NCBI GenBank assembly: GCA_016193585.1
Contig: JACPRW010000006.1
Location: 64,293 to 128,292 of the forward strand
Direction: 5' to 3'
DNA: 64,000 bases
Source of the DNA: Candidatus Aenigmatarchaeota archaeon
GTDB taxonomy: Archaea > Aenigmatarchaeota > Aenigmatarchaeia > GW2011-AR5
The number at the start of each line of letters is the position of its first letter. Within the stretch, counting starts at the first letter, position 1. Positions 1 to 64,000 of the stretch are shown piece by piece. The position numbers were made by a program, and so were the translations under genes. The notes under the pieces were generated by a model. It saw only the letters and a program-made list of their open reading frames with translations. It was not told where the DNA came from and ran no database searches.

Positions 1-2
1 GG

Positions 3-170
3 AGCCCTGAAACTGAGGAAAGCTTCAGAGCATGTTTTCCGGGAGAAGATCCGGCATTAGCCAGGCTTGCGGGTTCGTATTTGCTTGACAACTTTGCCCA
101 GATTGCCGATGCAAACACCACTGTTTCTATTCCCAAAGAAGAGTTGAGAAGATTCGGCTTCAGAGCATGA
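3..170 (+). CDS. C-terminal fragment of a CDS truncated by the window edge; function unknown
   Basis: Open frame from nt 3 to TGA at 168-170 (…LLDNFAQIADANTTVSIPKEELRRFGFRA*). Confidence 0.5.
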   Translation, partial: SPETEESFRACFPGEDPALARLAGSYLLDNFAQIADANTTVSIPKEELRRFGFRA

Positions 171-190
171 ATGCAGCTAAGCACCGCCGG

Positions 191-535
191 CTAGTCCTCT
201 TCAAGGTCAAATGGCCGCGGCGGCGTCCCTTCATCGTATTTCTTGAGCACGTCGATGATTTCGTCAGCGGGCGTTTTCCCCTTGTCGAGAACGAAGGTGA
301 CCGTATAGGTCGCCGCCAGCTTTGCTATCTTGCCGATGGCGAGCTGGGCGCCTGTCGCCTCCTCGAGCTCGGCTTTGAGGTCGTAGAAGCTTGCCTCGTT
401 TTCGTACTCGAACTCCTTGCCTGAAATCGTCACCGTCACCGCGTCAGCGGCGAGCTTGACCAGCTGTGCTTTTGCTTCCGCCTGCTCATTGTAGGCTTTG
501 ACAGCTTTTTCAACGTCCTTCTTTGCAAGCGTCAT
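191..535 (-). CDS. hypothetical small acidic protein
   Basis: ORF 191..604, internal start MTLAKKDVEKAV preferred; upstream part overlaps a hairpin repeat. Confidence 0.6.
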   Translation of the reverse strand: MTLAKKDVEKAVKAYNEQAEAKAQLVKLAADAVTVTISGKEFEYENEASFYDLKAELEEATGAQLAIGKIAKLAATYTVTFVLDKGKTPADEIIDVLKKYDEGTPPRPFDLEED

Positions 536-544
536 GGTAACCTT

Positions 545-1235
545 TCCGCCGCACAGCTTATATAGTGAACCAAGTAAATAATCAGGTATTATATCTTGGT
601 TCACTTACACCCAAAAAGCAAAGCTTTTTGGTGCACCGGAAAACTTTGTTTTCCGCGTGTAGCGGACAACAAAAGTACTATGTCGGTATTCTTTTGTTGG
701 TCCACTATAAAAGGTTTTTCAGTGCCAATCAATGATTGCTTTATAGTGAAACCAGAAAATGAAATCCCCTTTGTGACCACCACACAGATCTGGTGGTTTC
801 TTTGAGGATTTCTTTCGACTTCGTGCAAAGGACTTGTTAAGAAGTCCTTTGGCGACTTAGAAAAGCTCTGCTTTTCTCAAGTCTTCCCATTCATATGGTG
901 GAATCTCAGAGATTCCACCTATGCAGGTGGTGTTTTACTCCACCAAGCATCCGGTACATGAATGTGCTGGTTTTCTGAAGAAGTCAAAATAAACAGCATA
1001 TGTTTTCTGGTTTCACTATAACCACAAGTCAGGCAGCAGATGCAAAGAAAAGCAACGCTTTTCCTGCACTGGAAGACTGCACGTCTTCCTTGTGCAACAA
1101 GGCATTCGGGATCTGCAACTCCGGAAAGCGGAAGCTTTCCGTGGTTGAGATCTCAAAAACCTCCGTTTTTGCAGATGCCATGCCCCGCGGAAACCACCGG
1201 CTGCAGCCGGTGGTGTAAAGGAGCATATCATCCCA
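545..1235. repeat. dense cluster of nested hairpin modules, including an 18-bp inverted repeat (742-759/1003-1020) and a partial copy of the palindromic repeat family (1021-1231)
   Basis: Many perfect short palindromes read directly (CAAAAAGCaaaGCTTTTTG, GGAAAACtttGTTTTCC, AAAGGACTT..AAGTCCTTT, GAAAAGCtctGCTTTTC, GGAAGACtgcacGTCTTCC, ACCACCGGctgcagCCGGTGGT). Confidence 0.85.
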
Positions 1236-1353
1236 GTGCTGAGGACCATGGTACCGTTGAACGCGAACGCATCGAGTAGTAGCAATGACGAAGGTTCCCG
1301 AGGGAGACTAGAGGATGAAGGCATGCGCAGGGTAGCGCACGCTGCGCATGGCA

Positions 1354-1455
1354 AGCCTCGTCCGAGAGTCGAACTCGGGGCCTTCACCTTACCAAGGTTT
1401 GACGGTGCGTTTCCTCGGAAACGCGCTGACGCTCTACCAACTGAGCTAACGAGGC
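1354..1455 (-). tRNA. tRNA-Thr (GGT) with a 29-nt insertion/atypical intron in the 5' anticodon stem
   Basis: GCCTCGT/ACGAGGC acceptor, GCTC/GAGC D-stem, CCGAG-TTCGACT-CTCGG T-arm. Removing 29 nt gives a canonical 73-nt tRNA with anticodon arm TCACC-TTGGTAA-GGTGA. Confidence 0.85.
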
Positions 1456-1514
1456 GCTTTTTGTAGTAATGCTATGAAACAAATAAATAAAAGATAGTTC
1501 CTTCTGCACGCGGA

Positions 1515-1736
1515 TTAGCGCGGCTGGTAGCTGTAGCGCTGCCCTTTCGGCCTTACAGCGCTGATGCTCGTGAGGTAGAGCACTGCCGCGAGTATGAGCA
1601 GCGAAGCACCGAACGCCATGTGCGCGGTGTGGCTTGCGCCAAGCCCCACGCCGGTTGACTCATGCAGGCTGTGCGGCGCAGCGAGGTAGAACACGCCGGC
1701 GAGCGCCGATGCGATTGCAGCATATTGTTTGTTCAT
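1515..1736 (-). CDS. small membrane protein, hypothetical
   Basis: 73-aa ORF with two hydrophobic segments. Confidence 0.55.
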   Translation of the reverse strand: MNKQYAAIASALAGVFYLAAPHSLHESTGVGLGASHTAHMAFGASLLILAAVLYLTSISAVRPKGQRYSYQPR

Positions 1737-1740
1737 GCGA

Positions 1741-1986
1741 TTACCTCCTTGTTGTCTTCTTCCTCCTCAACATCTCATGGAATGTGGCAACGAACGCGAT
1801 GATCATCCAGAGGAATAGCAGGACTGTCATGAACTGGAAGCTGAACTGGAGCCGCGCGCCCGCATACTGCGGGTTTTTTGCAGGGTCGAGCGTGTCAACG
1901 ACCCAGTATACTGCTGCAAGCGTCACGAGAACAAACGCGCTGACGAACAGCAGGTGCACCGGCAGCTTGCCGTACTGGCGCTTCAT
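1741..1986 (-). CDS. small membrane protein, hypothetical
   Basis: MKRQYGKLPVHLLFVSAFVLVTLAAVYWVVD…RRKKTTRR, two TM segments; start chosen inside ORF 1741..2277. Confidence 0.5.
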   Translation of the reverse strand: MKRQYGKLPVHLLFVSAFVLVTLAAVYWVVDTLDPAKNPQYAGARLQFSFQFMTVLLFLWMIIAFVATFHEMLRRKKTTRR

Positions 1987-2105
1987 CTGGTATTGTTCTA
2001 CTTCCTGCTTAAAAAAGCTTGTTTGAGAACGTGATTCCTTCCAATAAACGTATGATGCCAAAGCCAGAAAATGAATCATCTCCGAAATTCTCCCCCCCCC
2101 CCCCA

Positions 2106-2280
2106 TCCAGTGGTCGATGAATTTCTTCGCGCTCTTCATTGCCCTGAATCCCGGGAAGCTGCGCTTGCAGCGCCAGAAATTCTCGATGATGTTATTGCCG
2201 TGCCTGAACGAGATGACTTTTTCATGCTGCACGTCGTAGCCAAAAACGCTGTGGATTGCAAAACCGTACGCAGGCATCTG
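2106..2280 (-). pseudogene. C-terminal remnant of a DDE transposase
   Basis: Peptide …VISFRHGNNIIENFWRCKRSFPGFRAMKSAKKFIDHWM resembles the C-terminus of IS6-like DDE transposases; rest of gene absent; abuts a 13-nt poly-C tract. Confidence 0.6.
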
Positions 2281-2282
2281 GT

Positions 2283-3557
2283 CTATTCCTGACCGGTGCC
2301 GAATGCCGTCAGGTCTTTCTGCTGAGTTTCAATCTGCCGTATCCTCACGTTCATGGGAATCGCGTCAATCCACATGCGCTCCGCCATCTCCCGCATCATC
2401 TTGACGACATCCTTCATCGAGGTGATGATTGCCATGTCCTCAGGCTCGCTGAGGGCAACCGAATCGTTCTTTATCTCGCGCAGCGCGACGAACGAGTCGT
2501 CGAATATGTTGACAACGGCGTATATTTTGTCCATATGCCTGACTTCCACGTTGGCGAGGTCGGCAAGCACGCGCATGTTGTCGCTGGTTATGGGTGCCAT
2601 GAGCCTGATGCGCACCCCCCGCGCTGCGGCGGCGTCCATGTACTTCTTCCCCAGTTTGTACAGCCTGATAAGCCCGTTCGATGTTGTGCAGACGACAATG
2701 TCCTTCTGCGCGCCCGCATAGAGCCGCGGCAGGAGATGGTAGAATTCCTGCCTGCCGCGGATATAGCTCATCTCTTCTATCGGCTTTCCTGTCTCTATTT
2801 CGACCATTTTTTCCTTCGCGGCAGGTGCCGCGTTCCAGTGCTCCTCGAAAAACGTCTGAAGCAGCGCTATGAACTGCTGGTCCCTGCTGTGCAGCGCGAT
2901 AGGAGGGTCTGACCTGAACACCAGCATCTCCTTGTCGTCGATGATGGCGAGCTTCATCTGGAACTGCGTTTCGTAATGGCGAACGTCGGCGAATTTCATC
3001 CACTTGCCAACGATTTCCCTGTTGCCGACGCTTACCGGCCCCAGTACATGCATGGCGCCGCCTGATGCATGCGTCCTTCTGGCCGCATGCATCAGGCGGC
3101 GCATGTCCGAAGAATTAATGAGCAGGGATACATGCTTCTCAGCCATGCCGAGCATGTCCTCAAGCTTCTTGAAAATCATCGCCTTGCTCCGGACGATGGC
3201 GAAATAGCCGGTACCTTCCTCCCGAGGCTGCGGCTCCACCAGCGCTTTAAGGTACGCCTCGATTGCTCCTTTGGTCTCGTGGATGGCCTGAATCTTGTTC
3301 TGCCACTGGCGCACGGAGAACTGCGCAGCTTCGTTGAACGGGACAGCATTGAAGCGCTTGATTTTTTCGGGAATGATTTCGACGAATCCCTTCTCGTGCA
3401 GCCGCTCCATGAGCTCGTACATCTTGCTCCTCGGTATATGGGCTGCCTTGGCGACGTCGGATGCCCGCGCCTTCTTCGTCTGCAGCAGCACGATATACGC
3501 GCGTGCTTCGTTCTCGGTCAGTCCTACCGCCTTCAGCGCCGGGAACAGAATTTTCAT
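2283..3557 (-). CDS. TrmB-family transcriptional regulator
   Basis: N-terminal wHTH LKAVGLTENEARAYIVLLQTKKARASDVAKAAHIPRSKMYELMERLHEKGFVEII, followed by TrmB-like C-terminal region. Confidence 0.85.
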   Translation of the reverse strand: MKILFPALKAVGLTENEARAYIVLLQTKKARASDVAKAAHIPRSKMYELMERLHEKGFVEIIPEKIKRFNAVPFNEAAQFSVRQWQNKIQAIHETKGAIEAYLKALVEPQPREEGTGYFAIVRSKAMIFKKLEDMLGMAEKHVSLLINSSDMRRLMHAARRTHASGGAMHVLGPVSVGNREIVGKWMKFADVRHYETQFQMKLAIIDDKEMLVFRSDPPIALHSRDQQFIALLQTFFEEHWNAAPAAKEKMVEIETGKPIEEMSYIRGRQEFYHLLPRLYAGAQKDIVVCTTSNGLIRLYKLGKKYMDAAAARGVRIRLMAPITSDNMRVLADLANVEVRHMDKIYAVVNIFDDSFVALREIKNDSVALSEPEDMAIITSMKDVVKMMREMAERMWIDAIPMNVRIRQIETQQKDLTAFGTGQE

Positions 3558-3576
3558 GGGGCCACCTGTGCATGCC

Positions 3577-3733
3577 ATGCTCCTTTACACCACCGGCTGC
3601 AGCCGGTGGTTTCCGCGGGGCATGGCATCTGCTGCCTGACTTGAGGTTAATCGAGGATTAACCTAAGTCGCCAAAAGACTTCACAGAAGTCTTTTGTACG
3701 AAGGCAGAATTTTCAAGGCATTCGAGATCACAA
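3577..3733 (+). repeat. palindromic repeat family copy A
   Basis: ATGCTCCTTTACACCACCGGCTGCAGCCGGTGGTTTCCGCGG…AAAAGACTTcacagAAGTCTTTT…TTTTCAAGGCATTCGAGAT. Confidence 0.85.
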
Positions 3734-3910
3734 AATACATGCAATTTTGTCTGTCCTTCGGTAACAGAGTATACCATAACAGTAGTATACAATGCAGAAT
3801 TTATTAGTAAATGTAGGTGGGAAACTAATGGGATTTTATACTACGAAATTCGTTCAATTGTTACCAGTCCGTGTTACAGACACTCTTTTTTACGCTCCTG
3901 TTGACAAAGA

Positions 3911-4174
3911 ATGAAGCAGTACAAGTACGTGCGTCGTGCGGGTGTGGTTTGCATGAAACTGATGAAAGTGGACACTATACCATTGGTTGATTTCTGCCCT
4001 TCGTGCGGCTCTGCACAATTCACGCGCGAACATGCTGCTGCGTACTGTGTCGCGTGCTCACTGGTCATACTCAAGACCGTGTCACCGGATGATGACGTGG
4101 ATGACCGGCGAGTACGGCGCAGAAACCATATGTTCAAACGACTGCAGGGAATCAACGCACGGCATATAATTTAG
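3911..4174 (+). CDS. small zinc-ribbon protein
   Basis: CPSCG…CVAC motif. Confidence 0.6.
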   Translation: MKQYKYVRRAGVVCMKLMKVDTIPLVDFCPSCGSAQFTREHAAAYCVACSLVILKTVSPDDDVDDRRVRRRNHMFKRLQGINARHII

Positions 4175-4237
4175 GCAAAGGCTGTGCGTCCAGCGACCTC
4201 GCTTTTATGCAGGCTGCAAGGCGCACAGCCGCCGAGA

Positions 4238-4281
4238 ATGATATGCCCCTCTATAAGCAGTTTTCAAGGCATTCAAGATAA
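4238..4281 (+). repeat. palindromic repeat family copy D (ends only, interior deleted)
   Basis: ATGATATGCCCCTCTATAAGCAGTTTTCAAGGCATTCAAGATAA joins the two ends of the full-length repeat. Confidence 0.7.
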
Positions 4282-4305
4282 CGAGGAACACGATGTCGTG
4301 AGGTG

Positions 4306-4443
4306 ATGGCAATGGCAGGACTGCGGTATGTGATTCCCGCCATCGCGCGATGCAGTGCATGCGGTTCCAGGGAATTCGCGACCGATGAAGGGCTGCGCTA
4401 CTGCAAAGCATGCGGAACGGTGCTTGAAGAAGTCTATGGCTGA
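4306..4443 (+). CDS. very small zinc-ribbon protein (45 aa)
   Basis: MAMAGLRYVIPAIARCSACGSREFATDEGLRYCKACGTVLEEVYG*, two CxxC. Confidence 0.55.
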   Translation: MAMAGLRYVIPAIARCSACGSREFATDEGLRYCKACGTVLEEVYG

Positions 4444-4448
4444 TATCC

Positions 4449-4592
4449 ATGAACCCTCTATGCTGCGGCAGGCAAATGCGGATGAATATGGAACTCGGAC
4501 GATTTGTTGAATTCCAATGCGACCGGTGTGGCGATGTTGCATACGCCAAACAGAGCGACGAACAGTACACCGCACACGTGCTCTCATGGTAA
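4449..4592 (+). CDS. very small zinc-binding protein (47 aa)
   Basis: MNPLCCGRQMRMNMELGRFVEFQCDRCGDVAYAKQSDEQYTAHVLSW*. Confidence 0.5.
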   Translation: MNPLCCGRQMRMNMELGRFVEFQCDRCGDVAYAKQSDEQYTAHVLSW

Positions 4593-4629
4593 GATGACGA
4601 ATTGCCCATACCAGAACTAGTTGTGCTGT

Positions 4630-5337
4630 TCATGGCTGGCGTAGTGCGAAATACACCCGCCGGTTGCTTTTGCCCTTATTTTCCATTCTGAGCAGTTCAA
4701 TGCGACCTACTTCGTCCGTATTGCTCACGTGCGTGCCGGCGTCTGCCTGGGTATCGACAGAGCCTATCTCCACTATGTGCAGCTCGCTCACGTTCGGAGG
4801 CAGCGCGGCCGCGAGCTTTACGACGCCGGGGATATGCAGTGCCTCTTCTCTTCTGAGGAAATAGGTTTTCACGGGTATGCGGCTCGCCAGCGCCTTGTTC
4901 GCCTTTTCAACGTATGACGCTATCGTTTCCCGGTCGAGCACATCCAGCGAAAAGTCGATGCGCGACTGGTCAATGCCGAGCTGGTTGCCGGTGATGAGCG
5001 CCCCTGCTTCCTTGTGGATGATGGCGCTCAGCACGTGCGCTGCCGTGTGCATGCGGCTCAGCGCATGCCGCCGCTGCCAGTCGATGACGCCGTGCACACG
5101 GTCGCCTGCGTGCAGCCCGGCAGCGTCAAGCTCGTGCACGATGGAACCGCCGGTTTTGGTGACGTTCGTGACCGTGTAGGTAACGCCATCAGCCACGAGT
5201 ACGCCCGTGTCGTTCGGTTGCCCGCCGCTGCTGGGGTAGAACGCAGTATTGTCCAGAATGACGTGCAGGCCGTTGACTGATACGACTGTGGCATCAAATT
5301 CGCGCAGGCCGTGGTCCTGCAGATAGAGGGGGCGCAT
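4630..5337 (-). CDS. alanyl-tRNA editing protein, AlaX-like
   Basis: FYPSSGGQPNDTG… HTAAHVLSAIIHKE…, C-terminal VDTQADAGTHVSNTDEVG: AlaX/ThrRS second-domain motifs. Confidence 0.85.
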   Translation of the reverse strand: MRPLYLQDHGLREFDATVVSVNGLHVILDNTAFYPSSGGQPNDTGVLVADGVTYTVTNVTKTGGSIVHELDAAGLHAGDRVHGVIDWQRRHALSRMHTAAHVLSAIIHKEAGALITGNQLGIDQSRIDFSLDVLDRETIASYVEKANKALASRIPVKTYFLRREEALHIPGVVKLAAALPPNVSELHIVEIGSVDTQADAGTHVSNTDEVGRIELLRMENKGKSNRRVYFALRQP

Positions 5338-5390
5338 TGCTAGCAATTGCCGGAGCAATTACTTAAGTTTGTCCCCGAAGCCTCGGCGAT

Positions 5391-5606
5391 TCAGCTGTAC
5401 TTCCGGTAGATGTACAGCACCGCCGCGATGCCGGCCAGCGAGAGTGCAATGAGGGGCACGATGCCGCTCTTCCCCGCAGCGTCGGATGGAGGCACGGTCG
5501 TGGCTGTCGTGCTTGTCGCTGTTTCCCGGGGGACGAGCGTTATCTCCCCGGCGATTTCCGCCTGCACGAATGCCAGAAACAGTAGAGCTGCGTACCAGCG
5601 CATCAT
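5391..5606 (-). CDS. small secreted/membrane-anchored protein
   Basis: signal peptide, TTT-rich spacer, C-terminal TM plus basic tail. Confidence 0.5.
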   Translation of the reverse strand: MMRWYAALLFLAFVQAEIAGEITLVPRETATSTTATTVPPSDAAGKSGIVPLIALSLAGIAAVLYIYRKYS

Positions 5607-5642
5607 AATCCTTATCTATTCCGCCAACCATTAAATATACTG

Positions 5643-6590
5643 ATGCTCGCGTCTATTTTCTATGCCGACAAGGGGAAGGTGAAAGCCGGGAAGCCCGACC
5701 AGTTCGGCACGCTCAAGAAGAAGCAGCTCTGGATCGACATACAGGACCCGACCAAGGCTGACATGGATTTCCTCAGAAAACACTTCCGCTTCCACAAGCT
5801 TGCGCTCGAAGACTGCATCCACGCCATCCAGCGGTCGAAAATCGACGACTACAAGAGCTTCTACTTCATGGCGATGCACGCGATTGCATACAGGAACGGC
5901 AAGCTCGCCGTTCAGGAGATTGATTTTTTCCTCGGGGAAACGTACGTCATTACCGTGCACCAAGGAAACGTCGCCTGCGTCGATGCGGTCAGGGAGCGGC
6001 TTGGCCATAACGGAATTCTCCAGCGCGGCGCTGATTTCACCCTCTACGTCATGCTCGACATCATGGTCGACAACCTCTTCCCTGTCACCGACGTGATTAA
6101 CGAACGACTCGACAGCATCGAGAACGAGATTTTCAAAACCCCGAAAAAGGATGTGGTGAGCAGGCTCTTCCACCTCCGCAGGGACATCCTCACGCTCAGA
6201 AGATACATAGGTCCTGAGCGGGAGGTCCTCAACGCCCTGACGCGGGGGGACGCGAAGTTCGTGGATGCAGGCACCATCCCCTACCTGCGGGATATTTACG
6301 ACCACCTCTACCGCATCGCCGAAAGCATCGACATCTCGCGCGACATCATCATTTCCTCGTTCGAGGCGTACCTGTCGACCATATCCAACCGCCTCAACGA
6401 GACCATGAAGACGCTCACCATCATCGCCACCATCATACTGCCGATGAGCCTCGTGGCGAGCATCTACGGCATGAACTTCAGGTTCATGCCCGAGCTGACC
6501 TGGGAATACGGCTATCCGTTTGCTTTAGGCGTTATGCTGCTCATCGCGGCCGTGATGCTGCTCTACTTCAGAAGGAAGGGGTGGCTGTGA
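5643..6590 (+). CDS. corA: CorA-like Mg2+/Co2+ transporter
   Basis: GMN motif (YGMNFRFMPEL) and two C-terminal TM helices. Confidence 0.9.
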   Translation: MLASIFYADKGKVKAGKPDQFGTLKKKQLWIDIQDPTKADMDFLRKHFRFHKLALEDCIHAIQRSKIDDYKSFYFMAMHAIAYRNGKLAVQEIDFFLGETYVITVHQGNVACVDAVRERLGHNGILQRGADFTLYVMLDIMVDNLFPVTDVINERLDSIENEIFKTPKKDVVSRLFHLRRDILTLRRYIGPEREVLNALTRGDAKFVDAGTIPYLRDIYDHLYRIAESIDISRDIIISSFEAYLSTISNRLNETMKTLTIIATIILPMSLVASIYGMNFRFMPELTWEYGYPFALGVMLLIAAVMLLYFRRKGWL

Positions 6591-6595
6591 CGTAT

Positions 6596-6658
6596 GCGAT
6601 TAGCAGAAGTTCGCCCAGGCTATTTGGGGAATTTCGAAGGAATTTTCCTGCTAATCGC
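6596..6658 (+). terminator. 11-bp perfect inverted repeat just after corA (possible 3' structure)
   Basis: GCGATTAGCAG (6596-6606)/CTGCTAATCGC (6648-6658), loop 41 nt. Confidence 0.4.
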
Positions 6659-6711
6659 TGTTAAGCGTCCTGACGAAGTGAGGGCATGCAAGGCACGGGA
6701 AGATTTATTAT

Positions 6712-6828
6712 ATGATATGCTCCTCTATACCACCGGCTGATTCACGGAGAGCGGAGCTCTCCTGAATTCCTTGCAGAACCAAGTTCTGCGAGGTTTCAGA
6801 GAACTTTGTTCCCTGCAAATCTCAAGGG
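6712..6828 (+). repeat. palindromic repeat family copy C (degenerate)
   Basis: ATGATATGCTCCTCTATACCACCGGCTG then hairpins GGAGAGCggaGCTCTCC, GCAGAACcaaGTTCTGC. Confidence 0.7.
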
Positions 6829-6838
6829 GCTTACAGAT

Positions 6839-7621
6839 ATGTCAAAGAAAGATGAACTAATTCGGCAATGGAAAAGTGATGAGAATGCACCATTTCAGGG
6901 ATGGAATTTTTCGTATTTGAAAGGACGGTATAAGGAAGGAGAGCCGAATTGGAACTATAAATCAATTGCAAAGAGATTGATTAAAAAATCAGATTCTGTT
7001 TTGGATATGGCAACTGGAGGAGGGGAAGCTTTTTCAGAAATTCTAACTGCATTCAAACGTAAAAAAGCCGTTGCAATTGAAGGTTATAAACCAAATGCTT
7101 CAGTTGCAAGAAAAAATCTAAGAAAACAGGGAGTAAAAGTCATTTACGCAAATGAAACTAAAAAACTTCCATTTAAAGATGAAGAATTTGACTTAGTTTT
7201 AAACAGGCACGGAGGATTTAATGCAAATGAATTAGCAAGAATTATTTCTTCTGGGGGTTTGTTTTTTACACAACAAGTGGATGGAAGAAATTTGAAAGAT
7301 TTGATGAAGGAATTTGAAACAGTTCCAAAATGGGAATCCAATACCCTATCAAATGTATCGAAGCAGTTAAAACACGTTGAGTTTGAGATTGTTAAAGCAG
7401 AAGAATGGGAAGGAAAAACTATTTTCAAAGACGTTGGAGCATTGATTTATTTTCTCAGGGCCATTCCTTGGATAGTTGATGATTTTAGTTTCAAAAAACA
7501 CCGAACCACCTTAGAAAGATTCCAAAAAAGAATTGAAAGTAAAGGCAAACTTGAGTTCACAGCAAGAAGATTTCTTATTTTAGCAAAGAAAAAGTATGGG
7601 GTGAGTTCTCGGGGGCTATGA
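6839..7621 (+). CDS. class I SAM-dependent methyltransferase
   Basis: DSVLDMATGGGEAFSEIL motif I and FDLVLNRHGGF; AT-rich relative to neighbours. Confidence 0.75.
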   Translation: MSKKDELIRQWKSDENAPFQGWNFSYLKGRYKEGEPNWNYKSIAKRLIKKSDSVLDMATGGGEAFSEILTAFKRKKAVAIEGYKPNASVARKNLRKQGVKVIYANETKKLPFKDEEFDLVLNRHGGFNANELARIISSGGLFFTQQVDGRNLKDLMKEFETVPKWESNTLSNVSKQLKHVEFEIVKAEEWEGKTIFKDVGALIYFLRAIPWIVDDFSFKKHRTTLERFQKRIESKGKLEFTARRFLILAKKKYGVSSRGL

Positions 7622-7696
7622 AGTGCCTTCCACTATTTTTGTATTTTAGTGCTGTCGAGCAATTGCGCCTAACGTCCCCACCGCACTGTCAAACCA

Positions 7697-7876
7697 CTAC
7701 TTCAGCGACTCGTCTATTTCCTTGAGCGTCGCAGAGATGTCCTCGACGTTCCTGCTGACGTTGGACACTGCCTGCTGCGCATCATCCTGGTTCTTGATGG
7801 TCGTCTGCTCGCCGGTGGTGCATCCCGATACGAACAGCAAGCCGACCAGCAATAGCGCGATAACGAATAGTTTCAT
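7697..7876 (-). CDS. small lipoprotein
   Basis: MKLFVIALLLVGLLFVSGCTTGEQTTIKNQDDAQQAVSNVSRNVEDISATLKEIDESLK*, lipobox VSGC. Confidence 0.6.
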   Translation of the reverse strand: MKLFVIALLLVGLLFVSGCTTGEQTTIKNQDDAQQAVSNVSRNVEDISATLKEIDESLK

Positions 7877-7888
7877 GCTCGTTCCCTC

Positions 7889-10357
7889 CTAAAATCCTCC
7901 GCCTGAAAATTGTTGCTGTGGACCTGGCTGACTAAACTGCTGCTGAGGCGGCTGGTTGAATTGTTGCTGCCCTGGCTGCCCGAATTGCTGCTGAGGCGGC
8001 TGGTTGAATTGTTGCTGCGGTTGATTAAATTGTTGTGGCGGCTGGTTGAACTGCTGCGGTGAGTCTGGTTCGTTGAATCGCTGCTGGGGACCAAACTCTT
8101 CATCACCAAAGTCCTCGGGTGTGGCTCTCGATGTGGTTCTTGACGAACCTCGTGACGATGAGCTCTGTTGGGAGCCGAAGTTCCTGCATTCCTCGAAGTT
8201 TTCAGGGTCGGAGCAGTATTCGGAGCATTCTTCCTCGCTCCTGCAGCCTCCCGGCCCTCCGGCATTTCTGCCGCCCCCATCATCAGGACACATGCCGGGG
8301 TTGTTGTTACACCACTTCATGATTTCTGCGAACGAGCCGGTGCAGTACTGCGGGATGAATTCTTTGGGATCCCCACGCGGCATGCCGAACGCATACTTGT
8401 CAAACGTGCAGGTCATGACATACGGAGGCTCAACGCCAGGAATGAAGCCTGCCGGCGGCCCTGTTTCTTCCGGCAGCTCGGCCTTGACGATGCATGCATT
8501 TCCTTCAAGTCCGGTAACCTCGAGCACCGGACCGTCGCTGCCTTCAGGACGGAATCGCACCGGCTTGCAGACCCTGAACGAGCGCTCAAAGCAGCCGCCG
8601 TCGGTCCCGCAATCTTTGGGCGCTGCGGTTCCCTTTGTTTTTGCCTCGCGCACGCTCGTCGTCAGTTCCTTCACGTCCTCATCAGTGCTCAGCATGAGAT
8701 AGACAATATCCTTGATGACGATATCCTTGATGTAGCGTATGTCGTGCTTGACTTCCATGATATCGTCGACGGTGAGGTCCTCGAGCCTGTCGCTCAGCTT
8801 GCGCTTTATCTCGTTGACCTTGTCCTTAGCCGCTGCGAACATGTCAGAGACGCGGCGGAATTTCTCCTCCTCGGGAGAATTGGTCGACTTGTAATAATCT
8901 GCAATCTCATCAGTCTGCCGCGCCAGCTTGTCCAGCGATATCCTCAGGTTTTCCAGCTTGAATGCGATTGCAAGCAGCTCAGTCGGCTCAGGCACTTCGT
9001 CTATCTGTTCGACTGAAATATCGGCATCGTCGCCGCGATGGATGCATTCGTTGAACGTCACGCAACCGCCTTCGTCGCGCTCCACGACAAGTTCGCCGCC
9101 GTCCTGCTTGCACGCCTGATACGCTTTCTTCGGCACGTCCCTCGCGCAGTCATCGAAGCCGCCACAACGCGTAATCGGGCAGCCGCGCGGGTCAAAATCC
9201 TTGACGATTTCAAGCCCTTTCATCCGGCATTCTTCCTCAAGCCGCTTTTTGAATTCAGGATTGGCCACTTCAGGGCACGCGCGCTGTTCCTGCGCACTGC
9301 ATCGTATAACCTTGCATCCTTTTTCGAATCTGATCATGACCGGAATGTCAAGCTTTTTGCACTTTTCGTCAATAGCCCTGAATTCTTCCGGTGATGGGCA
9401 CTTTCCCCGCTCGAACGGATTGGCTCTTTCCTCACCGAGCTCGCAGAAGAAGGACTCGCATCCTGAGGAGTCTTTCTTTGTTACCGGCGTCCCGCCCTCC
9501 TTCCGGCACTTGTCGAAGAGTTCTTTCTCCGGCGGCGGGCACTGGCGGTGGATTTCTTCCTCGCATATAACTTTCACGAATCCGCTCTGGGGGTCTTTTT
9601 CCTCCCTGCATCCTTTCGGCGGCGGGCACTGGTCGCACCCACAGCCGTCGCGGGACCTGAAGCAGCCGACCTTGCTGCCGTCAGGACAGGTGATGGAATC
9701 AGGGCACTGCGGCCCTGACCGGCAGTCCTGCGGGCAGTTGACGCCATCCTCGCCTATGTCGCACCGCTTGTCGCCGCAATACGCCCCCTTTCTCCCGCAA
9801 TCGTCCTGGCAGTTGTCAGCATTTTCGCCCTGTTCGCAAATGCCATTGCCGCAATCATGAAACTGTGGTACCGGTTCACAGAACGTATCAACATGACACC
9901 CTCTGCTGTCAAAAGATGGTTTGGGTACTTGCCCCTGTCCGCATGTCCTCGGCTGCGGCGGGGGTGGGCATGACGGACCCGGTTGTGGAGGAGGCGCTGA
10001 GGTTGTTGTGGTCGTTTGCGTGGTACTGGGAACAGTCGTGGTTGTGGTGGCCGTGTCTCCTGTTACTGGAACGGTAGTTGTCGTGGTTGCAGGCGGCACG
10101 GTTGTGGTGGTCGTGTCTCCTGTCGATGGAACAGTCGTGGTTGTGGTTGCAGGCGGCACGGTTGTTGTCGTGGTAGGCGCCGCTGTGGTGGTCGTTGTTT
10201 CCGGCACCGTTGTTGTCGTGGTAGGAGGAGCCGTTGTGGTGGTCGTCTCAGGGACGGTGGTAGTGGTCGTTTCCTCTTGCGCGAAGGCAACTGAAGCAAG
10301 AAGGATTACTGCAAGTGAAAAGAATAACTGACCGTACAGAAACTGTTTGCGATTGTG
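7889..10357 (-). CDS. large secreted Cys-rich protein with Thr/Val/Pro-rich N-terminal linker and Gln-rich C-terminus
   Basis: Signal peptide, (TTTTTVPE)n, many C-P-C modules, QPPQQFNQPQQQF repeats at the C-terminus. Confidence 0.8.
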   Translation of the reverse strand, partial: HNRKQFLYGQLFFSLAVILLASVAFAQEETTTTTVPETTTTTAPPTTTTTVPETTTTTAAPTTTTTVPPATTTTTVPSTGDTTTTTVPPATTTTTVPVTGDTATTTTTVPSTTQTTTTTSAPPPQPGPSCPPPPQPRTCGQGQVPKPSFDSRGCHVDTFCEPVPQFHDCGNGICEQGENADNCQDDCGRKGAYCGDKRCDIGEDGVNCPQDCRSGPQCPDSITCPDGSKVGCFRSRDGCGCDQCPPPKGCREEKDPQSGFVKVICEEEIHRQCPPPEKELFDKCRKEGGTPVTKKDSSGCESFFCELGEERANPFERGKCPSPEEFRAIDEKCKKLDIPVMIRFEKGCKVIRCSAQEQRACPEVANPEFKKRLEEECRMKGLEIVKDFDPRGCPITRCGGFDDCARDVPKKAYQACKQDGGELVVERDEGGCVTFNECIHRGDDADISVEQIDEVPEPTELLAIAFKLENLRISLDKLARQTDEIADYYKSTNSPEEEKFRRVSDMFAAAKDKVNEIKRKLSDRLEDLTVDDIMEVKHDIRYIKDIVIKDIVYLMLSTDEDVKELTTSVREAKTKGTAAPKDCGTDGGCFERSFRVCKPVRFRPEGSDGPVLEVTGLEGNACIVKAELPEETGPPAGFIPGVEPPYVMTCTFDKYAFGMPRGDPKEFIPQYCTGSFAEIMKWCNNNPGMCPDDGGGRNAGGPGGCRSEEECSEYCSDPENFEECRNFGSQQSSSSRGSSRTTSRATPEDFGDEEFGPQQRFNEPDSPQQFNQPPQQFNQPQQQFNQPPQQQFGQPGQQQFNQPPQQQFSQPGPQQQFSGGGF

Positions 10358-10478
10358 CGCCATGACAATTATCATTGGTTCAGGGCGATATATAAAGATT
10401 GTGCCGACAATGGCTTTGTGGAAATTTCATCACGGCATCCGAAACAAGCTCTTAAATGTGTCATCGTATAATCTCATT

Positions 10479-10985
10479 ATGCGGGAGTTTGCCCTGTTCC
10501 TGTTCGGCATCATCATTATCGTGTTTATCGCGTACATTTACTACCTGCCGTCGCTCAGCAAGGCAATGCCCGAGGCGCCTGAACAGCCAGTCGACCTGCC
10601 GACCGAGGGCTACGAGCCGGTGCAGGTGACGGTGGTGGGGACGACGCTTGCCTTTGTGGGTAAATGCCGGGTCGTCAACATGGACATACTCGAGTCCCAG
10701 GCACTTTCGATACAGCAGGGACTGGAGCAAACAATCGGCGTACGGCCGACGACGCACGACGTCTTCAGCGATGTCACGGGGCATTTCAGCATACGCATAC
10801 CGCAGGTCCGCATCGAATCGTATGCAGATGACATTTATTTCGCCACCATCGTCGCCGTGAAAGGAAACAAAGTCCTCGAGACCGATGCGCGGCCGAGCGA
10901 TGCGGTCGCCATGGCTGTCCGAACCAATGCCACGATATACTTCAAGAAAACGCTGCTCGACAGCAACGGCATCGTAACCTGTTAA
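10479..10985 (+). CDS. membrane-anchored bifunctional nuclease (DUF151/BFN) domain protein
   Basis: N-terminal TM, then GVRPTTHDVFSD…ETDARPSDAVAMAVRTNATIYF. Confidence 0.75.
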   Translation: MREFALFLFGIIIIVFIAYIYYLPSLSKAMPEAPEQPVDLPTEGYEPVQVTVVGTTLAFVGKCRVVNMDILESQALSIQQGLEQTIGVRPTTHDVFSDVTGHFSIRIPQVRIESYADDIYFATIVAVKGNKVLETDARPSDAVAMAVRTNATIYFKKTLLDSNGIVTC

Positions 10986-11015
10986 CATCGTCGATTCTCA
11001 GACAAAGTGCATACC

Positions 11016-11771
11016 ATGAAGCTGCTGAAAATCACTCCGGTAAACTTGTTCCTGCTCCTTGCGCTCTGTTTCCTCGCGGGGTTTATCAGCGGCGTCTACA
11101 CGGTTCCCGAGCGACTCGTGGCGCACGAGGTGACGCGCTATGTCCCGCTCAACGTCACGGCGGAGGGGCACCGCGTCGAGATGCTCATCCCTGCGGTCGA
11201 TTCGGCAGGCAACGGCGTTGCGGGCAGGCTGCTCACCACGGTCAGGCCGGGCACCGGCCTCGTGCTCGTGAGCATCAATGACGTGCTTGCACAGTATGAT
11301 ACGCAGTTCTCGGGGAGAATTGCCGCGAAAGCCGCTGCATCGTATGCGAACATCACGCTTGACGAGTGGGACATCGTGTACACTATCGACGTCAACGCAA
11401 CGGCCATCGAGGGACCGAGCGCCGGCGCGGCGATGGCGGTGAGCATCGTCGCCGCTCTGCAGAACAGGACGCTCGACCCTTCGGTGAGCATTACCGGCAT
11501 CATCAACGAGGACGGGACTATCACGGGGGCGGGGTCGGTTCTCGAAAAAGCAAAGGCAATACGGAAGAACGGCGTATCCGTATTCCTTGTAGGTCCTGGC
11601 CAGGGCTCAGAACCGGCGCCGGTGCGGGAGAAGACGTGCGAAACCAGGAACGCTATCGAATACTGCAAAGTCGATTACGCGCAGAAGAAAACGAGCCTCG
11701 GAGAAAGGCTCGATATGACCATCGCCGAAGTAACCAATCTCGAGGAAGCGGTTGGCTATTTCCTCGACTGA
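11016..11771 (+). CDS. membrane-anchored Lon-like (S16) serine protease
   Basis: AIEGPSAGAAMAVSIVAAL (Ser) and ITGAGSVLEKAKAIRKNG (Lys) catalytic dyad region. Confidence 0.85.
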   Translation: MKLLKITPVNLFLLLALCFLAGFISGVYTVPERLVAHEVTRYVPLNVTAEGHRVEMLIPAVDSAGNGVAGRLLTTVRPGTGLVLVSINDVLAQYDTQFSGRIAAKAAASYANITLDEWDIVYTIDVNATAIEGPSAGAAMAVSIVAALQNRTLDPSVSITGIINEDGTITGAGSVLEKAKAIRKNGVSVFLVGPGQGSEPAPVREKTCETRNAIEYCKVDYAQKKTSLGERLDMTIAEVTNLEEAVGYFLD

Positions 11772-11788
11772 CACGCGGACGTGGTGCT

Positions 11789-12217
11789 ATGAAACCGCAT
11801 CTCGAAATCATCGTCATGCTTGCACTTATCGCTGCGCTGATGCTTGTGCTCACCGCCCCCCAGAAAACCGTTCTTACGCCATCCGAGATTGCCAAAAACG
11901 CAGACGCATACGTCGGCACGCTCGTCACGGTCAGGGGCACTGCCGACGCCTCTGGCATCGTGTGCACTCTTGCCGTCTGCCCGCCTGCAGACCCGTGCTG
12001 CAATTCATGTGGCGGAGCGCTGGTCATAACAGACGGCGTCATGCAACTGGCGCTCGAGGGAACGTACCAGGGGAAACACGTCGGATGCGGGGGCACGAAC
12101 TGCGACATCACCTGTTATCCGCTTGCAAAGGGCGGGCAGTATACGGTTAATGGAACACTTAACCACCGGTATGATGCATACGCCATCGCGCTCGAACACT
12201 ACCGTGAAGAGAAATGA
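11789..12217 (+). CDS. secreted/membrane-anchored protein, probable OB-fold, Cys-rich
   Basis: N-terminal TM, IAKNADAYVGTLVTVRGTADASG… and CCNSCGG. Confidence 0.5.
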   Translation: MKPHLEIIVMLALIAALMLVLTAPQKTVLTPSEIAKNADAYVGTLVTVRGTADASGIVCTLAVCPPADPCCNSCGGALVITDGVMQLALEGTYQGKHVGCGGTNCDITCYPLAKGGQYTVNGTLNHRYDAYAIALEHYREEK

Positions 12218-15200
12218 GATTCTTCTCCGGGATGATCATTGCTGCACTTATGATTACCGCTGTCGCCGTATTCTCCGCCCCCCAGCCGCCAGCCCTTGCA
12301 AACAACATTTTTCTTAAATCAAGAACCATCACCAACTACGGACCGCTTTCTTCCTTTTCCGCCAGGACAGGAGGCCATTATATAATACAATTCAGCCATG
12401 TACCGACGGACGACGGGAAAGCTGCACTGGAAGCAAACGGCATACTGCTGCTCAGCTACCTGCCGGACAAGGCATGGTACGCGTACGTGGAACCGGACGC
12501 AATGCTCACGAACGTCACCTACCTGGGGCCGGTCCTTCCGAACGACAAGCTGCCGCCGATGCTGCAGGAAGGCGTGCCTGACTGGATGCGCAACGGCGAC
12601 GCTACCGCCAATCTTTCGGTGACATTCTTCCCTGACGTATCACCGGACGATGCAGACCGCACCATAGAAGCGCACGGAGGCATCGTGAAGCGCCGCATGG
12701 CGGGCACTGCACGGGACGTGCAGCTTCCTGCAGAATCATTGCACAGCATCACGAACGAGGACGGCGTCAAATGGGTCGAGAACAGCAACACGCGTCTCGC
12801 CGCTCTCAACGACGGCGCCCGGAATGCCTCGGGGGTCACCGGCCTCCTCGACGCACCCTATCATCTCAACGGCACTGGCGTTGTCATAGCAGAATGGGAC
12901 CAGGGGTGGGCAGAGCGGACGCACAGCGCCCTGTCGGCAAAAACCACGCGCGGCGATGACGGCTGCACCGAAACAGAATGCGCCGACGACAGCCATGCGA
13001 CGCACGTTGCCGGCACCATGCTTGCCAACGGCAGCGGCTCGAACTACGCATACCGGGGCATGGCGCCCAACGCAACGCTGATAACGTACGAGTGGCCGGA
13101 CGACGGAACTTCGGAACTGTACAATGAGACCAACCTCTCGACTGCCGTGTACAATGCTTCCGTTTCCCAGAATTCGTGGGGTTACAGCACGCAGGCAAAC
13201 GGGTGCGGCATCATGGGAGACTACACCGCGTTCAGCGCAGCGTACGACAACATAATCCACGGCAATCAAAGCGTGACCAGCAGGACCATGACTATCGTAT
13301 TCGCTGCCGGCAACGACCGGTCAACAAATTCAGCGTACTGCGGCTCGCAAGGCCATACGTACAACACGACAACAGGGCCGGGAGGGACAGCGAAGAACAC
13401 CATCACGGTCGGCGCCGTCGACTCGGACACGTCTGCGATGACGTCGTTCAGCTCGTGGGGACCGACCGACGACGGAAGAATCAAGCCCGACGTCGTCGCT
13501 CCGGGGTGCGAGAACACCACCAACCTCAACGACGCCCTTGCGTACCGCTCCATCTGGTCGACCATCACGGGCAACACGTACAGCGGCTCGTGCGGCACCT
13601 CGATGGCGGCGCCGGTCGTTTCGGGCATCGCCGCGCTCATCTACCAGGATTACCGGCAGACGTTCAACCGGACACCGCTGCCATCAACGGTCAAGGCACT
13701 GCTTGTCCACACCGCGCGCGACGTGAACAACACCGGGCCTGACTACACGAGCGGCTACGGCATCGTCAATGCGACGGCTGCAATCGCCAAACTGCGGGAG
13801 GACAACAGGACCGATGTCGTCAAGGAGGGCAACGTAAGCCAGAACACTGCCGAGACGCACCAGCTAACGCTCTCCGGAAGGAGCGAACTAAAAATCACGC
13901 TTGCGTGGGATGATTACCAGGGAGACCCGAATGCAGCCAACGCGCTGGTCAACGACCTCGACCTGCTCGTGTATACCACCGCCGGCACCCGCTTCTTTCC
14001 GTGGACGCTCGACAAAACGAACCCTGCGACGGGAGCGGTGCAGACCCAGCGGGACGCGCTCAACAATATCGAGCAGGTCTACGTCGCCAACGCGAGCAGC
14101 GGAACCTGGAACATCACCATCAACGGGACCGCCGTCCCTAACGGCCCGCAAAACTATTCGCTCGTCATCAGCGTCACCGACACCACGCTCCCTGAGATAC
14201 GGTTCCTCACGCCTACTCCGGGAAACAGCTCAAACATCTCGTCATCGTGGGTTTACATCAACGCCACATCGAACGAGGTCATAACCGGCGCGGTGCTCGA
14301 ATGGAACAACGGCACCGTCACCAACTTCACCATGAGCGGCAACACCACGCACTTTTTTTACAACGCCACCAGCCTCGATAACCGGACGTACAGCTACAAG
14401 GTGTTCGTCAATGACACGGCGAACAACACCAACGTTTCCGACGTCAGATACGTCACGGTCGATACCATCGTCCCGCAGATTTCCATCTCGCTGCCGGCGA
14501 ACCTGACGTACAATTACACGCCCTCGCTCAACTTCAGCGCTTCGGACGCGTTCGGCCGGGTGGACCGCTGCTGGTTTGCGCTCAACAGGAACGAGACCAA
14601 TGCGACCATCAGCTCGTGCCAGAACCTGTCGCTCATCGGCGCTGAAGGATTCAACAATCTCACCGTGTACGTGAACGACACCGCGGGCAACACCAACTCC
14701 TCGCCGGTAAATTTCACCATCGACACCGTGCTCTCGGTCATCATGGTCACGAGCCCGAAAAATACGACGTACAACTACACGAACTTCACGCTCAACTACA
14801 GCGTCACCGACGTCGCCGTTTCATCGTGCTGGTTCCTCAACACAACCGGCGAGCGCATCAACCTTTCCGGCTGCATCAACGCGACGTTCAACGCGACGCC
14901 GAACAGCCAGAGCAACATCACGGTGTACGTCAACGACACCGCCAACAATACGCAGTCGTCCCAGATTTTTTTCAGCGTTGACATGAGCGTCCCCAACATC
15001 ACCGCCGCCTTTCCCCTCAACCAGACGTACAACTATACGCCCGGCATCAACTTCACGGTCACCAATGCCTTCGGCGCGCTCGACAACTGCTGGTATACCA
15101 ATGTGACAGCTTCATCGATATTCCTCCCCGCATGCGCCAACATCTCGGCAGGAAATTTCAGCGAGGGGATGAACGTTGTCAGGCTCTTCATCAATGATAC

Positions 15201-17076
15201 CGGCGGCAACCTCAACAGTTCCGCTGAGCTGAACTTCACCATAGACCTGCCGCCGCGGCTCTCGGTTCAGGCGCCGCTCAACAGCACGAATATTTCCTCG
15301 ACCAACGTCACGCTCAATTACACCGTAGGCGACACGTACGGCATCGACCGCTGCTGGCTCGTCAATACGAGCGGGAGCACCATTTTCCTTAATACAGGCC
15401 CCGGAGCCACGTGCGCGAACATCACGTTCCTCGGCGCCGAGAATCAGCCCAGCAACATCACCGTGTCGGTCAACGACACGAAAGGCAGCGTCAACTGGAC
15501 GCAGCTTTTCTTCACGGTCGACGGCATACTGCCTTTCATAACCTTCGAAAGCCCCACGCCCAACGCCACAACGAACGCGAGCACCGTCAGGCAGAACGCG
15601 AAAACGGTGCTCATCAACATCAGCGGAAACGAGAACCTCGACACCGTGACGCTCGAATGGAACGGCGCCAACGAAAGCATGGCAGGGAACTATACATCAT
15701 GGTCGAAGAACAAGTCAATAGCAACCCCGGGCAGCTACACCTTCAAGGTGTGGGCGAACGACACAGCAGGGAACAGGAACGTTTCTGAAAGCCGCACGTT
15801 CAACGTCACTGACACGGTGAAACCTGAGGTGACCGCGTCCTCGCCCACCGCGGGGACGTATTCGGCGAGCAACATATCGCTCAACTTCACCGCAGGCGAC
15901 AACTTCGCGGTTGACGCGTGCTGGTACCGGCTCAACGGAGGGGCGAACACCATGCTCGCGGGCTGCGCGAACATCACCTTTCTTGCCGCAACCGGCGGCA
16001 ACACGGTCAACCTCTCGGTCAACGATACCTCAGGAAACAGGAATGAAACGAGCATTGCGTTCACGTACACTGAGCCGACAACGACGACAACGACCGGCGG
16101 AGGCGGTTCCGCCGCCCCCTCTGCCACCACGAACACGTCGATACCCCAGCAGAACCAGACGAGCACGGTCAACATCACGGCAAACGGCACCGCAGAAATA
16201 AACGTCTCCATAAACGGGTCGGTAACCAAAATTGTTCTCAGGACGCTGCATGCTGCCACCAACGTGAAGGTGACCGTGAAGCGGCTTGCAGCAAAGCCTG
16301 CAGGAGTCGCGGCGCCGGCAGGCGCTGCCTTCGAATATCTCGACATAACCGCAGAAAACCTGAGCGCCGCCACCATAGACAGGGCAGCCATCCAGTTCAA
16401 TGTCAGCACTACGTGGCTCAGCGCAAACAACGTGACTGCCATGGATGTGCTCCTGAAGCGCTACAGCGGCAGTGCGTGGGAAAATCTCACGACAACAAAA
16501 CTACGTGAAACGGCATCCGTCGTCCTGTACGAAGCAACAACTCCGGGATTCTCCACATTCGCCATTGTCGCAGAGAAAGCGCCGTCGCCACTGACCGTCT
16601 GCGGCAACAGCGTCCGGGAAGGAGCAGAACAGTGCGATGGCACCGACCTCGCCGGCCAGTCGTGCAGCAGCAAAGGGTTTGCCAACGGCACGCTCAGGTG
16701 CACCAGCAGCTGCGCGTATGACACGAGCGTCTGCATGACAGCAGCGCAGCCGGCGTGCGGCAACGGCGTGTGCGAATCAGGAGAAAACGCGACATGTGCC
16801 CGGGACTGTGCACTGCAAGGCGACGGGCAGGGTGGCATTGACTTCATTCCTATCGTTATCGTCATTGCGGTGCTCGCCGGCCTCGCGTACGGAGCGAAAC
16901 GGTTCCTCGCCTCCCGGCAGGAGGAAACACAGGACGACCTGCTGCTCTTTGCCGTGAAGAGCCTCCAGGCAGGCTACAGCGTGAGCTACGTGAAGGAAAT
17001 ACTGCAGGACCGGGGCTACGACAAGGAAACCATCAGCAGCGTGCTGCGCAAGGCGATGAGGCGGGTTGCGAAGTGA
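12214..17076 (+). CDS. giant secreted subtilisin-like (S8) protease with repeated Ig-like domains and C-terminal TM
   Basis: EWDQGW (Asp), DDSHATHVAGTML (His), GTSMAAPVVSG (Ser); repeated FTVD/VNDT modules; FIPIVIVIAVLAGLAYGAKRFL TM. Confidence 0.92.
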   Translation: MRFFSGMIIAALMITAVAVFSAPQPPALANNIFLKSRTITNYGPLSSFSARTGGHYIIQFSHVPTDDGKAALEANGILLLSYLPDKAWYAYVEPDAMLTNVTYLGPVLPNDKLPPMLQEGVPDWMRNGDATANLSVTFFPDVSPDDADRTIEAHGGIVKRRMAGTARDVQLPAESLHSITNEDGVKWVENSNTRLAALNDGARNASGVTGLLDAPYHLNGTGVVIAEWDQGWAERTHSALSAKTTRGDDGCTETECADDSHATHVAGTMLANGSGSNYAYRGMAPNATLITYEWPDDGTSELYNETNLSTAVYNASVSQNSWGYSTQANGCGIMGDYTAFSAAYDNIIHGNQSVTSRTMTIVFAAGNDRSTNSAYCGSQGHTYNTTTGPGGTAKNTITVGAVDSDTSAMTSFSSWGPTDDGRIKPDVVAPGCENTTNLNDALAYRSIWSTITGNTYSGSCGTSMAAPVVSGIAALIYQDYRQTFNRTPLPSTVKALLVHTARDVNNTGPDYTSGYGIVNATAAIAKLREDNRTDVVKEGNVSQNTAETHQLTLSGRSELKITLAWDDYQGDPNAANALVNDLDLLVYTTAGTRFFPWTLDKTNPATGAVQTQRDALNNIEQVYVANASSGTWNITINGTAVPNGPQNYSLVISVTDTTLPEIRFLTPTPGNSSNISSSWVYINATSNEVITGAVLEWNNGTVTNFTMSGNTTHFFYNATSLDNRTYSYKVFVNDTANNTNVSDVRYVTVDTIVPQISISLPANLTYNYTPSLNFSASDAFGRVDRCWFALNRNETNATISSCQNLSLIGAEGFNNLTVYVNDTAGNTNSSPVNFTIDTVLSVIMVTSPKNTTYNYTNFTLNYSVTDVAVSSCWFLNTTGERINLSGCINATFNATPNSQSNITVYVNDTANNTQSSQIFFSVDMSVPNITAAFPLNQTYNYTPGINFTVTNAFGALDNCWYTNVTASSIFLPACANISAGNFSEGMNVVRLFINDTGGNLNSSAELNFTIDLPPRLSVQAPLNSTNISSTNVTLNYTVGDTYGIDRCWLVNTSGSTIFLNTGPGATCANITFLGAENQPSNITVSVNDTKGSVNWTQLFFTVDGILPFITFESPTPNATTNASTVRQNAKTVLINISGNENLDTVTLEWNGANESMAGNYTSWSKNKSIATPGSYTFKVWANDTAGNRNVSESRTFNVTDTVKPEVTASSPTAGTYSASNISLNFTAGDNFAVDACWYRLNGGANTMLAGCANITFLAATGGNTVNLSVNDTSGNRNETSIAFTYTEPTTTTTTGGGGSAAPSATTNTSIPQQNQTSTVNITANGTAEINVSINGSVTKIVLRTLHAATNVKVTVKRLAAKPAGVAAPAGAAFEYLDITAENLSAATIDRAAIQFNVSTTWLSANNVTAMDVLLKRYSGSAWENLTTTKLRETASVVLYEATTPGFSTFAIVAEKAPSPLTVCGNSVREGAEQCDGTDLAGQSCSSKGFANGTLRCTSSCAYDTSVCMTAAQPACGNGVCESGENATCARDCALQGDGQGGIDFIPIVIVIAVLAGLAYGAKRFLASRQEETQDDLLLFAVKSLQAGYSVSYVKEILQDRGYDKETISSVLRKAMRRVAK

Positions 17077-17132
17077 CGGCGAACAGAACTCTGTTGGGCT
17101 TTGTTTAAGAAGTCTGATTTTGCCTTGACATT

Positions 17133-18365
17133 TTAAACATCCTCCTCACTTTTTAAACAGAAATTGGGTTGTATTCCCAATTCATGCATTTCCTGAATTA
17201 TCACGCAGATGTTGTGGCAAAGAACCTTTAACAGAATTTCGTTTATTTGTGCTGTCTTGTCCTTGCTTCTTACTTTCGTGCCGAATTTTGCTTTTATCAT
17301 ACTGAATGTTGTTTCAATGTTAGACCTCGCATGATAGTGGTCTAAAAATCTCTCCCTGTTATATTCAAAATAAAGCCACATCTTTCTCCAGAGCCTGCAT
17401 CCCTTTGATGTGCGTTTTGTATTTTTCTTGAATGGGATGTAAGGCAAGGCATCGTATTCATTGACTAACTTGAAGTTCTTTCTGGACAAATACGCCTTAT
17501 CTGCAAGCACCTCAAAGATGCCAAAGTTCTTTCCTGTCTTATTCACTAATTCTGGAAGTATCGGGCAATCATTCGCATAAGCATCTGTAACTTTTATTCC
17601 TGTAATTATGTTTGTTTTCACGCCACAAATGGCATGGGCTTTGAGCCATATTCTCTTGTCCATATCCTTTCCGTATTTGGCATCAAACCATCTCTTGTAT
17701 TGGATTGTAGCAAAACCTGTGCTATCAACAGCAAACTTAGCCTCGCATCCCTTTAGAGGCAGACTGGATATTTCTATAAGTTTTTCCAGAATAGAAGTAA
17801 GTTCTTCATTTCTCATGTAATTGCTAATGCTGGAATAACAGCATATAGAATCAACAAAGCCTTCTTCGTGGGCTTGTCTCATGTCAGAAATAAACCTTCT
17901 ACAAGAGAATCCAGTATAAACCTTCAAAGCGGAAGCAAATACCATTTCGCCGAAAGCCATTTTAGGTCTGCCAAACTGATAATCTGGATTATCAATATTG
18001 CCACATAAATCCGCAAGCAGTCTCATGAATAGGTCTTTCTCATGTGTTTGTGCCTTGTTGTAGGCAGTCCAATTTTGCGGATATGTTATCCTCATGCTTT
18101 TTTCTATTGTGACATTTCCCTCCGAATCTGTTGTTTTCGTGATTATGAACTCCACTGCAAAACAATGTTTGCATGGCTGATGCCTTAGTTCGTAATCAGG
18201 GCAACTGCACTGCGAATGATAGCCATCTGAAATTACGAGGTATAGCCCCATACCGCTTTGCGATGGAACTAACCATCCTTCTTCTGTTTTCTTTATCTTG
18301 CAGTTCTTGGCAATTTTTAAGCCTCTCTGCTTTCTGACTTCATTTTCAATTTCTATTGTTTGCAT
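17133..18365 (-). CDS. DDE transposase with N-terminal SWIM zinc finger
   Basis: CSCPDYELRHQPCKHCFAVEF SWIM motif; FAVDSTGFATIQYKRWFD…VTDAYANDCPILPELV…ADKAYLSRKNFK…HYHARSNIETTFSMIKAKFG. Confidence 0.88.
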   Translation of the reverse strand: MQTIEIENEVRKQRGLKIAKNCKIKKTEEGWLVPSQSGMGLYLVISDGYHSQCSCPDYELRHQPCKHCFAVEFIITKTTDSEGNVTIEKSMRITYPQNWTAYNKAQTHEKDLFMRLLADLCGNIDNPDYQFGRPKMAFGEMVFASALKVYTGFSCRRFISDMRQAHEEGFVDSICCYSSISNYMRNEELTSILEKLIEISSLPLKGCEAKFAVDSTGFATIQYKRWFDAKYGKDMDKRIWLKAHAICGVKTNIITGIKVTDAYANDCPILPELVNKTGKNFGIFEVLADKAYLSRKNFKLVNEYDALPYIPFKKNTKRTSKGCRLWRKMWLYFEYNRERFLDHYHARSNIETTFSMIKAKFGTKVRSKDKTAQINEILLKVLCHNICVIIQEMHELGIQPNFCLKSEEDV

Positions 18366-18381
18366 CTTATCACCTTACTTT

Positions 18382-18450
18382 TATAGTATATGAATACATA
18401 ATAATATACAGATAAATATATAAAGCTTACTTACCAAATAATATACTATA
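18382..18450. promoter_or_regulatory. divergent promoter region with inverted repeat operator candidate
   Basis: TATAGTATAT (18382-18391)/ATATACTATA (18441-18450) between transposase and zinc-ribbon gene. Confidence 0.45.
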
Positions 18451-18469
18451 TAAGTATGATGTGATTTGC

Positions 18470-18640
18470 ATGGGCAAGGTCAAGATTTCAGTTGATGGTT
18501 ATAGGTGCGAAAGATGCGAATATCAGTGGATACCACGCAAGGCAGACTATCCGAAAGTCTGCCCTCGCTGTAAGAGTCCCTATTGGGATAAGGCACGGAA
18601 AAGACCTGTTCAAGCAGATGCAAAGAAACTAAAAGTTTGA
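18470..18640 (+). CDS. small zinc-ribbon protein (56 aa)
   Basis: MGKVKISVDGYRCERCEYQWIPRKADYPKVCPRCKSPYWDKARKRPVQADAKKLKV*. Confidence 0.65.
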   Translation: MGKVKISVDGYRCERCEYQWIPRKADYPKVCPRCKSPYWDKARKRPVQADAKKLKV

Positions 18641-18925
18641 GATATATAATAAGGGAATCAGGTGGCGGTGCTTCCAATTCACAGCTTCCACGCCTCCGTT
18701 GTGGTTTCGTGCGGGTTGTTGCCCGCTTGTCATCGCTTCGTGGCTTGGGCATGTGTTGGTTGCGGGGAACGCCATCATCATTTTCCCTTCTCAATATATG
18801 CATAGAGTCTTTATATTCTTATCTGTTTTCAGCGATTTTCATCTATCCGTTTTCTGCTCTTATTTTAGAAGAGAAACGATGGGAAGCTTTAAATAGATTC
18901 CTAATTATCTTGTGGAAAGATAACT

Positions 18926-19603
18926 ATGTCAAAAATAGGAAATTACGAATACCCTGATTTGCGGGTTAGTGATGCTATAGACTTAGCTAAAAAATTCCAT
19001 GAGAAATTAAATGGAACTACACAAAGTCCTGATGCATTAGCTGGTGCTTGGGGACATAGTAGTGCGAAAAGTGGCACTTTCCTCGTAAAATTAGGTGCTA
19101 TGAGGAAATATGGTCTTATAGATGGCAGAGGTCAGAGTCTTGCATTGTCATCATTAGCCGAAAAAATACTATTTCCAAAAAAGGATGAATATGATGTCGC
19201 AGTAAAAGAAATGATATTCAAAATAGACATTTGGAAGAAACTATATGAAAGATTAAATGGTAAAGAACCAGACTCAAACTTCTGGATTATACTCCAAGAA
19301 ATTACCAATATTGATAGAGCCACGGCAAACGCAGAGGCAGATAAAATCAGTAAGTTTTATAAAGATGTCTTGTCATATTTGAAAGCAGGCGATACTAAAA
19401 TGTTCAATCAATCACCCACTCCTAATTTAGAACCTGATTATAGTGGCTCTATGCCATCTGCAGATATTCACAAGATAGACTTTGAAGGAATACTGATGCG
19501 TATTCCAAAAGAACATAATTCTATTGACACTGCTATAGAGCTTCTTCAGATGCTAAAGAAAAAGGAATCAACACGGCAAACGAGCAAAAGTAAAAAGGAA
19601 TAA
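18926..19603 (+). CDS. hypothetical transposon cargo protein, probable N-terminal winged helix
   Basis: 225-aa ORF inside TIR-bounded element. Confidence 0.65.
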   Translation: MSKIGNYEYPDLRVSDAIDLAKKFHEKLNGTTQSPDALAGAWGHSSAKSGTFLVKLGAMRKYGLIDGRGQSLALSSLAEKILFPKKDEYDVAVKEMIFKIDIWKKLYERLNGKEPDSNFWIILQEITNIDRATANAEADKISKFYKDVLSYLKAGDTKMFNQSPTPNLEPDYSGSMPSADIHKIDFEGILMRIPKEHNSIDTAIELLQMLKKKESTRQTSKSKKE

Positions 19604-19700
19604 AATTATAACTTACTACAAAGTAAGCGCAACCTTGGTATAGGGTACGCTGTAATAGTTAATTATATCAGTAAAGTATATAAGCATTCAGTGTAGGAAA

Positions 19701-20771
19701 CTACACCGACTTTTTAACCTCTTTTGAGATGGTTGAAATATCAAAACTCTTAAGTGATTTTCCCATTTTCTTCAAGGTTTCTATGGCTTTTTTACCTTCG
19801 TCAGAGAAATATACTGCATAGTCACCATTTTGTATCAATTGCGTATCTTCTTCTGACTTAAAAAATTTGACACACCCATCTAACATATTAGCAAATGTAA
19901 ATATAGTGTCCATTGTAGGTTCATTCTTTAGAGCTTCAGATGAAATAAATTGGTTCTTATCTTTGAAAACAAACACAATCGGATGTTTGTATCTATCTTT
20001 TACACGAATATTTTTAGAGTGCAGAGGAATTATTTTCCTGTAATGATATCCGCTAATTGAGTATTCGTAAACCTTATTATTCATTTCAGGCAATACAGAT
20101 CTAAAATTACCATATTGAATAAACTTCTTTTGTTTAGCGAGTCGTAGCTCTACGAGTTGTAGTGCTATATCAGCAGTAGAAATTAATGGATTACACTTAT
20201 CTCCACTTGGATATACGTGTATTGGTATATCACTTATTTCTTCCCATGCTTCTGTAATTCTACCCTGAAAACTATCAAGCATGGGTGTTATTCCATTTTT
20301 AATTAAGAAATCTTTTATTCTCCATACACATACGTAAGGAAAATAGTTATTCAGATGCTTTTCTACCAATTCATCAAAGTTCAATACACTATTTGAGAGT
20401 TTATGTTTAAGTTCTCTTTCCAATCTACCAAATGCCAAAGGAGTATCATCTTTTCTGAATAATGTATAAAATATATTAACAGCTTCTATTGAGGATGATA
20501 TATTTCTCCAAAATATCTGGTGAATAGGTATCCCACATTGAGCAAATATTTTACAGAAATCATAATTGCAATAAATAAACTTATCTTTGTCAATTCCGCA
20601 CGATTTTAATGTGGCATCTATAGCATTATCATACATATCTTTGAATTCGGAATAGTTTTTTGTAGAAATTCCACACCCTAAGACGCACTTAAAACTTTTT
20701 TGTTCGCCCGTATCTGGATGTATCCACTCTTTTTTAACTAAAATTGAGTCTATACCAATAGCTGATTCCAT
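19701..20771 (-). CDS. hypothetical transposon cargo protein; remote similarity to DUF3800-like RNase H-fold proteins suspected
   Basis: 356-aa ORF; N-terminal 'IGIDS', later 'HVYPSGDKCNPLISTADIALQLVELRL'. Confidence 0.6.
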   Translation of the reverse strand: MESAIGIDSILVKKEWIHPDTGEQKSFKCVLGCGISTKNYSEFKDMYDNAIDATLKSCGIDKDKFIYCNYDFCKIFAQCGIPIHQIFWRNISSSIEAVNIFYTLFRKDDTPLAFGRLERELKHKLSNSVLNFDELVEKHLNNYFPYVCVWRIKDFLIKNGITPMLDSFQGRITEAWEEISDIPIHVYPSGDKCNPLISTADIALQLVELRLAKQKKFIQYGNFRSVLPEMNNKVYEYSISGYHYRKIIPLHSKNIRVKDRYKHPIVFVFKDKNQFISSEALKNEPTMDTIFTFANMLDGCVKFFKSEEDTQLIQNGDYAVYFSDEGKKAIETLKKMGKSLKSFDISTISKEVKKSV

Positions 20772-21027
20772 TATAGTAAATAGACAAAAATAATTAAATA
20801 GATATAAAATTCTGTAAAGTTGTTTATTAACACTTACGCAATAGGCATTTTTAATCTTTTAGAAATATTCAGCAAGGCTATTATTATTGTTCTATTGTCT
20901 GTCATAGTAAATATATACTTGAATGACTTTTTAAACAAAAACCCGACTTTCTAAACAAGTGCCACTTCTTAAACAAAGCCCCCCCTGTTGTATAACCTTT
21001 ATATACCACTTGATAGTAATGATATTT

Positions 21028-21867
21028 ATGCTTACCAGAAGGGCGCTTTTGCAGGGAGCAGCGGCAGCTGCCGGCACCCTGCTTGCAGGCTGTGCTTCAC
21101 CCGGCGTGCCTGCTCCTGCTGCCACCGCGCTTCCTGAACCGTCAGCCACGCCCCTCCCCACTCCTACCGAACCTGCTCCGCCGACAGCTACTGCTGCCCC
21201 GCCGGCCACAGCAACCGTTGAGCCTCTCCCCACTCCTTCAGTGCGCATAGTTAACCCTGCGCTGCAACTGCCTCCGTGGTGGTATGCGGACAAGGGAGCT
21301 AATCCAACACCGCCGCTGATAAGCAGAACCTACCGCATGGTAGACATGCTGGAACTCGTCATCCAGCCCAGCTACAGCTGGTGCCATGACTGCGACCCCT
21401 CCACCCCAGCGGAAACACGACGGGACGCTTTTGCCTATGCGCTCTACCAGAATCCTGGCAGGCAGCGGGGCGATCCCACGGCACGGGGCAGAGCCCTGCG
21501 ATGGGAGCAGCTCATCGACAAGGTACTACACCCGTATCTGGAAAGCACGTCAGCAGATACGCAGTATTTTCCAGACGACTCCATTGCGGTAATGGAACTT
21601 ACCACCTACTTGCACCCCTCACTGATGCCAGCAACACAGGAACCGTGCGGCGCATTAGAAGCGACAGCACATACTATTTTCAGATCATACACCCCACTCT
21701 ATCAGGCATGCGATCCAGAAACCGCTACCTACCGGGAACTTAGCGAAATGCCTGACGGCACGCTCATGCGGCTGGGCATCTCAGCTCAAGGGTATGCGTC
21801 GGTGACAACCGTCAGCCCTGCTGACGTTACCCATGGCAGCTACAAAGAGGCTTTTCTGGAGTATTAG
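21028..21867 (+). CDS. secreted lipoprotein with Tat-like signal and Pro/Thr/Ala linker
   Basis: MLTRRALLQGAAAAAGTLLAGCASPG…. Confidence 0.6.
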   Translation: MLTRRALLQGAAAAAGTLLAGCASPGVPAPAATALPEPSATPLPTPTEPAPPTATAAPPATATVEPLPTPSVRIVNPALQLPPWWYADKGANPTPPLISRTYRMVDMLELVIQPSYSWCHDCDPSTPAETRRDAFAYALYQNPGRQRGDPTARGRALRWEQLIDKVLHPYLESTSADTQYFPDDSIAVMELTTYLHPSLMPATQEPCGALEATAHTIFRSYTPLYQACDPETATYRELSEMPDGTLMRLGISAQGYASVTTVSPADVTHGSYKEAFLEY

Positions 21868-22058
21868 GATTTGCACAAGATATGGTGAATTGCACTAGTT
21901 ATGTCCTGATATTATTTGCAATTCACCTATAGAAAATTGCGCGTTAATACGACATAAGCTGCGCAATTATCTATATGTTACATGATATCGTGCAAATTCT
22001 ATATATCTATATAGCGAATTGCATTTTCATGTTGCACACCCAATGCAATTCTCTATAA
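21867..22058. repeat. multi-hairpin element, copy 1
   Basis: GGTGAATTGCA/TGCAATTCACC, AATTGCGC/GCGCAATT, GAATTGCAT/ATGCAATTC hairpins with outer arm GGATTTGCAC/GTGCAAATTC. Confidence 0.8.
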
Positions 22059-22296
22059 GTTGAAGGCAACCCGCGTAAAAAGTTCATAGAAAAATCCAAA
22101 ATTTGCGAAGCAAAGCGATGAGTTGACTCGTCTGTTTTGAAAAGGGAACGTGCCGCCGGCTGGACTCCGGGTTCTGTTTGGAATGTTTCGGCCGCTTCTT
22201 GATGTCTCTGTAGATATAGGCTGATAGAAACTTCGCATGCATAGGTCAAAAAGCTTATATACTAAAGTGAATAGTATTATTCATTAAGTGAATATA

Positions 22297-22920
22297 ATGA
22301 GACAGGAAACTGCATTAAAAATAATCGCTCTTCTGAGGAAAGATTTAGATAGGGGTATTACTATTCTTGAAATATCAAAAAGGCTTACGATAGGCTACAG
22401 GCCTGCTTACAATCATGTAAGCACTATGGAAAAAGAAGGCATAATAGCAATTAATAAAGTAGGCAATGCAAAACAATGCTTTCTAAACTTAGAGAATGCT
22501 AAATGCAGGCATTTTCTGGCTGAAACCGATATGCTCAGAAAAGAAGAGTTGCTAAAAACGAACCAGAAACTTAAAGCTGTTCTTGAAAACCTAACAACAA
22601 AGTTAAACGAAACAAATATAGCAGACATTCACTCCATAGTCCTGTTTGGTAGCTATGCAAAAGGTACGGCAACTAAATCATCGGATGTAGACCTTTTGTT
22701 TATTGTAGCCGACATAAAAGACAAATCTGTGAGAGAAAGGATAGAGCGTGAGTGCGCGGGCTATCAGTATTCTCATAATGTCAAAGTAAGCCCGCTGATT
22801 ACTGATGTAATAGAATTCAAAAAAATGCTGAAATCAAAAGAATTAAATGTCGGTAAAGAAGCAAGAGCATACGGGTTGCCTTTATACGGTTCTGAAGTAT
22901 TCTGGAGGCTGATGGCATGA
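22297..22920 (+). CDS. wHTH + minimal nucleotidyltransferase (MNT) protein
   Basis: IVLFGSYAKGTATKSSDVDLLFIV (GSx10DxD) after N-terminal HTH. Confidence 0.85.
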   Translation: MRQETALKIIALLRKDLDRGITILEISKRLTIGYRPAYNHVSTMEKEGIIAINKVGNAKQCFLNLENAKCRHFLAETDMLRKEELLKTNQKLKAVLENLTTKLNETNIADIHSIVLFGSYAKGTATKSSDVDLLFIVADIKDKSVRERIERECAGYQYSHNVKVSPLITDVIEFKKMLKSKELNVGKEARAYGLPLYGSEVFWRLMA

Positions 22921-23477
22921 AAAGAAGCGAGTTTCTGAAAAGAAAGATTGCCAACTATCTGAGAAAAGAACAGCTTTTGAAAAAGCAGGAATACACGAAG
23001 CTTGAAAAGCCGTTTCTGGCAAAGGCGAGGAAGAACTTTGCACTTGCAAGCCTCATGTTCAAGATTTCTGAGCAGGATGACTTCAAAAAAGCACTGGAGC
23101 TCCCAGAATCATTCGAAACATACGAATGGGTTATCATAGTTTCATATTACGGAATGTATACGTCTGCGTTAGCTGCATTAGCAAAGCTGGGTTTCAAGTC
23201 AAAAAGCCACGCTGCAACTATAGCTGTGCTTGAACATCATTATGTCAGAAAAGAGAAGCTGAAAGCGAAGCATGTAGATAATCTGTCAAAAGCATATACA
23301 CTAAGCGAGAAGCTCATAACAAAGCTGGTTGAAACGAAAACAAAAAGAGAAACAGCACAGTACGATGCAACACCGGCTATCTCAAGAGAAATGGCGAAAA
23401 CCGCGCTGGCGGACACAGACGAGTTTGTAACGAAAGTTGAGGAAATATTAAGCAGTTATAGCAATACAAGGAAATAA
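22917..23477 (+). CDS. HEPN-like partner of the adjacent MNT protein
   Basis: Overlaps MNT ORF by 4 nt; alpha-helical; FAKARKNFALASLMFKISEQ region typical of HEPN partners. Confidence 0.7.
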   Translation: MKRSEFLKRKIANYLRKEQLLKKQEYTKLEKPFLAKARKNFALASLMFKISEQDDFKKALELPESFETYEWVIIVSYYGMYTSALAALAKLGFKSKSHAATIAVLEHHYVRKEKLKAKHVDNLSKAYTLSEKLITKLVETKTKRETAQYDATPAISREMAKTALADTDEFVTKVEEILSSYSNTRK

Positions 23478-23506
23478 ACACGATATGACTTCCTTGTTTG
23501 CTATAT

Positions 23507-23553
23507 GTGAAACAAGAAGTAATATGTCGGTATTATTTTCTTGTTTCACTATA
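23507..23553. repeat. core-type hairpin (GTGAAACAAGAA..TTCTTGTTTCAC) with ATGTCGGTATT core
   Basis: 12-bp perfect arms 23507-23518/23538-23549. Confidence 0.75.
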
Positions 23554-23621
23554 AAATGATGTTATCGTTATTGTAAGGGCTTATATCTTTATTTGAAAAA
23601 TTAACATAGGAGATAAGAAAA

Positions 23622-24053
23622 ATGAATAAGAATCAGTGGTATGGAAGTGCGATATTATTCTTTCTTTTAGGAACTTATCTAGTGTGGGTATCATCATTAT
23701 TTACGATTAATATCTATAGTTCTGACACTACTCTTATAATCAAGATAGTAATGTCAATATTGAATACATTCTGTTTGTTTGGATTCATCTTCTGCATGAC
23801 AAATGGTTATCATCAGAAAACGCCTGCTCAAGAGTGGGCTGAAGTGGAATTGGTAAAACGTGATATTGAATTTCATATGGAACTATCGGAAATGTCAATA
23901 AAGGAGAGGGAAGAATTTCTAAGAGGATACTTCAAAACATTGATTGATATCTCAAAAGGGAAGAAATCTTTAGGTGAAACTGTAGAAGAAACAATAATAA
24001 GAGTTCTTGAAAAACTACAGAAAGAAGATAGTAAAAAGAAAAGACTAGCATAA
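23622..24053 (+). CDS. hypothetical membrane protein
   Basis: 143-aa ORF, two TM segments. Confidence 0.55.
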   Translation: MNKNQWYGSAILFFLLGTYLVWVSSLFTINIYSSDTTLIIKIVMSILNTFCLFGFIFCMTNGYHQKTPAQEWAEVELVKRDIEFHMELSEMSIKEREEFLRGYFKTLIDISKGKKSLGETVEETIIRVLEKLQKEDSKKKRLA

Positions 24054-24172
24054 ATGATATGCTCCTATATACCACCGACTGAAGTCGGTGGTTTCCGTGG
24101 AGCATGGCATCCCGAATGCCTTGTGTCGCATCTGCTGCCTGAAGGCAGCGGTTTTCAAGGCATTCAAGATAA
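24054..24172 (+). repeat. palindromic repeat family copy E (minimal, 'empty' form)
   Basis: ATGATATGCTCCTATATACCACCGACTGAAGTCGGTGGTTTCCGTGGAGCATGGCATCCCGAATGCC…CAAGGCATTCAAGATAA. Confidence 0.88.
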
Positions 24173-24281
24173 ATTTTATCTTTGTATACAACTTGTGCTA
24201 TTGGTATTGTGTTCTTGTTTCACCATAACCGGATTTTTGCAACTGCTCCTTGACGCTCCCGTCATCACTGCATTCAAGACT

Positions 24282-24896
24282 TCATTTACCTTTCATCGCC
24301 CTGTACGCCGCCGCAATCCCAGCACCGAACACGAAGCCGCCGATGTGCGCCCAGAAGGCGATGCCGCCGCCTGAGCCGAACAGGCCGAGGAACTGCATGG
24401 CGAACCACAGCCCGAGCATGGCGTACGCGGGCAGCGTGAACCGCTGGTAGAACGGTCCTATCGTGTGTACTTTCGCATGGGGGAAGAAGACGGCGTAGGC
24501 GCCGAGCACGCCTGATATCGCGCCCGAAGCGCCTATGGTCGGTATGATGGACGCGGTATCGGAAAGGTAGTGCACGAGCGCAGCCGCGAGGCCCGACGCA
24601 AGATAGAACATGACGTACCCTATTTTGCCGAACTTGTCCTCGACGTTGTCGCCGAACAGGAACAGGAACCACATGTTGCCGAAAATATGGCCGATGCCGC
24701 CGTGCAGGAACATCGACGTGAACAGCGTCAGCAGCACAAAGTCTGCTGGTATGAAGCCGTAGGTGTTTATGATATGCTCAAAATCCGTAAGGCTCCACAC
24801 AAATGCAGCAACTGCCATGGCAATTATCGCGTAGGTTACATACGGCCGCGATTTCGCCACATTGTCGTCCTTGTAGGGAAAGAACTGGCCTTTCAT
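24282..24896 (-). CDS. rhomboid-family intramembrane serine protease
   Basis: HGGIGHIFGNMWFL and GASGAISGVLGAYA motifs. Confidence 0.92.
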   Translation of the reverse strand: MKGQFFPYKDDNVAKSRPYVTYAIIAMAVAAFVWSLTDFEHIINTYGFIPADFVLLTLFTSMFLHGGIGHIFGNMWFLFLFGDNVEDKFGKIGYVMFYLASGLAAALVHYLSDTASIIPTIGASGAISGVLGAYAVFFPHAKVHTIGPFYQRFTLPAYAMLGLWFAMQFLGLFGSGGGIAFWAHIGGFVFGAGIAAAYRAMKGK

Positions 24897-25020
24897 ATGA
24901 TACCCTCTTACCTTTTCCCAGACTATTTAAAATGCCACCGGCTGCGAATGCATTTAAGCAGTGTCCTGCACCACGAGGTTAAAAGCCTTTTGCCTCAGTA
25001 CATACCTCACGAGTGAGTCT

Positions 25021-26166
25021 ATGCAACGCCGCTATCCGTACGAGTTCGACCCGAAGAAGAGGAAGCGTGCCGAGCAGTACCGCCGGGGGAAGCTGCACCT
25101 GTACGGCATCGGCCTGCTCGTTTCCCTTGCAACACTGCTTTCCGTGCTTGTGTCAGGGCTGCATCTCGTCATCCGCGACGTCAGCCTGCACACGCCGTTC
25201 CCCGCTCTTGCCAACGGGCTGCTCGTCCTTGCAGTGCTTACCGTCGCCCAGCTGCCGGTCACGTTCTACTCGACGTACGTCTACGAACATGCATTTCATC
25301 TGTCGCGCTACACGCTTGCCAGATGGGCGCGCGATTTTCTGAAGTTCACCCTCGTCCAGTACGCATTCGCGCTTGCCATGATAGGGCTGCTGTACGCGTC
25401 CTTCGGCATGTTTTCCCCGTGGTGGGCATACGCAGGCGTCGCGTTCCTGTTCCTCTCCGGCCTGATGAGCTACGTCTTCCCGGTCATCGTGCTGCCGTTC
25501 CTGTGGAAAACCGAGCCGTACGCTGACGAAGCCATGAAACGAAAGCTGCTCCGGCTCTGCAGGAAGCTGGGAGTCACCGGCATACAGAACGTCGTGGTCA
25601 TCAGGGAGAGCGAAAAGTCGGTGAAACCGAACGCCGTTTTTGCCGGGTTCGGCACCACGAAACAGATAGGCCTCTACGACACGCTGCTCACTGCATTCAC
25701 GCGCGACGAGATAGAAACGGTCATCGGCCACGAGCTGGGCCACTGCGTCAACAAGGACATAGCGCGCAGCCTCCTGCTCGAGGCGCTCCTCATTTTCCCG
25801 CTGCTCTTCATCATCGACAGAGGCGTCGCGTTGTTCGGCCCGGCTTTCGGCGTGGCAGCAATCAGCGATGGCGCGTCGCTGGCGCTCATCGCCCTGCTCT
25901 ACGGCTCGCTCAATTTCATGCTCATGCCCATCACCAACAGCTACTCGCGCCACCGCGAGGCGCATGCCGACGCGTTCGCGCTCGAGCACGTCCGGAAGCC
26001 GCTTGCCCAGATATCGGCTGAAAAAAGGCTTGCCGACATGCACCTGGCTGAACTGGAGGCGCACCCATTGACAGAATTATGGCTCCTCTCGCACCCGCCG
26101 ACCATCAAGCGCATCAGGATGGCCGAGGAGTGGGAAGAAAGGCGCAAAAAACGGATATATAGCTGA
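25021..26166 (+). CDS. M48-family (Ste24/HtpX-like) zinc metalloprotease
   Basis: VIGHELGHCVNKD HExxH motif, multiple TMs. Confidence 0.9.
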   Translation: MQRRYPYEFDPKKRKRAEQYRRGKLHLYGIGLLVSLATLLSVLVSGLHLVIRDVSLHTPFPALANGLLVLAVLTVAQLPVTFYSTYVYEHAFHLSRYTLARWARDFLKFTLVQYAFALAMIGLLYASFGMFSPWWAYAGVAFLFLSGLMSYVFPVIVLPFLWKTEPYADEAMKRKLLRLCRKLGVTGIQNVVVIRESEKSVKPNAVFAGFGTTKQIGLYDTLLTAFTRDEIETVIGHELGHCVNKDIARSLLLEALLIFPLLFIIDRGVALFGPAFGVAAISDGASLALIALLYGSLNFMLMPITNSYSRHREAHADAFALEHVRKPLAQISAEKRLADMHLAELEAHPLTELWLLSHPPTIKRIRMAEEWEERRKKRIYS

Positions 26167-26252
26167 CCAACTTAATATTCAGGTATTACACAAGTTGGTC
26201 ACCTATAGTGAACCAAGTTATAATATCCGGATTCTTTACTTGGTTAACTATA
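26165..26252. repeat. pair of core-type hairpins in inverted orientation
   Basis: GACCAACTT/AAGTTGGTC (26165-26173/26192-26200) and TATAGTGAACCAAGT/ACTTGGTTAACTATA (26204-26218/26238-26252). Confidence 0.8.
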
Positions 26253-26304
26253 AATAGTAGGGCAGCGAATAGAAATTACATTGAGCATCAGAGGTGGTAC
26301 TACA

Positions 26305-26475
26305 ATGGCTTTGGTTGTCGCTTCGCAGGTAAAGGAGCAAATAAAGAAGGCTGAGATGCAGTGCGCCGGCGAGTTCTGCGACGCGCTTGACAAGAAGGTC
26401 GAGGCGCTCGTCAACGACGCGCTCTCCCGCGCAAAGTCGAACGACCGCAAGACCGTGCGCGCAGGGGACCTGTAA
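26305..26475 (+). CDS. DUF1931-type histone-fold protein
   Basis: MALVVASQVKEQIKKAEMQCAGEFCDALDKKVEALVNDALSRAKSNDRKTVRAGDL*. Confidence 0.75.
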   Translation: MALVVASQVKEQIKKAEMQCAGEFCDALDKKVEALVNDALSRAKSNDRKTVRAGDL

Positions 26476-26561
26476 GCGCATCAGGACGGAAACAGGCGGT
26501 GCCTGCTTTTTTCATTTTACTGACTCCTCGTTTACCTTTATCTGTTGGCTGTGCGTTTGCT

Positions 26562-27728
26562 ATGTCGCTCAAAGACGTGCTTGCTGCGCCGGGCATCAAA
26601 TCGGTGCTCTTCACGCTGTTCATGACGAGCTTCGGCTTCGGCGTCATCCTTCCCATCCTGCCGTTCTATGCGCTGTCGATGGGCGCGAAACCGTTCGACC
26701 TCGGCATACTTACCGCGGTATTTGCGTTCATGAGCCTTGTCTTCAGCCCGCTCATGGGGAAGCTCGGCGACCGCTACGGCAGGAAGAAGGTGCTCCTCGT
26801 TTCGGCAGCCGGCTTTGCTGCTTCCTACCTGCTGTTCGCATTCTCGGACACGCTCGCCATGGCCTTCGTTGCGCGGGCGCTTCAGGGCGTGTGCGCTGCA
26901 GGCATGTTCCCGACGTGCATCTCGCTGCTCTCTGACCTGACAACGGAACAGCAGCGGGGGCGGGTGATGGGAATGGTCGGCATGGCATTTTCGCTGGGCT
27001 TCATTATTGGGCCTGCGTTCGGCGGCCTCGCCTCGTCTCTATCGGTGCCGACCGCATTTCTCCTGTCAGCGGCGCTCGCAGCGGCCAACGCCGTTTCGGT
27101 GTTCTTTTTCATACGCGAGCCGCATGAAAAGCCTGAAAGCAGGGATATCATGGGGAAAGAGCTGTCGCTGCTGGAGCACCTGTCCTCGCCGATAGCGTTC
27201 CTGTTCCTGGCCTCCTCCATAATCACCTTCATGATAGGCGGCCTTGATGCAGTGCTGGCGCTCTTTACAGCAGAGAAAATGCGCTTCTCTTCTGCGCATG
27301 TCGGGCTGGTATTCACCTACATAGGGCTGCTTATCATGACGATGCAGTACCTGTCCGGCAGCCTCATCAACAAGCACGGCGAGTTCAGGCTCATCCAGCT
27401 CGGCCTCGTGCTTTCGGGTGCCGGCTTCTTCCTGCTTTCGTTCGCCAGCGACTGGATATCACTGCTGCTGCCGCTTGCGGTGTTCGTTTCAGGAAACGCG
27501 ATGGTCTTTCCGTCGGTCATTTCCCTGCTCACCAAGAAGGTGACCGGCAGGCGCGGCGCCGTGCTCGGCCTGAACTCGTCGTTCCAGTCGCTGGGCCAGA
27601 TGGTCGGGCCGCTGTTCGGCGGCTTCCTCTACGGCATCAACCACACGTACGCGTTCATCGGCTTCGCGCTGGCGATATGGGCGTACTTCCTTGTCTTTTC
27701 ATTCATCGCACGGAAGAAGCTGGCGTAG
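26562..27728 (+). CDS. MFS transporter
   Basis: GKLGDRYGRKKVLLVSAAGFAASYL MFS signature, ~12 TM. Confidence 0.9.
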   Translation: MSLKDVLAAPGIKSVLFTLFMTSFGFGVILPILPFYALSMGAKPFDLGILTAVFAFMSLVFSPLMGKLGDRYGRKKVLLVSAAGFAASYLLFAFSDTLAMAFVARALQGVCAAGMFPTCISLLSDLTTEQQRGRVMGMVGMAFSLGFIIGPAFGGLASSLSVPTAFLLSAALAAANAVSVFFFIREPHEKPESRDIMGKELSLLEHLSSPIAFLFLASSIITFMIGGLDAVLALFTAEKMRFSSAHVGLVFTYIGLLIMTMQYLSGSLINKHGEFRLIQLGLVLSGAGFFLLSFASDWISLLLPLAVFVSGNAMVFPSVISLLTKKVTGRRGAVLGLNSSFQSLGQMVGPLFGGFLYGINHTYAFIGFALAIWAYFLVFSFIARKKLA

Positions 27729-27784
27729 GCGCCACTTAGTAAAGGCTTATAAATATTATCAAGTTTCTAGTTATTAGTGATACT

Positions 27785-28009
27785 ATGAAAAACTACAAGC
27801 TTTCGGTGATCGTTGAGAAGGATAAAAATGGCTATTATGCGTATTGCCCTGAACTGCAGGGATGCTATAGCCAGGGGGATACATACGAGGAGGTTATAAA
27901 TAATATCAGGGATGCAATAAAGCTTCACCTACAGGACATGATAGAAAACGGGGAGGAAATACCGCAAGTCGAAATGGCGAGCCTTACGAATATTGAGGTT
28001 GCGGTATGA
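27785..28009 (+). CDS. hicB: HicB-family antitoxin
   Basis: YKLSVIVEKDKNGYYAYCPELQGCYSQGDTYEEVINNIRDAI. Confidence 0.88.
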   Translation: MKNYKLSVIVEKDKNGYYAYCPELQGCYSQGDTYEEVINNIRDAIKLHLQDMIENGEEIPQVEMASLTNIEVAV

Positions 28010-28224
28010 AATTGCCGCGCTTGACGGCACAAGAAATTATTAAAATTCTGGAAAAGAAAGGTTTTGTTCTCGCACGCCAGAGCGGCGGCCACCGGATTTA
28101 CAGAAACGAGAAAGGTGTCAGAATAACAGTTCCGTTCCATGCCGGCAAAATTCTGCACCCAAAAATAATCAAAAGCATAATGCGGGACGCCGAAATGAAT
28201 GAAGATGATTTCAGGAAGAAATAG
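28006..28224 (+). CDS. hicA: HicA-family toxin
   Basis: LTAQEIIKILEKKGFVLARQSGGHRIYRNEKGVRITVPFHAGKILHPKIIKSIM. Confidence 0.9.
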   Translation: MKLPRLTAQEIIKILEKKGFVLARQSGGHRIYRNEKGVRITVPFHAGKILHPKIIKSIMRDAEMNEDDFRKK

Positions 28225-28385
28225 TTATGTTCTTCCCTGACTTTTTCTTATTTTTTCACGAATGAGAGACTCACGCTTTGTAGCTGGTGAGCAAAAGCGA
28301 ACTAACGGGAGAGGATGCACAAAGAACAGGGCACAACATCAAGAGCACCATCAGGAAAAGGCTCAGCAATGAAATTACATGACTG

Positions 28386-28575
28386 TTGCCGATACCGACA
28401 GGATAAGGTGCTTTGGTTAAAGATTCTGCAAGCAGAAGGATTCTGCTTTCTGATACATTCGAGTTCCTGACTGTAGGTTTGGCAAAATCCGAAATCGAAT
28501 ATCACAAACAGGAAATCATGGATAAAGCAAAAGTCACTGAAGAAGAATCCAATAAAATTGACGATATGGTGTGCG
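28386..28575 (+). pseudogene. frameshifted, truncated PIN-domain (VapC-like) toxin remnant
   Basis: VADTDRI / frameshift / GALVKDSASRRILLSDTFEFLTVGLAKSEIEYHKQEIMDKAKVTEEESNKI. Confidence 0.65.
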
Positions 28576-28906
28576 TGGCAACGCCATACGGCGATGCAAT
28601 TGCGCTCTCGGGAACGCCCTGCGGCACCGCGTCATGCCAGTCGTAGGGCGCCTGCACGAGGAACTTGACCCTGTCGCCTCCAGCGACCTGCCGCCTGAAG
28701 ACCGCAGAATGGCGGATACGTATCTGCTGCCCGGGCATGTGTGCCCGAACGGCATCGAGCACGGGCATGCACCTCCTGTAGGCATTGTCTACCGGATCGG
28801 CATTGAGCCGATTCCTCGGGAACGGGAAGCAGCGATCCTCGGCGCAGTGAGGGACTGTTATCCTGGTCATATTGTCTACTTGTCGCCGCTGGCACCGGCA
28901 TGAACA

Positions 28907-29350
28907 TCAGAAGCTCTCCAGTATCACGGCGGTTTGCGTTCTGTCCACACCCTGCACATTCCGCAGGTAGGTGGTTACAAATTCGTTGAGCTGCGCGATG
29001 TCCTGGGTTCTGATTTTTACGATGATGTCGCTCGTGCCGGTGACCATCGAAACCTCGTCGACAAACTCGTGCTGCTTGAGCTGCGCGGCAAGCTGGTGCT
29101 GCGTTACCTGCTTCTTCTTGAGCAAATGGTAATCGACGGTGATGAGGACATATGCGGCAATGTTTCGCCGTATCTTCCCTTCGTCGACGACAACCGTGTA
29201 GCCCCTGATGACGCCGGTTTTCTCCATGCGCTTCATCCGGTTGAAGGCGGTCGTCGCCGCGATGCCCGTCTTCTTCGCCAGCTCCTGCGCGGAAAGCCGG
29301 CCGTCCCTCTTCAGCTCCTTCAGAATTTTTATGTCTTTTTCGTCCATCAT
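28907..29350 (-). CDS. Lrp/AsnC-family transcriptional regulator
   Basis: DEKDIKILKELKRDGRLSAQELAKKTGIAATTAFNRMKRMEKTGVIRGY. Confidence 0.92.
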   Translation of the reverse strand: MMDEKDIKILKELKRDGRLSAQELAKKTGIAATTAFNRMKRMEKTGVIRGYTVVVDEGKIRRNIAAYVLITVDYHLLKKKQVTQHQLAAQLKQHEFVDEVSMVTGTSDIIVKIRTQDIAQLNEFVTTYLRNVQGVDRTQTAVILESF

Positions 29351-29447
29351 ATAGAACGTTTATTCCATTACATCTTTAAATATGATATTTTCATTCTTTA
29401 TGTGGAATATTTATATAGTTATCCGATAAGGGGAGGACGGTGATACG

Positions 29448-29876
29448 ATGTCAGACCGCTATGCGTTTATGGCACCCGATGCCAGGAGAACAGTCGTGAA
29501 GGGGCTTCGCGATTACCGCGGCCGCTGCCTGCGGCCGCTGCTGGAGATGCTCGGTGCCGAGGTGTACGACCCCGTGCATCTTGGAACGCTGCTGAGAGGG
29601 GCGATTGAGCAGCACAAAACCTATCTTAATGCAAAGGAGTGGCGCGCTTCGGTCACAGGAGAAATTTATCTCGGACAACCTGATTACCAGTTAGCCGACG
29701 AGGTTCTCGGACGGTTGCAGCGCATACACGCAGATCTGGAACACGTGCCGCTCGCCGATGTGCATAACACTGGCACGGCATCGTATGTCGCATACGCCAT
29801 ACGGCAGCAGGCTGCAGACCTGCTTGAGCGGATGCTCCAGGATTTCCCTGAACTGAGGGATGATTGGGGTGCATGA
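29448..29876 (+). CDS. hypothetical protein
   Basis: 142-aa ORF with archaeal RBS context. Confidence 0.55.
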   Translation: MSDRYAFMAPDARRTVVKGLRDYRGRCLRPLLEMLGAEVYDPVHLGTLLRGAIEQHKTYLNAKEWRASVTGEIYLGQPDYQLADEVLGRLQRIHADLEHVPLADVHNTGTASYVAYAIRQQAADLLERMLQDFPELRDDWGA

Positions 29877-30636
29877 CCGCATGCCGAATTTCGATTCCGG
29901 CGGCTCTATAGTGAAAGAACTCCGGACGCACAGGCCGGGTTATTTCCAGCCATTTCCCTATGACAATTTTCTGGCTGCGGTACAAGCCCTCGCAGCAGCT
30001 GCCCTGGAGCCGGATTTTTACCATGAGGTCGGCCTGGCTGGTTATGCACGCCCCCGGGCGATATACGTTGTGCATGGCAGCAGTGATTCCGTGCCATTGG
30101 CCGGCATTGAGGCGGCAAAAGGATGGCCAGAGGTAACGCTGCACACGCACCTGCCAGGCAGCGCGCTTCCCTTCTTTCCGACTGTCGATGACTTTATTGT
30201 TCATTCCAGGTTCAGAACCTATGAACAAGGGATGCAGGCATATGCAGCCTTAGTAAGCAGAGACGTTCGTTTCCGTAAAGGCGCTGATGTCATACTTTCA
30301 CGGGCTGGCAGGCGCCACTACCTGACCAAATACGGCTTTGATGAAGGGTTCTCGCATCCTGACAGCGGCACGTGCATATGGCCGGACAACGAACAAGGCA
30401 CAGGCGTCAGAAGCCGGTTTTACAGGGCAGGCGTGCCATGCGAAATCGTCACCGAGGCTCCACTTCCGGAAATCGATGTTATGCGGGTGCTCAAGCCATC
30501 AGGAAGGGCTGCAATTGATGTCGTATCCCTTTACATAGCAGAGGCTATCCACGCCAGGCACGGCGATGCATTGTTCTTCGACAGGGAACTGGACTGGTAC
30601 GAAGAGGGGAAGAAGGAATTCATGCTCGATGTCTAG
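29860..30636 (+). CDS. hypothetical protein
   Basis: 258-aa ORF overlapping the previous gene. Confidence 0.55.
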   Translation: MIGVHDRMPNFDSGGSIVKELRTHRPGYFQPFPYDNFLAAVQALAAAALEPDFYHEVGLAGYARPRAIYVVHGSSDSVPLAGIEAAKGWPEVTLHTHLPGSALPFFPTVDDFIVHSRFRTYEQGMQAYAALVSRDVRFRKGADVILSRAGRRHYLTKYGFDEGFSHPDSGTCIWPDNEQGTGVRSRFYRAGVPCEIVTEAPLPEIDVMRVLKPSGRAAIDVVSLYIAEAIHARHGDALFFDRELDWYEEGKKEFMLDV

Positions 30637-30855
30637 CAGAGAGCCTGAGAGCTGCCGCCTCGTGGCACATCACGCGTGGACAAGGCTGTCGTTTTTACGC
30701 AGGAGGGAACGGTGCTCGTCGGAAAGAACGTGAGAAATGCCAGATACAGGCGATAGAGCAAATGACAGAAATTTTTATGCAGGATAGTGCCTTCGCGAGC
30801 TGACATACTATGCCTGAAAATTAATGTCAGCGACTATAAAAAGAAACGAAGGTTG

Positions 30856-31110
30856 ATGACGATGCCAAACTCTGATATGGGCGGCTACGCGCACCATAAG
30901 CCGCGGGGAGTAAGCCGCGCATTTGTACTGAAAGCTGTTGCTGACGAGAAACTCGGCACATGTGATGGGGTACTGAGCGAAATTACGGTTTACGATATCG
31001 GGCGCCTGCCGAAAGGTTCGTATACAGCGGCTCCAGAAGGGTCGCCGGAATACCGGGCGCTGCAGAATGACCCGGCGTACCGTGAAGTCATTATTCTGCC
31101 GCCGAGATAA
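30856..31110 (+). CDS. hypothetical small protein
   Basis: MTMPNSDMGGYAHHKPRGVSRAFVLKAV…. Confidence 0.5.
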   Translation: MTMPNSDMGGYAHHKPRGVSRAFVLKAVADEKLGTCDGVLSEITVYDIGRLPKGSYTAAPEGSPEYRALQNDPAYREVIILPPR

Positions 31111-31124
31111 CCGGAAAGAACGAG

Positions 31125-31379
31125 TCAGTCCTCCTCGTAGTCAGGGTCTTCTTCCCATTTCTCCTCGAGCTCTTCTTCCTCGTGCGTGGCGAGCTCCGGC
31201 TCGCTCTCGGTGATGACGGTGACCGCCATGCCCCCGCTCGCGTTCTTCGCGACCTCGTACTCGGTGCCGCATTCCGCGCACGTCACCGGCCGCTCCTTCT
31301 TCTGGACAGTCTTGACGGTCAGCTTTTCGCTGCATTCGACGCACTGGAACGTGTCTCCATCAACATCAAATTGCATGCG
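31125..31379 (-). CDS. zinc-ribbon protein with acidic tail
   Basis: CVEC…CAECG plus EEEELEEKWEEDPDYEED. Confidence 0.6.
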   Translation of the reverse strand, partial: RMQFDVDGDTFQCVECSEKLTVKTVQKKERPVTCAECGTEYEVAKNASGGMAVTVITESEPELATHEEEELEEKWEEDPDYEED

Positions 31380-31617
31380 CTCCACACATAACACCTATGA
31401 TTACCACGCCTTCCAAGAATTTAAAGATTTTCTGAAGCATAGGTTAACGGCATTTCGCCATGAAATCTTTCAGCACAACACGACAGCACTCAACGCCAAC
31501 GCACGAACGCCTTCTCCACGTGGTTGCGTACACCGCCCGAAACATGGCGCCTGTGCCAATAGAAATTTAAGCTTGTTCGCCATAATGAATCACTTGCTAT
31601 TTCAAGGCGCATCATCT

Positions 31618-31860
31618 ATGACCCCTGCACGCAGTTCCCGCCGCGGTTCGTTACGAATAGAATTTGCCGGCAGGCTCTATCAGGGTGGCGGTGATGTAAC
31701 TTTTTTCCAGGGAAAGCAACTGTACCCGCGCCCGGAGGCGGAGGGCGACCATATTTTGGGTCTTGGTTCGTACATACCACATCATTTTTTTGACAAGGAT
31801 GGTATTCGGTATACCATCAAGGTAACGGACAACAAAGTTACCATAACCATCAAGCAGTAG
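31618..31860 (+). CDS. hypothetical protein (80 aa)
   Basis: MTPARSSRRGSLRIEFAGRLYQGGGDVTFF…. Confidence 0.45.
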   Translation: MTPARSSRRGSLRIEFAGRLYQGGGDVTFFQGKQLYPRPEAEGDHILGLGSYIPHHFFDKDGIRYTIKVTDNKVTITIKQ

Positions 31861-31926
31861 TCGTGGATTTCTTTTCGAATTCACTCAGACAGTTTTCTGG
31901 AGGATTCAAAAAACCAGTAATCCTGA

Positions 31927-32550
31927 TTACGCCGCAATCTTCTGCTTGATTTTCTTGAGCCTGAAGATGTTCTCGCGGTCCAGTTCCTCCAGGCGCAGCG
32001 TGATAAAGGCTGCCGCAAGCCTGAGCCGGGGGATGACGATGAATTCCAGCGAATTGACGCGCCGCTTCGTCCGCTCGATCTCGATAAGAATGTTCCTCAA
32101 CTTCGTTTCCACTTCCGCGGCCATGACGACCGCCTCGAGCAGCTCCTCGTACGCCCTCACCATTTCCTCGAGCCGTATTGACGACGACAACAGGCCGTAG
32201 CCGCGCTCGGCGAGCGTTTTCTTTATCGTGCCGTGCCTGATGACCGGGATGCTCACGCCCATGACGTTCCGGACGTCCAGTTCGATGGACGGCCGCTCCT
32301 TGAGCGCGTAGGAGAGCGTCTTTATCTCCACCGCGCCGTCCAGCGCAAGCGCGAGCTGCAGCTTCCGGTGCGCGATGCCGTACTTCTCGTTGAGGTCCCT
32401 GCGTACGGTCTTCGCTTCCTTGAGGACGCTGAAGAATTCCATGATGAGTCCGTCGCGCTTCTTCTTGAGCAGCTTGTAGCCCGACTGCGCCAGCCGTATC
32501 TGCTTCTTGAGCTTGATGAGCTCGGACCTGGTCGGCTTGACGTTCATCAT
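31927..32550 (-). CDS. atpD: A-type ATP synthase subunit D
   Basis: PTRSELIKLKKQIRLAQSGYKLLKKKRDGLIMEF. Confidence 0.93.
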   Translation of the reverse strand: MMNVKPTRSELIKLKKQIRLAQSGYKLLKKKRDGLIMEFFSVLKEAKTVRRDLNEKYGIAHRKLQLALALDGAVEIKTLSYALKERPSIELDVRNVMGVSIPVIRHGTIKKTLAERGYGLLSSSIRLEEMVRAYEELLEAVVMAAEVETKLRNILIEIERTKRRVNSLEFIVIPRLRLAAAFITLRLEELDRENIFRLKKIKQKIAA

Positions 32551-32579
32551 AGGAACCACACTATGCTCTATTCCGAAGA

Positions 32580-33974
32580 CTACTGCTCAGATTCTTTTTT
32601 CTGATAGTACTTCGCCTTGTGCTCTGACGATATGCGCGTCAATTCTTCTTCAGGCAGGGCTGCGAGCAGCTCCCATGCAAGGTCGAGCGTCTGCTCGATG
32701 CTCCTGTCCTCGTGCAACCCCTGGTTGACGAAGCGCAGCTCGAACTGCTCCGCGAACGCAAGGAATTTCCTGTCCCTCATCGAGAGTGCTTCCTCGCCAA
32801 CGATGGACGCGAGGCTGCGGAGGTCGCGGCCGTCGGCGTAGCCGGCGTAGAGCTGGTCGCTCACCTGCTTGTGGTCCTCGCGCGTCTTGCCCTTGCCGAT
32901 GCCCTGATTCATGAGCCTCGAGAGGCACGGGATGACGTCGATGGCGGGATAGATGCCCTTCCGGTGCAGCTCGCGTGAAAGAACAATTTGCCCTTCGGTG
33001 ATGTAGCCGGTGAGGTCGGGTATCGGGTGCGTTATGTCATCGCCCGGCATGGTGAGTATCGGCAGCTGCGTGATGCTGCCCTTCCGTCCCTTTATCATGC
33101 CGGCGCGCTCGTAGATCGTCGACAGGTCAGTGTACATGTAGCCCGGATAGCCGCGGCGTGCGGGTATCTCCTCGCGCGCCGAGCTGATCTCGCGGAGCGC
33201 ATCGCAGTACGTGGTCATGTCGGTGAGGATGACAAGGATGTGCATGTTCTTCTGGTAGGCAAGAAATTCAGCCGCAGTCAGCGCGAGGCGCGGCGTTATG
33301 AGGCGCTCGATTGCCGGGTCGTTCGCAAGATTCATGAACACCGCAGCGCGCTCGAGCGCGCCGGTCTCCTCGAAGCTCGCGATGAATTTGCGCGCCTCTT
33401 CGTTCGTGATGCCCATTGCAGCGAACACGACGGCGAACGACTCCTCGCCACCAAGCACCTTTGCCTGGCGGGCTATCTGGAGCGCGATATCATTGTGCGG
33501 CAGGCCGGAACCCGAGAAGATGGGAAGCTTCTGCCCCCGCACCAGCGTGTTCATGCAGTCGATGGTCGATACGCCGGTCTGGATGAACTCCTCTGGAGGC
33601 CCCCGCGAGTACGGGTTGATGGCGCTGCCGGTTATTTCCAGCTCGTCCCCGGCAACAATGGCAGGCTTACCGTCAATAGGATTGCCGGTGCCGTCGAATA
33701 CCCTCCCGAGCATGTCGTCGCTTACTTTGAGCCGTATGACATCGCCAAGGAAGCGGATGTGCGCTGACCTGTCGATGCCGCTGGTCCCTTCGAAGCTCTG
33801 GACAACAACGGCATCGCGCGACGTGTCGAGCACCTGTCCCAGCCGGCGCTCGCCGTTCGAGAGGCGTATGCTCACGAGCTCGCCGTAACCGACCGGGTGC
33901 GTTTTCTCCGCGAAAATGAGCGGCCCTGCAATGGATGTTATCGTCCTGTACTCCTTCAATGCGTCCAGATTCAT
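32580..33974 (-). CDS. atpB: A-type ATP synthase subunit B
   Basis: [26 protein letters not shown]…[15 protein letters not shown]. Confidence 0.97.
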
Positions 33975-34146
33975 AGAGCCACCTCATTAGTTGTTGGGTA
34001 CGCCTCATCGAGAAGCCTTTTTGCAATGTCGTACGTTCCATGTTCTATATCGATGCCACGCCGCGGGTTCTGCCCGGGCGGGTGTAATTCCCTGTCGAGC
34101 CGCATTTCACTATCTGCAAGCACGTAGCCGGTCATGTATCTCCCGT

Positions 34147-37100
34147 TTATTTTTTCGTGATGAGTCCGTTTATTTCGCTATCGATTGCCTTTTCAGCTTC
34201 GCTGAGGATTGCCTCATAGTCCCTGTTGAATTTCGCCTCGCCGATTTTTGATTTTGACTTGATTGCAATAATCTGCTTGACCGGCACGCCTGCCTTGAGC
34301 GCAGCCCGCGCCTGGTCGCCGTAGTGCATGATGGTCGTCATGATGCGGTAACTCTTTTTCACGTCGCTGTACGCATCGACCTCATGGAAGGCGTTCTGCT
34401 GCAGGAAGAACTCCCGTATGAGGCGCGCAATGTCCAGCGTGAGCTGCTCGCGCTCAGGGAGCGCATCGCTGCCGATAAGCTGCACAATCTCCTGCAGCTT
34501 CTCCTCCTCGGTGAGCAGTTTCTTGATCTCCCGCACGTAGAGCGGCCAGTCGCGCGCGACGTTGCTCTTGTACCATTCGTTGATGGTGTCTTCATACTGG
34601 CTATACGAGGTGAGCCAATTAATCGACGGAAAGTGCCTCCTGTTCGCCAGCTTCGCGTCAAGCGCCCAGAACGCCTTGGTAACGCGGAGCGTCGCCTGCG
34701 TCACCGGCTCCGAGAGGTCGCCGCCTGGAGGCGACACCGCGCCGATGACGGTGATAGAGCCTTCGCTGCCGTTGAGCAGCACTGCTTTGCCCGCGCGCTC
34801 GTAGAACTCGGAGAGGCGCGCAGAGAGGTACGCAGGATAGCCTTCTTCTCCCGGCATTTCCTCGAGGCGCGAAGAGATTTCGCGCATGGCCTCGGCCCAT
34901 CGCGACGTCGAGTCTGCCATGAGCGCGACGTCGTACCCCATGTCCCTGAAGTATTCGGCAATCGTTACGCCCGTGTAGATGGACGCCTCGCGCGCCGCGA
35001 CCGGCATGTTGCTCGTGTTTGCGATGAGCACCGTGCGCTCCATGAGCGGCTTGCCGCTTTTCGGGTCGACGAGCACGGGGAATTCCTTGAGCACCTCGGT
35101 CATCTCGTTGCCGCGCTCGCCGCAGCCGACGTAGACGATCACCGACGCGTCGCTCCACTTCGCAAGCGACTGCTGGGCCACGGTGTTGTGAAGAATCATC
35201 GGCAGATTACCGCCGATAAAATTATGTGTCTCAGGAACAGTTATGTCGTACACATCTGTTTCCTCATTGATTGTTTCTATTTCGGTTATCTCATCGCAGT
35301 GCACATAATCCAAGGCTTTTGCGAATTTTTCGAGAGTTTCCGAATGCAGGGCATGTGTTATCTTCTGGAACGTCTCTGTTGTTTGGTTCTGGTCAACGTA
35401 ATACCCGGCGGTAGATATGCCCTGTTTCTGGAGTGACCACGGCTTTGTCGTTCCAAGTATCTGCCTGAACAGCTTGCTCGTCATTGGCACTATATCAGTT
35501 GAGCTGCAGTAATATTTCTTGCTGTAGTAAGGGTGTATTTTAATCGCTTCTTTTGGTGCTATGAATATTCTGTAATATACCTTCCCTTTTACTTTCTTCT
35601 CGCTGCATTTGTTCAATACACCCATCCTCAACAAAAGATACGCAATGCCTTCTGCCATTTCTTTGCTTGCAGTTGCTATTTCTATGTCATTCCTGCTTAC
35701 ATGGCCGTCGCAGCTGATGTAGGCAACCAGGAAGCTTTTTATCACTGATTCAGGTGAATTCAGAAGTGTAGCGGGAACATTGATTTTATTAGACTTCTGT
35801 CTTAACGGATAGTCCAATAACTGTAACACATTAATCAAAGCCCTGCTGGAAATACTGACTGCTTCTACTGTTCTTGCCCAGAACTCCTTTGTCTCGACAC
35901 CAAATAATTCTTTCGCAAGACAAGAAAATCGTTCTCTCAGGCGTGCGTCCTTATTGAAGAAGATTATTGTTTCGCCGCCTCGTATCATGCCGTCTGCCAT
36001 GAGGTATCCAAGAAACTCTGCAAATGCTTCATCCATGTATTCGTGAATCTTGATTGGTCTCGACTGCCGCTCTGTTTTTATATGGCTTATCTTTATGCTC
36101 TTTCCTGTCACCTTCTCGAGTTTCTTGACAAATGACAGTGTCGGCTTATTAACTTTTGTGTAGAAATTCAGCAAGGTCTTGTAATTCAGACCAAGAAGTG
36201 CTGCTAGTTGTTTTTTTGTTATTTTCCTTTCGCTGGTGAACGAATCTATCAGCAGAGAGATTTCTTCTATGGCATTGCTGTCAGCGACTCTGCACTCAAA
36301 TTCCAAATCCATTTTTTGGTAATCAGCATCCATTTCCAACTTTCTCGGAGAAATAATGTAATCGCCTTCTTTCAGTCTGTACGCCTCCGTTTCCATGATA
36401 CTGAGATTTTCATCAACTTTATACAGTTTGTGAATAGGCGTTATTTTCACTTTTTTACCGGAGCGTGTCTTTATCGCTATTACCTGTTTTGTTTTTCCTT
36501 TGTATACGTGGGTAGCTTTTGTCTCGACTATTTTCTCTCCGTCGAAGGTGTGAACAGATAACGGTCTTTCGAGCGCTATTATTTTTTCTTCCCCGCTTTC
36601 AGTTACACTACCTCGTGCGTTATCGAAAACACGTTTTATATGAACTAATTTACCATCTGCAAGTATCTTCGTATCGCCTGTCACGCACTTTCCGCTCCCA
36701 AATGGACCGGGAATCGCTGCAGTGCCGCCCTTGGCTACCGGAAACAAGGCGTCTATAATCCGCTGGCCGGTGAGCAGCGGAACCACTGGTATGACCTTTT
36801 CCCGCACCGGCCTCGGCAGTCGTATCGGCCACTTCTGGCAGAGCTTCAGCTCATGTGTGCCGACGCTTGCAATAGTTTCCTCGACGGTGAAGTTGCCCTC
36901 CTTTATTTCAGTGAGCATGCCTTCAACGCCGTGCGGGACAAGTATCCGGTGCTCAATGACACCACCTTCCTTCACGGTCCCGATGACATCGCCCGCCCTG
37001 ACTGCGTCGCCTTTCTTCTTTAACGGAACAAAATGCCATTTCTTTTTTCTGTCGAGCGCAGGGACAACCGCGCCGCGCAGGATGAAATCGCCCATTATCG

Positions 37101-37395
37101 CCTTGAGCGCGGGAAGCGGCCGCTGGATGCCGTCATAGATGCTCGTGAGCAGCCCGGGGCCGAGGTCAACGGTGAGCGGCGAGCCCGTGTTTTCCACCGG
37201 CTCGCCGGGCTTCAGGCCTGACGTATCTTCGTATACCTGTATGACCGTCCGGTCAGACTTTATCTGGATGACTTCGCCGAGCAGCTTCTCGTCGCCTACT
37301 TTGACCACGTCGTACATCCGGGCATCTAGGCCTTCGGCAGTAACGACCGGACCGGAAACGCGGTATATCTTTGCCACTGCAATCCCTCCATTCAT
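34147..37395 (-). CDS. atpA: A-type ATP synthase catalytic subunit A precursor containing an intein
   Basis: GPFGSGK P-loop interrupted by CVTGDTKI…MILHN, resuming TVAQQSLAKWSDASVIVYVGCGERGNEMTEVL. Confidence 0.97.
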   Translation of the reverse strand: MNGGIAVAKIYRVSGPVVTAEGLDARMYDVVKVGDEKLLGEVIQIKSDRTVIQVYEDTSGLKPGEPVENTGSPLTVDLGPGLLTSIYDGIQRPLPALKAIMGDFILRGAVVPALDRKKKWHFVPLKKKGDAVRAGDVIGTVKEGGVIEHRILVPHGVEGMLTEIKEGNFTVEETIASVGTHELKLCQKWPIRLPRPVREKVIPVVPLLTGQRIIDALFPVAKGGTAAIPGPFGSGKCVTGDTKILADGKLVHIKRVFDNARGSVTESGEEKIIALERPLSVHTFDGEKIVETKATHVYKGKTKQVIAIKTRSGKKVKITPIHKLYKVDENLSIMETEAYRLKEGDYIISPRKLEMDADYQKMDLEFECRVADSNAIEEISLLIDSFTSERKITKKQLAALLGLNYKTLLNFYTKVNKPTLSFVKKLEKVTGKSIKISHIKTERQSRPIKIHEYMDEAFAEFLGYLMADGMIRGGETIIFFNKDARLRERFSCLAKELFGVETKEFWARTVEAVSISSRALINVLQLLDYPLRQKSNKINVPATLLNSPESVIKSFLVAYISCDGHVSRNDIEIATASKEMAEGIAYLLLRMGVLNKCSEKKVKGKVYYRIFIAPKEAIKIHPYYSKKYYCSSTDIVPMTSKLFRQILGTTKPWSLQKQGISTAGYYVDQNQTTETFQKITHALHSETLEKFAKALDYVHCDEITEIETINEETDVYDITVPETHNFIGGNLPMILHNTVAQQSLAKWSDASVIVYVGCGERGNEMTEVLKEFPVLVDPKSGKPLMERTVLIANTSNMPVAAREASIYTGVTIAEYFRDMGYDVALMADSTSRWAEAMREISSRLEEMPGEEGYPAYLSARLSEFYERAGKAVLLNGSEGSITVIGAVSPPGGDLSEPVTQATLRVTKAFWALDAKLANRRHFPSINWLTSYSQYEDTINEWYKSNVARDWPLYVREIKKLLTEEEKLQEIVQLIGSDALPEREQLTLDIARLIREFFLQQNAFHEVDAYSDVKKSYRIMTTIMHYGDQARAALKAGVPVKQIIAIKSKSKIGEAKFNRDYEAILSEAEKAIDSEINGLITKK
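35185..36687 (-). other. AtpA intein (501 aa) with LAGLIDADG-type homing endonuclease motifs
   Basis: C+1 block A CVTGDTKILADGK; C-terminal NFIGGNLPMILHN|T; FLGYLMADGMI and FLVAYISCDGHV. Confidence 0.93.
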
Positions 37396-37403
37396 TTCCA
37401 TAA

Positions 37404-37602
37404 TCAGAACCACTCGCTGTCCGCTCGCAGTTCCGATACCTCCACTTACTTTTTGAAGTCAGAACCACTCGCTGTCCGCTCGCAGTTCCGATACCTCCAC
37501 TTACTTTTTGAAGTCAGAACCACTCGCTGTCCGCTCGCAGTTCCGATACGAGGAGAAGCTTTGCTTCTCCTGTACGTGAAAACCTTATGGTCTTCACTGT
37601 AC
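37404..37602 (-). repeat. 55-bp tandem repeats (37404, 37459, 37514 starts) plus two inserted hairpin modules in atpF-atpA intergenic leader
   Basis: TCAGAACCACTCGCTGTCCGCTCGCAGTTCCGATACCTCCACTTACTTTTTGAAG repeated. Confidence 0.92.
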
Positions 37603-37608
37603 CTCCAC

Positions 37609-37911
37609 TTACTTCCACAGGTCAACGCCGAGCGAGCGCTTGATCATGAGCCGCAAATTCTCCTCGGCCTCGATGTCGTGCGACAGCGTCACGACCGTCG
37701 GGCGCACCTTGGTCATCGCTATCTCCCTGTTCCGTTCCGAAAGCTGCGCGAACGTCTTCTTGTCCATCACGGCGATGCCCACGTCATCGCTGTCCATGAC
37801 CTGCTCGAACGTCCTGTTGACCGTGTCCTTCCCGACGATGAACGACTTCCGCACGCCGGCTATATGGAAGCCCAGCACAAACTGCTCATCGCCGATGACC
37901 GCTATCTCCAT
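37609..37911 (-). CDS. atpF: A-type ATP synthase subunit F
   Basis: MEIAVIGDEQFVLGFHIAGVRKSF. Confidence 0.9.
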   Translation of the reverse strand: MEIAVIGDEQFVLGFHIAGVRKSFIVGKDTVNRTFEQVMDSDDVGIAVMDKKTFAQLSERNREIAMTKVRPTVVTLSHDIEAEENLRLMIKRSLGVDLWK

Positions 37912-37914
37912 ATC

Positions 37915-37950
37915 AGAACCACTCACTTCGTTCGCAGTTCCGATACCTCC
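37915..37950 (-). promoter_or_regulatory. atpF leader hairpin with tandem G.A mismatches between SD (GGAGGT) and ATG
   Basis: mRNA sense GGAGGTATC-GGAACTGCGAACGAAGTGAGTGGTTCT-GAT-ATG. Confidence 0.65.
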
Positions 37951-38002
37951 TATTACCTGCAGGGGATCAGAACCCATTCATTTTATTTCATAACCTTTCA
38001 GA

Positions 38003-39046
38003 TTATGCAGCTACTATAAGATTCCTTTCGATGAACTCGTTTTCAAGTCCCGAAACCTTCGCGTTGATCACGAGCCGCAGGTTGCGGATTTCTATTTCCT
38101 TCGCAAGCAGGTAGCCGAATATCGGCGCTACCGATGTCGGCTTGACGTGCAGCAGCTTGAACGCGTACTGCAGCAGGAATTTCTCGATGTTGTTTTCGAG
38201 GTTCGCCGGGTTGCTTTCGATGTTTTCTGCAAGGGACGCGTACCTGCTCGCTTTGAGCACTTCGCCCATTTTCACGATATCTTCTGCTTCGAGCAGCCGC
38301 GCGACAACATCTTTCTTTTCGGCGACCAGAAACTGTTCGGCAGTTCTTTTGTCGACGCCCGCCGTCTTCAGCTTGACCACGTTGCGTATGTTCGTGAGCT
38401 CGACGAGGTTGCGCATGAAATCGCGCAGCATCGGCACCGGCATCGCCTTCGACGCGTCAAGCAGCTTCCGGTAGTATGCCATATCGAGGGCATTCTCGAT
38501 CGACGCGAGGTCGCCGGCCTGATACCAGCCAAGCAGCGCGTCGGCCTCGACGCCCGTCATTTTCTTGATTTCCCAAGCCATCGCTTCAGGCTCCGCCTTG
38601 TGCAGTGCCCTGCACACGCTGTAGGTCGTCGGCTCCACGGAAATGATGCCATAGCGTATGTGTTCTTTGCCGAGCCCGTTCATCTTCACACGCACGACAA
38701 TCTTGAGGTTGTTGACGACCCATTTATTCGCATACATCTGGACCACCTGCCTGACCTCCTCGTCAATGGAGATTTTCAGGAGCTTGTTCACCGTGCCGGC
38801 GAGGTTGACATTGAGCGCGAGGTTGATGAGTTCCATGCCCCTGAAATATTTCGAAAGCCTGATGATTTCCTTCTTGTACTGGTGCTCCTCGAGGAACCGT
38901 ATGATTTCATGAATGCCCATGCTCCGCATTCTTATATAGTCATCGCGCTCAAGGAGTTCTGACTTCATTACCATGATGCGTGCCGTCGTATACGGGTAGG
39001 TGCTGAACTTCAATGGCGCTTCTCTGAGTTGTACGAGCATTCGCAT
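38003..39046 (-). CDS. atpC: A-type ATP synthase subunit C
   Basis: V-ATPase AC39/subunit C family pattern and operon position. Confidence 0.88.
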   Translation of the reverse strand: MRMLVQLREAPLKFSTYPYTTARIMVMKSELLERDDYIRMRSMGIHEIIRFLEEHQYKKEIIRLSKYFRGMELINLALNVNLAGTVNKLLKISIDEEVRQVVQMYANKWVVNNLKIVVRVKMNGLGKEHIRYGIISVEPTTYSVCRALHKAEPEAMAWEIKKMTGVEADALLGWYQAGDLASIENALDMAYYRKLLDASKAMPVPMLRDFMRNLVELTNIRNVVKLKTAGVDKRTAEQFLVAEKKDVVARLLEAEDIVKMGEVLKASRYASLAENIESNPANLENNIEKFLLQYAFKLLHVKPTSVAPIFGYLLAKEIEIRNLRLVINAKVSGLENEFIERNLIVAA

Positions 39047-39604
39047 TCACCGTTTGCCAAAAAGGATTGCATGCACCTTTCCGAATGTGCGGCTTCTGAT
39101 TATTTCATCGATTAGCTCCATGCTGAGATTAATCGTTGTGCTGCCGTCCTTGCTTTCCAGGATGACGCCCCCTTTTATGGGCGCTGCCTTCACCACAGGG
39201 AACAATTTTTTTGCAGCCTCGATATCCCTTGCTGCAACATACAGCGTGCCGATGTCACCGGCATCTTTCTTGCCGAGCTCGTAGAGCATCCCGAGCGTGC
39301 TGTCCCTGTCCTTCTCAAGGCCTGCATAGAAGCTCTTGTACAGCGACTCGATGGCATCCATGAGCGCGCGGTGCATGATTTCCTTCGATTTCATGCGCGC
39401 CTTGGCAGCTTCGCGCACCCGCGCCTGCTCTATGGCGCGTTCAGCCGAGCGGTTGAGCTCCTCTTTCCGTGCTGCCATTTCCTTCCGGGCTTCTGCAAGT
39501 ATTCGCTCGCGCTCGCGCTTTCCCTCGTCCTGCAGTTCCTTTGCCCGTGCCTCTGCTTCGCGGATGATTTCATCGGCAACTTTCCTGATGTCTATGTATA
39601 TCAC
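39047..39604 (-). CDS. atpE: A-type ATP synthase subunit E
   Basis: Coiled-coil N-terminus then C-terminal VILESKDGSTTINLSMELIDEIIRS. Confidence 0.9.
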   Translation of the reverse strand: MIYIDIRKVADEIIREAEARAKELQDEGKRERERILAEARKEMAARKEELNRSAERAIEQARVREAAKARMKSKEIMHRALMDAIESLYKSFYAGLEKDRDSTLGMLYELGKKDAGDIGTLYVAARDIEAAKKLFPVVKAAPIKGGVILESKDGSTTINLSMELIDEIIRSRTFGKVHAILFGKR

Positions 39605-39648
39605 CTATTCTGTTCTATCCCTGAGCATTCTGCGCGACTGGTTGCGCC

Positions 39649-39864
39649 TTACCCGCCGAGTATCTGCAGCGCAACGACGAGTCCGAAGATGACGAGCGTT
39701 TCCGGAATGACCGTCAGGATAAGCCCCTTGCTGAACAGTTCCTCTTTCTCCGCCATCGCCCCAATCGCCGCGGCACCTATTTCCTTTTCTGCTATGCCTG
39801 CGCCTATTGCGCTCAATCCGATTGCCAATCCAGCGCCAACCGCTGCCATTCCCTCAACTGCCAT
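39649..39864 (-). CDS. atpK: A-type ATP synthase proteolipid subunit K (c)
   Basis: VGAGLAIGLSAIGAGIAEKEIGAAAIGAMAEKEELFSKGLILTVIPETLVIFGLVVALQIL. Confidence 0.93.
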   Translation of the reverse strand: MAVEGMAAVGAGLAIGLSAIGAGIAEKEIGAAAIGAMAEKEELFSKGLILTVIPETLVIFGLVVALQILGG

Positions 39865-39912
39865 GTGCTCACCTCATTTTATTCAACTGCATGATTGCTT
39901 TTCTTTTACCTT

Positions 39913-40009
39913 TTAATACCCTGCATTCGACGCTTGGCTTTTCGAATGCATCGTATCCCATTTTATTTATTAATACCCTGCATTCGACGCTTGGCTTTTC
40001 GAATGCATC
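39913..40009. repeat. two direct repeats (offset 57 bp) each holding a TGCATTCG/CGAATGCA palindrome
   Basis: TTAATACCCTGCATTCGACGCTTGGCTTTTCGAATGCATC at 39913-39952 and 39970-40009. Confidence 0.92.
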
Positions 40010-40086
40010 ATGCTCAGAAAGCATGCGCTTTCCGGCACATCAGAAGCATTGCCTCTGCATGTATTCCTTATTTATTGTTCATTACT

Positions 40087-40175
40087 TATAGCAGATTGTA
40101 ATAATAATGGAACTTTATATCACAATCTGCTATAGGGAAAGAACATTGTAAAATGTTCCAAAATCAATGTTCTTT
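40087..40175. repeat. pair of core-type hairpins
   Basis: TATAGCAGATTGT/ACAATCTGCTATA (40087-40099/40122-40134); AAAGAACATTG/CAATGTTCTTT (40138-40148/40165-40175). Confidence 0.85.
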
Positions 40176-40182
40176 ACTATTA

Positions 40183-41997
40183 TTACTTGCTCCCGAATGG
40201 CCTGTACGGCTTGCCTGAACCATGGTAAAACTTGGTGAACATCTCGACGTAGTGCAGCCGGAGCGACTGTAGGAACCCGTCGAGAATGCCCAGCGCGAGG
40301 TTGATGGTGTGCCCGAGCAGCAGCACGACCACGCCCAGCACGACTCCTATGCCGCCTCCGGCAAACAGGCCGCCCGCCATCGCGTTCACGACCATGGCTA
40401 CTGAGGCCGATGCAAGACCGATAGCAGCAAGCCGCAGATATGACAGAATATTGCCGATGAGCGATGGTATCTCGATGATGCCCACCATGCCCTCTCCCTT
40501 GAGCAGGGCACCCACCGACAGCACAAACAGCGCTGCGGGGATGGACATGCCCACCGACACGACATTCGCGTAGTTGAGCAGCAGGAGCATGAGGCTCGCC
40601 TGGATGCCAATCCACGAGAGCTTCGCCATAACTGCCTTGGCGAGCCCGTGACGCCTGCGCTCGTTGATGAATCCGAGCAGGAAGCCGGTATTGATGTGCA
40701 CAACCCCGAGAACCACGGACGCAAGGATGAGCTCCTTGACCTCGTGAAGCCGGTGCACGTACGGGTGAAGCTGGGCGCCCAACAATTCCTCCTGGCCAAA
40801 TGCCTCGCCGAACACAAAGCCAAACGCAATCGTGGCAAGCGCTGACAATATGGTGATGTCGACAAGCGCGCGCATCCTGCCTGACCTGAAACGGAGCGCA
40901 AGCGCGAGCGCGAGCAGCACAAGACCGTATCCTATATCGCCGAGCATCATGCCGTAAAACAGCGGGAAGGTGATAAACATGAGGAAGCTTGGGTCTATCT
41001 CGTCGTATTTCGGCAGCGAATACAGGTTGAGGAAAAATTCGAACGGCTGGACGGCTTTCGGGTTTTCCATTTTGGTCGGCCCCTCCTTCGCTTCGTCAAC
41101 TTTGATATAAATGCTCGGGCTGATATTCGGCAGCTTTTCGAGAAGCTGCGCCGTGTGTTTCGCCGGCACCCAGCCCTGGATGATAAAGACGTATTCGCTT
41201 GCCGCAAACTTGAGCGGCGCCTCCGACCGCTCGACCATGGAAAGCAGCTTCTCTTCCACGCCGGCGAGCAGCCCGCCGTACTCGCTGCCAACGGATTCAA
41301 GCTCTCCGAGGAGCGACGCTTTCTTTTCCTTGAGGCTGGTGAGCTCCTGCTGCGCGTTTGCAAGCCCTTCCTTGACGCTGCCGGACGGCTTTATTCTCAG
41401 CTTGACGTCAGTACAGCGCGCCTTCGCCAAGGCGGCGTCAAGCGCTTCCCTGCGGTCCTTGCGGACAAACATCACGAACGGCGACGGCTTCTCGCCCCTG
41501 CCGCAAAAAAGCGCAGCGCCCTCGCCCTCGAGCGCTCCGGGGTTTTCAGCAAAGCCGGAAACCATAGCAAGCGTACGGTATTCGCCAAGAATACGGGAAT
41601 CAGCAATGCCGCACCGCTCCAGAAAGCTGTACTCCTCGATGGTCTTTTCCTGTTCCTTGATGCGGTCGCCTGTCTCCTTGATGCGGTTGTTGAGTGAATC
41701 AACGTCGTTCCGCAGCTTCCGCAGAAAGCCGTCTATTTTTCTGATGTTCCACGCGACCTTCTTGGAACCTGCATGGTCGAGGAATATCTGGCGCTTGATA
41801 GCCTGTATGATGAGGAGGAGCTCTGAAATGCGGTCCGCGTCCTTCGACGGCGCTCCGATGCCGAGGTCGCCCTGCTTCCGGGGAACGTACTCCTCGATAT
41901 GAAGCGCCTTGAGGCGGTACAGTGTGTTGATTATTTCTTGCATGTGGGCTTTCGGCGCCGCAATAGTCACCTTAGCCATCCTTTCTGGATAGAACAT
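40183..41997 (-). CDS. atpI: A-type ATP synthase subunit I (a)
   Basis: MFYPERMAKVTIAAPKAHMQEIINTLYRLKALHIEEY, 7+ TM C-terminal half, V-ATPase 116 kDa family. Confidence 0.95.
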   Translation of the reverse strand: MFYPERMAKVTIAAPKAHMQEIINTLYRLKALHIEEYVPRKQGDLGIGAPSKDADRISELLLIIQAIKRQIFLDHAGSKKVAWNIRKIDGFLRKLRNDVDSLNNRIKETGDRIKEQEKTIEEYSFLERCGIADSRILGEYRTLAMVSGFAENPGALEGEGAALFCGRGEKPSPFVMFVRKDRREALDAALAKARCTDVKLRIKPSGSVKEGLANAQQELTSLKEKKASLLGELESVGSEYGGLLAGVEEKLLSMVERSEAPLKFAASEYVFIIQGWVPAKHTAQLLEKLPNISPSIYIKVDEAKEGPTKMENPKAVQPFEFFLNLYSLPKYDEIDPSFLMFITFPLFYGMMLGDIGYGLVLLALALALRFRSGRMRALVDITILSALATIAFGFVFGEAFGQEELLGAQLHPYVHRLHEVKELILASVVLGVVHINTGFLLGFINERRRHGLAKAVMAKLSWIGIQASLMLLLLNYANVVSVGMSIPAALFVLSVGALLKGEGMVGIIEIPSLIGNILSYLRLAAIGLASASVAMVVNAMAGGLFAGGGIGVVLGVVVLLLGHTINLALGILDGFLQSLRLHYVEMFTKFYHGSGKPYRPFGSK

Positions 41998-42322
41998 GCG
42001 CTTCTCCTCGGAGCGCGGCATCGAACGTTTCCTTCAGCAAGCGCCGCGCTTCGTCCTCCTTAGACCGGTCAGACCTGATTTTCTTGCTTTCTTCCAGGGA
42101 CTTCCGCACCGCTGCGTCAGCATCCGCAATTATTTTCGCGGTCTCCTGCCCGACCATGTCGTCCATCTGCTTTCCAAGACGCTCAGCTTCTGTTTCCCTG
42201 AACCGCGCTGCTTCCTGTTCAGCTTCGCGGATGAGCGCGTCTTTTTGCTTCGTGGCGTCTTCGACGACTGCCTTGGCGCGCTCCTCGGCCTTCTTGATTT
42301 CGATAAGCAGTTCTTCCTCCAT
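41972..42322 (-). CDS. atpH: A-type ATP synthase subunit H
   Basis: IEIKKAEERAKAVVEDATKQKDALIREAEQEAARF. Confidence 0.85.
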   Translation of the reverse strand: MEEELLIEIKKAEERAKAVVEDATKQKDALIREAEQEAARFRETEAERLGKQMDDMVGQETAKIIADADAAVRKSLEESKKIRSDRSKEDEARRLLKETFDAALRGEAHVLSRKDG

Positions 42323-42476
42323 AATATCCCCCGCTCCGCGTGTCGCGTTCAGAAAGCATACACTTTCTGACGCCTCGAAGAGCTCCGCTCTTCAAGGTAT
42401 CCCATAGTATGCCGTGTCGTGCTCAAAGAACCTGTGAAGTTCTTTGGCACAGCAGAAGCATTGCTTCTGCATGTAT

Positions 42477-42660
42477 TAGGATTTGAACAAGATATATGGT
42501 GAATTGCACTGGTTATGTCCTGATATTATTTGCAATTCACCTATAGAAAATTGCGCGTTAATACGACATAAGCTGCGCAATTATCTATACTACGATCATC
42601 ATTCAAATCCTATATAGCGAATTGAATTTCCGTGTAGTGTAAATAATTCAATTCTCTATA
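42477..42660. repeat. multi-hairpin element, copy 2
   Basis: Same hairpins as 21867-22058 with compensatory differences (GGATTTGAA/TTCAAATCC; GAATTGAAT/ATTCAATTC). Confidence 0.8.
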
Positions 42661-42711
42661 TCCCATGTTATGGGTATCGCATGCAATAGCACGCGTGACG
42701 TATCCGTTAGT

Positions 42712-42956
42712 TATCTTGAATGCCTTGAAAACTGCTGCCTTCGTACAAAAGACTTCCGTGAAGTCTTTTGGCGACTTAGGTTAATCCTCGATTAACCTCA
42801 AGTCAGGCAGCAGATGCAACACAAGGCATTCGGGATCTTCAAAGAGCTCTGCTCTTTGAGATCTCAACTGCGGAAAGCTTCCACTTTCCGCAGTTGCAGA
42901 TGCCATGCTCCACGGAAACCACCGACTTCAGTCGGTGGTATACAGGAGCATATCAT
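42712..42956 (-). repeat. palindromic repeat family copy F (full length, with inserted hairpin modules)
   Basis: Aligns with copy E plus 62-nt (42743-42804) and 65-nt (42837-42901) insertions made of hairpins. Confidence 0.9.
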
Positions 42957-43082
42957 TCTTTGTCATTTCTTCCCAGTCCCGCCGCTCATCTCGCTGGTTG
43001 CGTAAAGACGGTGAAAAAACGGCCTATGGTGATTATCTATTGTAAGGATAAAAAGCTAATTCCACGTCGCAGCTGCTTGTAC

Positions 43083-43181
43083 AAGAAGAACGTTTCTTCG
43101 CTGGCACTCAGGAAGGAGTGCAGGGTTGATACGTGCGGAAAGCGGAGCTTTCTGACGTGCCAAAGAACCTTTGGTTCTTTG
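43083..43181. repeat. array of short hairpin modules
   Basis: GAAGAAcgttTCTTC; GCACTCaggaagGAGTGC; ACGTGC-GGAAAGCggaGCTTTCTG-ACGTGC; CAAAGAACctttgGTTCTTTG. Confidence 0.8.
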
Positions 43182-43269
43182 AGCAAGGGCAAGAACCTCC
43201 TAATAATATTGTACCATGCCTACCTAGGAGTTGGGGGTTGATAAGGGAAAGAACCATGGGTTCTGTCCC

Positions 43270-43578
43270 TTATTTGTACTCCCGCCACACGTGCCTGCAC
43301 TCCACGCAGCGGAAGAACTGCGTCGGCGGCTCGTCGATGGAGCGCGTCTGGATGAGCCAGTAGTATGACTTGTCATGGTGGCACTTCGGGCACTCCTTTT
43401 CCATCACCGGCAGGTCGGGCTCATTGTCCTCGATGACGACGATTTCCGTTTTCTTCGTCTCGTCCGTCAGCCTGCTGTCGAACGGCTTCTCAACCTCCCT
43501 GCCGCAGTTCCTGCAGCGGCGCACGTTCTCGCGCGCCGGCACGAGCAGCCCGCCACAGTCGCAAAACTCAACATCCAT
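43270..43578 (-). CDS. transcription factor S (TFS, RPB9/TFIIS-like)
   Basis: FCDCGGLLVPARENVRRCRNCG… CPKCHHDKSYYWLIQTRSIDEPPTQFFRCVECRHVWREY. Confidence 0.92.
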   Translation of the reverse strand: MDVEFCDCGGLLVPARENVRRCRNCGREVEKPFDSRLTDETKKTEIVVIEDNEPDLPVMEKECPKCHHDKSYYWLIQTRSIDEPPTQFFRCVECRHVWREYK

Positions 43579-43672
43579 AATCAGAACAGCCCCGCGTGCA
43601 TCCAAACCATGCCTGCATCATTGGCTTACCCTATTCGCCGCAGCAAGGATAAAAAGACGATTCATCTGCGCC

Positions 43673-44317
43673 TCATTTCATGGCTTCGGCAAGCTCGGTC
43701 AGCGCACGCTCGGGGCTAGCTGCCTTGACGATGCCCGACGCAACGAGGATGCCGCGGGCGCCGAGCTTTTTTGCGATTGCAACGTCGTTGCCGTTCTTGA
43801 TGCCCGCGCCGACGAGCACGTTGCACCGAATCTTCTTCACTGAATTGCTGATGAGCTCGGGCTTCGCGGTTGACACGGATACGGCGCCGCCGATAAGTTC
43901 CGGAGGCTCGACGGCGATGTAATCAGGCCCGAACCGCGCTATATTCATGCCCTCCTCGTCGTTCGCAGCGCATGCGACAGACGTCATGCCCAGGCTCTTG
44001 AGCTTCTTGACGCATGCATCAACCTGCCTGAGCTCGAGCCGCTGCTCAGAATGGTTGATGAGCGACCCTGATGCGCCTGCCTCGTGCAGCGCTTCCGCAA
44101 GCGTAGCGCCGGTGTGCGCACCGTAGTCTACCGCATCGATATGCTGCGCAAAAACAGGTATTGAAACAAAATCAGCGACGCTCCTGACATCAGCCGCCTG
44201 CGCAGCAACAGTTATTCCCGCACCTGTTTTCTTTGCCACCTGCTCGCAGATTTCCGCAAGCCTCACCGCATTGCTGCCTGTTGCCTCCCGGTAGGTCTTG
44301 AAATTTACTATAATCAT
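43673..44317 (-). CDS. tpiA: triosephosphate isomerase
   Basis: IIVNFKTYREATG… FAQHIDAVDYGAHTGATL…VLVGAGIKNGNDV. Confidence 0.93.
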   Translation of the reverse strand: MIIVNFKTYREATGSNAVRLAEICEQVAKKTGAGITVAAQAADVRSVADFVSIPVFAQHIDAVDYGAHTGATLAEALHEAGASGSLINHSEQRLELRQVDACVKKLKSLGMTSVACAANDEEGMNIARFGPDYIAVEPPELIGGAVSVSTAKPELISNSVKKIRCNVLVGAGIKNGNDVAIAKKLGARGILVASGIVKAASPERALTELAEAMK

Positions 44318-44354
44318 TACGTGTATAGTAAACTAAACGAATAAAAAGATAGAA

Positions 44355-45647
44355 TTACTGCTCGCGCAGATAGCCCCAGTTGTGGAGCTTGTCGCTGTCC
44401 TCGAACCAGCGGTCGCCGATGTCCTTGCGGTAGTACATGTTCGGTATCATGATGTCATCAACCCTGTTGTAGACCTGTTTCTGCGCCTGGCGCATCGTCG
44501 GGCCGATGCCGACGACGATGAGGACGACGCCGGCGTGGCCGGCCACAAGCCAGTTACCGTTGACACGCTTCACGTCTTCTATATGGATGCCTTCGATATC
44601 GGGCTTCTTGAAAAGTATCACCGCGTCCTTTGAATTGTCCTCGAACGTTCTCTTGTCCTTGAACGGGAACGGCGGCACCACCACCCGCACGCCGACCTGA
44701 AAACCGCTCCGCGTCCTGAATTTCGTCAGGTCGCCTTTCGCGAGCCCGTAAAGGAATTCGCCGGTGGGGGTAATCATTGCTTCCTGCTGGATGCTTATCG
44801 TCGGATAGCCGAACCTGCTCGTGAATTCAAGCGGGTAGATGCCATTGCTGTTCACGATGCAGTTAAGGTCGATATACCCGACGTACCCCTCTTCTTTCAG
44901 CCGCGGTTCCATCTTCTTGAGCGTGGCATTGAACAGCCTGTTCGGCTCGCTCCAGAATGCCGTTGTCCCCATCTCGCCGGTCGATGGCCCTATTTCTCCC
45001 GGGAACAGTTTCTTGTGCTCGAAATTGACGTGAATCGGGTGCGCGAACTCGGTGCCATTGAAAAAGCCGCCGACAGCTGCCTCGACGCCGACAATCCGCC
45101 GCTGGAGCTGGAACTCCTTTATCTTCTTGGACCACGCGCGCTTGTAGTTTTCCAGCACCTGTATGACGTCCTTGCCGTCTTCTTCCTCGCCGACAAAAAG
45201 CAGCTGCTTGAGGTTCTGCGCCTCGCCGCTCGGCTTTATCACGTAGCGGTGGGGGTTTTGCTGCACAAACGAGACGGCATCATCAAATGACGTGAAATTT
45301 TCCTGCGGAATAATGGGCACACCTGCGCCCTTAAGTTCCTGCTGGCCGAACGCGCGGTCATCCTCGAGCTTGTCGGTATACGGCGTGCCGCCGACGACGA
45401 GCTTGCCCTCGCTGCGCAGTTTCTGCGCCTTCTTTCCCTGTCCGAGGACGTCGTCGAAAACGATGACATCCGCCCAGCCGACCTCATTTTCCCAGCTGTC
45501 CGTCTTCTCGACGAAGCCGTCGGCGACGTCCTTCTCGTCCTCGCCCTCGATGAAGTACTTTACCTGATTGCCCTCCTTCGTAACCTGCCACGCTATGTCA
45601 CTGATGAGGGCGTCTATAGAAACAAACAGAAACTTTTTCGGCTCCAT
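44355..45647 (-). CDS. PurD-like (phosphoribosylamine-glycine ligase family) ATP-grasp protein
   Basis: GDRAFGQQELKGAGVPIIPQE… VIKPSGEAQNLKQLLFVG…GPSTGEMGTTAF…GYVGYIDLNCIVNSNGIYPLEFTSRFGYPT. Confidence 0.8.
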   Translation of the reverse strand: MEPKKFLFVSIDALISDIAWQVTKEGNQVKYFIEGEDEKDVADGFVEKTDSWENEVGWADVIVFDDVLGQGKKAQKLRSEGKLVVGGTPYTDKLEDDRAFGQQELKGAGVPIIPQENFTSFDDAVSFVQQNPHRYVIKPSGEAQNLKQLLFVGEEEDGKDVIQVLENYKRAWSKKIKEFQLQRRIVGVEAAVGGFFNGTEFAHPIHVNFEHKKLFPGEIGPSTGEMGTTAFWSEPNRLFNATLKKMEPRLKEEGYVGYIDLNCIVNSNGIYPLEFTSRFGYPTISIQQEAMITPTGEFLYGLAKGDLTKFRTRSGFQVGVRVVVPPFPFKDKRTFEDNSKDAVILFKKPDIEGIHIEDVKRVNGNWLVAGHAGVVLIVVGIGPTMRQAQKQVYNRVDDIMIPNMYYRKDIGDRWFEDSDKLHNWGYLREQ

Positions 45648-45782
45648 ACCAATTGTGCAACGCTATCTATACACCAAGAAACCTTCGTTCCAGAGATGAT
45701 TTCGTTGATGATACTCTGCTTGTACATATAGTCACCGGAATTTTTAAATCTATGCGAGAATTCACGTGCTGGTTGCGCCATC

Positions 45783-45950
45783 TCAGTGCACGATGTCCAG
45801 GATTTCCTTTATTACCATGAATACGCCGACTGCAATCAAGGCGATGCCGCCGAGGCTGTTGCCGGTCACACCCTGCCAGGTCACCCATAGACCTATGCCA
45901 ACGCCGAAAATGCTCAGGAACAGATAGAGCGCAGCGAAGCCTTTCATCGG
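45783..45950 (-). CDS. small membrane protein
   Basis: MKGFAALYLFLSIFGVGIGLWVTWQGVTGNSLGGIALIAVGVFMVIKEILDIVH. Confidence 0.55.
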   Translation of the reverse strand, partial: PMKGFAALYLFLSIFGVGIGLWVTWQGVTGNSLGGIALIAVGVFMVIKEILDIVH

Positions 45951-46027
45951 TCCACCCTTTGTCGCGCCAACGATATGTCGGTGAGGATACACAGCAGTGC
46001 ACGTGAAAATTTAAATAACTACACTAC

Positions 46028-46429
46028 TCACCAGAATTCTTCTTTCATTCCCGCGCCGAGACGCCGGTACACGCCGGTTTTCAGCACCTTGAGGCCGAGG
46101 AGCGCACATTTCAGGCGCGCCGGTGATATGGGGATGCCGAGCGCATCGAGCATGTCCTGCCTGCTCACGCGCCGCGCATCGTCAAGCGTTTTGCCCGCGA
46201 CCATCTCGGTGAGCATGCTCGCTGCCGCCTGCGATATCGCGCAGCCGTGGCCGCTGAATTTTATCTCTTTAATTATGCTCCCTTCTAGCTTGACGTGCAT
46301 CTCTATTTCGTCGCCGCACAGCGGGTTGAGGTCCCGCTCCATGATGTCAGCACCCCTGATGGTGCCGTAGTTCCGCGGATGGCGGTAGTAGTCGAGGATG
46401 ATAGCGGTGTACATGTCAGAGCCTGGCAT
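46028..46429 (-). CDS. sufU: SufU/NifU-like Fe-S scaffold protein
   Basis: YRHPRNYGTIRGADIMERDLNPLCGDEIEMHVKLEG…KFSGHGCAISQAAASMLTEMV. Confidence 0.92.
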   Translation of the reverse strand: MPGSDMYTAIILDYYRHPRNYGTIRGADIMERDLNPLCGDEIEMHVKLEGSIIKEIKFSGHGCAISQAAASMLTEMVAGKTLDDARRVSRQDMLDALGIPISPARLKCALLGLKVLKTGVYRRLGAGMKEEFW

Positions 46430-46433
46430 AGCA

Positions 46434-46730
46434 TCACCGCGAATAAAAAACGCCGTGAACGATTGCGTACACGCGCAAAAACCGGCGTGCTGTCAAAGAA
46501 CCGTCGCGGGCAGAGCCATTGATGCCCGAGGCACAGAAATTGACCCCTGCTATACTGCCCTCGTTTTCTGGTGTAACAAGGTAGTCGGGCATTGTCTGTG
46601 GTGCATAGGGAGGCAATGGGTGCTCCTGCAGATAAGCACGCAACCCTTCGTCCCCGTGCCTCTCCAGCACAAATTTCGCATCATACCAGTAATTGAAGTA
46701 ATCATGGTTAAGTCTGCTGTATTGGCTCAT
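46434..46730 (-). CDS. hypothetical protein between sufU and sufS
   Basis: 98-aa ORF overlapping the sufS stop by 4 nt. Confidence 0.45.
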   Translation of the reverse strand: MSQYSRLNHDYFNYWYDAKFVLERHGDEGLRAYLQEHPLPPYAPQTMPDYLVTPENEGSIAGVNFCASGINGSARDGSLTARRFLRVYAIVHGVFYSR

Positions 46731-47944
46731 ACGCCGAACACCTTCTTTGCCTTTTCCAGGGCACGGGCAAGCGTTTCTATTTCTTCCTTCGTGTTGTAGA
46801 TGTAGAAGCTCGCGCGCGCCGCAGCATCGATGCCCAGCCGCTTCATGAGCGGCATGGCGCAGTGGTGCCCCGAGCGGACTGCGATGCCCGCCTCGTCCAG
46901 AATGGTTGAGAGGTCATGCGAGTGTATGTCGCCGAGATTGAACGAGATGACGCCACCTTTCTGCTCAGCGCTGCGCGGACCGTACATCGTCATGCCGCCA
47001 ACTTCCTGCAGGCGCCTGAGCGCGTAGGCAGTCAGCGACTGCTCATGCTTGCGCACGTTTCGCATGCCCAGTTTTTGTAAGTATTCGACAGCAGCGCCGA
47101 GCGCGACAGCACCGGCAAAATCCGGCGTTCCCGGCTCGAACTTCCACGGAGCCTCGCGAAACGTCGTCTTCTCGAGAGAAACCTCCTTGATGATGTCGCT
47201 GCCGAGCATGAACGGCCCCATGGAATCCAGTAATTCCTTCCTTCCCCACAACACGCCGGTGCCCGTCGGCGCGAGCATCTTGTGGCCGGAAAAGACAAGG
47301 AAATCGCAGCCGATATTCCCTACATCGACAGGCATGTGCGGCACGCTCTGCGCGCCATCCACAAGGCAGCGTGCGCCTGCATCGTGCGCTAGCTTTGCTA
47401 TATCTTTGACTGGATTAATTGTTCCCAGAACATTCGATGCATGAGCCACCGTCACGAGCTTTGTCTTCCTCGTGACGAGCCGCTCGTAATCCTCCATGCG
47501 CAGCGTGCCGTCTTCGTTAATGTCAACAAATTCCAGCTTCACGCCCTTCTCCTGCAGCGACTGCCACGGCACGATGTTGCTGTGGTGCTCCATGACCGTT
47601 GCAACGATTTCGTCACCCTGCCGGAGGTTGTGACGGGCCCACGCATAGAGAACAATGTTTATCGCCTCGGTCGCGTTCCTGACGAAAACAATCTCATCAT
47701 GCCCCGCGCCGATGAAGCCTGCAACGCGTTCCCTCGCCGTGTCGTACCGCTCGGTCGCTTCCTGCGACAGCGTGTGGACTGCGCGGTGGACGTTCGCGTT
47801 GTGCAGGCTGTAGAAATCGCTGAGCGCCTCAATGACCTGGACGGGCTTCTGCGCCGTCGCAGCGTTGTCCAGATAGACCAGCCGCTTGCCGTGCACCTTC
47901 CGCTTCAGAATGGGGAAATCCTTCCGTATTTTTTCTGCGTTCAT
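46727..47944 (-). CDS. sufS: SufS-type cysteine desulfurase
   Basis: VYLDNAATAQKPVQVIEAL…FVRNATEAINIV…FSGHKMLAPTGTGVLWG…RSGHHCAMPLM. Confidence 0.96.
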   Translation of the reverse strand: MNAEKIRKDFPILKRKVHGKRLVYLDNAATAQKPVQVIEALSDFYSLHNANVHRAVHTLSQEATERYDTARERVAGFIGAGHDEIVFVRNATEAINIVLYAWARHNLRQGDEIVATVMEHHSNIVPWQSLQEKGVKLEFVDINEDGTLRMEDYERLVTRKTKLVTVAHASNVLGTINPVKDIAKLAHDAGARCLVDGAQSVPHMPVDVGNIGCDFLVFSGHKMLAPTGTGVLWGRKELLDSMGPFMLGSDIIKEVSLEKTTFREAPWKFEPGTPDFAGAVALGAAVEYLQKLGMRNVRKHEQSLTAYALRRLQEVGGMTMYGPRSAEQKGGVISFNLGDIHSHDLSTILDEAGIAVRSGHHCAMPLMKRLGIDAAARASFYIYNTKEEIETLARALEKAKKVFGV

Positions 47945-49059
47945 TGCTGCCACTTTTCCTCGATAAGACGGTTGAGCTCTTTGCTGGCATCGCCCGCAAC
48001 CTGCAGCGCGGGCGCGAGAAACCCGAGGGCTACGAGCCTGCGCGCATCGTTCCTGTCGATGCCTCTCGAGCGAAGGTAAAATATCTTTTCCTCGTCAATA
48101 GGGCTCACGAAGCCCGAATGCTTCGCCTTGATGTCGTTCGCTTCTATCTCCATGAACGGCATCGGCTCTGCCTTTGCTTGGGAGCTCACCAGTAGGATGT
48201 GCTCTCCCAGGAATGAGTCAGAACCGTCGGCGCCTTTTTCGATGCGCGCGAGACCCTGCGTCAGCGCGCGCGCCGAGCCGCCGAGGATGCCTTTTGTCGT
48301 CGAATAGCCTTTCGTGTGCGGCGTCTCGTGGCGTATATTCGTGTGCAATTCAAATGTTTGCGCGCCGCTTCCGAAAAATATCTCGAGGTCCTGCGCCTCC
48401 GCCCCCTTTCCCTGCAGCATGATGTCGCGCCTCGCGCGCACGGTGCTGCCGCCGAGCGTTCCGGTGACCCAGGCGAGCTTCGCGTCCCTGCCGAGGAAGA
48501 CGCGCTGCGCCATGATGCCCTTGGTTTGCTGGTCAAGATTCTGGAGCGTCGTGTACTGCAGCGAAGCGCCGTCCCTGACGTAGACATCAACGTGCATGCT
48601 CCACACCCCGGCATTTTCCGACGCCAGCGACTGCACAAGGTTGAGCGTTGCGCCGTTTTCGACAATAATGACGCTCCGCGCAAAGCACGGTTTTGCTGCG
48701 AATGCCCTGAGCGGCACCGCCGCGCTCATGCCGGAAGGGATGCGCAGCACAAAGCCCGCATTGCAGAGCGCATTATTCATGGCGGCGTATTTGCTTTCTT
48801 CTTCCGCGAACGTCATGAGCTCCGGGTATGCTTCGAGCGCAGAGAACGCATTGTCAAATATGGCGCCTTCCGGTACGACCGCATCAAACGGGCTGGGAAT
48901 CTGCTCTGCCTGCAGTTCTCTTTCCTCAAGCGAAAGGCTCGCGTACTTGCTCTTATCCCATGCAAGGCTCCTGAAACGGCTGAGATTCCTTTGTCTGAAG
49001 CTGCGGAACCAGACGCTTTCGCGCTCAGACAACCCCTCGACAACAGCATCAAGCGACAT
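47941..49059 (-). CDS. sufD: SufD Fe-S assembly protein
   Basis: SufBD family beta-helix; operon with sufB. Confidence 0.88.
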   Translation of the reverse strand: MSLDAVVEGLSERESVWFRSFRQRNLSRFRSLAWDKSKYASLSLEERELQAEQIPSPFDAVVPEGAIFDNAFSALEAYPELMTFAEEESKYAAMNNALCNAGFVLRIPSGMSAAVPLRAFAAKPCFARSVIIVENGATLNLVQSLASENAGVWSMHVDVYVRDGASLQYTTLQNLDQQTKGIMAQRVFLGRDAKLAWVTGTLGGSTVRARRDIMLQGKGAEAQDLEIFFGSGAQTFELHTNIRHETPHTKGYSTTKGILGGSARALTQGLARIEKGADGSDSFLGEHILLVSSQAKAEPMPFMEIEANDIKAKHSGFVSPIDEEKIFYLRSRGIDRNDARRLVALGFLAPALQVAGDASKELNRLIEEKWQQ

Positions 49060-51683
49060 TAGCCAACAGCCCCCTCCATCTCCAGCTGGATGAGCTTGTT
49101 CATCTCAACGGCGTATTCCATGGGAAGCTCCTTGACGAATTCCTGGATGAACCCGAGAACTATCATCGCCAGCGCTTCGGCCTCGGTGAGCCCGCGGCTC
49201 ATCAGGTAGAACACCTTTTCCTCGCCTATCTTGCCGACCGTCGCCTCGTGCGTCACCGTCGTATCCTCCTCATAGATTTCCATGTACGGGTAGGTGTCGC
49301 TCCGCGACTGCCCGTCGAGTATGAGCGCGTCACAGCGCACGGTCGACTTCACGTTCTTGCATCCGGGCGCGACGTGCAGCAGCCCCCGGTACGACGTCCT
49401 GCCGCCGTTCTTGCTGACCGACTTCGATATAATCTTCGATGTCGTATCCGATGCAAAATGAAGCGCCTTGCCTCCCGCGTCCTGGTGCTGGCCTCTGCCT
49501 GCGTAGGCGACCGAGAGTATGTCGGCTTTCGCCCGCTTTCCGAGAAGATACACGCTCGGAAACTTCATCGTGATTTTGCTGCCGATATTCGCATCAACCC
49601 ATTCCACGAGCGCGTTCTCGTAGGCATGGGCTCGTTTCGTCACGAGATTGTAGACGTTGCCTGACCAGTTCTGTATGGTCGTGTAGCGCAATTTTGCGCC
49701 TCTCAGCGCTACCAGCTCGACAACAGCCGCATGGAGCGAATCGCGGGCGTAGACCGGCGCTGTGCAATTATGAACAATCACTCCATTGGCTACATAACTT
49801 TCGTCATCTTCTACACTGAAATTAAATACAGGGACGTTTTCAACATTTCTTGAGGAGATGCTTTTTATAGGCACAAAGGCGTAGCTCTCAGTTATCTGCG
49901 CGTATGATTTTGCATTAATATTCTTTAGCATCTGGAACATCACCTGATGTCCCACAGCAACTTCATTTGACGGATAAGCTCCGACAGTTTCAGCAAAAAT
50001 TCTTAGATAAGATCCGCCAACATACACACAGTACATTGCTTTTCTGTTTCCGTGTCTATTCTGCACGTTTATGCTAGCGAAGATGTTCATGCGCAGCAGA
50101 ATGTCACGAATAGATTTTGCCAGACGCTTTGATACAGTATTCATTCTGAACATGCGCTTCACGCCCCATGAATACTGATGCATCATAAAGCTGCCATCAC
50201 CCCTCCAAAAGCCTTTGATTAACTCTTTCTGTTTTTCCATGCTTTCATGCAAGACCCATTTAGGAATATGCTTGTTCTGGGCGCCCTTGCCAAATTGTGA
50301 CTCAAAGAATCTTGCGGCTGCGGTGGAGCTAAGCACAATCGATATCCCGTTCTTGTAAGGCTTGTTTTCGATAGGTTTTTTTCCAAAGTACCTTTCAAGA
50401 ATGCTCTTGACATCATCTATGAACTGTCTTTCTTTTTCATTGAAGGTGAATGACAGATAATGCCCGCCTATTATGCTGCCTTCAGCAAGATAATAGCCAG
50501 CCATGCGAAAAAAGTCCGCGTCTGTCTTGATACGTAGGTTTACGTTCCTGAAACCATGTCTTCCTCTTCCAATTCTTACCTGAAAATCTCTTTCCGCTTC
50601 GTCCCTGACTGTCCTATCGATAGGAATTGCTATATAGTCGCCTTTCTCAAGTCTGCCGGCTTCTATCCATTCAGGTTCCCATGCAATATTCTTGTATTCG
50701 CTTTTCTGCCTCTTTACTGCAAGAAAAGGATGCTCCGAAGTGACCTTAATATCTTCAGATGTATCACCGTAATACTGAATTGAGTATAATGGACCTGTAT
50801 AAGGTCTTACGTGCGTATGATAAACTGTCTTATGCTGCAAAGCATGCGTTAAAACATTGTCTCCAACCTTAACGTCCTCTATGGGCTTACTACCATCTGC
50901 TGTTACGACCGGTGCACCCTTTGTGAAGCAACCCTCGACGTAGTGCACGCGCGAGCCCTCGTCGGCGATGATGAGCGTGCGCTCGAACTGGCCGAAGCTC
51001 TCGGAATTGATGCGGAAGTACGCCTGCAGCGGCATCGCGACCTCAACGCCGGGAGGGATGTAGATGAACGAGCCGCCCGAGAAAACAGCCGAGTTGAGCG
51101 CGGCGAACTTGTTGTCCTCGGGCGGAACGACCGTGGAGAAGTATTTCCTGAACAGCGACTGGATTCTCTCGACAAATGATGCGTCGTAGCCGAGGTCGAT
51201 GATTTCCTGTTTCTTCTCTGGTATGAGTGCCTGGTCGGGAGAAACGAATATGACGCCCTGCTTCGCCAGTTCCTTCCTCACGTTATGGTAGACGTTTTCG
51301 CTTTCATATTGCACCCCCACTCCTGCAAGAAATTTGCGCTCGGCTTCCGGAATTCCCAGCCGCTCGAATGTGTTACGGATGCGCTCAGGAACCTCGTCCC
51401 AGGAATGTTCCTGTTTTTCTGTGGGCTTGAGATAGTAAATTATTTTATCAAAATCTATTGCAGAAAGATCTGCGCCCCACATCGGCACCGGTTTTTTCAT
51501 AAATGTATCGAGCGCCCGAAGGCGGAAATCCAGAAGCCATTTCGGCTCTTCCTTGGTCCGCGATATCATTTCTACGACTTCGCGCGACAGGCCGGGCTTC
51601 GCTTTCACGAGCGCCTTCACGGGGTCGTGGAAGCCGTACTTTGACTCGTAGTCAGACCGCAGGTCGAGCAGGTTTGTTTTCAT
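49059..51683 (-). CDS. sufB: SufB Fe-S assembly protein precursor containing an intein
   Basis: RVHYVEG|CFTKG…VIVHN|CTAPVYARDSLHAAVVELVAL. Confidence 0.96.
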   Translation of the reverse strand: MKTNLLDLRSDYESKYGFHDPVKALVKAKPGLSREVVEMISRTKEEPKWLLDFRLRALDTFMKKPVPMWGADLSAIDFDKIIYYLKPTEKQEHSWDEVPERIRNTFERLGIPEAERKFLAGVGVQYESENVYHNVRKELAKQGVIFVSPDQALIPEKKQEIIDLGYDASFVERIQSLFRKYFSTVVPPEDNKFAALNSAVFSGGSFIYIPPGVEVAMPLQAYFRINSESFGQFERTLIIADEGSRVHYVEGCFTKGAPVVTADGSKPIEDVKVGDNVLTHALQHKTVYHTHVRPYTGPLYSIQYYGDTSEDIKVTSEHPFLAVKRQKSEYKNIAWEPEWIEAGRLEKGDYIAIPIDRTVRDEAERDFQVRIGRGRHGFRNVNLRIKTDADFFRMAGYYLAEGSIIGGHYLSFTFNEKERQFIDDVKSILERYFGKKPIENKPYKNGISIVLSSTAAARFFESQFGKGAQNKHIPKWVLHESMEKQKELIKGFWRGDGSFMMHQYSWGVKRMFRMNTVSKRLAKSIRDILLRMNIFASINVQNRHGNRKAMYCVYVGGSYLRIFAETVGAYPSNEVAVGHQVMFQMLKNINAKSYAQITESYAFVPIKSISSRNVENVPVFNFSVEDDESYVANGVIVHNCTAPVYARDSLHAAVVELVALRGAKLRYTTIQNWSGNVYNLVTKRAHAYENALVEWVDANIGSKITMKFPSVYLLGKRAKADILSVAYAGRGQHQDAGGKALHFASDTTSKIISKSVSKNGGRTSYRGLLHVAPGCKNVKSTVRCDALILDGQSRSDTYPYMEIYEEDTTVTHEATVGKIGEEKVFYLMSRGLTEAEALAMIVLGFIQEFVKELPMEYAVEMNKLIQLEMEGAVG
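49767..50930 (-). other. SufB intein (388 aa) with LAGLIDADG endonuclease
   Basis: Begins CFTKGAPVVTADGSKPIEDVKVGD, ends VANGVIVHN|C; GYYLAEGSI and GFWRGDGSF. Confidence 0.93.
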
Positions 51684-52042
51684 ACAGTCCACCCAGTATG
51701 TCCTGAGTACCATGGCGGTAATTCATTAGCATGGTGTTCAGGGAAATTTTTTGTCGGTCCTATGATACTAGCTGTACCACCGCTTATTGCAGATATGACA
51801 TATCTGTCAACATCTATCGTATTTCCATCTCGTCTTGCTATTTCATAGGTTATTGTGCTGCTATTGGTACTATTCCAAACACCAACACCCACTATCTTTT
51901 GACTTAAATCAGGATTATTGAAGATAAACTCATTTTGCAAAGGTATGAAAATAGAACCTCCTGATATTGTAGAACCGTGTGATACTCTGAGTCTATTGTA
52001 TTCCTCTTCTGAAAGGAATTTGTACTTTCCAACCTCAAGCAT
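51680..52042 (-). CDS. hypothetical ORF inserted between sufC and sufB
   Basis: MLEVGKYKFLSEEEYNRLRVSHGSTISGGSIFIPLQNEF…; overlaps sufC and sufB termini. Confidence 0.55.
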   Translation of the reverse strand: MLEVGKYKFLSEEEYNRLRVSHGSTISGGSIFIPLQNEFIFNNPDLSQKIVGVGVWNSTNSSTITYEIARRDGNTIDVDRYVISAISGGTASIIGPTKNFPEHHANELPPWYSGHTGWTV

Positions 52043-52043
52043 T

Positions 52044-52805
52044 TTATTCACCTTGTCCATCTCCCTTTTCCATGAGCCAGTTGTAGCCCTTTTTCTCGAG
52101 CTCGTGCGCCAGCTCATGACCCCCTGATTTCACTATCTTCCCGCTTATCATGACGTGGACGAAATCCGGCCGGAGGTAGGCGAGGATGCGCTGGTAGTGC
52201 GTGATGACCAGCGAGCCGAAACCGTTCCCGCGCAAGGAGTTGAGCGCCTTCGCAACGAGCTGGAGCGAGTCGATATCAAGCCCCGAGTCGGTCTCGTCGA
52301 GTACGGCGATCTCAGGCTTGAGCATGAGCAGCTGCAGGATTTCAGCGCGCTTCTTCTCGCCGCCGGAGAACCCGTAGTTGAGCGAGCGCTCTGCAAACGC
52401 CTTCTCAAGGCCGAGGAACGAGAGATTTTTATCAAGCTCCTCTCTGAACGACTGCATCGCCTTGAATGCGCGCTTCTCTTCGGGATTTTTTGACCGCACA
52501 ACGGTGAAGAGGAACTGGGACAAATTCAGCCCCTCGATTTCCTGCGGGTACTGGAACGCGAGGAACATGCCGAGCCGTGCCCGCTTGTCAGGCGTCAGCG
52601 GAAGCATGTCCTGGCCGTTGAAACGCAGTTCGCCGCCGGTGACCGTGTAGCGCGGGTGGCCCATGAGGACGTGCGCGAGCGTTGATTTTCCGGAGCCGTT
52701 GGGGCCCATGATTGCGTGGATTTCCCCTTTCCTGACCGTAAGGTCCAATCCCTTGACTATCTCCTTGGTGTCGATACTCACGTGAAGATTTTTGATTTCT
52801 AACAT
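52044..52805 (-). CDS. sufC: SufC ABC ATPase
   Basis: MGPNGSGKSTLAHVLMG, FSGGEKKRAEILQLLMLKPEIAVLDETDSGLD. Confidence 0.97.
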   Translation of the reverse strand: MLEIKNLHVSIDTKEIVKGLDLTVRKGEIHAIMGPNGSGKSTLAHVLMGHPRYTVTGGELRFNGQDMLPLTPDKRARLGMFLAFQYPQEIEGLNLSQFLFTVVRSKNPEEKRAFKAMQSFREELDKNLSFLGLEKAFAERSLNYGFSGGEKKRAEILQLLMLKPEIAVLDETDSGLDIDSLQLVAKALNSLRGNGFGSLVITHYQRILAYLRPDFVHVMISGKIVKSGGHELAHELEKKGYNWLMEKGDGQGE

Positions 52806-52811
52806 CATGAA

Positions 52812-53213
52812 TCACTTCTTCAGTCCCGGCCGCTCGACGCAGCGCTCGCACACGAAATCGTGGAAGATGCCGAAAAACGTCCTGCAGAAATCCCAGCACG
52901 CCTCGTTCACCGCGCGCTTGCCCCTGGCTGTGGTGCTGTACACGATGCGCCGGGCGTCGGTTTCCCGGCGGACAAGACTGTATTCCTCGAGCTTCTGCAG
53001 CGTCGGGTATAGCGTGCCCTGCGCTATCTTGGTCTTCTTCACCTTGTTGAGCTCTTTCATGAGCTCGTAACCGTGCATGGGCCTGTCATTGAGTATCCAG
53101 AGAATCTGCAGCTGGAGCATGCCGACGTCTATGTCGCTGAACTTCCGGTCCCCGAATATCTCCTTCTCGGTCGGCGGCAGAAAGATGACGGGATTATGTC
53201 GTTCTACCGACAT
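52812..53213 (-). CDS. PadR-family transcriptional regulator
   Basis: LQLQILWILNDRPMHGYELMKELNKVKKTKIAQGTLYPTLQKLEEYSLV. Confidence 0.88.
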   Translation of the reverse strand: MSVERHNPVIFLPPTEKEIFGDRKFSDIDVGMLQLQILWILNDRPMHGYELMKELNKVKKTKIAQGTLYPTLQKLEEYSLVRRETDARRIVYSTTARGKRAVNEACWDFCRTFFGIFHDFVCERCVERPGLKK

Positions 53214-53354
53214 GTTGATAGTTGTGCACAGAAGAATATTTAAAGGATGCATCGCTGGACTCTGTTTTCTTTTCAAACATCGTTATCTTTTTATCTTTAC
53301 GCGAAGCAAATACGTAAACCACCAGTGCCGCCTTCTCCAGGGCAGGGAAAACAT

Positions 53355-53630
53355 ATGGCAAAAGTCCGCTACCGCATCGAATACGAGCGCAAGGGGTGCA
53401 TCGGGGCAGGCGTGTGCGCCGCGCTCGCGCCTGAACGCTGGGAAATGAACCAGGACGGCAAGGCAGACCTCGTCGACGGCACGCCGATGACCGGCAACGA
53501 AGGCTGGTTTGTCCTTGAAATCGAAGAAGAGGAATTCGAGCCGAACAAGATGTCGGCTGAAGGCTGCCCTGCGGTCGTGATACACATCTACCGCCTCAAC
53601 GAGGACGGCACCGAAGAGAAAATAATATAA
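53355..53630 (+). CDS. ferredoxin-like protein
   Basis: ERKGCIGAGVCAALAPERWEM…EGCPAVVIHI. Confidence 0.8.
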   Translation: MAKVRYRIEYERKGCIGAGVCAALAPERWEMNQDGKADLVDGTPMTGNEGWFVLEIEEEEFEPNKMSAEGCPAVVIHIYRLNEDGTEEKII

Positions 53631-53660
53631 GCTTAAAAGGTCAGTATTTCTACCGATACT

Positions 53661-53855
53661 ATGCCCATTGATTTTCCTGACATACAAAGAAGAACAGGAA
53701 TTGCATTATCGGGCGAAGACCAAAGGACTTTGCTTGTTTACCGTACATGGTGGCAGGAAGGATTAAGCCCTAGAAATTACATGCCGAATGACACGTATGC
53801 ACGGGCGCGTGAAATTCTCATTGCATATGTCAGGGGGGATTTCCATGGAAACTGA
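53661..53855 (+). CDS. hypothetical protein (64 aa)
   Basis: Short ORF overlapping next gene. Confidence 0.5.
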   Translation: MPIDFPDIQRRTGIALSGEDQRTLLVYRTWWQEGLSPRNYMPNDTYARAREILIAYVRGDFHGN

Positions 53856-54423
53856 ATCAAAACAGATAACGAAAGACATGACCATTTCTGACATTCTCGC
53901 GAAATATCCGGAGAGCGCCGGCATCATGCAGGCGTACGGCCTGCACTGCTTCGGCTGCCATGTCAACGTGTACGAAAGCCTGGAGGGCGGCACGCTCGGG
54001 CACGGCATGGACGAATCGGTTCTTAACTCGATGATTCAGGAACTCAACGACTTCGTGAGCCGCAAGCAGACCGAGCAGCCTGCATCCCAGGAACAGGGTA
54101 CCATTACCCTGACGCAGGCGGCTGCCGACAAGGTCCTTGGCCTCATGAAGGCGCAGAACAAGGAAAACAACGGCCTGCGCGTCGAGGTTCTGCGGGGCGG
54201 CTGCGCCGGGTACATGTACAACATGGACTTCGAGGAGCAGCAACAGGCACACGACATGGTCATCGAGGACAAGGGCGTGCGCATGTTCGTCGACAACCAG
54301 AGCATGGAGCACCTCAAGGGCACGGAAATCGACTACGTCGAGGGCCTGCAGGAATCAGGATTCAAGATCAACAACCCCAACGCCCGCTCGAGCTGCGGCT
54401 GTGGAAAGAGCCACGGGGTTTAA
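53845..54423 (+). CDS. DUF1858-type domain fused to A-type (IscA/ErpA/HesB) Fe-S carrier
   Basis: MTISDILAKYPESAGIMQAYGLHCFGCHV… plus ITLTQAAADKVLGLMKAQ…GGCAGYMYNMDFEE…SSCGCGKS. Confidence 0.85.
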   Translation: METESKQITKDMTISDILAKYPESAGIMQAYGLHCFGCHVNVYESLEGGTLGHGMDESVLNSMIQELNDFVSRKQTEQPASQEQGTITLTQAAADKVLGLMKAQNKENNGLRVEVLRGGCAGYMYNMDFEEQQQAHDMVIEDKGVRMFVDNQSMEHLKGTEIDYVEGLQESGFKINNPNARSSCGCGKSHGV

Positions 54424-54545
54424 TTCATGGTATTAGAGATTATTTTTTCTGCGCATAATAAATTAAATAGGAAACCTACAGTTTCCTATGACTAGCCTTT
54501 TGAAACAAACGACTAATTTTTAGAGCATGTTATGGAAATAGTGAT

Positions 54546-55082
54546 TTAATCCACAGGACTGATAATATCTTTTATATCTACCCACATAGTTTTCGCATTC
54601 TCCAGCATTTCAGGTGTTATTCCCTTCTGATAAAAATATAGAGCTTCTAAAGATTCACGTATGCTAATAGCTTCTTCCAATAGTTCTTTGAACTTTTTGT
54701 CATCGATTTTGAATGGTTTTGTATCTTTTCCTATCAAATAAACTTCATTTAAATGTATCAGACTGAGTCTATGTGCAAAGTTATTCCTTGCCTCTAACAT
54801 CTTATTTAGTCTCTTTACAAGATTTTCTTGCGTAGATATCAGTTCATCAGGCAATTTAAGCTTCCCGAACATTTTAACCTTTGTAGAAAAAGTAAAATTT
54901 TCCCAGAGTAACATGTCGGAAAATAAATCGTGGTGCTCTTGTTTAATGAGATTATAAACAATCACTCCATCAAGGATATTTTCTATTTCTGTGTTTGCGT
55001 CTATTATTTCGCCTCGCATTCTAATAAGCTTTTGTCCGAGTTCAATCATTTTAGCCTTTTCTTGAGGAGTAACTTCTCTCAT
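54546..55082 (-). CDS. HEPN-like (RX4-6H) protein, standalone
   Basis: KMLEARNNFAHRLSLIHLNEV contains RNxxxH; all-alpha; AT-rich. Confidence 0.6.
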   Translation of the reverse strand: MREVTPQEKAKMIELGQKLIRMRGEIIDANTEIENILDGVIVYNLIKQEHHDLFSDMLLWENFTFSTKVKMFGKLKLPDELISTQENLVKRLNKMLEARNNFAHRLSLIHLNEVYLIGKDTKPFKIDDKKFKELLEEAISIRESLEALYFYQKGITPEMLENAKTMWVDIKDIISPVD

Positions 55083-55158
55083 AAACCTTAGAATCGTCTC
55101 AATTCTTTAATAGCTTATATTGGCTAATTTCAATATCAATTCAAGGTAGAAAAAATTC

Positions 55159-55500
55159 TTACGCCCCTTCCCGCGCCACGCGCGCGGTGGACGGCGTCAC
55201 GATGACCCAGTCCTCGCCGACACCGGCGATGTCGCCATCGAGCGTCGCGCAGGCGGTCTTCATCTTCGAGATAGCGTGCTTGAGCTCGTCAAGATTCTGG
55301 TCTTTCAGTTCCCTGATCTTCACCACGACAATGTTGCCCTGGCGGACGGCGCGCATGACCTTGTCGACGTCAGCGAGGCTTTCAAGCTTCTCGATCATGA
55401 TGCTGATTTTCTTCTGCTCTTCCTCTTCGAGCGGGAGCTCGGTGTACGCATCAGCATCGTCCACGACCTTTTCTTCCTTTTTCAGAAACGGCAATCTCAC
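55159..55500 (-). CDS. sepF: SepF-like cell division protein
   Basis: KISIMIEKLESLADVDKVMRAVRQGNIVVVKIRELKDQNLDELKHAISKMKTACATLDGDIAGVGEDWVIVTPS. Confidence 0.85.
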   Translation of the reverse strand: MRLPFLKKEEKVVDDADAYTELPLEEEEQKKISIMIEKLESLADVDKVMRAVRQGNIVVVKIRELKDQNLDELKHAISKMKTACATLDGDIAGVGEDWVIVTPSTARVAREGA

Positions 55501-55587
55501 ATGAACACCTGTTGCCTACTATCACTTTCGAAATATAAAAAGCTATAGGGGAAAAAATGGAGAAAGCTTAAATAGCACCGCAACATA

Positions 55588-55758
55588 ATGCTCTGTAACC
55601 GTATTTTCCTCATGCGTGAGACAATGCCCCCGCCGCTTACCAGACAGACCAGCAAATCGGCTGGCAGACTAAAATGCGTCATCTGCGGCAGCGACCTTGC
55701 ACAGGCAAGCGCCGGCATCGTCTGCAACCCCTGCAGGGATGCTTTCAGGCGGCGTTAG
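55588..55758 (+). CDS. small zinc-ribbon protein
   Basis: …LKCVICGSDLAQASAGIVCNPCRDAFRRR*. Confidence 0.5.
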   Translation: MLCNRIFLMRETMPPPLTRQTSKSAGRLKCVICGSDLAQASAGIVCNPCRDAFRRR

Positions 55759-57398
55759 CCTGGTCCTCCGAAACCGTCCATTGACTGGCGTGTTTTCCGC
55801 TTTACTTGTTCCTCGAAATGCTCGATATCCCTCATCATCCGTTCCTTCAGTTTCTTGAGCTCGTACGGGTAGCGGAACGTATACGCCACGCTGTGCACCA
55901 GCCCCTTAGCAGGCTCGATGCCGATGGCGTGCCAGAATACATACCGTATCGGAACAACGTCTTCTTTCGGCTTGACCTCCCCGAGCTTCGTTATGAACGT
56001 CAGCGACAGAAGCCGCAGCACAAGCGATATAAGGAAGACAATCTGCAGGCCGTAGAGCCATGCGATGCTCGAGCTCTTGAAGGTCTCGGCGAGCACACCG
56101 CCGGCAAGCGTGCCGAGCACGATTGCCAAGCCCTTGAAGAACGCATGGTTTGCAACGTAGGTCGGCCGCTTTTCTGTTGGCGTCACCGCAAGGATGTAGT
56201 TGAAGCCGGCGAGCTCGAATCCCGCCCATGCAAAAGCTGAGAATCCCTCGACAAGCAGCACCTCGCCTGGCGAGCGGATGAACAGGTAGAAGAACGGTAT
56301 GAGGCATACCATGACGCCGGTGAGCATGATGATTTTTCGCTCTCCGAAGCGGTCCGCGAGCTTTCCCCAGTGGGGCTGCGCGCCGATGCCGGCCAGCGCG
56401 CCGAATGCCACGATAACCGCGTACCAGAGGTAGCTCAGCTTGAGGTCAACAAGCATGTACACGGCGAAGAACGGCGCTGCGACATACGTCGCAAAGCTCA
56501 TCCCGCTGAGGAACAGCGTGAACATGACAAGATTCTTGTTGAGCTTGAGCGAATTGAGCGTTTCCCTCGGCAACAGGGAAAACGCGTGGCGGTAATGGTA
56601 GCCAGTACGAAGCGGCAGCTCATAAATCCTCAGAAAGAACGCCACGGAAAGGAGGCCGAGCACAATGGAAAGCGCGAAAATAGCCTGAAAGCCTGTGGTC
56701 GTGATGAGCCATCCTACTGCGAGTATGGTGGCGAGCGACGCCAGGCCCATTATCATGTTGCGCCTGCCGAAATACCGTCCGCGCATTTCGTCAGGAACGA
56801 TGTCGCCGATGAGACTTGTCCATGCCGGCGTCCTCAGTGAGTTGAAGAAGCTGTAGATGGCGTAGCACACGATGAGCGCCACGACGCTTGTTCCGCCGAG
56901 GAACGGCAGCAGCACGACGGGAACCCATGCAAGCCGCGAAATGATAGTCGAGAACGCCCATATATGCTTCCGGCTCATCCGCCGTGTCAGAAGCGCTCCA
57001 GGAACCTGGGACAGTGTCGCAGCAAGATGGAACGCAGCATTGAGCACACCCACTTCTGCATTCGACGCGTTGAGTGCTACTGCGTACGGCGTGACGTATG
57101 CAGTGGCGATGGTACTGGATGCGGAATTGAACGCGCCTTCAATTGTGGAATAGTGGAGGCTTTTATTCACCAGTTCCGGCTTCATTTTCCTGCGCTCTTC
57201 GAGATACCCGCGGACAAGGACTTCGTGGCCCGGGTCCTTTTCCTTCCGTGCTGCGCCATCGCCAGCGGCTTTGACCGGAGGCTGCCCAGGTTCCTTACGG
57301 CTTGTTTTCTCGATGACCTTTGGCTCCTTCCTTTCCGTGGGCGCGGTGTACCCCTTCGTGAACAGCTCGCGCGCTTCCCTGCTCGCCTTTTTCGGCAT
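55755..57398 (-). CDS. MFS transporter
   Basis: ~12 TM segments; WGKLADRFGERKIIMLTGVMVC. Confidence 0.88.
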   Translation of the reverse strand: MPKKASREARELFTKGYTAPTERKEPKVIEKTSRKEPGQPPVKAAGDGAARKEKDPGHEVLVRGYLEERRKMKPELVNKSLHYSTIEGAFNSASSTIATAYVTPYAVALNASNAEVGVLNAAFHLAATLSQVPGALLTRRMSRKHIWAFSTIISRLAWVPVVLLPFLGGTSVVALIVCYAIYSFFNSLRTPAWTSLIGDIVPDEMRGRYFGRRNMIMGLASLATILAVGWLITTTGFQAIFALSIVLGLLSVAFFLRIYELPLRTGYHYRHAFSLLPRETLNSLKLNKNLVMFTLFLSGMSFATYVAAPFFAVYMLVDLKLSYLWYAVIVAFGALAGIGAQPHWGKLADRFGERKIIMLTGVMVCLIPFFYLFIRSPGEVLLVEGFSAFAWAGFELAGFNYILAVTPTEKRPTYVANHAFFKGLAIVLGTLAGGVLAETFKSSSIAWLYGLQIVFLISLVLRLLSLTFITKLGEVKPKEDVVPIRYVFWHAIGIEPAKGLVHSVAYTFRYPYELKKLKERMMRDIEHFEEQVKRKTRQSMDGFGGPG

Positions 57399-57492
57399 AT
57401 GACTTGTTTTACCGCGCCAAACATAATAAAGGCATTCGGCTTGCGGGTTTCCTGAGTCTGCTATTTTTATACTTTCCGCGGAACCTTCTCGC

Positions 57493-58128
57493 ATGCCCAA
57501 GGCACTTATCGAGCAGCTGAACACCATGCGGGCGTTCCCGAAAACAGATGCAGCGGATGCCATCCGTGCTGTGGAGTTCGAGCTGGTGCATGAATTATCG
57601 CCGTTCGCCAGAGCCAACAGCAGGGAACAAACATTCGCGGAGCTTCACTATGCCGCGCGACGATGGGAGCCATTCGCATGGACCGAGTACCGCTTGTATT
57701 TTCCCGGACCGAAACTATGGGTCAAGCCGCGGCCGCTTCTTCATGCCCTGCCAGACGAAGACTATCGCCGCATGGAAGAACTGGAACCGGGCTACGAGTT
57801 TGCTTCATTCGCCATCCAGCGGAACGGCGGCGTCGAAATGCTCGTTCCCCTGCTCTACGATACCGCACGCGCGACACTTAAGGAACTTGGGATTGCTGAA
57901 GTGCGCGGCGACGCGTGCGTGCCAGCGCACATGAAACACAGGACCACGTACCGAAACAGCGGCGAGTACGAAACAGCGCGCCGCGGACGGATGCACCCTT
58001 CGCTGGGCGAAACAACGGTGCGCGACAGCCTGCTCGCCTCATACGAAGCCGCAGGAGGGAGACTGCCGCCTGGGAACCTGCTCGCCGTGCTCACGGACTA
58101 TTCGCGCATCATTGGGCGGAACCTCTAG
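57493..58128 (+). CDS. hypothetical protein
   Basis: 211-aa ORF, codon usage like neighbours. Confidence 0.55.
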   Translation: MPKALIEQLNTMRAFPKTDAADAIRAVEFELVHELSPFARANSREQTFAELHYAARRWEPFAWTEYRLYFPGPKLWVKPRPLLHALPDEDYRRMEELEPGYEFASFAIQRNGGVEMLVPLLYDTARATLKELGIAEVRGDACVPAHMKHRTTYRNSGEYETARRGRMHPSLGETTVRDSLLASYEAAGGRLPPGNLLAVLTDYSRIIGRNL

Positions 58129-58747
58129 CCCGTGATTTTTCCAGTATATTGATAACCTCCCTATCCGCCACGTCGCCGAATTCTTCGTAGTAGCTGCCAA
58201 CGGCGAAGCGGAGGTCGTGCGCGACGTGCAAACAAACGAGTTCGTCGCACGCGCTCGTGACGAGCTCGTGCGCATCAGCTGCCGCCACCGGCACGGCGAC
58301 GATGATTTTTTCCGGCTTGCGCAGCTGCACGGAAGCAATCGCCGCGAGCATGGTGCAGCCTGTCGCGAGTCCGTCGTCGACGATGACGACCTCCCTGCCC
58401 TTGAGCCGCGGGAATTTTCTTCCGTACAGGTTCTCCCGCCGCTCTATTTCCTTGCGGACACCGGCTTCTATGCGGCGCAACTCCCCGCCGCCGACACCGA
58501 GATGGCTTTTCGCTGCTTCGTCGTAGAGCGGCTTCCCCTCGCGTGTCATGGCGCCGAACGCGGCTTCCGGCGACGACGGCAGCGCTATCTTGCGCACAAT
58601 GAGTACGCCGAGCATGCAGCGCAGCTTCTCCGCAACCGGTTTTGCGACAACAACGCCGCCGCGCGGTATGCCGAGGACAACAGCATTCCGCGCGACGATG
58701 TTCCGGGCAAGCAGCCCCCCTGCTTCGATGCGATTCCTGAATCTCAT
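58109..58747 (-). CDS. phosphoribosyltransferase family protein
   Basis: VVIVDDGLATGCTMLAAI PRPP motif; LGIPRGGVVVA. Confidence 0.88.
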   Translation of the reverse strand: MRFRNRIEAGGLLARNIVARNAVVLGIPRGGVVVAKPVAEKLRCMLGVLIVRKIALPSSPEAAFGAMTREGKPLYDEAAKSHLGVGGGELRRIEAGVRKEIERRENLYGRKFPRLKGREVVIVDDGLATGCTMLAAIASVQLRKPEKIIVAVPVAAADAHELVTSACDELVCLHVAHDLRFAVGSYYEEFGDVADREVINILEKSRARGSAQ

Positions 58748-58751
58748 GCAC

Positions 58752-59387
58752 CTATTTTGCAGCCTGAGCTAAAATTCTCTTCGTTATCTTGAAGTGGAGC
58801 TTTGCGACAAAGCCCAGTGACTCAGTGCCGTGCGTCTGCACCATCTGCCGTGCCGCGTCCTCGACGTGGGTGGCACCCTTCGGCAGCACCATGCCGACTT
58901 CCCTGCCGAGCATCCGGAGCGTTGCCAGGAATTCCTGGCGGGCGAGGATAGATGCCGCGGCAACCGCGGTATCCTGCTCGGCATGTATCCTTTGCAGCAG
59001 CTGTACTTTTTTTCCTTTCTCGAAAAGCGCGTCCTTCACCAGTTTCTCGTCGCCGAACTTGTCGGTGATGACAACATCGCACTCCACATGGTCGAGCACG
59101 TTTTCTATGGCGCGCGAATGGCCCCATGCAAGAAGGCGGTTGAGCGACTTGAATTTCGCGTACAGCATGTTGTACTTTTCGGGCGATATCCGCACGATGT
59201 CGTGCATGCAGAGCTTCCTGATTTTTGCAGCGAGTCCCTTGACTGCGGCATCAGAAAGCATCTTCGAGTCCTTGACGCCGAGCGCCTTCAGTCTCGATTC
59301 CGTCTGGTCGTCGACGTAGACCGCTGCAACGACGAGATAGCCGAAGTAGTCCCCCTTCCCCGCCTCATCGACGCCGATGTGGGGCAT
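58752..59387 (-). CDS. ribonuclease HIII-like
   Basis: GVDEAGKGDYFGYLVVAAVYV; AEQDTAVAAASILAR. Confidence 0.88.
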   Translation of the reverse strand: MPHIGVDEAGKGDYFGYLVVAAVYVDDQTESRLKALGVKDSKMLSDAAVKGLAAKIRKLCMHDIVRISPEKYNMLYAKFKSLNRLLAWGHSRAIENVLDHVECDVVITDKFGDEKLVKDALFEKGKKVQLLQRIHAEQDTAVAAASILARQEFLATLRMLGREVGMVLPKGATHVEDAARQMVQTHGTESLGFVAKLHFKITKRILAQAAK

Positions 59388-59437
59388 AGTAATTTATAGT
59401 GCCGGAACGAATATTTAATGGAGTGGCAGGGAAAACC

Positions 59438-59764
59438 ATGGTTTTCGGCAAAATCACCGGCTATGTGCAATTTCTCCTCAGCCCGCGGAGAAAAATCTAC
59501 GGCCTGCGGAAAAGATACGACTGGATCCGCGAGCGCGCGGACAGGCAGCACAACAGGGAACGGCGCCTCGCTGCTCTCAAGCTTCTCGACCAGATTGAGC
59601 CGACGCTCGTGCTGCTCGAGGAGCAGCAGATATCGGGGTACGAGCGCAACCGGATGATTATATACGTGAAATCAGGCGTCGAGCAGGCGAAGGAGCTCAT
59701 GAAGAGCGGCTACAAACCGCCCTATGCACAGCCTCCCGTGCAGCCGCAGCAGCGCAGAAGATGA
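59438..59764 (+). CDS. hypothetical protein
   Basis: MVFGKITGYVQFLLSPRRKIYGLRKRYDWIRERADRQHNRERRL…. Confidence 0.5.
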   Translation: MVFGKITGYVQFLLSPRRKIYGLRKRYDWIRERADRQHNRERRLAALKLLDQIEPTLVLLEEQQISGYERNRMIIYVKSGVEQAKELMKSGYKPPYAQPPVQPQQRRR

Positions 59765-59917
59765 GATGGAGCGCGTCGCAGTCCGGCGTTTTTGATTTTT
59801 TTGCAAAATACTTTTTCTCACTCATTCAGAAAAAATCTTTAAATGCAGCCTGTCGCTAATAATAGCAGGTTCCTTCCAGAACCGAGTACATCACATATAT
59901 TCATGGTGTGTTCTGAC

Positions 59918-60046
59918 ATGATGAAACTGTCTATTTCCCGGTGCGCCGAATGCAGCAAGACGAGGCTCGTCGACCGGATCAAGGAACGCTGGGTCTGCTT
60001 CGCATGCAAGCAGAAGATAAGCCCCAGATCAAAAGTCGCCGCCTGA
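59918..60046 (+). CDS. small zinc-ribbon protein (42 aa)
   Basis: MMKLSISRCAECSKTRLVDRIKERWVCFACKQKISPRSKVAA*. Confidence 0.5.
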   Translation: MMKLSISRCAECSKTRLVDRIKERWVCFACKQKISPRSKVAA

Positions 60047-60048
60047 TC

Positions 60049-60153
60049 AATTACGAATATTGTGCTGATTGCTTTTCAATCGCACAAATTGTCAGGTTTT
60101 GAGAATCTGACAATACCGTAATTCTCTCCACGGTTTACGAATCCCGTAAATCC
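60049..60153. repeat. three-way-junction-like structure of nested hairpins
   Basis: Outer AATTACG/CGTAATT (60049-60055/60117-60123), inner TTGTGC(t)GATTG/CAATCGCACAA and TTGTCAG/CTGACAA; then TTTACG/CGTAAA. Confidence 0.7.
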
Positions 60154-60207
60154 CATTAATTTCCCACTGTTTTAAGAATATTTCCGCATAGTACATCTTG
60201 CATTTCT

Positions 60208-61557
60208 ATGCGGTCAGTGGTAAAATACAACAGCGGATCAATGACGACGCTGCCCAGGCTTGAAAAGATAGGGACGTACCTGAGCGAGCACCGGGGACGC
60301 AAAGGAAGAGACGGGATTGCTGCGGTCGCTGTTGCTTTCGGCGATACAACGGATGACGTAGCGCATTCGCTCTACCTGCGCAAAGCTGCCAACGGCCCCA
60401 ACTCCTTCAGAGCCGACCCTGAGTATTTGTTCCGCCGCTACGGGAATCTTGTGAGCGATTTGCATGACGAGCATCTGAACAAATTCATGGATGCAATCTA
60501 TCGTTCCTGTTCCCCGTACTTCAGTGGTGAGGCTGACCATCTGCAGCAATGGCTGCTCGCTCTGCCTGACAGGGCAGCAGCTTACGTTCTCCACGCGTAT
60601 CTTCGCCAGGCTGGCATCCAATCCACGCTTGCTGACGTTACTGACACCCTGTTTCCGGTAATCCTGCCGAAAAGGGGAACGGCAGACGAGGTCGACCTCG
60701 AAGAGTCGCGCAAAATTGCAGCAGCGTATGCATTGCATCTAAAAAACGGCATTCTCGTCGTCCCCGGCGGCGTTGGCGTATACGGCAGGGAGGTGCGGAC
60801 GCTCGGCAGGGGAGGCGGCGATACCACCGCTGCTACCCTTGGCTATACGCTTGGCGCAGAAGACGTGACATTTGTATCGCGGAGTCCGCTGACAGCGGCG
60901 CCCCGGAGGTTCGTCGACGACGCACCGCCTGTTGATGAAATAGATCTGAAAGAAGCAGAGGTCGCCGGAGCATTTGGAGCAGGGCTGCAAACCGACAGGG
61001 CTGTCGAGCCGCTGGGAGCCTTCTTCGCTGCTAATCCCCACGGACGCGTGCGCATAACCGATGATGACATGAACCACGCGACCCGCATCAATCCTGATGC
61101 CACCCCGGTGACGGTAAGGTTTATCGTATCAACGGATATCGAGCGGTACGGCATGCGGGGCAATGTGGGAGCCGTTTTCGCCAGGCTGTGCGACACCCCT
61201 GCCGACTGGTTCGACCTCGGCGGAAGGAGCAGGTACCAGAACATCGGCGTCTCGCTGAGGGGGCGCGAGCTTGTCCGCGATGTGCTCGAAGCGGCTGTTC
61301 GCGCGGGCGAAATCATGGTGGCATACTCAGGCAACGAGGACGCGTATATTGCCGCAGCCGGATCGGGCATGCTGGGAGGAATGGACATCGAACGAAGGGC
61401 CAAAGCGGCATTAACTGATGTCGATATCTTCAAAACGCCCGATGCGAGCAGCATAGGCCGCAAGTCCGGGGTCATAGAAGTTGTCGTTGACAAGGCCGAT
61501 GAGCCGAAGGTCGTGCAGGCGTGGTACCGTGAGCTTATTGAAAAACCGGCAGCTTAG
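60208..61557 (+). CDS. divergent aspartokinase-family protein
   Basis: LGRGGGDTTAATLGYTLGAEDVTFVSRSPLTAAPRRFVDD…; degenerate N-terminal VVKYNSGSM; C-terminal ACT-like region. Confidence 0.7.
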   Translation: MRSVVKYNSGSMTTLPRLEKIGTYLSEHRGRKGRDGIAAVAVAFGDTTDDVAHSLYLRKAANGPNSFRADPEYLFRRYGNLVSDLHDEHLNKFMDAIYRSCSPYFSGEADHLQQWLLALPDRAAAYVLHAYLRQAGIQSTLADVTDTLFPVILPKRGTADEVDLEESRKIAAAYALHLKNGILVVPGGVGVYGREVRTLGRGGGDTTAATLGYTLGAEDVTFVSRSPLTAAPRRFVDDAPPVDEIDLKEAEVAGAFGAGLQTDRAVEPLGAFFAANPHGRVRITDDDMNHATRINPDATPVTVRFIVSTDIERYGMRGNVGAVFARLCDTPADWFDLGGRSRYQNIGVSLRGRELVRDVLEAAVRAGEIMVAYSGNEDAYIAAAGSGMLGGMDIERRAKAALTDVDIFKTPDASSIGRKSGVIEVVVDKADEPKVVQAWYRELIEKPAA

Positions 61558-63584
61558 TTTTCCTTCACCACCCTCGACACGTGCTGGTCCTTGGCAATCC
61601 GGATGACGCTGTCGACGAAGGTGTCTATCTTCGGCTCGTGCGATACGATAACAACCTGTTGCAGCCCCAGCTCCCGTATCACGTCCCGTATCCTGTCGAG
61701 CTGTTCCGGGCTGAAGCCGTCCGTCGGCTCGTCAAGGATGAGGACATCCTTTGTCTGTATCGTTTCTATCATCATGTTGATGACCTTGTTGAGCGCAAGC
61801 CGGTACGCAAGCGCGACCGCCGTCTTCTCCCCGCCTGAAAGGTTCGCGTAGTCGGTCTCGAAGCTGTTCTGCTCGATGACCGGCGAGAAGCTCTCGTCTA
61901 TTTTCACGTCAAGATTTTCCTCGCCCATGATGACCGAAAACCAGTGCCTGAAGAACGCATCGAATTCCCTCTGGATGGCGAGCATGACGTGGCGCTCCAT
62001 CACGTCCATGAGGGTTGCCAGATACTGGTCAAGCCAGTTGATGACATCGCCGAGCTGCGCGCCTTCCTCAGCCGCCTTCTGTTTTCCATCCATCTCAGCC
62101 GACAGTGCCTGCACGCGCTGCCCTGTATCTTCGATTTTCTGCTCTGCCTTCGCCATCGCCCGTTCCAGCGCAAGCTTCTCAAGCGTCAGCTGGTGGGCAG
62201 CTTTCTCGATATCGGCATACTGCGCTTCAAGCAGCGCGCTGCGCCCGGCTCCAGGAACAAGAAGGGCGAGGTCCCTGCTCAGGACAGCTATTTCGCTGTC
62301 CAGCGCTGCGCGCTCTGCTTCAGCCTTCTCTTTCCTGCCGCGCATGTCGGCATGCAGCTGTTCGTGATGCGCCTTTTTCTCGCTGTCGAACATGAACTTC
62401 CGTATCGCTTCCTGTTCTTTCCTCAGGTTGAGCAGCTGCTCCTCAATCGAGGCAAGCTGCGCGTCAAGTTGCTCCATGAGTGCGCGCTTGCTGTCCACGC
62501 TCCTCGAGAACAGCTGCATGTCGTCCACCTTCCTGCCACAGACCGAGCACATGCCTTCATTGAGAATCGACTCATGGTTCTTCGCGTCTGCACGGACGAT
62601 AGCGCGGTGCTGCATAACATCATCACGCTCCTTCTCCGTGCGCCGTATTTCATTATGTATGGTACGCTCGTCCCGCCGGGGCTGCTCGAGCAATGCGTAC
62701 CGGCCCATCTCGCGCGCAGCGGAAGCCAGCTTTGCTTCAAGGACGTCACGTTCGTCATCAATGCCGCGCAGCCGCACCCTTCGCGTCTTGATTTCGGTCT
62801 CCTTCTGTACGACCTGCTGCTTCAGCTTCTGCGTTTCTGCAATAGCTTCCCTGAGCCCTGCGAGACCTGCGCGGCTGGCCTCGATCTGCCCGTTAAGCTT
62901 CTGGATTCCTTCCGCTGTGCGTGCCTGCTCCTCCTTCAGCGTTACCAGCAGCAACTCCTTCTCCTCCTTTTCCCTCACCGTGGCATCGATATCCTTTGCC
63001 AGCGCGTCCTTCTCGCGCTTGCGGCTGCGCAGTTCTGCCAGAAGCAGGCGGGAATTCTCCCTGATAATTCGGTATTTGTCGATGCCGAACAGCTTTCTCA
63101 GAACGTCCATGCGGAGTTCCTGGTCGAACAATATGTATTTCATCTGCTCCTGCGGCGTGTACACCGTGTACCGGAACAGCGGGATGTTCTTCCTGAGCGC
63201 TGCTTTCGGGTAGCCGAACAGTTGCAGTATGCGGGCTTTCATCTCGGTCGGCATGAGTTCCTCGAATACACCGCCGACTTCTATGCCGCCTGCGTGCTGG
63301 CCAATACCGCCGGTGTTCCTCCGCAGCGTGCGCGTGATGACGATGCGCTTCCCATCCAGCTCGAATTCCAGTTCCACCGAGCCGGCATTCTTTCCGTGCC
63401 GGAGCAGCTCGGAGCCGGCAATCTCGCCTTTCTGCAGGCCGAAGAACGCGAAATCAATGGCAAGGAGGATGGTCGACTTCCCCGACCCGATGTCTCCCGA
63501 GAGCAGCACCGAGCCTAACGGAAAGACTATTGTCTCGTCAACGTAGGAACGGATGTTCTTCAGCTTGAGGGACTTGAGAATCAC
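61554..63584 (-). CDS. rad50: Rad50-like SMC-family DNA repair ATPase
   Basis: LSGDIGSGKSTILLAIDFAFFG Walker A; CSVCGRKV zinc hook; NLSGGEKTAVALAYRLAL signature; VLILDEPTDGFS Walker B. Confidence 0.95.
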   Translation of the reverse strand: MILKSLKLKNIRSYVDETIVFPLGSVLLSGDIGSGKSTILLAIDFAFFGLQKGEIAGSELLRHGKNAGSVELEFELDGKRIVITRTLRRNTGGIGQHAGGIEVGGVFEELMPTEMKARILQLFGYPKAALRKNIPLFRYTVYTPQEQMKYILFDQELRMDVLRKLFGIDKYRIIRENSRLLLAELRSRKREKDALAKDIDATVREKEEKELLLVTLKEEQARTAEGIQKLNGQIEASRAGLAGLREAIAETQKLKQQVVQKETEIKTRRVRLRGIDDERDVLEAKLASAAREMGRYALLEQPRRDERTIHNEIRRTEKERDDVMQHRAIVRADAKNHESILNEGMCSVCGRKVDDMQLFSRSVDSKRALMEQLDAQLASIEEQLLNLRKEQEAIRKFMFDSEKKAHHEQLHADMRGRKEKAEAERAALDSEIAVLSRDLALLVPGAGRSALLEAQYADIEKAAHQLTLEKLALERAMAKAEQKIEDTGQRVQALSAEMDGKQKAAEEGAQLGDVINWLDQYLATLMDVMERHVMLAIQREFDAFFRHWFSVIMGEENLDVKIDESFSPVIEQNSFETDYANLSGGEKTAVALAYRLALNKVINMMIETIQTKDVLILDEPTDGFSPEQLDRIRDVIRELGLQQVVIVSHEPKIDTFVDSVIRIAKDQHVSRVVKEN

Positions 63585-63595
63585 AACAACTGCCT

Positions 63596-64000
63596 CTAAT
63601 CCATGCCGAGCGCGCGGCGGGCGTTGCCGAGGATGCGCTCTTCATATGTCTGGCTGTACTCCCCTTCCTGCTTCTCATCGTTGAGGGCTTCCATAAGCCT
63701 CGTGGTCGCCGCACCTTCATCCGTGAACGGCGAGCGGATTTTTCCCACATGCTCGCGGATAATCATTTTTTCCAGCTCCTCGATTGACGCGGTATGGCGC
63801 ACCTGTATCTGCTCGAGCTCTTTGGTCGTCATCTGCGACGTGCTCCTCTTGACAGCAAAGGCACCCTTCATGTACGCCGCTGCGCACAGCGAGCGGAAGT
63901 CGATGCCAGACGGCCTGCCGTCGAGGACCCCGCGGACACGCAGGAGCACGATGGAACCCTGCATCGACGCGGCAGCGATGCGGCCGTGGATTTCCGCTTC
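63596..64000 (-). CDS. Mre11-like nuclease, C-terminal part (truncated by window edge)
   Basis: Open frame through the window end; directly upstream of rad50; AEIHGRIAAASMQGSIVLLRVRGVLDGRPSGIDF. Confidence 0.75.
   Translation of the reverse strand, partial: EAEIHGRIAAASMQGSIVLLRVRGVLDGRPSGIDFRSLCAAAYMKGAFAVKRSTSQMTTKELEQIQVRHTASIEELEKMIIREHVGKIRSPFTDEGAATTRLMEALNDEKQEGEYSQTYEERILGNARRALGMD

Follow-up and report, generated by a model that had tools for sequence, protein, structure and literature searches.

A double-hairpin insert between atpF and atpA of an Aenigmatarchaeota archaeon as a possible mobile palindromic element

Double hairpins compared with described mobile palindromes

Mobile palindromes such as REPINs, double-hairpin elements (DHEs) and GC clusters have been known for decades. 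To our knowledge, the mechanism by which such small hairpins are inserted is largely unknown. In REPINs the doublet is the unit, and deletions of a singlet are not seen (PMC3116915). The REP of S. maltophilia has an 8-bp stem and a 3-nt loop after GTAG, and its recognition depends on the bulge and the tag (PMC8266576). The DHEs of Allomyces and other fungal mitochondrial DNA are described, as cited in PMC5910586 and PMC2800124, as back-to-back intergenic hairpins that are present or absent between relatives and whose mobility was inferred without a known enzyme. The GC42 cluster of yeast mitochondria is a 42-nt palindromic mobile element with a 2-nt (AG) target duplication (PMC4478555).

The double hairpins (DHs) analysed here share with REPINs and BIMEs, which are moved by RAYT (TnpA-REP, of the IS200/IS605 superfamily), the doublet unit, the intergenic location, short tagged hairpins, bulges and compensatory changes. 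They differ in having a GTAC-like joint instead of the GTAG tag, and widely variable stems with no conserved REP sequence. The DH hairpins also abut, are inserted recursively into hairpin loops, and occur in an archaeal host in which no Y1 transposase was detected. With neither the tag nor the enzyme found, the DHs are not placed among the REPINs. The likeness to fungal DHEs, namely two adjacent hairpins and optional presence in intergenic DNA, is one of form only; DHEs are mitochondrial and are described as lacking flanking duplications (PMC2800124), and the recursive nesting seen in the host is not among the features given for them there (PMC5910586, PMC2800124). As in GC clusters, loops change more than stems and units merge and shuffle (PMC4478555), but GC clusters are GC-rich, organellar and conserved in sequence, whereas DHs have variable stems and are preferentially inserted in hairpin loops and joints.

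Palindrome-associated elements derived from IS200/IS605 are comparable in their terminal hairpins and single-stranded DNA (ssDNA) target, and the outer-bulge foot of most DHs may correspond to the subterminal bulged hairpin at each IS end. IS200/IS605 elements insert after a fixed tetranucleotide without duplication; in the DHs a 2-nt TA or AT overlap is common, and the others range over 0-8 nt. The Pithovirus M1/M2 repeats and TA-inserting MITEs are likewise palindromic, intergenic and clustered, with a putative TA duplication and no convincing transposase; the M1/M2 repeats, however, are longer (TIRs of 47-54 bp), conserved in sequence, and tandem rather than nested (PMC10664404). A TA-inserting MITE of the IS630/Tc1 type does not fit, as the DHs have no conserved terminal inverted repeats beyond short ends and the related DDE transposase was not found in the host. 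Nor does a retroelement origin, reverse transcriptase (PF00078) being absent from the host. No description of elements of this kind in Aenigmatarchaeota was found in the openly accessible literature searched, and there is a chance that recursive, structure-targeted insertion marks something new.

The atpF-atpA locus and the double hairpin as a unit

The host is an Aenigmatarchaeota (DPANN) genome with an assembly of 1.17 Mb in 10 contigs. Positions without a locus prefix refer to the window, which is the whole stretch of 64,000 nucleotides that was analysed. On the minus strand, Pfam matches place the site in an A-type ATP synthase operon, between an upstream atpF (subunit F; 37609-37914; PF01990, 1.1e-14) and a downstream atpA (subunit A; 34147-37413; ATP-synt_ab, Intein_splicing and LAGLIDADG_3). 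The atpA gene contains an in-frame intein, which includes a LAGLIDADG-type domain. A 55-bp tandem unit was identified by TRF at 37404-37549, with 2.7 copies and a 100% match. The first two copies (37404-37458 and 37459-37513, minus strand) are empty, with CCGATAC joined directly to CTCCACTTACTT. The third (37514-37614, minus strand) is interrupted after TAC at 37547-37549 and resumes with CTCCACTTACTT at 37603-37614. The occupied copy reads TAC (37547-37549), GAGGAGAAGCTTTGCTTCTCCTG (37550-37572), TAC (37573-37575), GTGAAAACCTTATGGTCTTCACTG (37576-37599), TAC (37600-37602) and CTCCACTTACTT. A sequence-only reading of this DNA had placed the hairpins and the TAC triplets correctly to the base, and its comparison of occupied with empty repeats proved genuine: a 53-bp net insert (37550-37602, no strand assigned) is present in one of three otherwise identical units.

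On the sense (minus) strand, the insert and its borders read GGAGGTA[C A GTGAAGACC ataa GGTTTTCAC GTAC AGGAGAAGC aaa GCTTCTCCT C G]TA TCGG. Hairpin 1 (37551-37571, no strand assigned) has a 9-bp stem, a 3-nt loop and an outer 1-nt bulge at 37550, while hairpin 2 (37576-37597, minus strand) has nine pairs including one G-U, a 4-nt loop and an outer bulge at 37598. Except for the 4-nt loop in one hairpin, this DH matches the commonest subtype. In the predicted fold, the junction is the joint that separates the Shine-Dalgarno-like GGAGGTA from the TCGGAAC hairpin of the tandem repeat, upstream of atpA; little effect of the DH on the neighbouring genes is expected. At a second host locus (C9:150845), both hairpins were found together at the identical insertion point, with stems changed on both sides. 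The flanks of the two loci are identical at 48/48 positions and the DHs differ at many, which indicates that the DH has been changed or replaced faster than its flanks.

A 31-nt hairpin, TCGGAACTGCGAACGAAGTGAGTGGTTCTGA, lies between GGAGGTA and the atpF ATG (37912-37950, minus strand) and is single, in contrast to the DHs. G003, a genome of the same family as the host, reads GGAGGGTATGATATGG in its place, an apparent orthologous empty site. Rfam models searched against the window matched tRNA only, with no match for the hairpin elements.

Paralogous repeat copies were compared within 518 kb of the 1.17 Mb host assembly (G000) and within 280 kb of G003 and 240 kb of G014, the latter two representing two related genera. 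This gave 50, 5 and 5 occupied/empty pairs, respectively. Once identical empty sites had been merged and inserts with fewer than two hairpins set aside, 33 non-redundant sites were left, many with flanks 92-100% identical. The net insert measured 51-66 bp (typically 51-57) in 22 of these, and the remainder were larger compound inserts. No single clean hairpin insert occurred among the occupied/empty pairs of the three genomes, so that the two modules of the atpF-atpA site are understood as one double hairpin. Inserts lacking two hairpins were few and consisted of short differences not involving a hairpin, of longer rearrangements or of alternative alignments.

The 33 sites uphold the earlier view of the hairpins as discrete insertion units, and copies with 0, 1 or 2 units, which it had proposed to seek as alleles, were seen across paralogous repeats. 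Its division of the insert into two separate modules of 23 and 24 nt did not hold, the unit being one double hairpin of about 53 bp, with single-hairpin inserts at 0/33 sites. The 3-bp TAC repeat did not prove general, the commonest overlap being 2 nt, and the middle TAC, taken for an insertion boundary, belongs to the internal GTAC joint of the element.

The comparison with shuffled sequence that the same reading had proposed came out in its favour: perfect intergenic hairpins with stems of at least 8 bp numbered 79 in the first 302 kb sampled, against 3.8 in dinucleotide shuffles. Hairpin pairs within 10 bp numbered 54 in the host and 20 and 19 in the two related genera, against 0 in shuffles; the stretches were partly picked around earlier matches, which biases these densities mildly upward, and the zero in shuffles leaves a wide margin. 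Host hairpin clusters were mostly pairs (44/48), with triples or larger groups making up 4/48. Related DHs were also found in unlike flanks.

The DHs share a common geometry consisting of an outer 1-nt bulge, a stem of 8-9 bp, a usually 3-nt loop and a GTAC-like joint (GTAC, GTGC or GCAC), with variable stems. The commonest subtype, TACA-stem9-loop3-stem9-GTAC-stem9-loop3-stem9-TGTA, aligns without gaps across genera and is conserved only at its short TAC(A)..(T)GTA ends. Among 84 non-redundant pairs selected by the scan, the outer 1-nt bulge was present at the foot of the first hairpin in 56 and of the second in 50, and an inner bulge in 18 and 21. Changes in stem columns were two-sided in 46 cases and one-sided in 1; as the DHs were selected as hairpins the pairing is partly circular, and the scarcity of one-sided changes is the informative part of this comparison. 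The 3-nt loops often differ between otherwise near-identical DHs (the A2 alignment and the copies of the DH at window 608), and two copies in G014 differ in their loops only. On both strands, purines strongly predominate in the 5' arms of the stems (for example AGGTGAAGC, AGGAGAATC and CAAAGAAC).

Insertion sites, nesting and distribution

The mean probability of the junction lying in a predicted hairpin loop was 0.51, against 0.21 at the remaining positions of the same 80-nt stretches (Wilcoxon p=6e-4, n=33). This probability exceeded 0.5 at 17/33 junctions, so that about half do not fall in a predicted hairpin loop; on inspection, several of the others lie between two hairpins. A 2-nt overlap, mostly TA or AT, was seen at 13/33 sites, and other overlaps ranged from 0 to 8 nt.

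The same nodes are occupied repeatedly within larger hairpin elements, here called trunks. In the window, where none of the following features is assigned to a strand, a 52-bp DH (608-659) occupies the joint of a larger double hairpin (trunk 1), of which the sampled copies were occupied in seven cases and empty in five. A further double hairpin (826-877) lies within a larger hairpin element (690-1020), and two DHs are apical, one in the trunk hairpin CTGCCT..AGGCAG (3644-3696) and one in an ACCACCG trunk hairpin (6746-6793). Insertions at three nodes were judged against the ACCACCG trunk at 24042-24165, which is empty and consists of two plain hairpins. Relative to it, a DH of net 62 bp (42743-42802) sits in a 4-nt apical loop, with empty copies at window 24141 and L076:19012, and another of net 65 bp (42837-42898) sits between the two trunk hairpins, with an empty copy at window 24111. 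A compound insert of net 135 bp (1044-1170) was recognised in an ACCACCG trunk relative to window 3632. A DH of the L021:7484 type is found at 43136-43181 in unlike flanks, and two adjacent hairpins (42349-42397) form part of an array upstream of another ATP-synthase gene.

One trunk thus carries 0, 1 or 2 DHs across three nodes. The ACCACCG trunk is plain at window 24071, L031:9204, L085:4134 and L082:767; it carries a DH in the first apex at L030:8811 and window 6729, at the joint in L083 and at window 42837, and in the second apex at window 42743 and in L083. A different joint DH is present at window 1193, L077 and L076:16927, and combined DHs occur, for example, at L076:19127. In trunk 2, two unrelated DHs occupy one apex (L025:79 and L021:5431), and many copies are empty. 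Nesting extends to further levels at L025:48-193, where a double hairpin in a trunk-hairpin loop itself bears a 52-bp double hairpin. Tandem runs of at least three hairpins were also observed (L021:12659, L026:14342-14513 and L095:2022-3300), including a 50-bp tandem repeat of one hairpin, and L095 contains the same hairpin modules in differing orders.

The R1 covariance model detected the commonest subtype in 23/31 genomes of the order and 31/160 of the phylum. Its counts cover both strands, as the element is near-symmetric, and are halved for copies; halving gave about 57 copies in the host and a maximum of about 80 in G020. Within genus g9 the counts on both strands were 71, 84, 35 and 1. 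Families f2, f5 and f6 had no DH of the R1 subtype and were also without Y1.

The direction of change was approached through the flanks. The trunk 2 flank tree, from a short alignment, is empty at its root and needs 4 changes, where shuffles gave 5.7 and 15 of 500 were as low; it would lean slightly towards gain. The trunk 1 tree, also from a short alignment, gave no polarity. For genus g9, the orthologous intergenic regions of G008 and G017 are short; those of G014 and G018 contain hairpin inserts, which differ between the two genomes. A stretch of about 3.3 kb is almost identical between G014 (L041, ~13200-16500) and G018 (C15), with 76-88% identity on either side; it is uninformative on the inserts and represents either recent exchange or a binning artefact.

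The Y1 transposase (PF01797) was not found in G000, G003 or G014, which are incomplete draft genomes, despite their many DHs, and no TnpA or TnpB was found in the host. Reverse transcriptase (PF00078) was absent from G000 and G003 and present in G014 and G020, while DDE_3 (PF13358) was found only in G020. Among Y1, reverse transcriptase, TnpB zinc-ribbon, DDE_3 and tyrosine recombinase, no family was common to G000, G003 and G014. Across the order, Y1 occurs in 11/31 genomes, 10 of which carry the R1 subtype. Y1-bearing genomes were richer in DHs (Mann-Whitney p=0.012, 31 genomes; p=0.13 within DH-bearing families), in a comparison uncorrected for phylogeny. CCACCG..CGGTGG hairpins that resemble those of the host trunks follow a Y1 gene in G013, a neighbourhood that offers a lead towards an HUH mechanism and not a proof.

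Explanations for the double hairpins and their meaning

The DHs are most likely non-autonomous mobile palindromes of an ssDNA type, akin to REPINs or fungal DHEs. That the insert at 37550-37602 is one copy of such an element, inserting as a unit at unpaired sites, is in our judgement evenly balanced. The element would be built from a pair of hairpins placed back to back and linked by GTAC or a similar short joint, each hairpin comprising a foot, an outer bulge of 1 nt, a stem of 8-9 bp and a usually 3-nt loop. It would move whole, and the dinucleotide at which it joins the target, TA or AT in most cases, would be one left unpaired when the local DNA folds, either in a hairpin loop or between two hairpins. 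Each insertion brings two new hairpins, and later copies could therefore enter earlier ones and give rise to trees of hairpins. A structure-reading ssDNA transposase of the HUH/Y1 kind would presumably act in trans; the DNA would fold as a single strand, and most events would be gains. Against a mobile element, the stems are too variable for ordinary sequence recognition, about half of the junctions fall outside predicted loops, trunk 1 gives no polarity, and the three DH-rich genomes G000, G003 and G014 yielded no Y1 transposase. A bolder proposal, which we regard as possible but hold only tentatively, is a new class of mobile DNA that reads the structure of its target and not its sequence. 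Such DHs would enter unpaired hairpin apices and joints, their own included, and grow tree-like palindromic loci in archaeal chromosomes through an undescribed enzyme or host process.

At any one trunk site the DHs of the occupied copies are usually homologous, and loss or co-amplification could therefore underlie many of the events. On this basis the DHs might be old parts of repeated elements, with empty copies arising by precise deletion, for example through replication slippage between short repeats at the hairpin base. The TA or TAC end repeats would permit slippage, and the atpF-atpA site and C9:150845 have the DH position in common. Similar short repeats, however, flank each hairpin alone, yet loss of a single hairpin was not seen; different DHs at one apex require gains, and both the empty root of the trunk 2 tree and the g9 intergenic regions point the same way. 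We consider general deletion unlikely; at the atpF-atpA site itself, the two tandem copies may either never have had the DH or have lost it, loss being the case that the sequence-only reading had named as its refutation. Somewhat less credit is given to the shuffling of existing hairpin modules between arrays by homologous recombination or gene conversion, with no dedicated transposition. The abundant, alike trunk copies would favour it, near-identical DHs do lie between other modules within arrays (L095), and no transposase common to the three main genomes was found. The preferred insert size, clean ends and 2-nt overlap speak against it, as conversion tracts would not end at DH ends, and related DHs occupy sites without flank similarity.

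Synthesis in situ by polymerase fold-back or template switching at palindromes would explain the paired stem changes, which copying between the two arms would produce, and the loops being the most variable part. The insert is nevertheless not copied from its neighbourhood: its 9-mers were no commoner beside the empty site than at other sites (24 against 28.7), which disfavours template switching, one of the mechanisms first suggested, where it would copy local sequence. DH families are also spread over genera, and we judge this origin very unlikely, although the paired changes may stem from template-directed correction once the insert is in place. A role of the hairpins as regulatory or processing structures of the mRNAs is more improbable again. 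Ribosome-binding sites do adjoin hairpins in the ATP-synthase operon and the predicted RNA folds are stable, but wobble (G-U) pairs numbered 39 on the sense and 33 on the antisense strand, one-sided (G-U) changes are almost lacking, and density in the host differs little between co-directional, divergent and convergent intergenic regions. The lack of sense-strand bias in wobble pairs, the orientation-independent density and the inserts not being locally copied favour a structure formed at the DNA level. The smallest probability falls to two independent single-hairpin insertions, each with a 3-bp TAC duplication. TAC does occur three times in register, but the hairpins appear in this double arrangement again at a further locus and in other genera, and single-hairpin insertions were not seen.

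The mobile double hairpin remains the preferred reading. Dozens of pairs in a single genome show the states before and after insertion cleanly; with a defined unit that enters unpaired nodes and nests to several levels, structure-guided insertion is directly testable. If true, DH insertion would account for a large part of the expansion of intergenic DNA in this DPANN lineage, the Aenigmatarchaeota.

Follow-up and report, generated by a model that had tools for sequence, protein, structure and literature searches.

Nested hairpin-pair insertions in a palindromic repeat of an archaeal chromosome: probable growth of small mobile elements at unpaired positions

Palindromic repeats and other features of the window

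The window, by which we mean the whole 64,000-nt stretch of DNA analyzed here, contains 17 perfect hairpins with a stem of at least 9 and a loop of 3-6, whereas Markov shuffles of it average 1.1. Its repeats include copies of a family that we call alpha, the minimal form of which comprises 115 nt that together with a flanking AT dinucleotide make 117 nt, arranged as AT-unit1-AT-unit2-AT; within each unit an asymmetric internal loop lies between an outer stem and an inner stem of 8-9 bp, the latter closed by TTCA or TTTA. Copy F, the main subject of this study, its minimal relative copy E and the other repeats of the window are given in Table 1. A fragment of alpha, the 5' end of unit 1, lies at 4256-4282 (minus strand), about 0.5 kb from copy A.

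Table 1. Repeat elements of the window and the basis for each
Feature	Positions	Strand	Basis or remark
Copy F, alpha with two nested double-hairpin cassettes	42713..42956	+	Comparison with minimal copy; folding
AT dinucleotides bordering copy F	42713-42714 and 42955-42956	+	Empty site of the family
Insert 1 (S1) of copy F, 62 nt, apical loop of unit 1	42743..42804	+	
Insert 2 (S2) of copy F, 65 nt, linker between units	42837..42901	+	
Unit 2 of copy F: outer stem, asymmetric internal loop, inner stem and TTCA loop	42902..42954	+	
Copy E, minimal alpha, AT-unit1-AT-unit2-AT, 117 nt	24054..24170	-	125.9 bits with covariance model R1
Copy A, alpha with insert 1 (3638-3699), 3' half of unit 1 missing	3576..3729	-	
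Truncated alpha copy with three inserts	1020..1231	+	Covariance model and inspection
Second family, beta, likewise of two-unit design	761..985	-	Further copies L036, L038
Single-hairpin elements bounded by (C)TATAG/CTATA, adjoining copy F	42494..42660	.	

Other features of the window are LAGLIDADG inteins in the A subunit of an A-type ATP synthase (34147-37413, minus strand) and in a SufB-like protein (49059-51713, minus strand), and 55-nt tandem direct repeats at 37404-37568 (about 2.6 copies, with a partial copy at 37911-37965). The ATP synthase subunit encoded at 32580-33974 has its best match, at 80%, in a Candidatus Aenigmatarchaeota genome, which points to a DPANN-like archaeon. Rfam found only a single tRNA in the window. 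One tRNA gene of 102 nt (1354-1455, minus strand), missed by ARAGORN in bacterial mode, has an extra hairpin (GCGTTTCCGAGGAAACGC) that is probably a short intron. Double hairpins of the insert 2 type also occur in apparent long tRNA introns at about 550-950 of both L035 and L037 (G000:C9:113650-114050 and C7:42750-43150), as TCAAAGAGC..GCTCTTTGA and CAAAGAAGC..GCTTCTTTG; the 3' halves of these tRNAs (e.g. GGGGTTCAAATCC..GGCCCCA) are clear by eye, and Rfam does not call them at its gathering threshold.

The preliminary description held that copy F is copy E with 62 nt and 65 nt added, each addition consisting of hairpins, and the coordinates and sequence of both inserts were exactly as it had them; each is a pair of hairpins. 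Its placing of the inserts in an apical loop stands for the 62-nt insert but not for the 65-nt insert, because the predicted fold of F, in which the trunk of E is retained, puts one set of extra hairpins in unit 1's apical loop and the other in the linker that joins the units. Folded as single-stranded DNA, copy F gives -79.7 kcal/mol vs. -27.7 for shuffled sequence (z = -15.2) and copy E -31.5 kcal/mol vs. -13.9 (z = -6.4), and for neither did any of 200 shuffles fold equally well. Alignment to the minimal copy gives S1 borders with a 2-nt overlap, TC, and the layout TC(42741-42742)-hpA(42743-42772)-GA(42773-42774)-hpB(42775-42802)-TC(42803-42804), and S2 is laid out as AT(42835-42836)-hp(42837-42860)-AT(42861-42862)-hp(42863-42899)-AT(42900-42901). 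The inner hairpin reported for copy E is present, although its loop of 3 nt is better read as a TTCA loop on a stem of 6-8 bp. Similarly, copy A does carry the first insert, but the loop difference reported between its version and that of F (cacag vs. ccgtg) arose because opposite strands had been compared; on the same strand the loops, ctgtg and ccgtg, differ by one substitution.

Every cassette, as we term the inserted segments, is a pair of hairpins of 50-65 nt. The truncated alpha copy retains an S1 remnant that is broken up by TATAG elements, and has double hairpins in its 3' internal loop (1044-1095) and in its linker (1113-1176). The beta copy contains an S1 homologue at 823-881, with the dinucleotides TC/GA/TC and in an orientation relative to the element opposite to that in alpha. 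The TATAG-type single-hairpin elements host alpha elsewhere and invade the loops of cassettes, with such nesting seen at L010, L038 and L285. The TATAG-bounded pair adjoining copy F and another at 21880-22057, 20.6 kb apart, are 99% identical over 96 nt.

Distribution, structure and mobility of alpha

The genome to which the window belongs (1.17 Mb in 10 contigs) has about 25-30 alpha loci, whole or fragmentary. A covariance model, R1, built from 20 alpha copies, detected diverged copies in 18 of the 19 genomes of the same family and gave no match in any of eight more distant archaeal genomes searched as a negative control. An exact pattern taken from alpha had no match in a wider collection of genome contigs, from which the window's own genome may be missing. 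Counting overlapping and opposite-strand matches, there were 54 in the window's own genome, 67 in G007, 56 in G018 and 46 in G013. Closer examination covered the stretches around hits and 400 kb of three relatives.

The secondary structure of alpha is strongly conserved by compensatory change. In 58 distinct copies 93.5% of cells pair and 34 of 39 pairs have changed on both sides, and the covariation score of 0.628, compared to 0.179 after shuffling (reached in 0/500) and at most 0.105 with the partner slid, was obtained from a model-based alignment that is itself fitted to the structure, a MAFFT alignment misplacing the first pairs of outer stem 1. Does such conservation mean that alpha is a structured RNA gene or a regulatory RNA, in which the inserts are tolerated expansion segments? 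The strong covariation is what such an RNA would show, and the similar hairpins inside the apparent tRNA introns of L035 and L037 also speak for it. However, non-canonical cells in the three well-aligned helices are rare and divided about equally between G-T (20) and A-C (14), a pattern that suits a DNA palindrome kept by selection or correction, and not an RNA, as there is no strand-specific wobble signature; an excess of T-G was traced to the badly aligned outer end of stem 1. Furthermore, alpha has no Rfam match and is scattered across many loci, including the inside of other repeats, with an empty site. We regard a functional RNA as a very unlikely explanation of the family.

At L003, L004, L014 and L017 alpha lies inside another palindromic element in the form TTTT-AT-(alpha)-AT-GCTG, or a close variant of it, and the outer element also exists without alpha, in at least seven close copies that have TTTT-AT-GCTG at the same place and read TTTTATGCTG or nearly so. 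Judged from this pair of sequence states, alpha duplicated an AT in the loop of the outer element, 2-3 nt from the outer stem, when it inserted, and alpha itself is a mobile element. The occupied outer copies do not all resemble the same empty copy (L003 resembles L270, L014 resembles L274, and L017 and L004 resemble L256-L258), which suggests independent insertions at one dinucleotide, so that alpha may have hit the same AT several times; exchange of arms is the alternative.

Which form of alpha came first? The best 101 R1 matches from 13 related genomes include 89 of minimal length and 11 with an insertion of about 30-65 nt, and because the minimal form dominates among relatives in other genera, we take the E-type form to be ancestral and F to be derived from it by insertion. 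The reverse course, which the preliminary description had itself raised, is that F preserves the full ancestral form and E-like copies arose by repeated precise loss of hairpins, for instance by replication slippage. Short repeats do flank each insert, deletions have occurred between GATGC repeats at L031 and in copy A, where the 3' half of unit 1 was lost, and inserts 1 and 2 are found in each of their four possible combinations in the window's own genome (both in F, L002 and L004; insert 1 without insert 2 in L005; insert 2 without insert 1 in L003, L006, L007 and L014; neither in E, L012, L015, L017, L018, L019 and L022), each of which would suit such excision. Yet the prevalence of the minimal form runs counter to it, as does the finding that the same slots hold different cassettes in relatives, which needs gains, and that the minimal apical loops of relatives are TTTA/TTCA tetraloops conserved across genera. 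Consequently, an ancestral F seems highly improbable to us. The four combinations also defeat the simple insertion tree foreseen in the preliminary description, since no pure tree of insertions can yield them without recombination or recurrent events, and the presence of identical inserts at many unrelated loci points to composites that spread or exchange as units.

Insertion slots, nesting and the middle dinucleotide

When inserted copies are aligned to minimal copies, five slots are defined in alpha: the apical loops of both units (1 and 2), one internal loop in each unit (3' in unit 1, 5' in unit 2) and the linker. Across the window's own genome and its relatives, four different cassettes were seen in apical loop 1, namely S1, a TTTC..GAAA/TTCA..TGAA cassette (G007, G013 and G003), a CATG cassette (G006) and another (G007, L119). 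Two were seen in apical loop 2, S3 in the own genome and a CATG cassette in G006. At least four cassettes are found in the 3' internal loop of unit 1, with different ones in the own genome, G013, G014 and G007, and at L285 this loop holds a block of TATAG elements. The linker has hairpins other than those of copy F in L004, L013 and L014, and its contents vary by copy (h1+h2, h1+h3, or inverted h2+h3); hairpins are thus exchangeable.

The preference for hairpin loops that the preliminary description suggested testing holds in a broader sense, in that unpaired positions are favored, internal loops and the linker as well as apical loops. Thirteen of 15 events touch unpaired positions, as do 46 of 116 possible sites (P = 2.5e-4), a value that treats events as independent although they are partly linked through recombination of cassettes and hosts, and that comes from a model-based search for copies, which may favor intact stems and miss copies with broken ones. 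The remaining two events, at L277 and L278, are in outer stems. If each distinct slot is counted once, the evidence for a preference becomes weak (P = 0.09). Since the TC, TT, TA and AG cassettes share one six-base apical loop, the target of insertion seems to be the loop rather than a particular dinucleotide.

Inserts have in turn been invaded. At L038 a cassette hairpin, intact in L036, has two TATAG elements in its apical TTAA loop, and at L285 nesting reaches four levels, with a double hairpin inside the loop of a hairpin element that lies in the loop of a TATAG hairpin, itself in an internal loop of alpha. The recursive growth by insertion that had been proposed for copy F is thus borne out by the minimal form in relatives, by unrelated hairpin pairs in the same apical loops in other genera and by invaded apices of inserts. 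Outside alpha, chains of at least three short hairpins with the palindromic linkers AGATCT and GAATTC were seen in relatives (L047 544-640, L287 about 12400-12480 and L288 about 3290-3370), and downstream of 1700 in L023 (G000:C2) there is a tandem array of about 50-nt repeats, CCCGCGATAGTTTGGATTCAGAAGGAATCCGAACTGCCGTGGGGCGAAAA, with a hairpin in each.

The borders of the cassettes follow a pattern. An overlap of at least 2 nt was found in 12 of 14 events (P = 1.4e-8, with events treated as independent), and we read this 2-nt overlap, XY, as a duplication left by insertion. In all seven events in which XY is not palindromic, its reverse complement stands between the two hairpins (permutation P = 0.008): TC/GA/TC, TT/AA/TT, CA/TG/CA, TG/CA/TG (three times) and AG/CT/AG. 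The palindromic dinucleotides TA and AT are also used, and alpha itself fits as AT/AT/AT; a half-element frame, CAWG-hairpin-CTG, was seen with CA/TG/CA, TG/CA/TG and TA/TA/TA. A looser version of the middle-dinucleotide rule holds for 68 of 142 distinct adjacent hairpin pairs, whereas 200 shuffles of the right flank gave 38 on average and never more than 52. There is at least one exception, a CACGC..GCGTG cassette between TATAG elements at L024, which on inspection has no clear duplication and does not obviously follow the middle rule.

Could hairpins of this kind have originated in place, at replication forks, through template switching or quasipalindrome correction? The palindromes are nearly perfect, as correction would yield, the inversion of the middle dinucleotide is reminiscent of two strand switches in succession, and there are tandem hairpin duplications at L115 and L132. 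A local origin does not, however, account for the same cassette at unrelated loci and in two families, S1 being common to alpha and beta and therefore copied from elsewhere, nor for the clean empty sites of alpha, and we think it unlikely.

A possible mechanism and comparison with known systems

We conclude, with a probability of roughly 0.7, that copy F consists of small palindromic mobile elements, all non-autonomous, nested in one another, and that it grew by insertion into unpaired positions of its host. The host, alpha, consists of two tandem hairpin units. In this account short hairpin pairs inserted at its single-stranded positions, so that in F insert 1 occupies unit 1's apical loop and insert 2 the linker, and an insertion leaves a 2-nt duplication XY with its reverse complement between the hairpins. 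Because loops tolerate insertion, the resulting composites would remain mobile or exchangeable, spread jointly and be invaded again.

By what means might such elements move? One possibility is movement as folded single-stranded DNA, with the loops of extruded hairpins as single-stranded target, by a "peel and paste" enzyme of the HUH/Y1 type that would be supplied in trans or has since been lost. The middle dinucleotide, a stretch of only 2 nt, would pair with the target in the manner of IS608, which selects its target through base pairing with a guide that the element carries beside its hairpin (PMC5934647). We offer this analogy, with its loop targets and dinucleotide guide, tentatively, as the odds are against it. 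The Y1 transposase profile (PF01797) has no match in the window's own genome, which is 90.75% complete; it has matches in eight of the 19 family genomes, and alpha copy number does not correlate with its presence (Spearman 0.33, P = 0.16). The flanks of eight Y1 genes in relatives showed no alpha or cassette ends, and have IS200-like hairpins, some with CTTTAG/CTTCAG loops. Insertion of IS200/IS605 elements makes no target duplication, and under a Y1 model XY would therefore have to be borne by the element. A dumbbell circle with the core XY would, once integrated, leave exactly XY-hpA-rc(XY)-hpB-XY, and it is conceivable from these sequence patterns, if doubtful, that the cassettes represent a new minimal class of mobile DNA, a two-hairpin dumbbell joined by a dinucleotide and its complement that integrates into the loops of extruded hairpins at a matching dinucleotide and in this way could build up nests with no upper limit.

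The main rival to a Y1/HUH mechanism is double-strand transposition by a DDE enzyme that prefers the centers of palindromes and makes a 2-bp target duplication, the cassettes being MITE-like. It would explain the clean 2-nt overlaps of most events and the common TA and AT targets, and there is precedent in IS1397, ISPpu9 and IS621, which insert at or near the axis of REP/BIME palindromes, some with 2-bp duplications (PMC1525189). On the other hand, DDE_3 (IS630/Tc1, PF13358) has no match in the 90.75% complete genome, the duplicated dinucleotides are varied (TC, TT, CA, TG and AG, with alpha always at AT), and the coupling of the middle dinucleotide to the duplication would be unexpected; we consider this account possible but rather doubtful. 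The four profiles searched in that incomplete genome also included those of the IS110 recombinase (PF01548) and the TnpB-type domain (PF07282), each without a match; among the 19 family genomes PF01548 was above cut-off in one. Alpha was considered as a bridge-RNA-like molecule, with its two internal loops, and this idea was dropped, its loops being conserved rather than variable and IS110 being absent.

How do these nests compare with established systems? IS200/IS605 elements and their non-autonomous derivatives (PATEs, and REPs with TnpA-REP) have hairpin ends, single-stranded targets and guide pairing (PMC5934647), whereas in the alpha system there is no Y1 gene in the genome, no common ends were found and there is an apparent 2-nt duplication. 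IS630/Tc1-mariner MITEs duplicate TA, in contrast to the TC, TT, CA, TG, AG and AT seen here. The elements that target REP palindromes are full IS elements with a transposase gene, unlike the 50-65 nt hairpin pairs inserted in alpha, and the GTAG or CGTC tag that stands beside the 20-40 nt palindrome of REP/BIME is absent from the aligned alpha copies on inspection. The GC clusters of yeast mitochondria, like double-hairpin elements in fungal mtDNA, are flanked by AG or ACT duplications, and merge and shuffle between units; like the alpha cassettes they are short, hairpin-forming mobile DNA without coding capacity, a likeness of description rather than of sequence, and they have no conserved two-unit architecture (PMC4478555). 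In the literature searched, which covered few subscription papers, we found no report of nested palindromes of this kind in an archaeal chromosome.

The closest known case is that of the palindromes in the organelle DNA of Volvox carteri, which according to the parts of the published account used here are 11-79 nt long (about 50 nt), usually have TTTA/TAAA loops and are often nested in one another, forming composites of up to 633 nt in mtDNA (PMC2670323). The alpha nests likewise consist of palindromes of 10-100 nt with 3-5 nt TTTA/TAAA loops, inserted into each other, and a plastid motif quoted in those parts, TCCCCTTTAGGGA, resembles the stem-CTTTAG-stem of alpha (PMC2670323). The likeness is one of form, between organelle DNA and an archaeal chromosome, and common descent is not expected. 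The same parts of the account mention neither a host of two units whose internal loops are conserved nor defined insertion slots, nor a middle dinucleotide coupled to the duplication (PMC2670323).

Nested hairpin elements account for part of the intergenic DNA in this archaeal family, and the middle-dinucleotide rule could reveal how the smallest mobile elements choose their targets. A broader parallel is with ribosomal RNA. Accretion models of that molecule assume growth by new helices inserted in an older structure, and sister copies and outgroups of alpha show a folded nucleic acid growing stepwise in this manner, with new helices in old loops and the trunk intact. Unlike in the rRNA models or the organelle palindromes, many intermediates of such growth survive side by side in the alpha nests.
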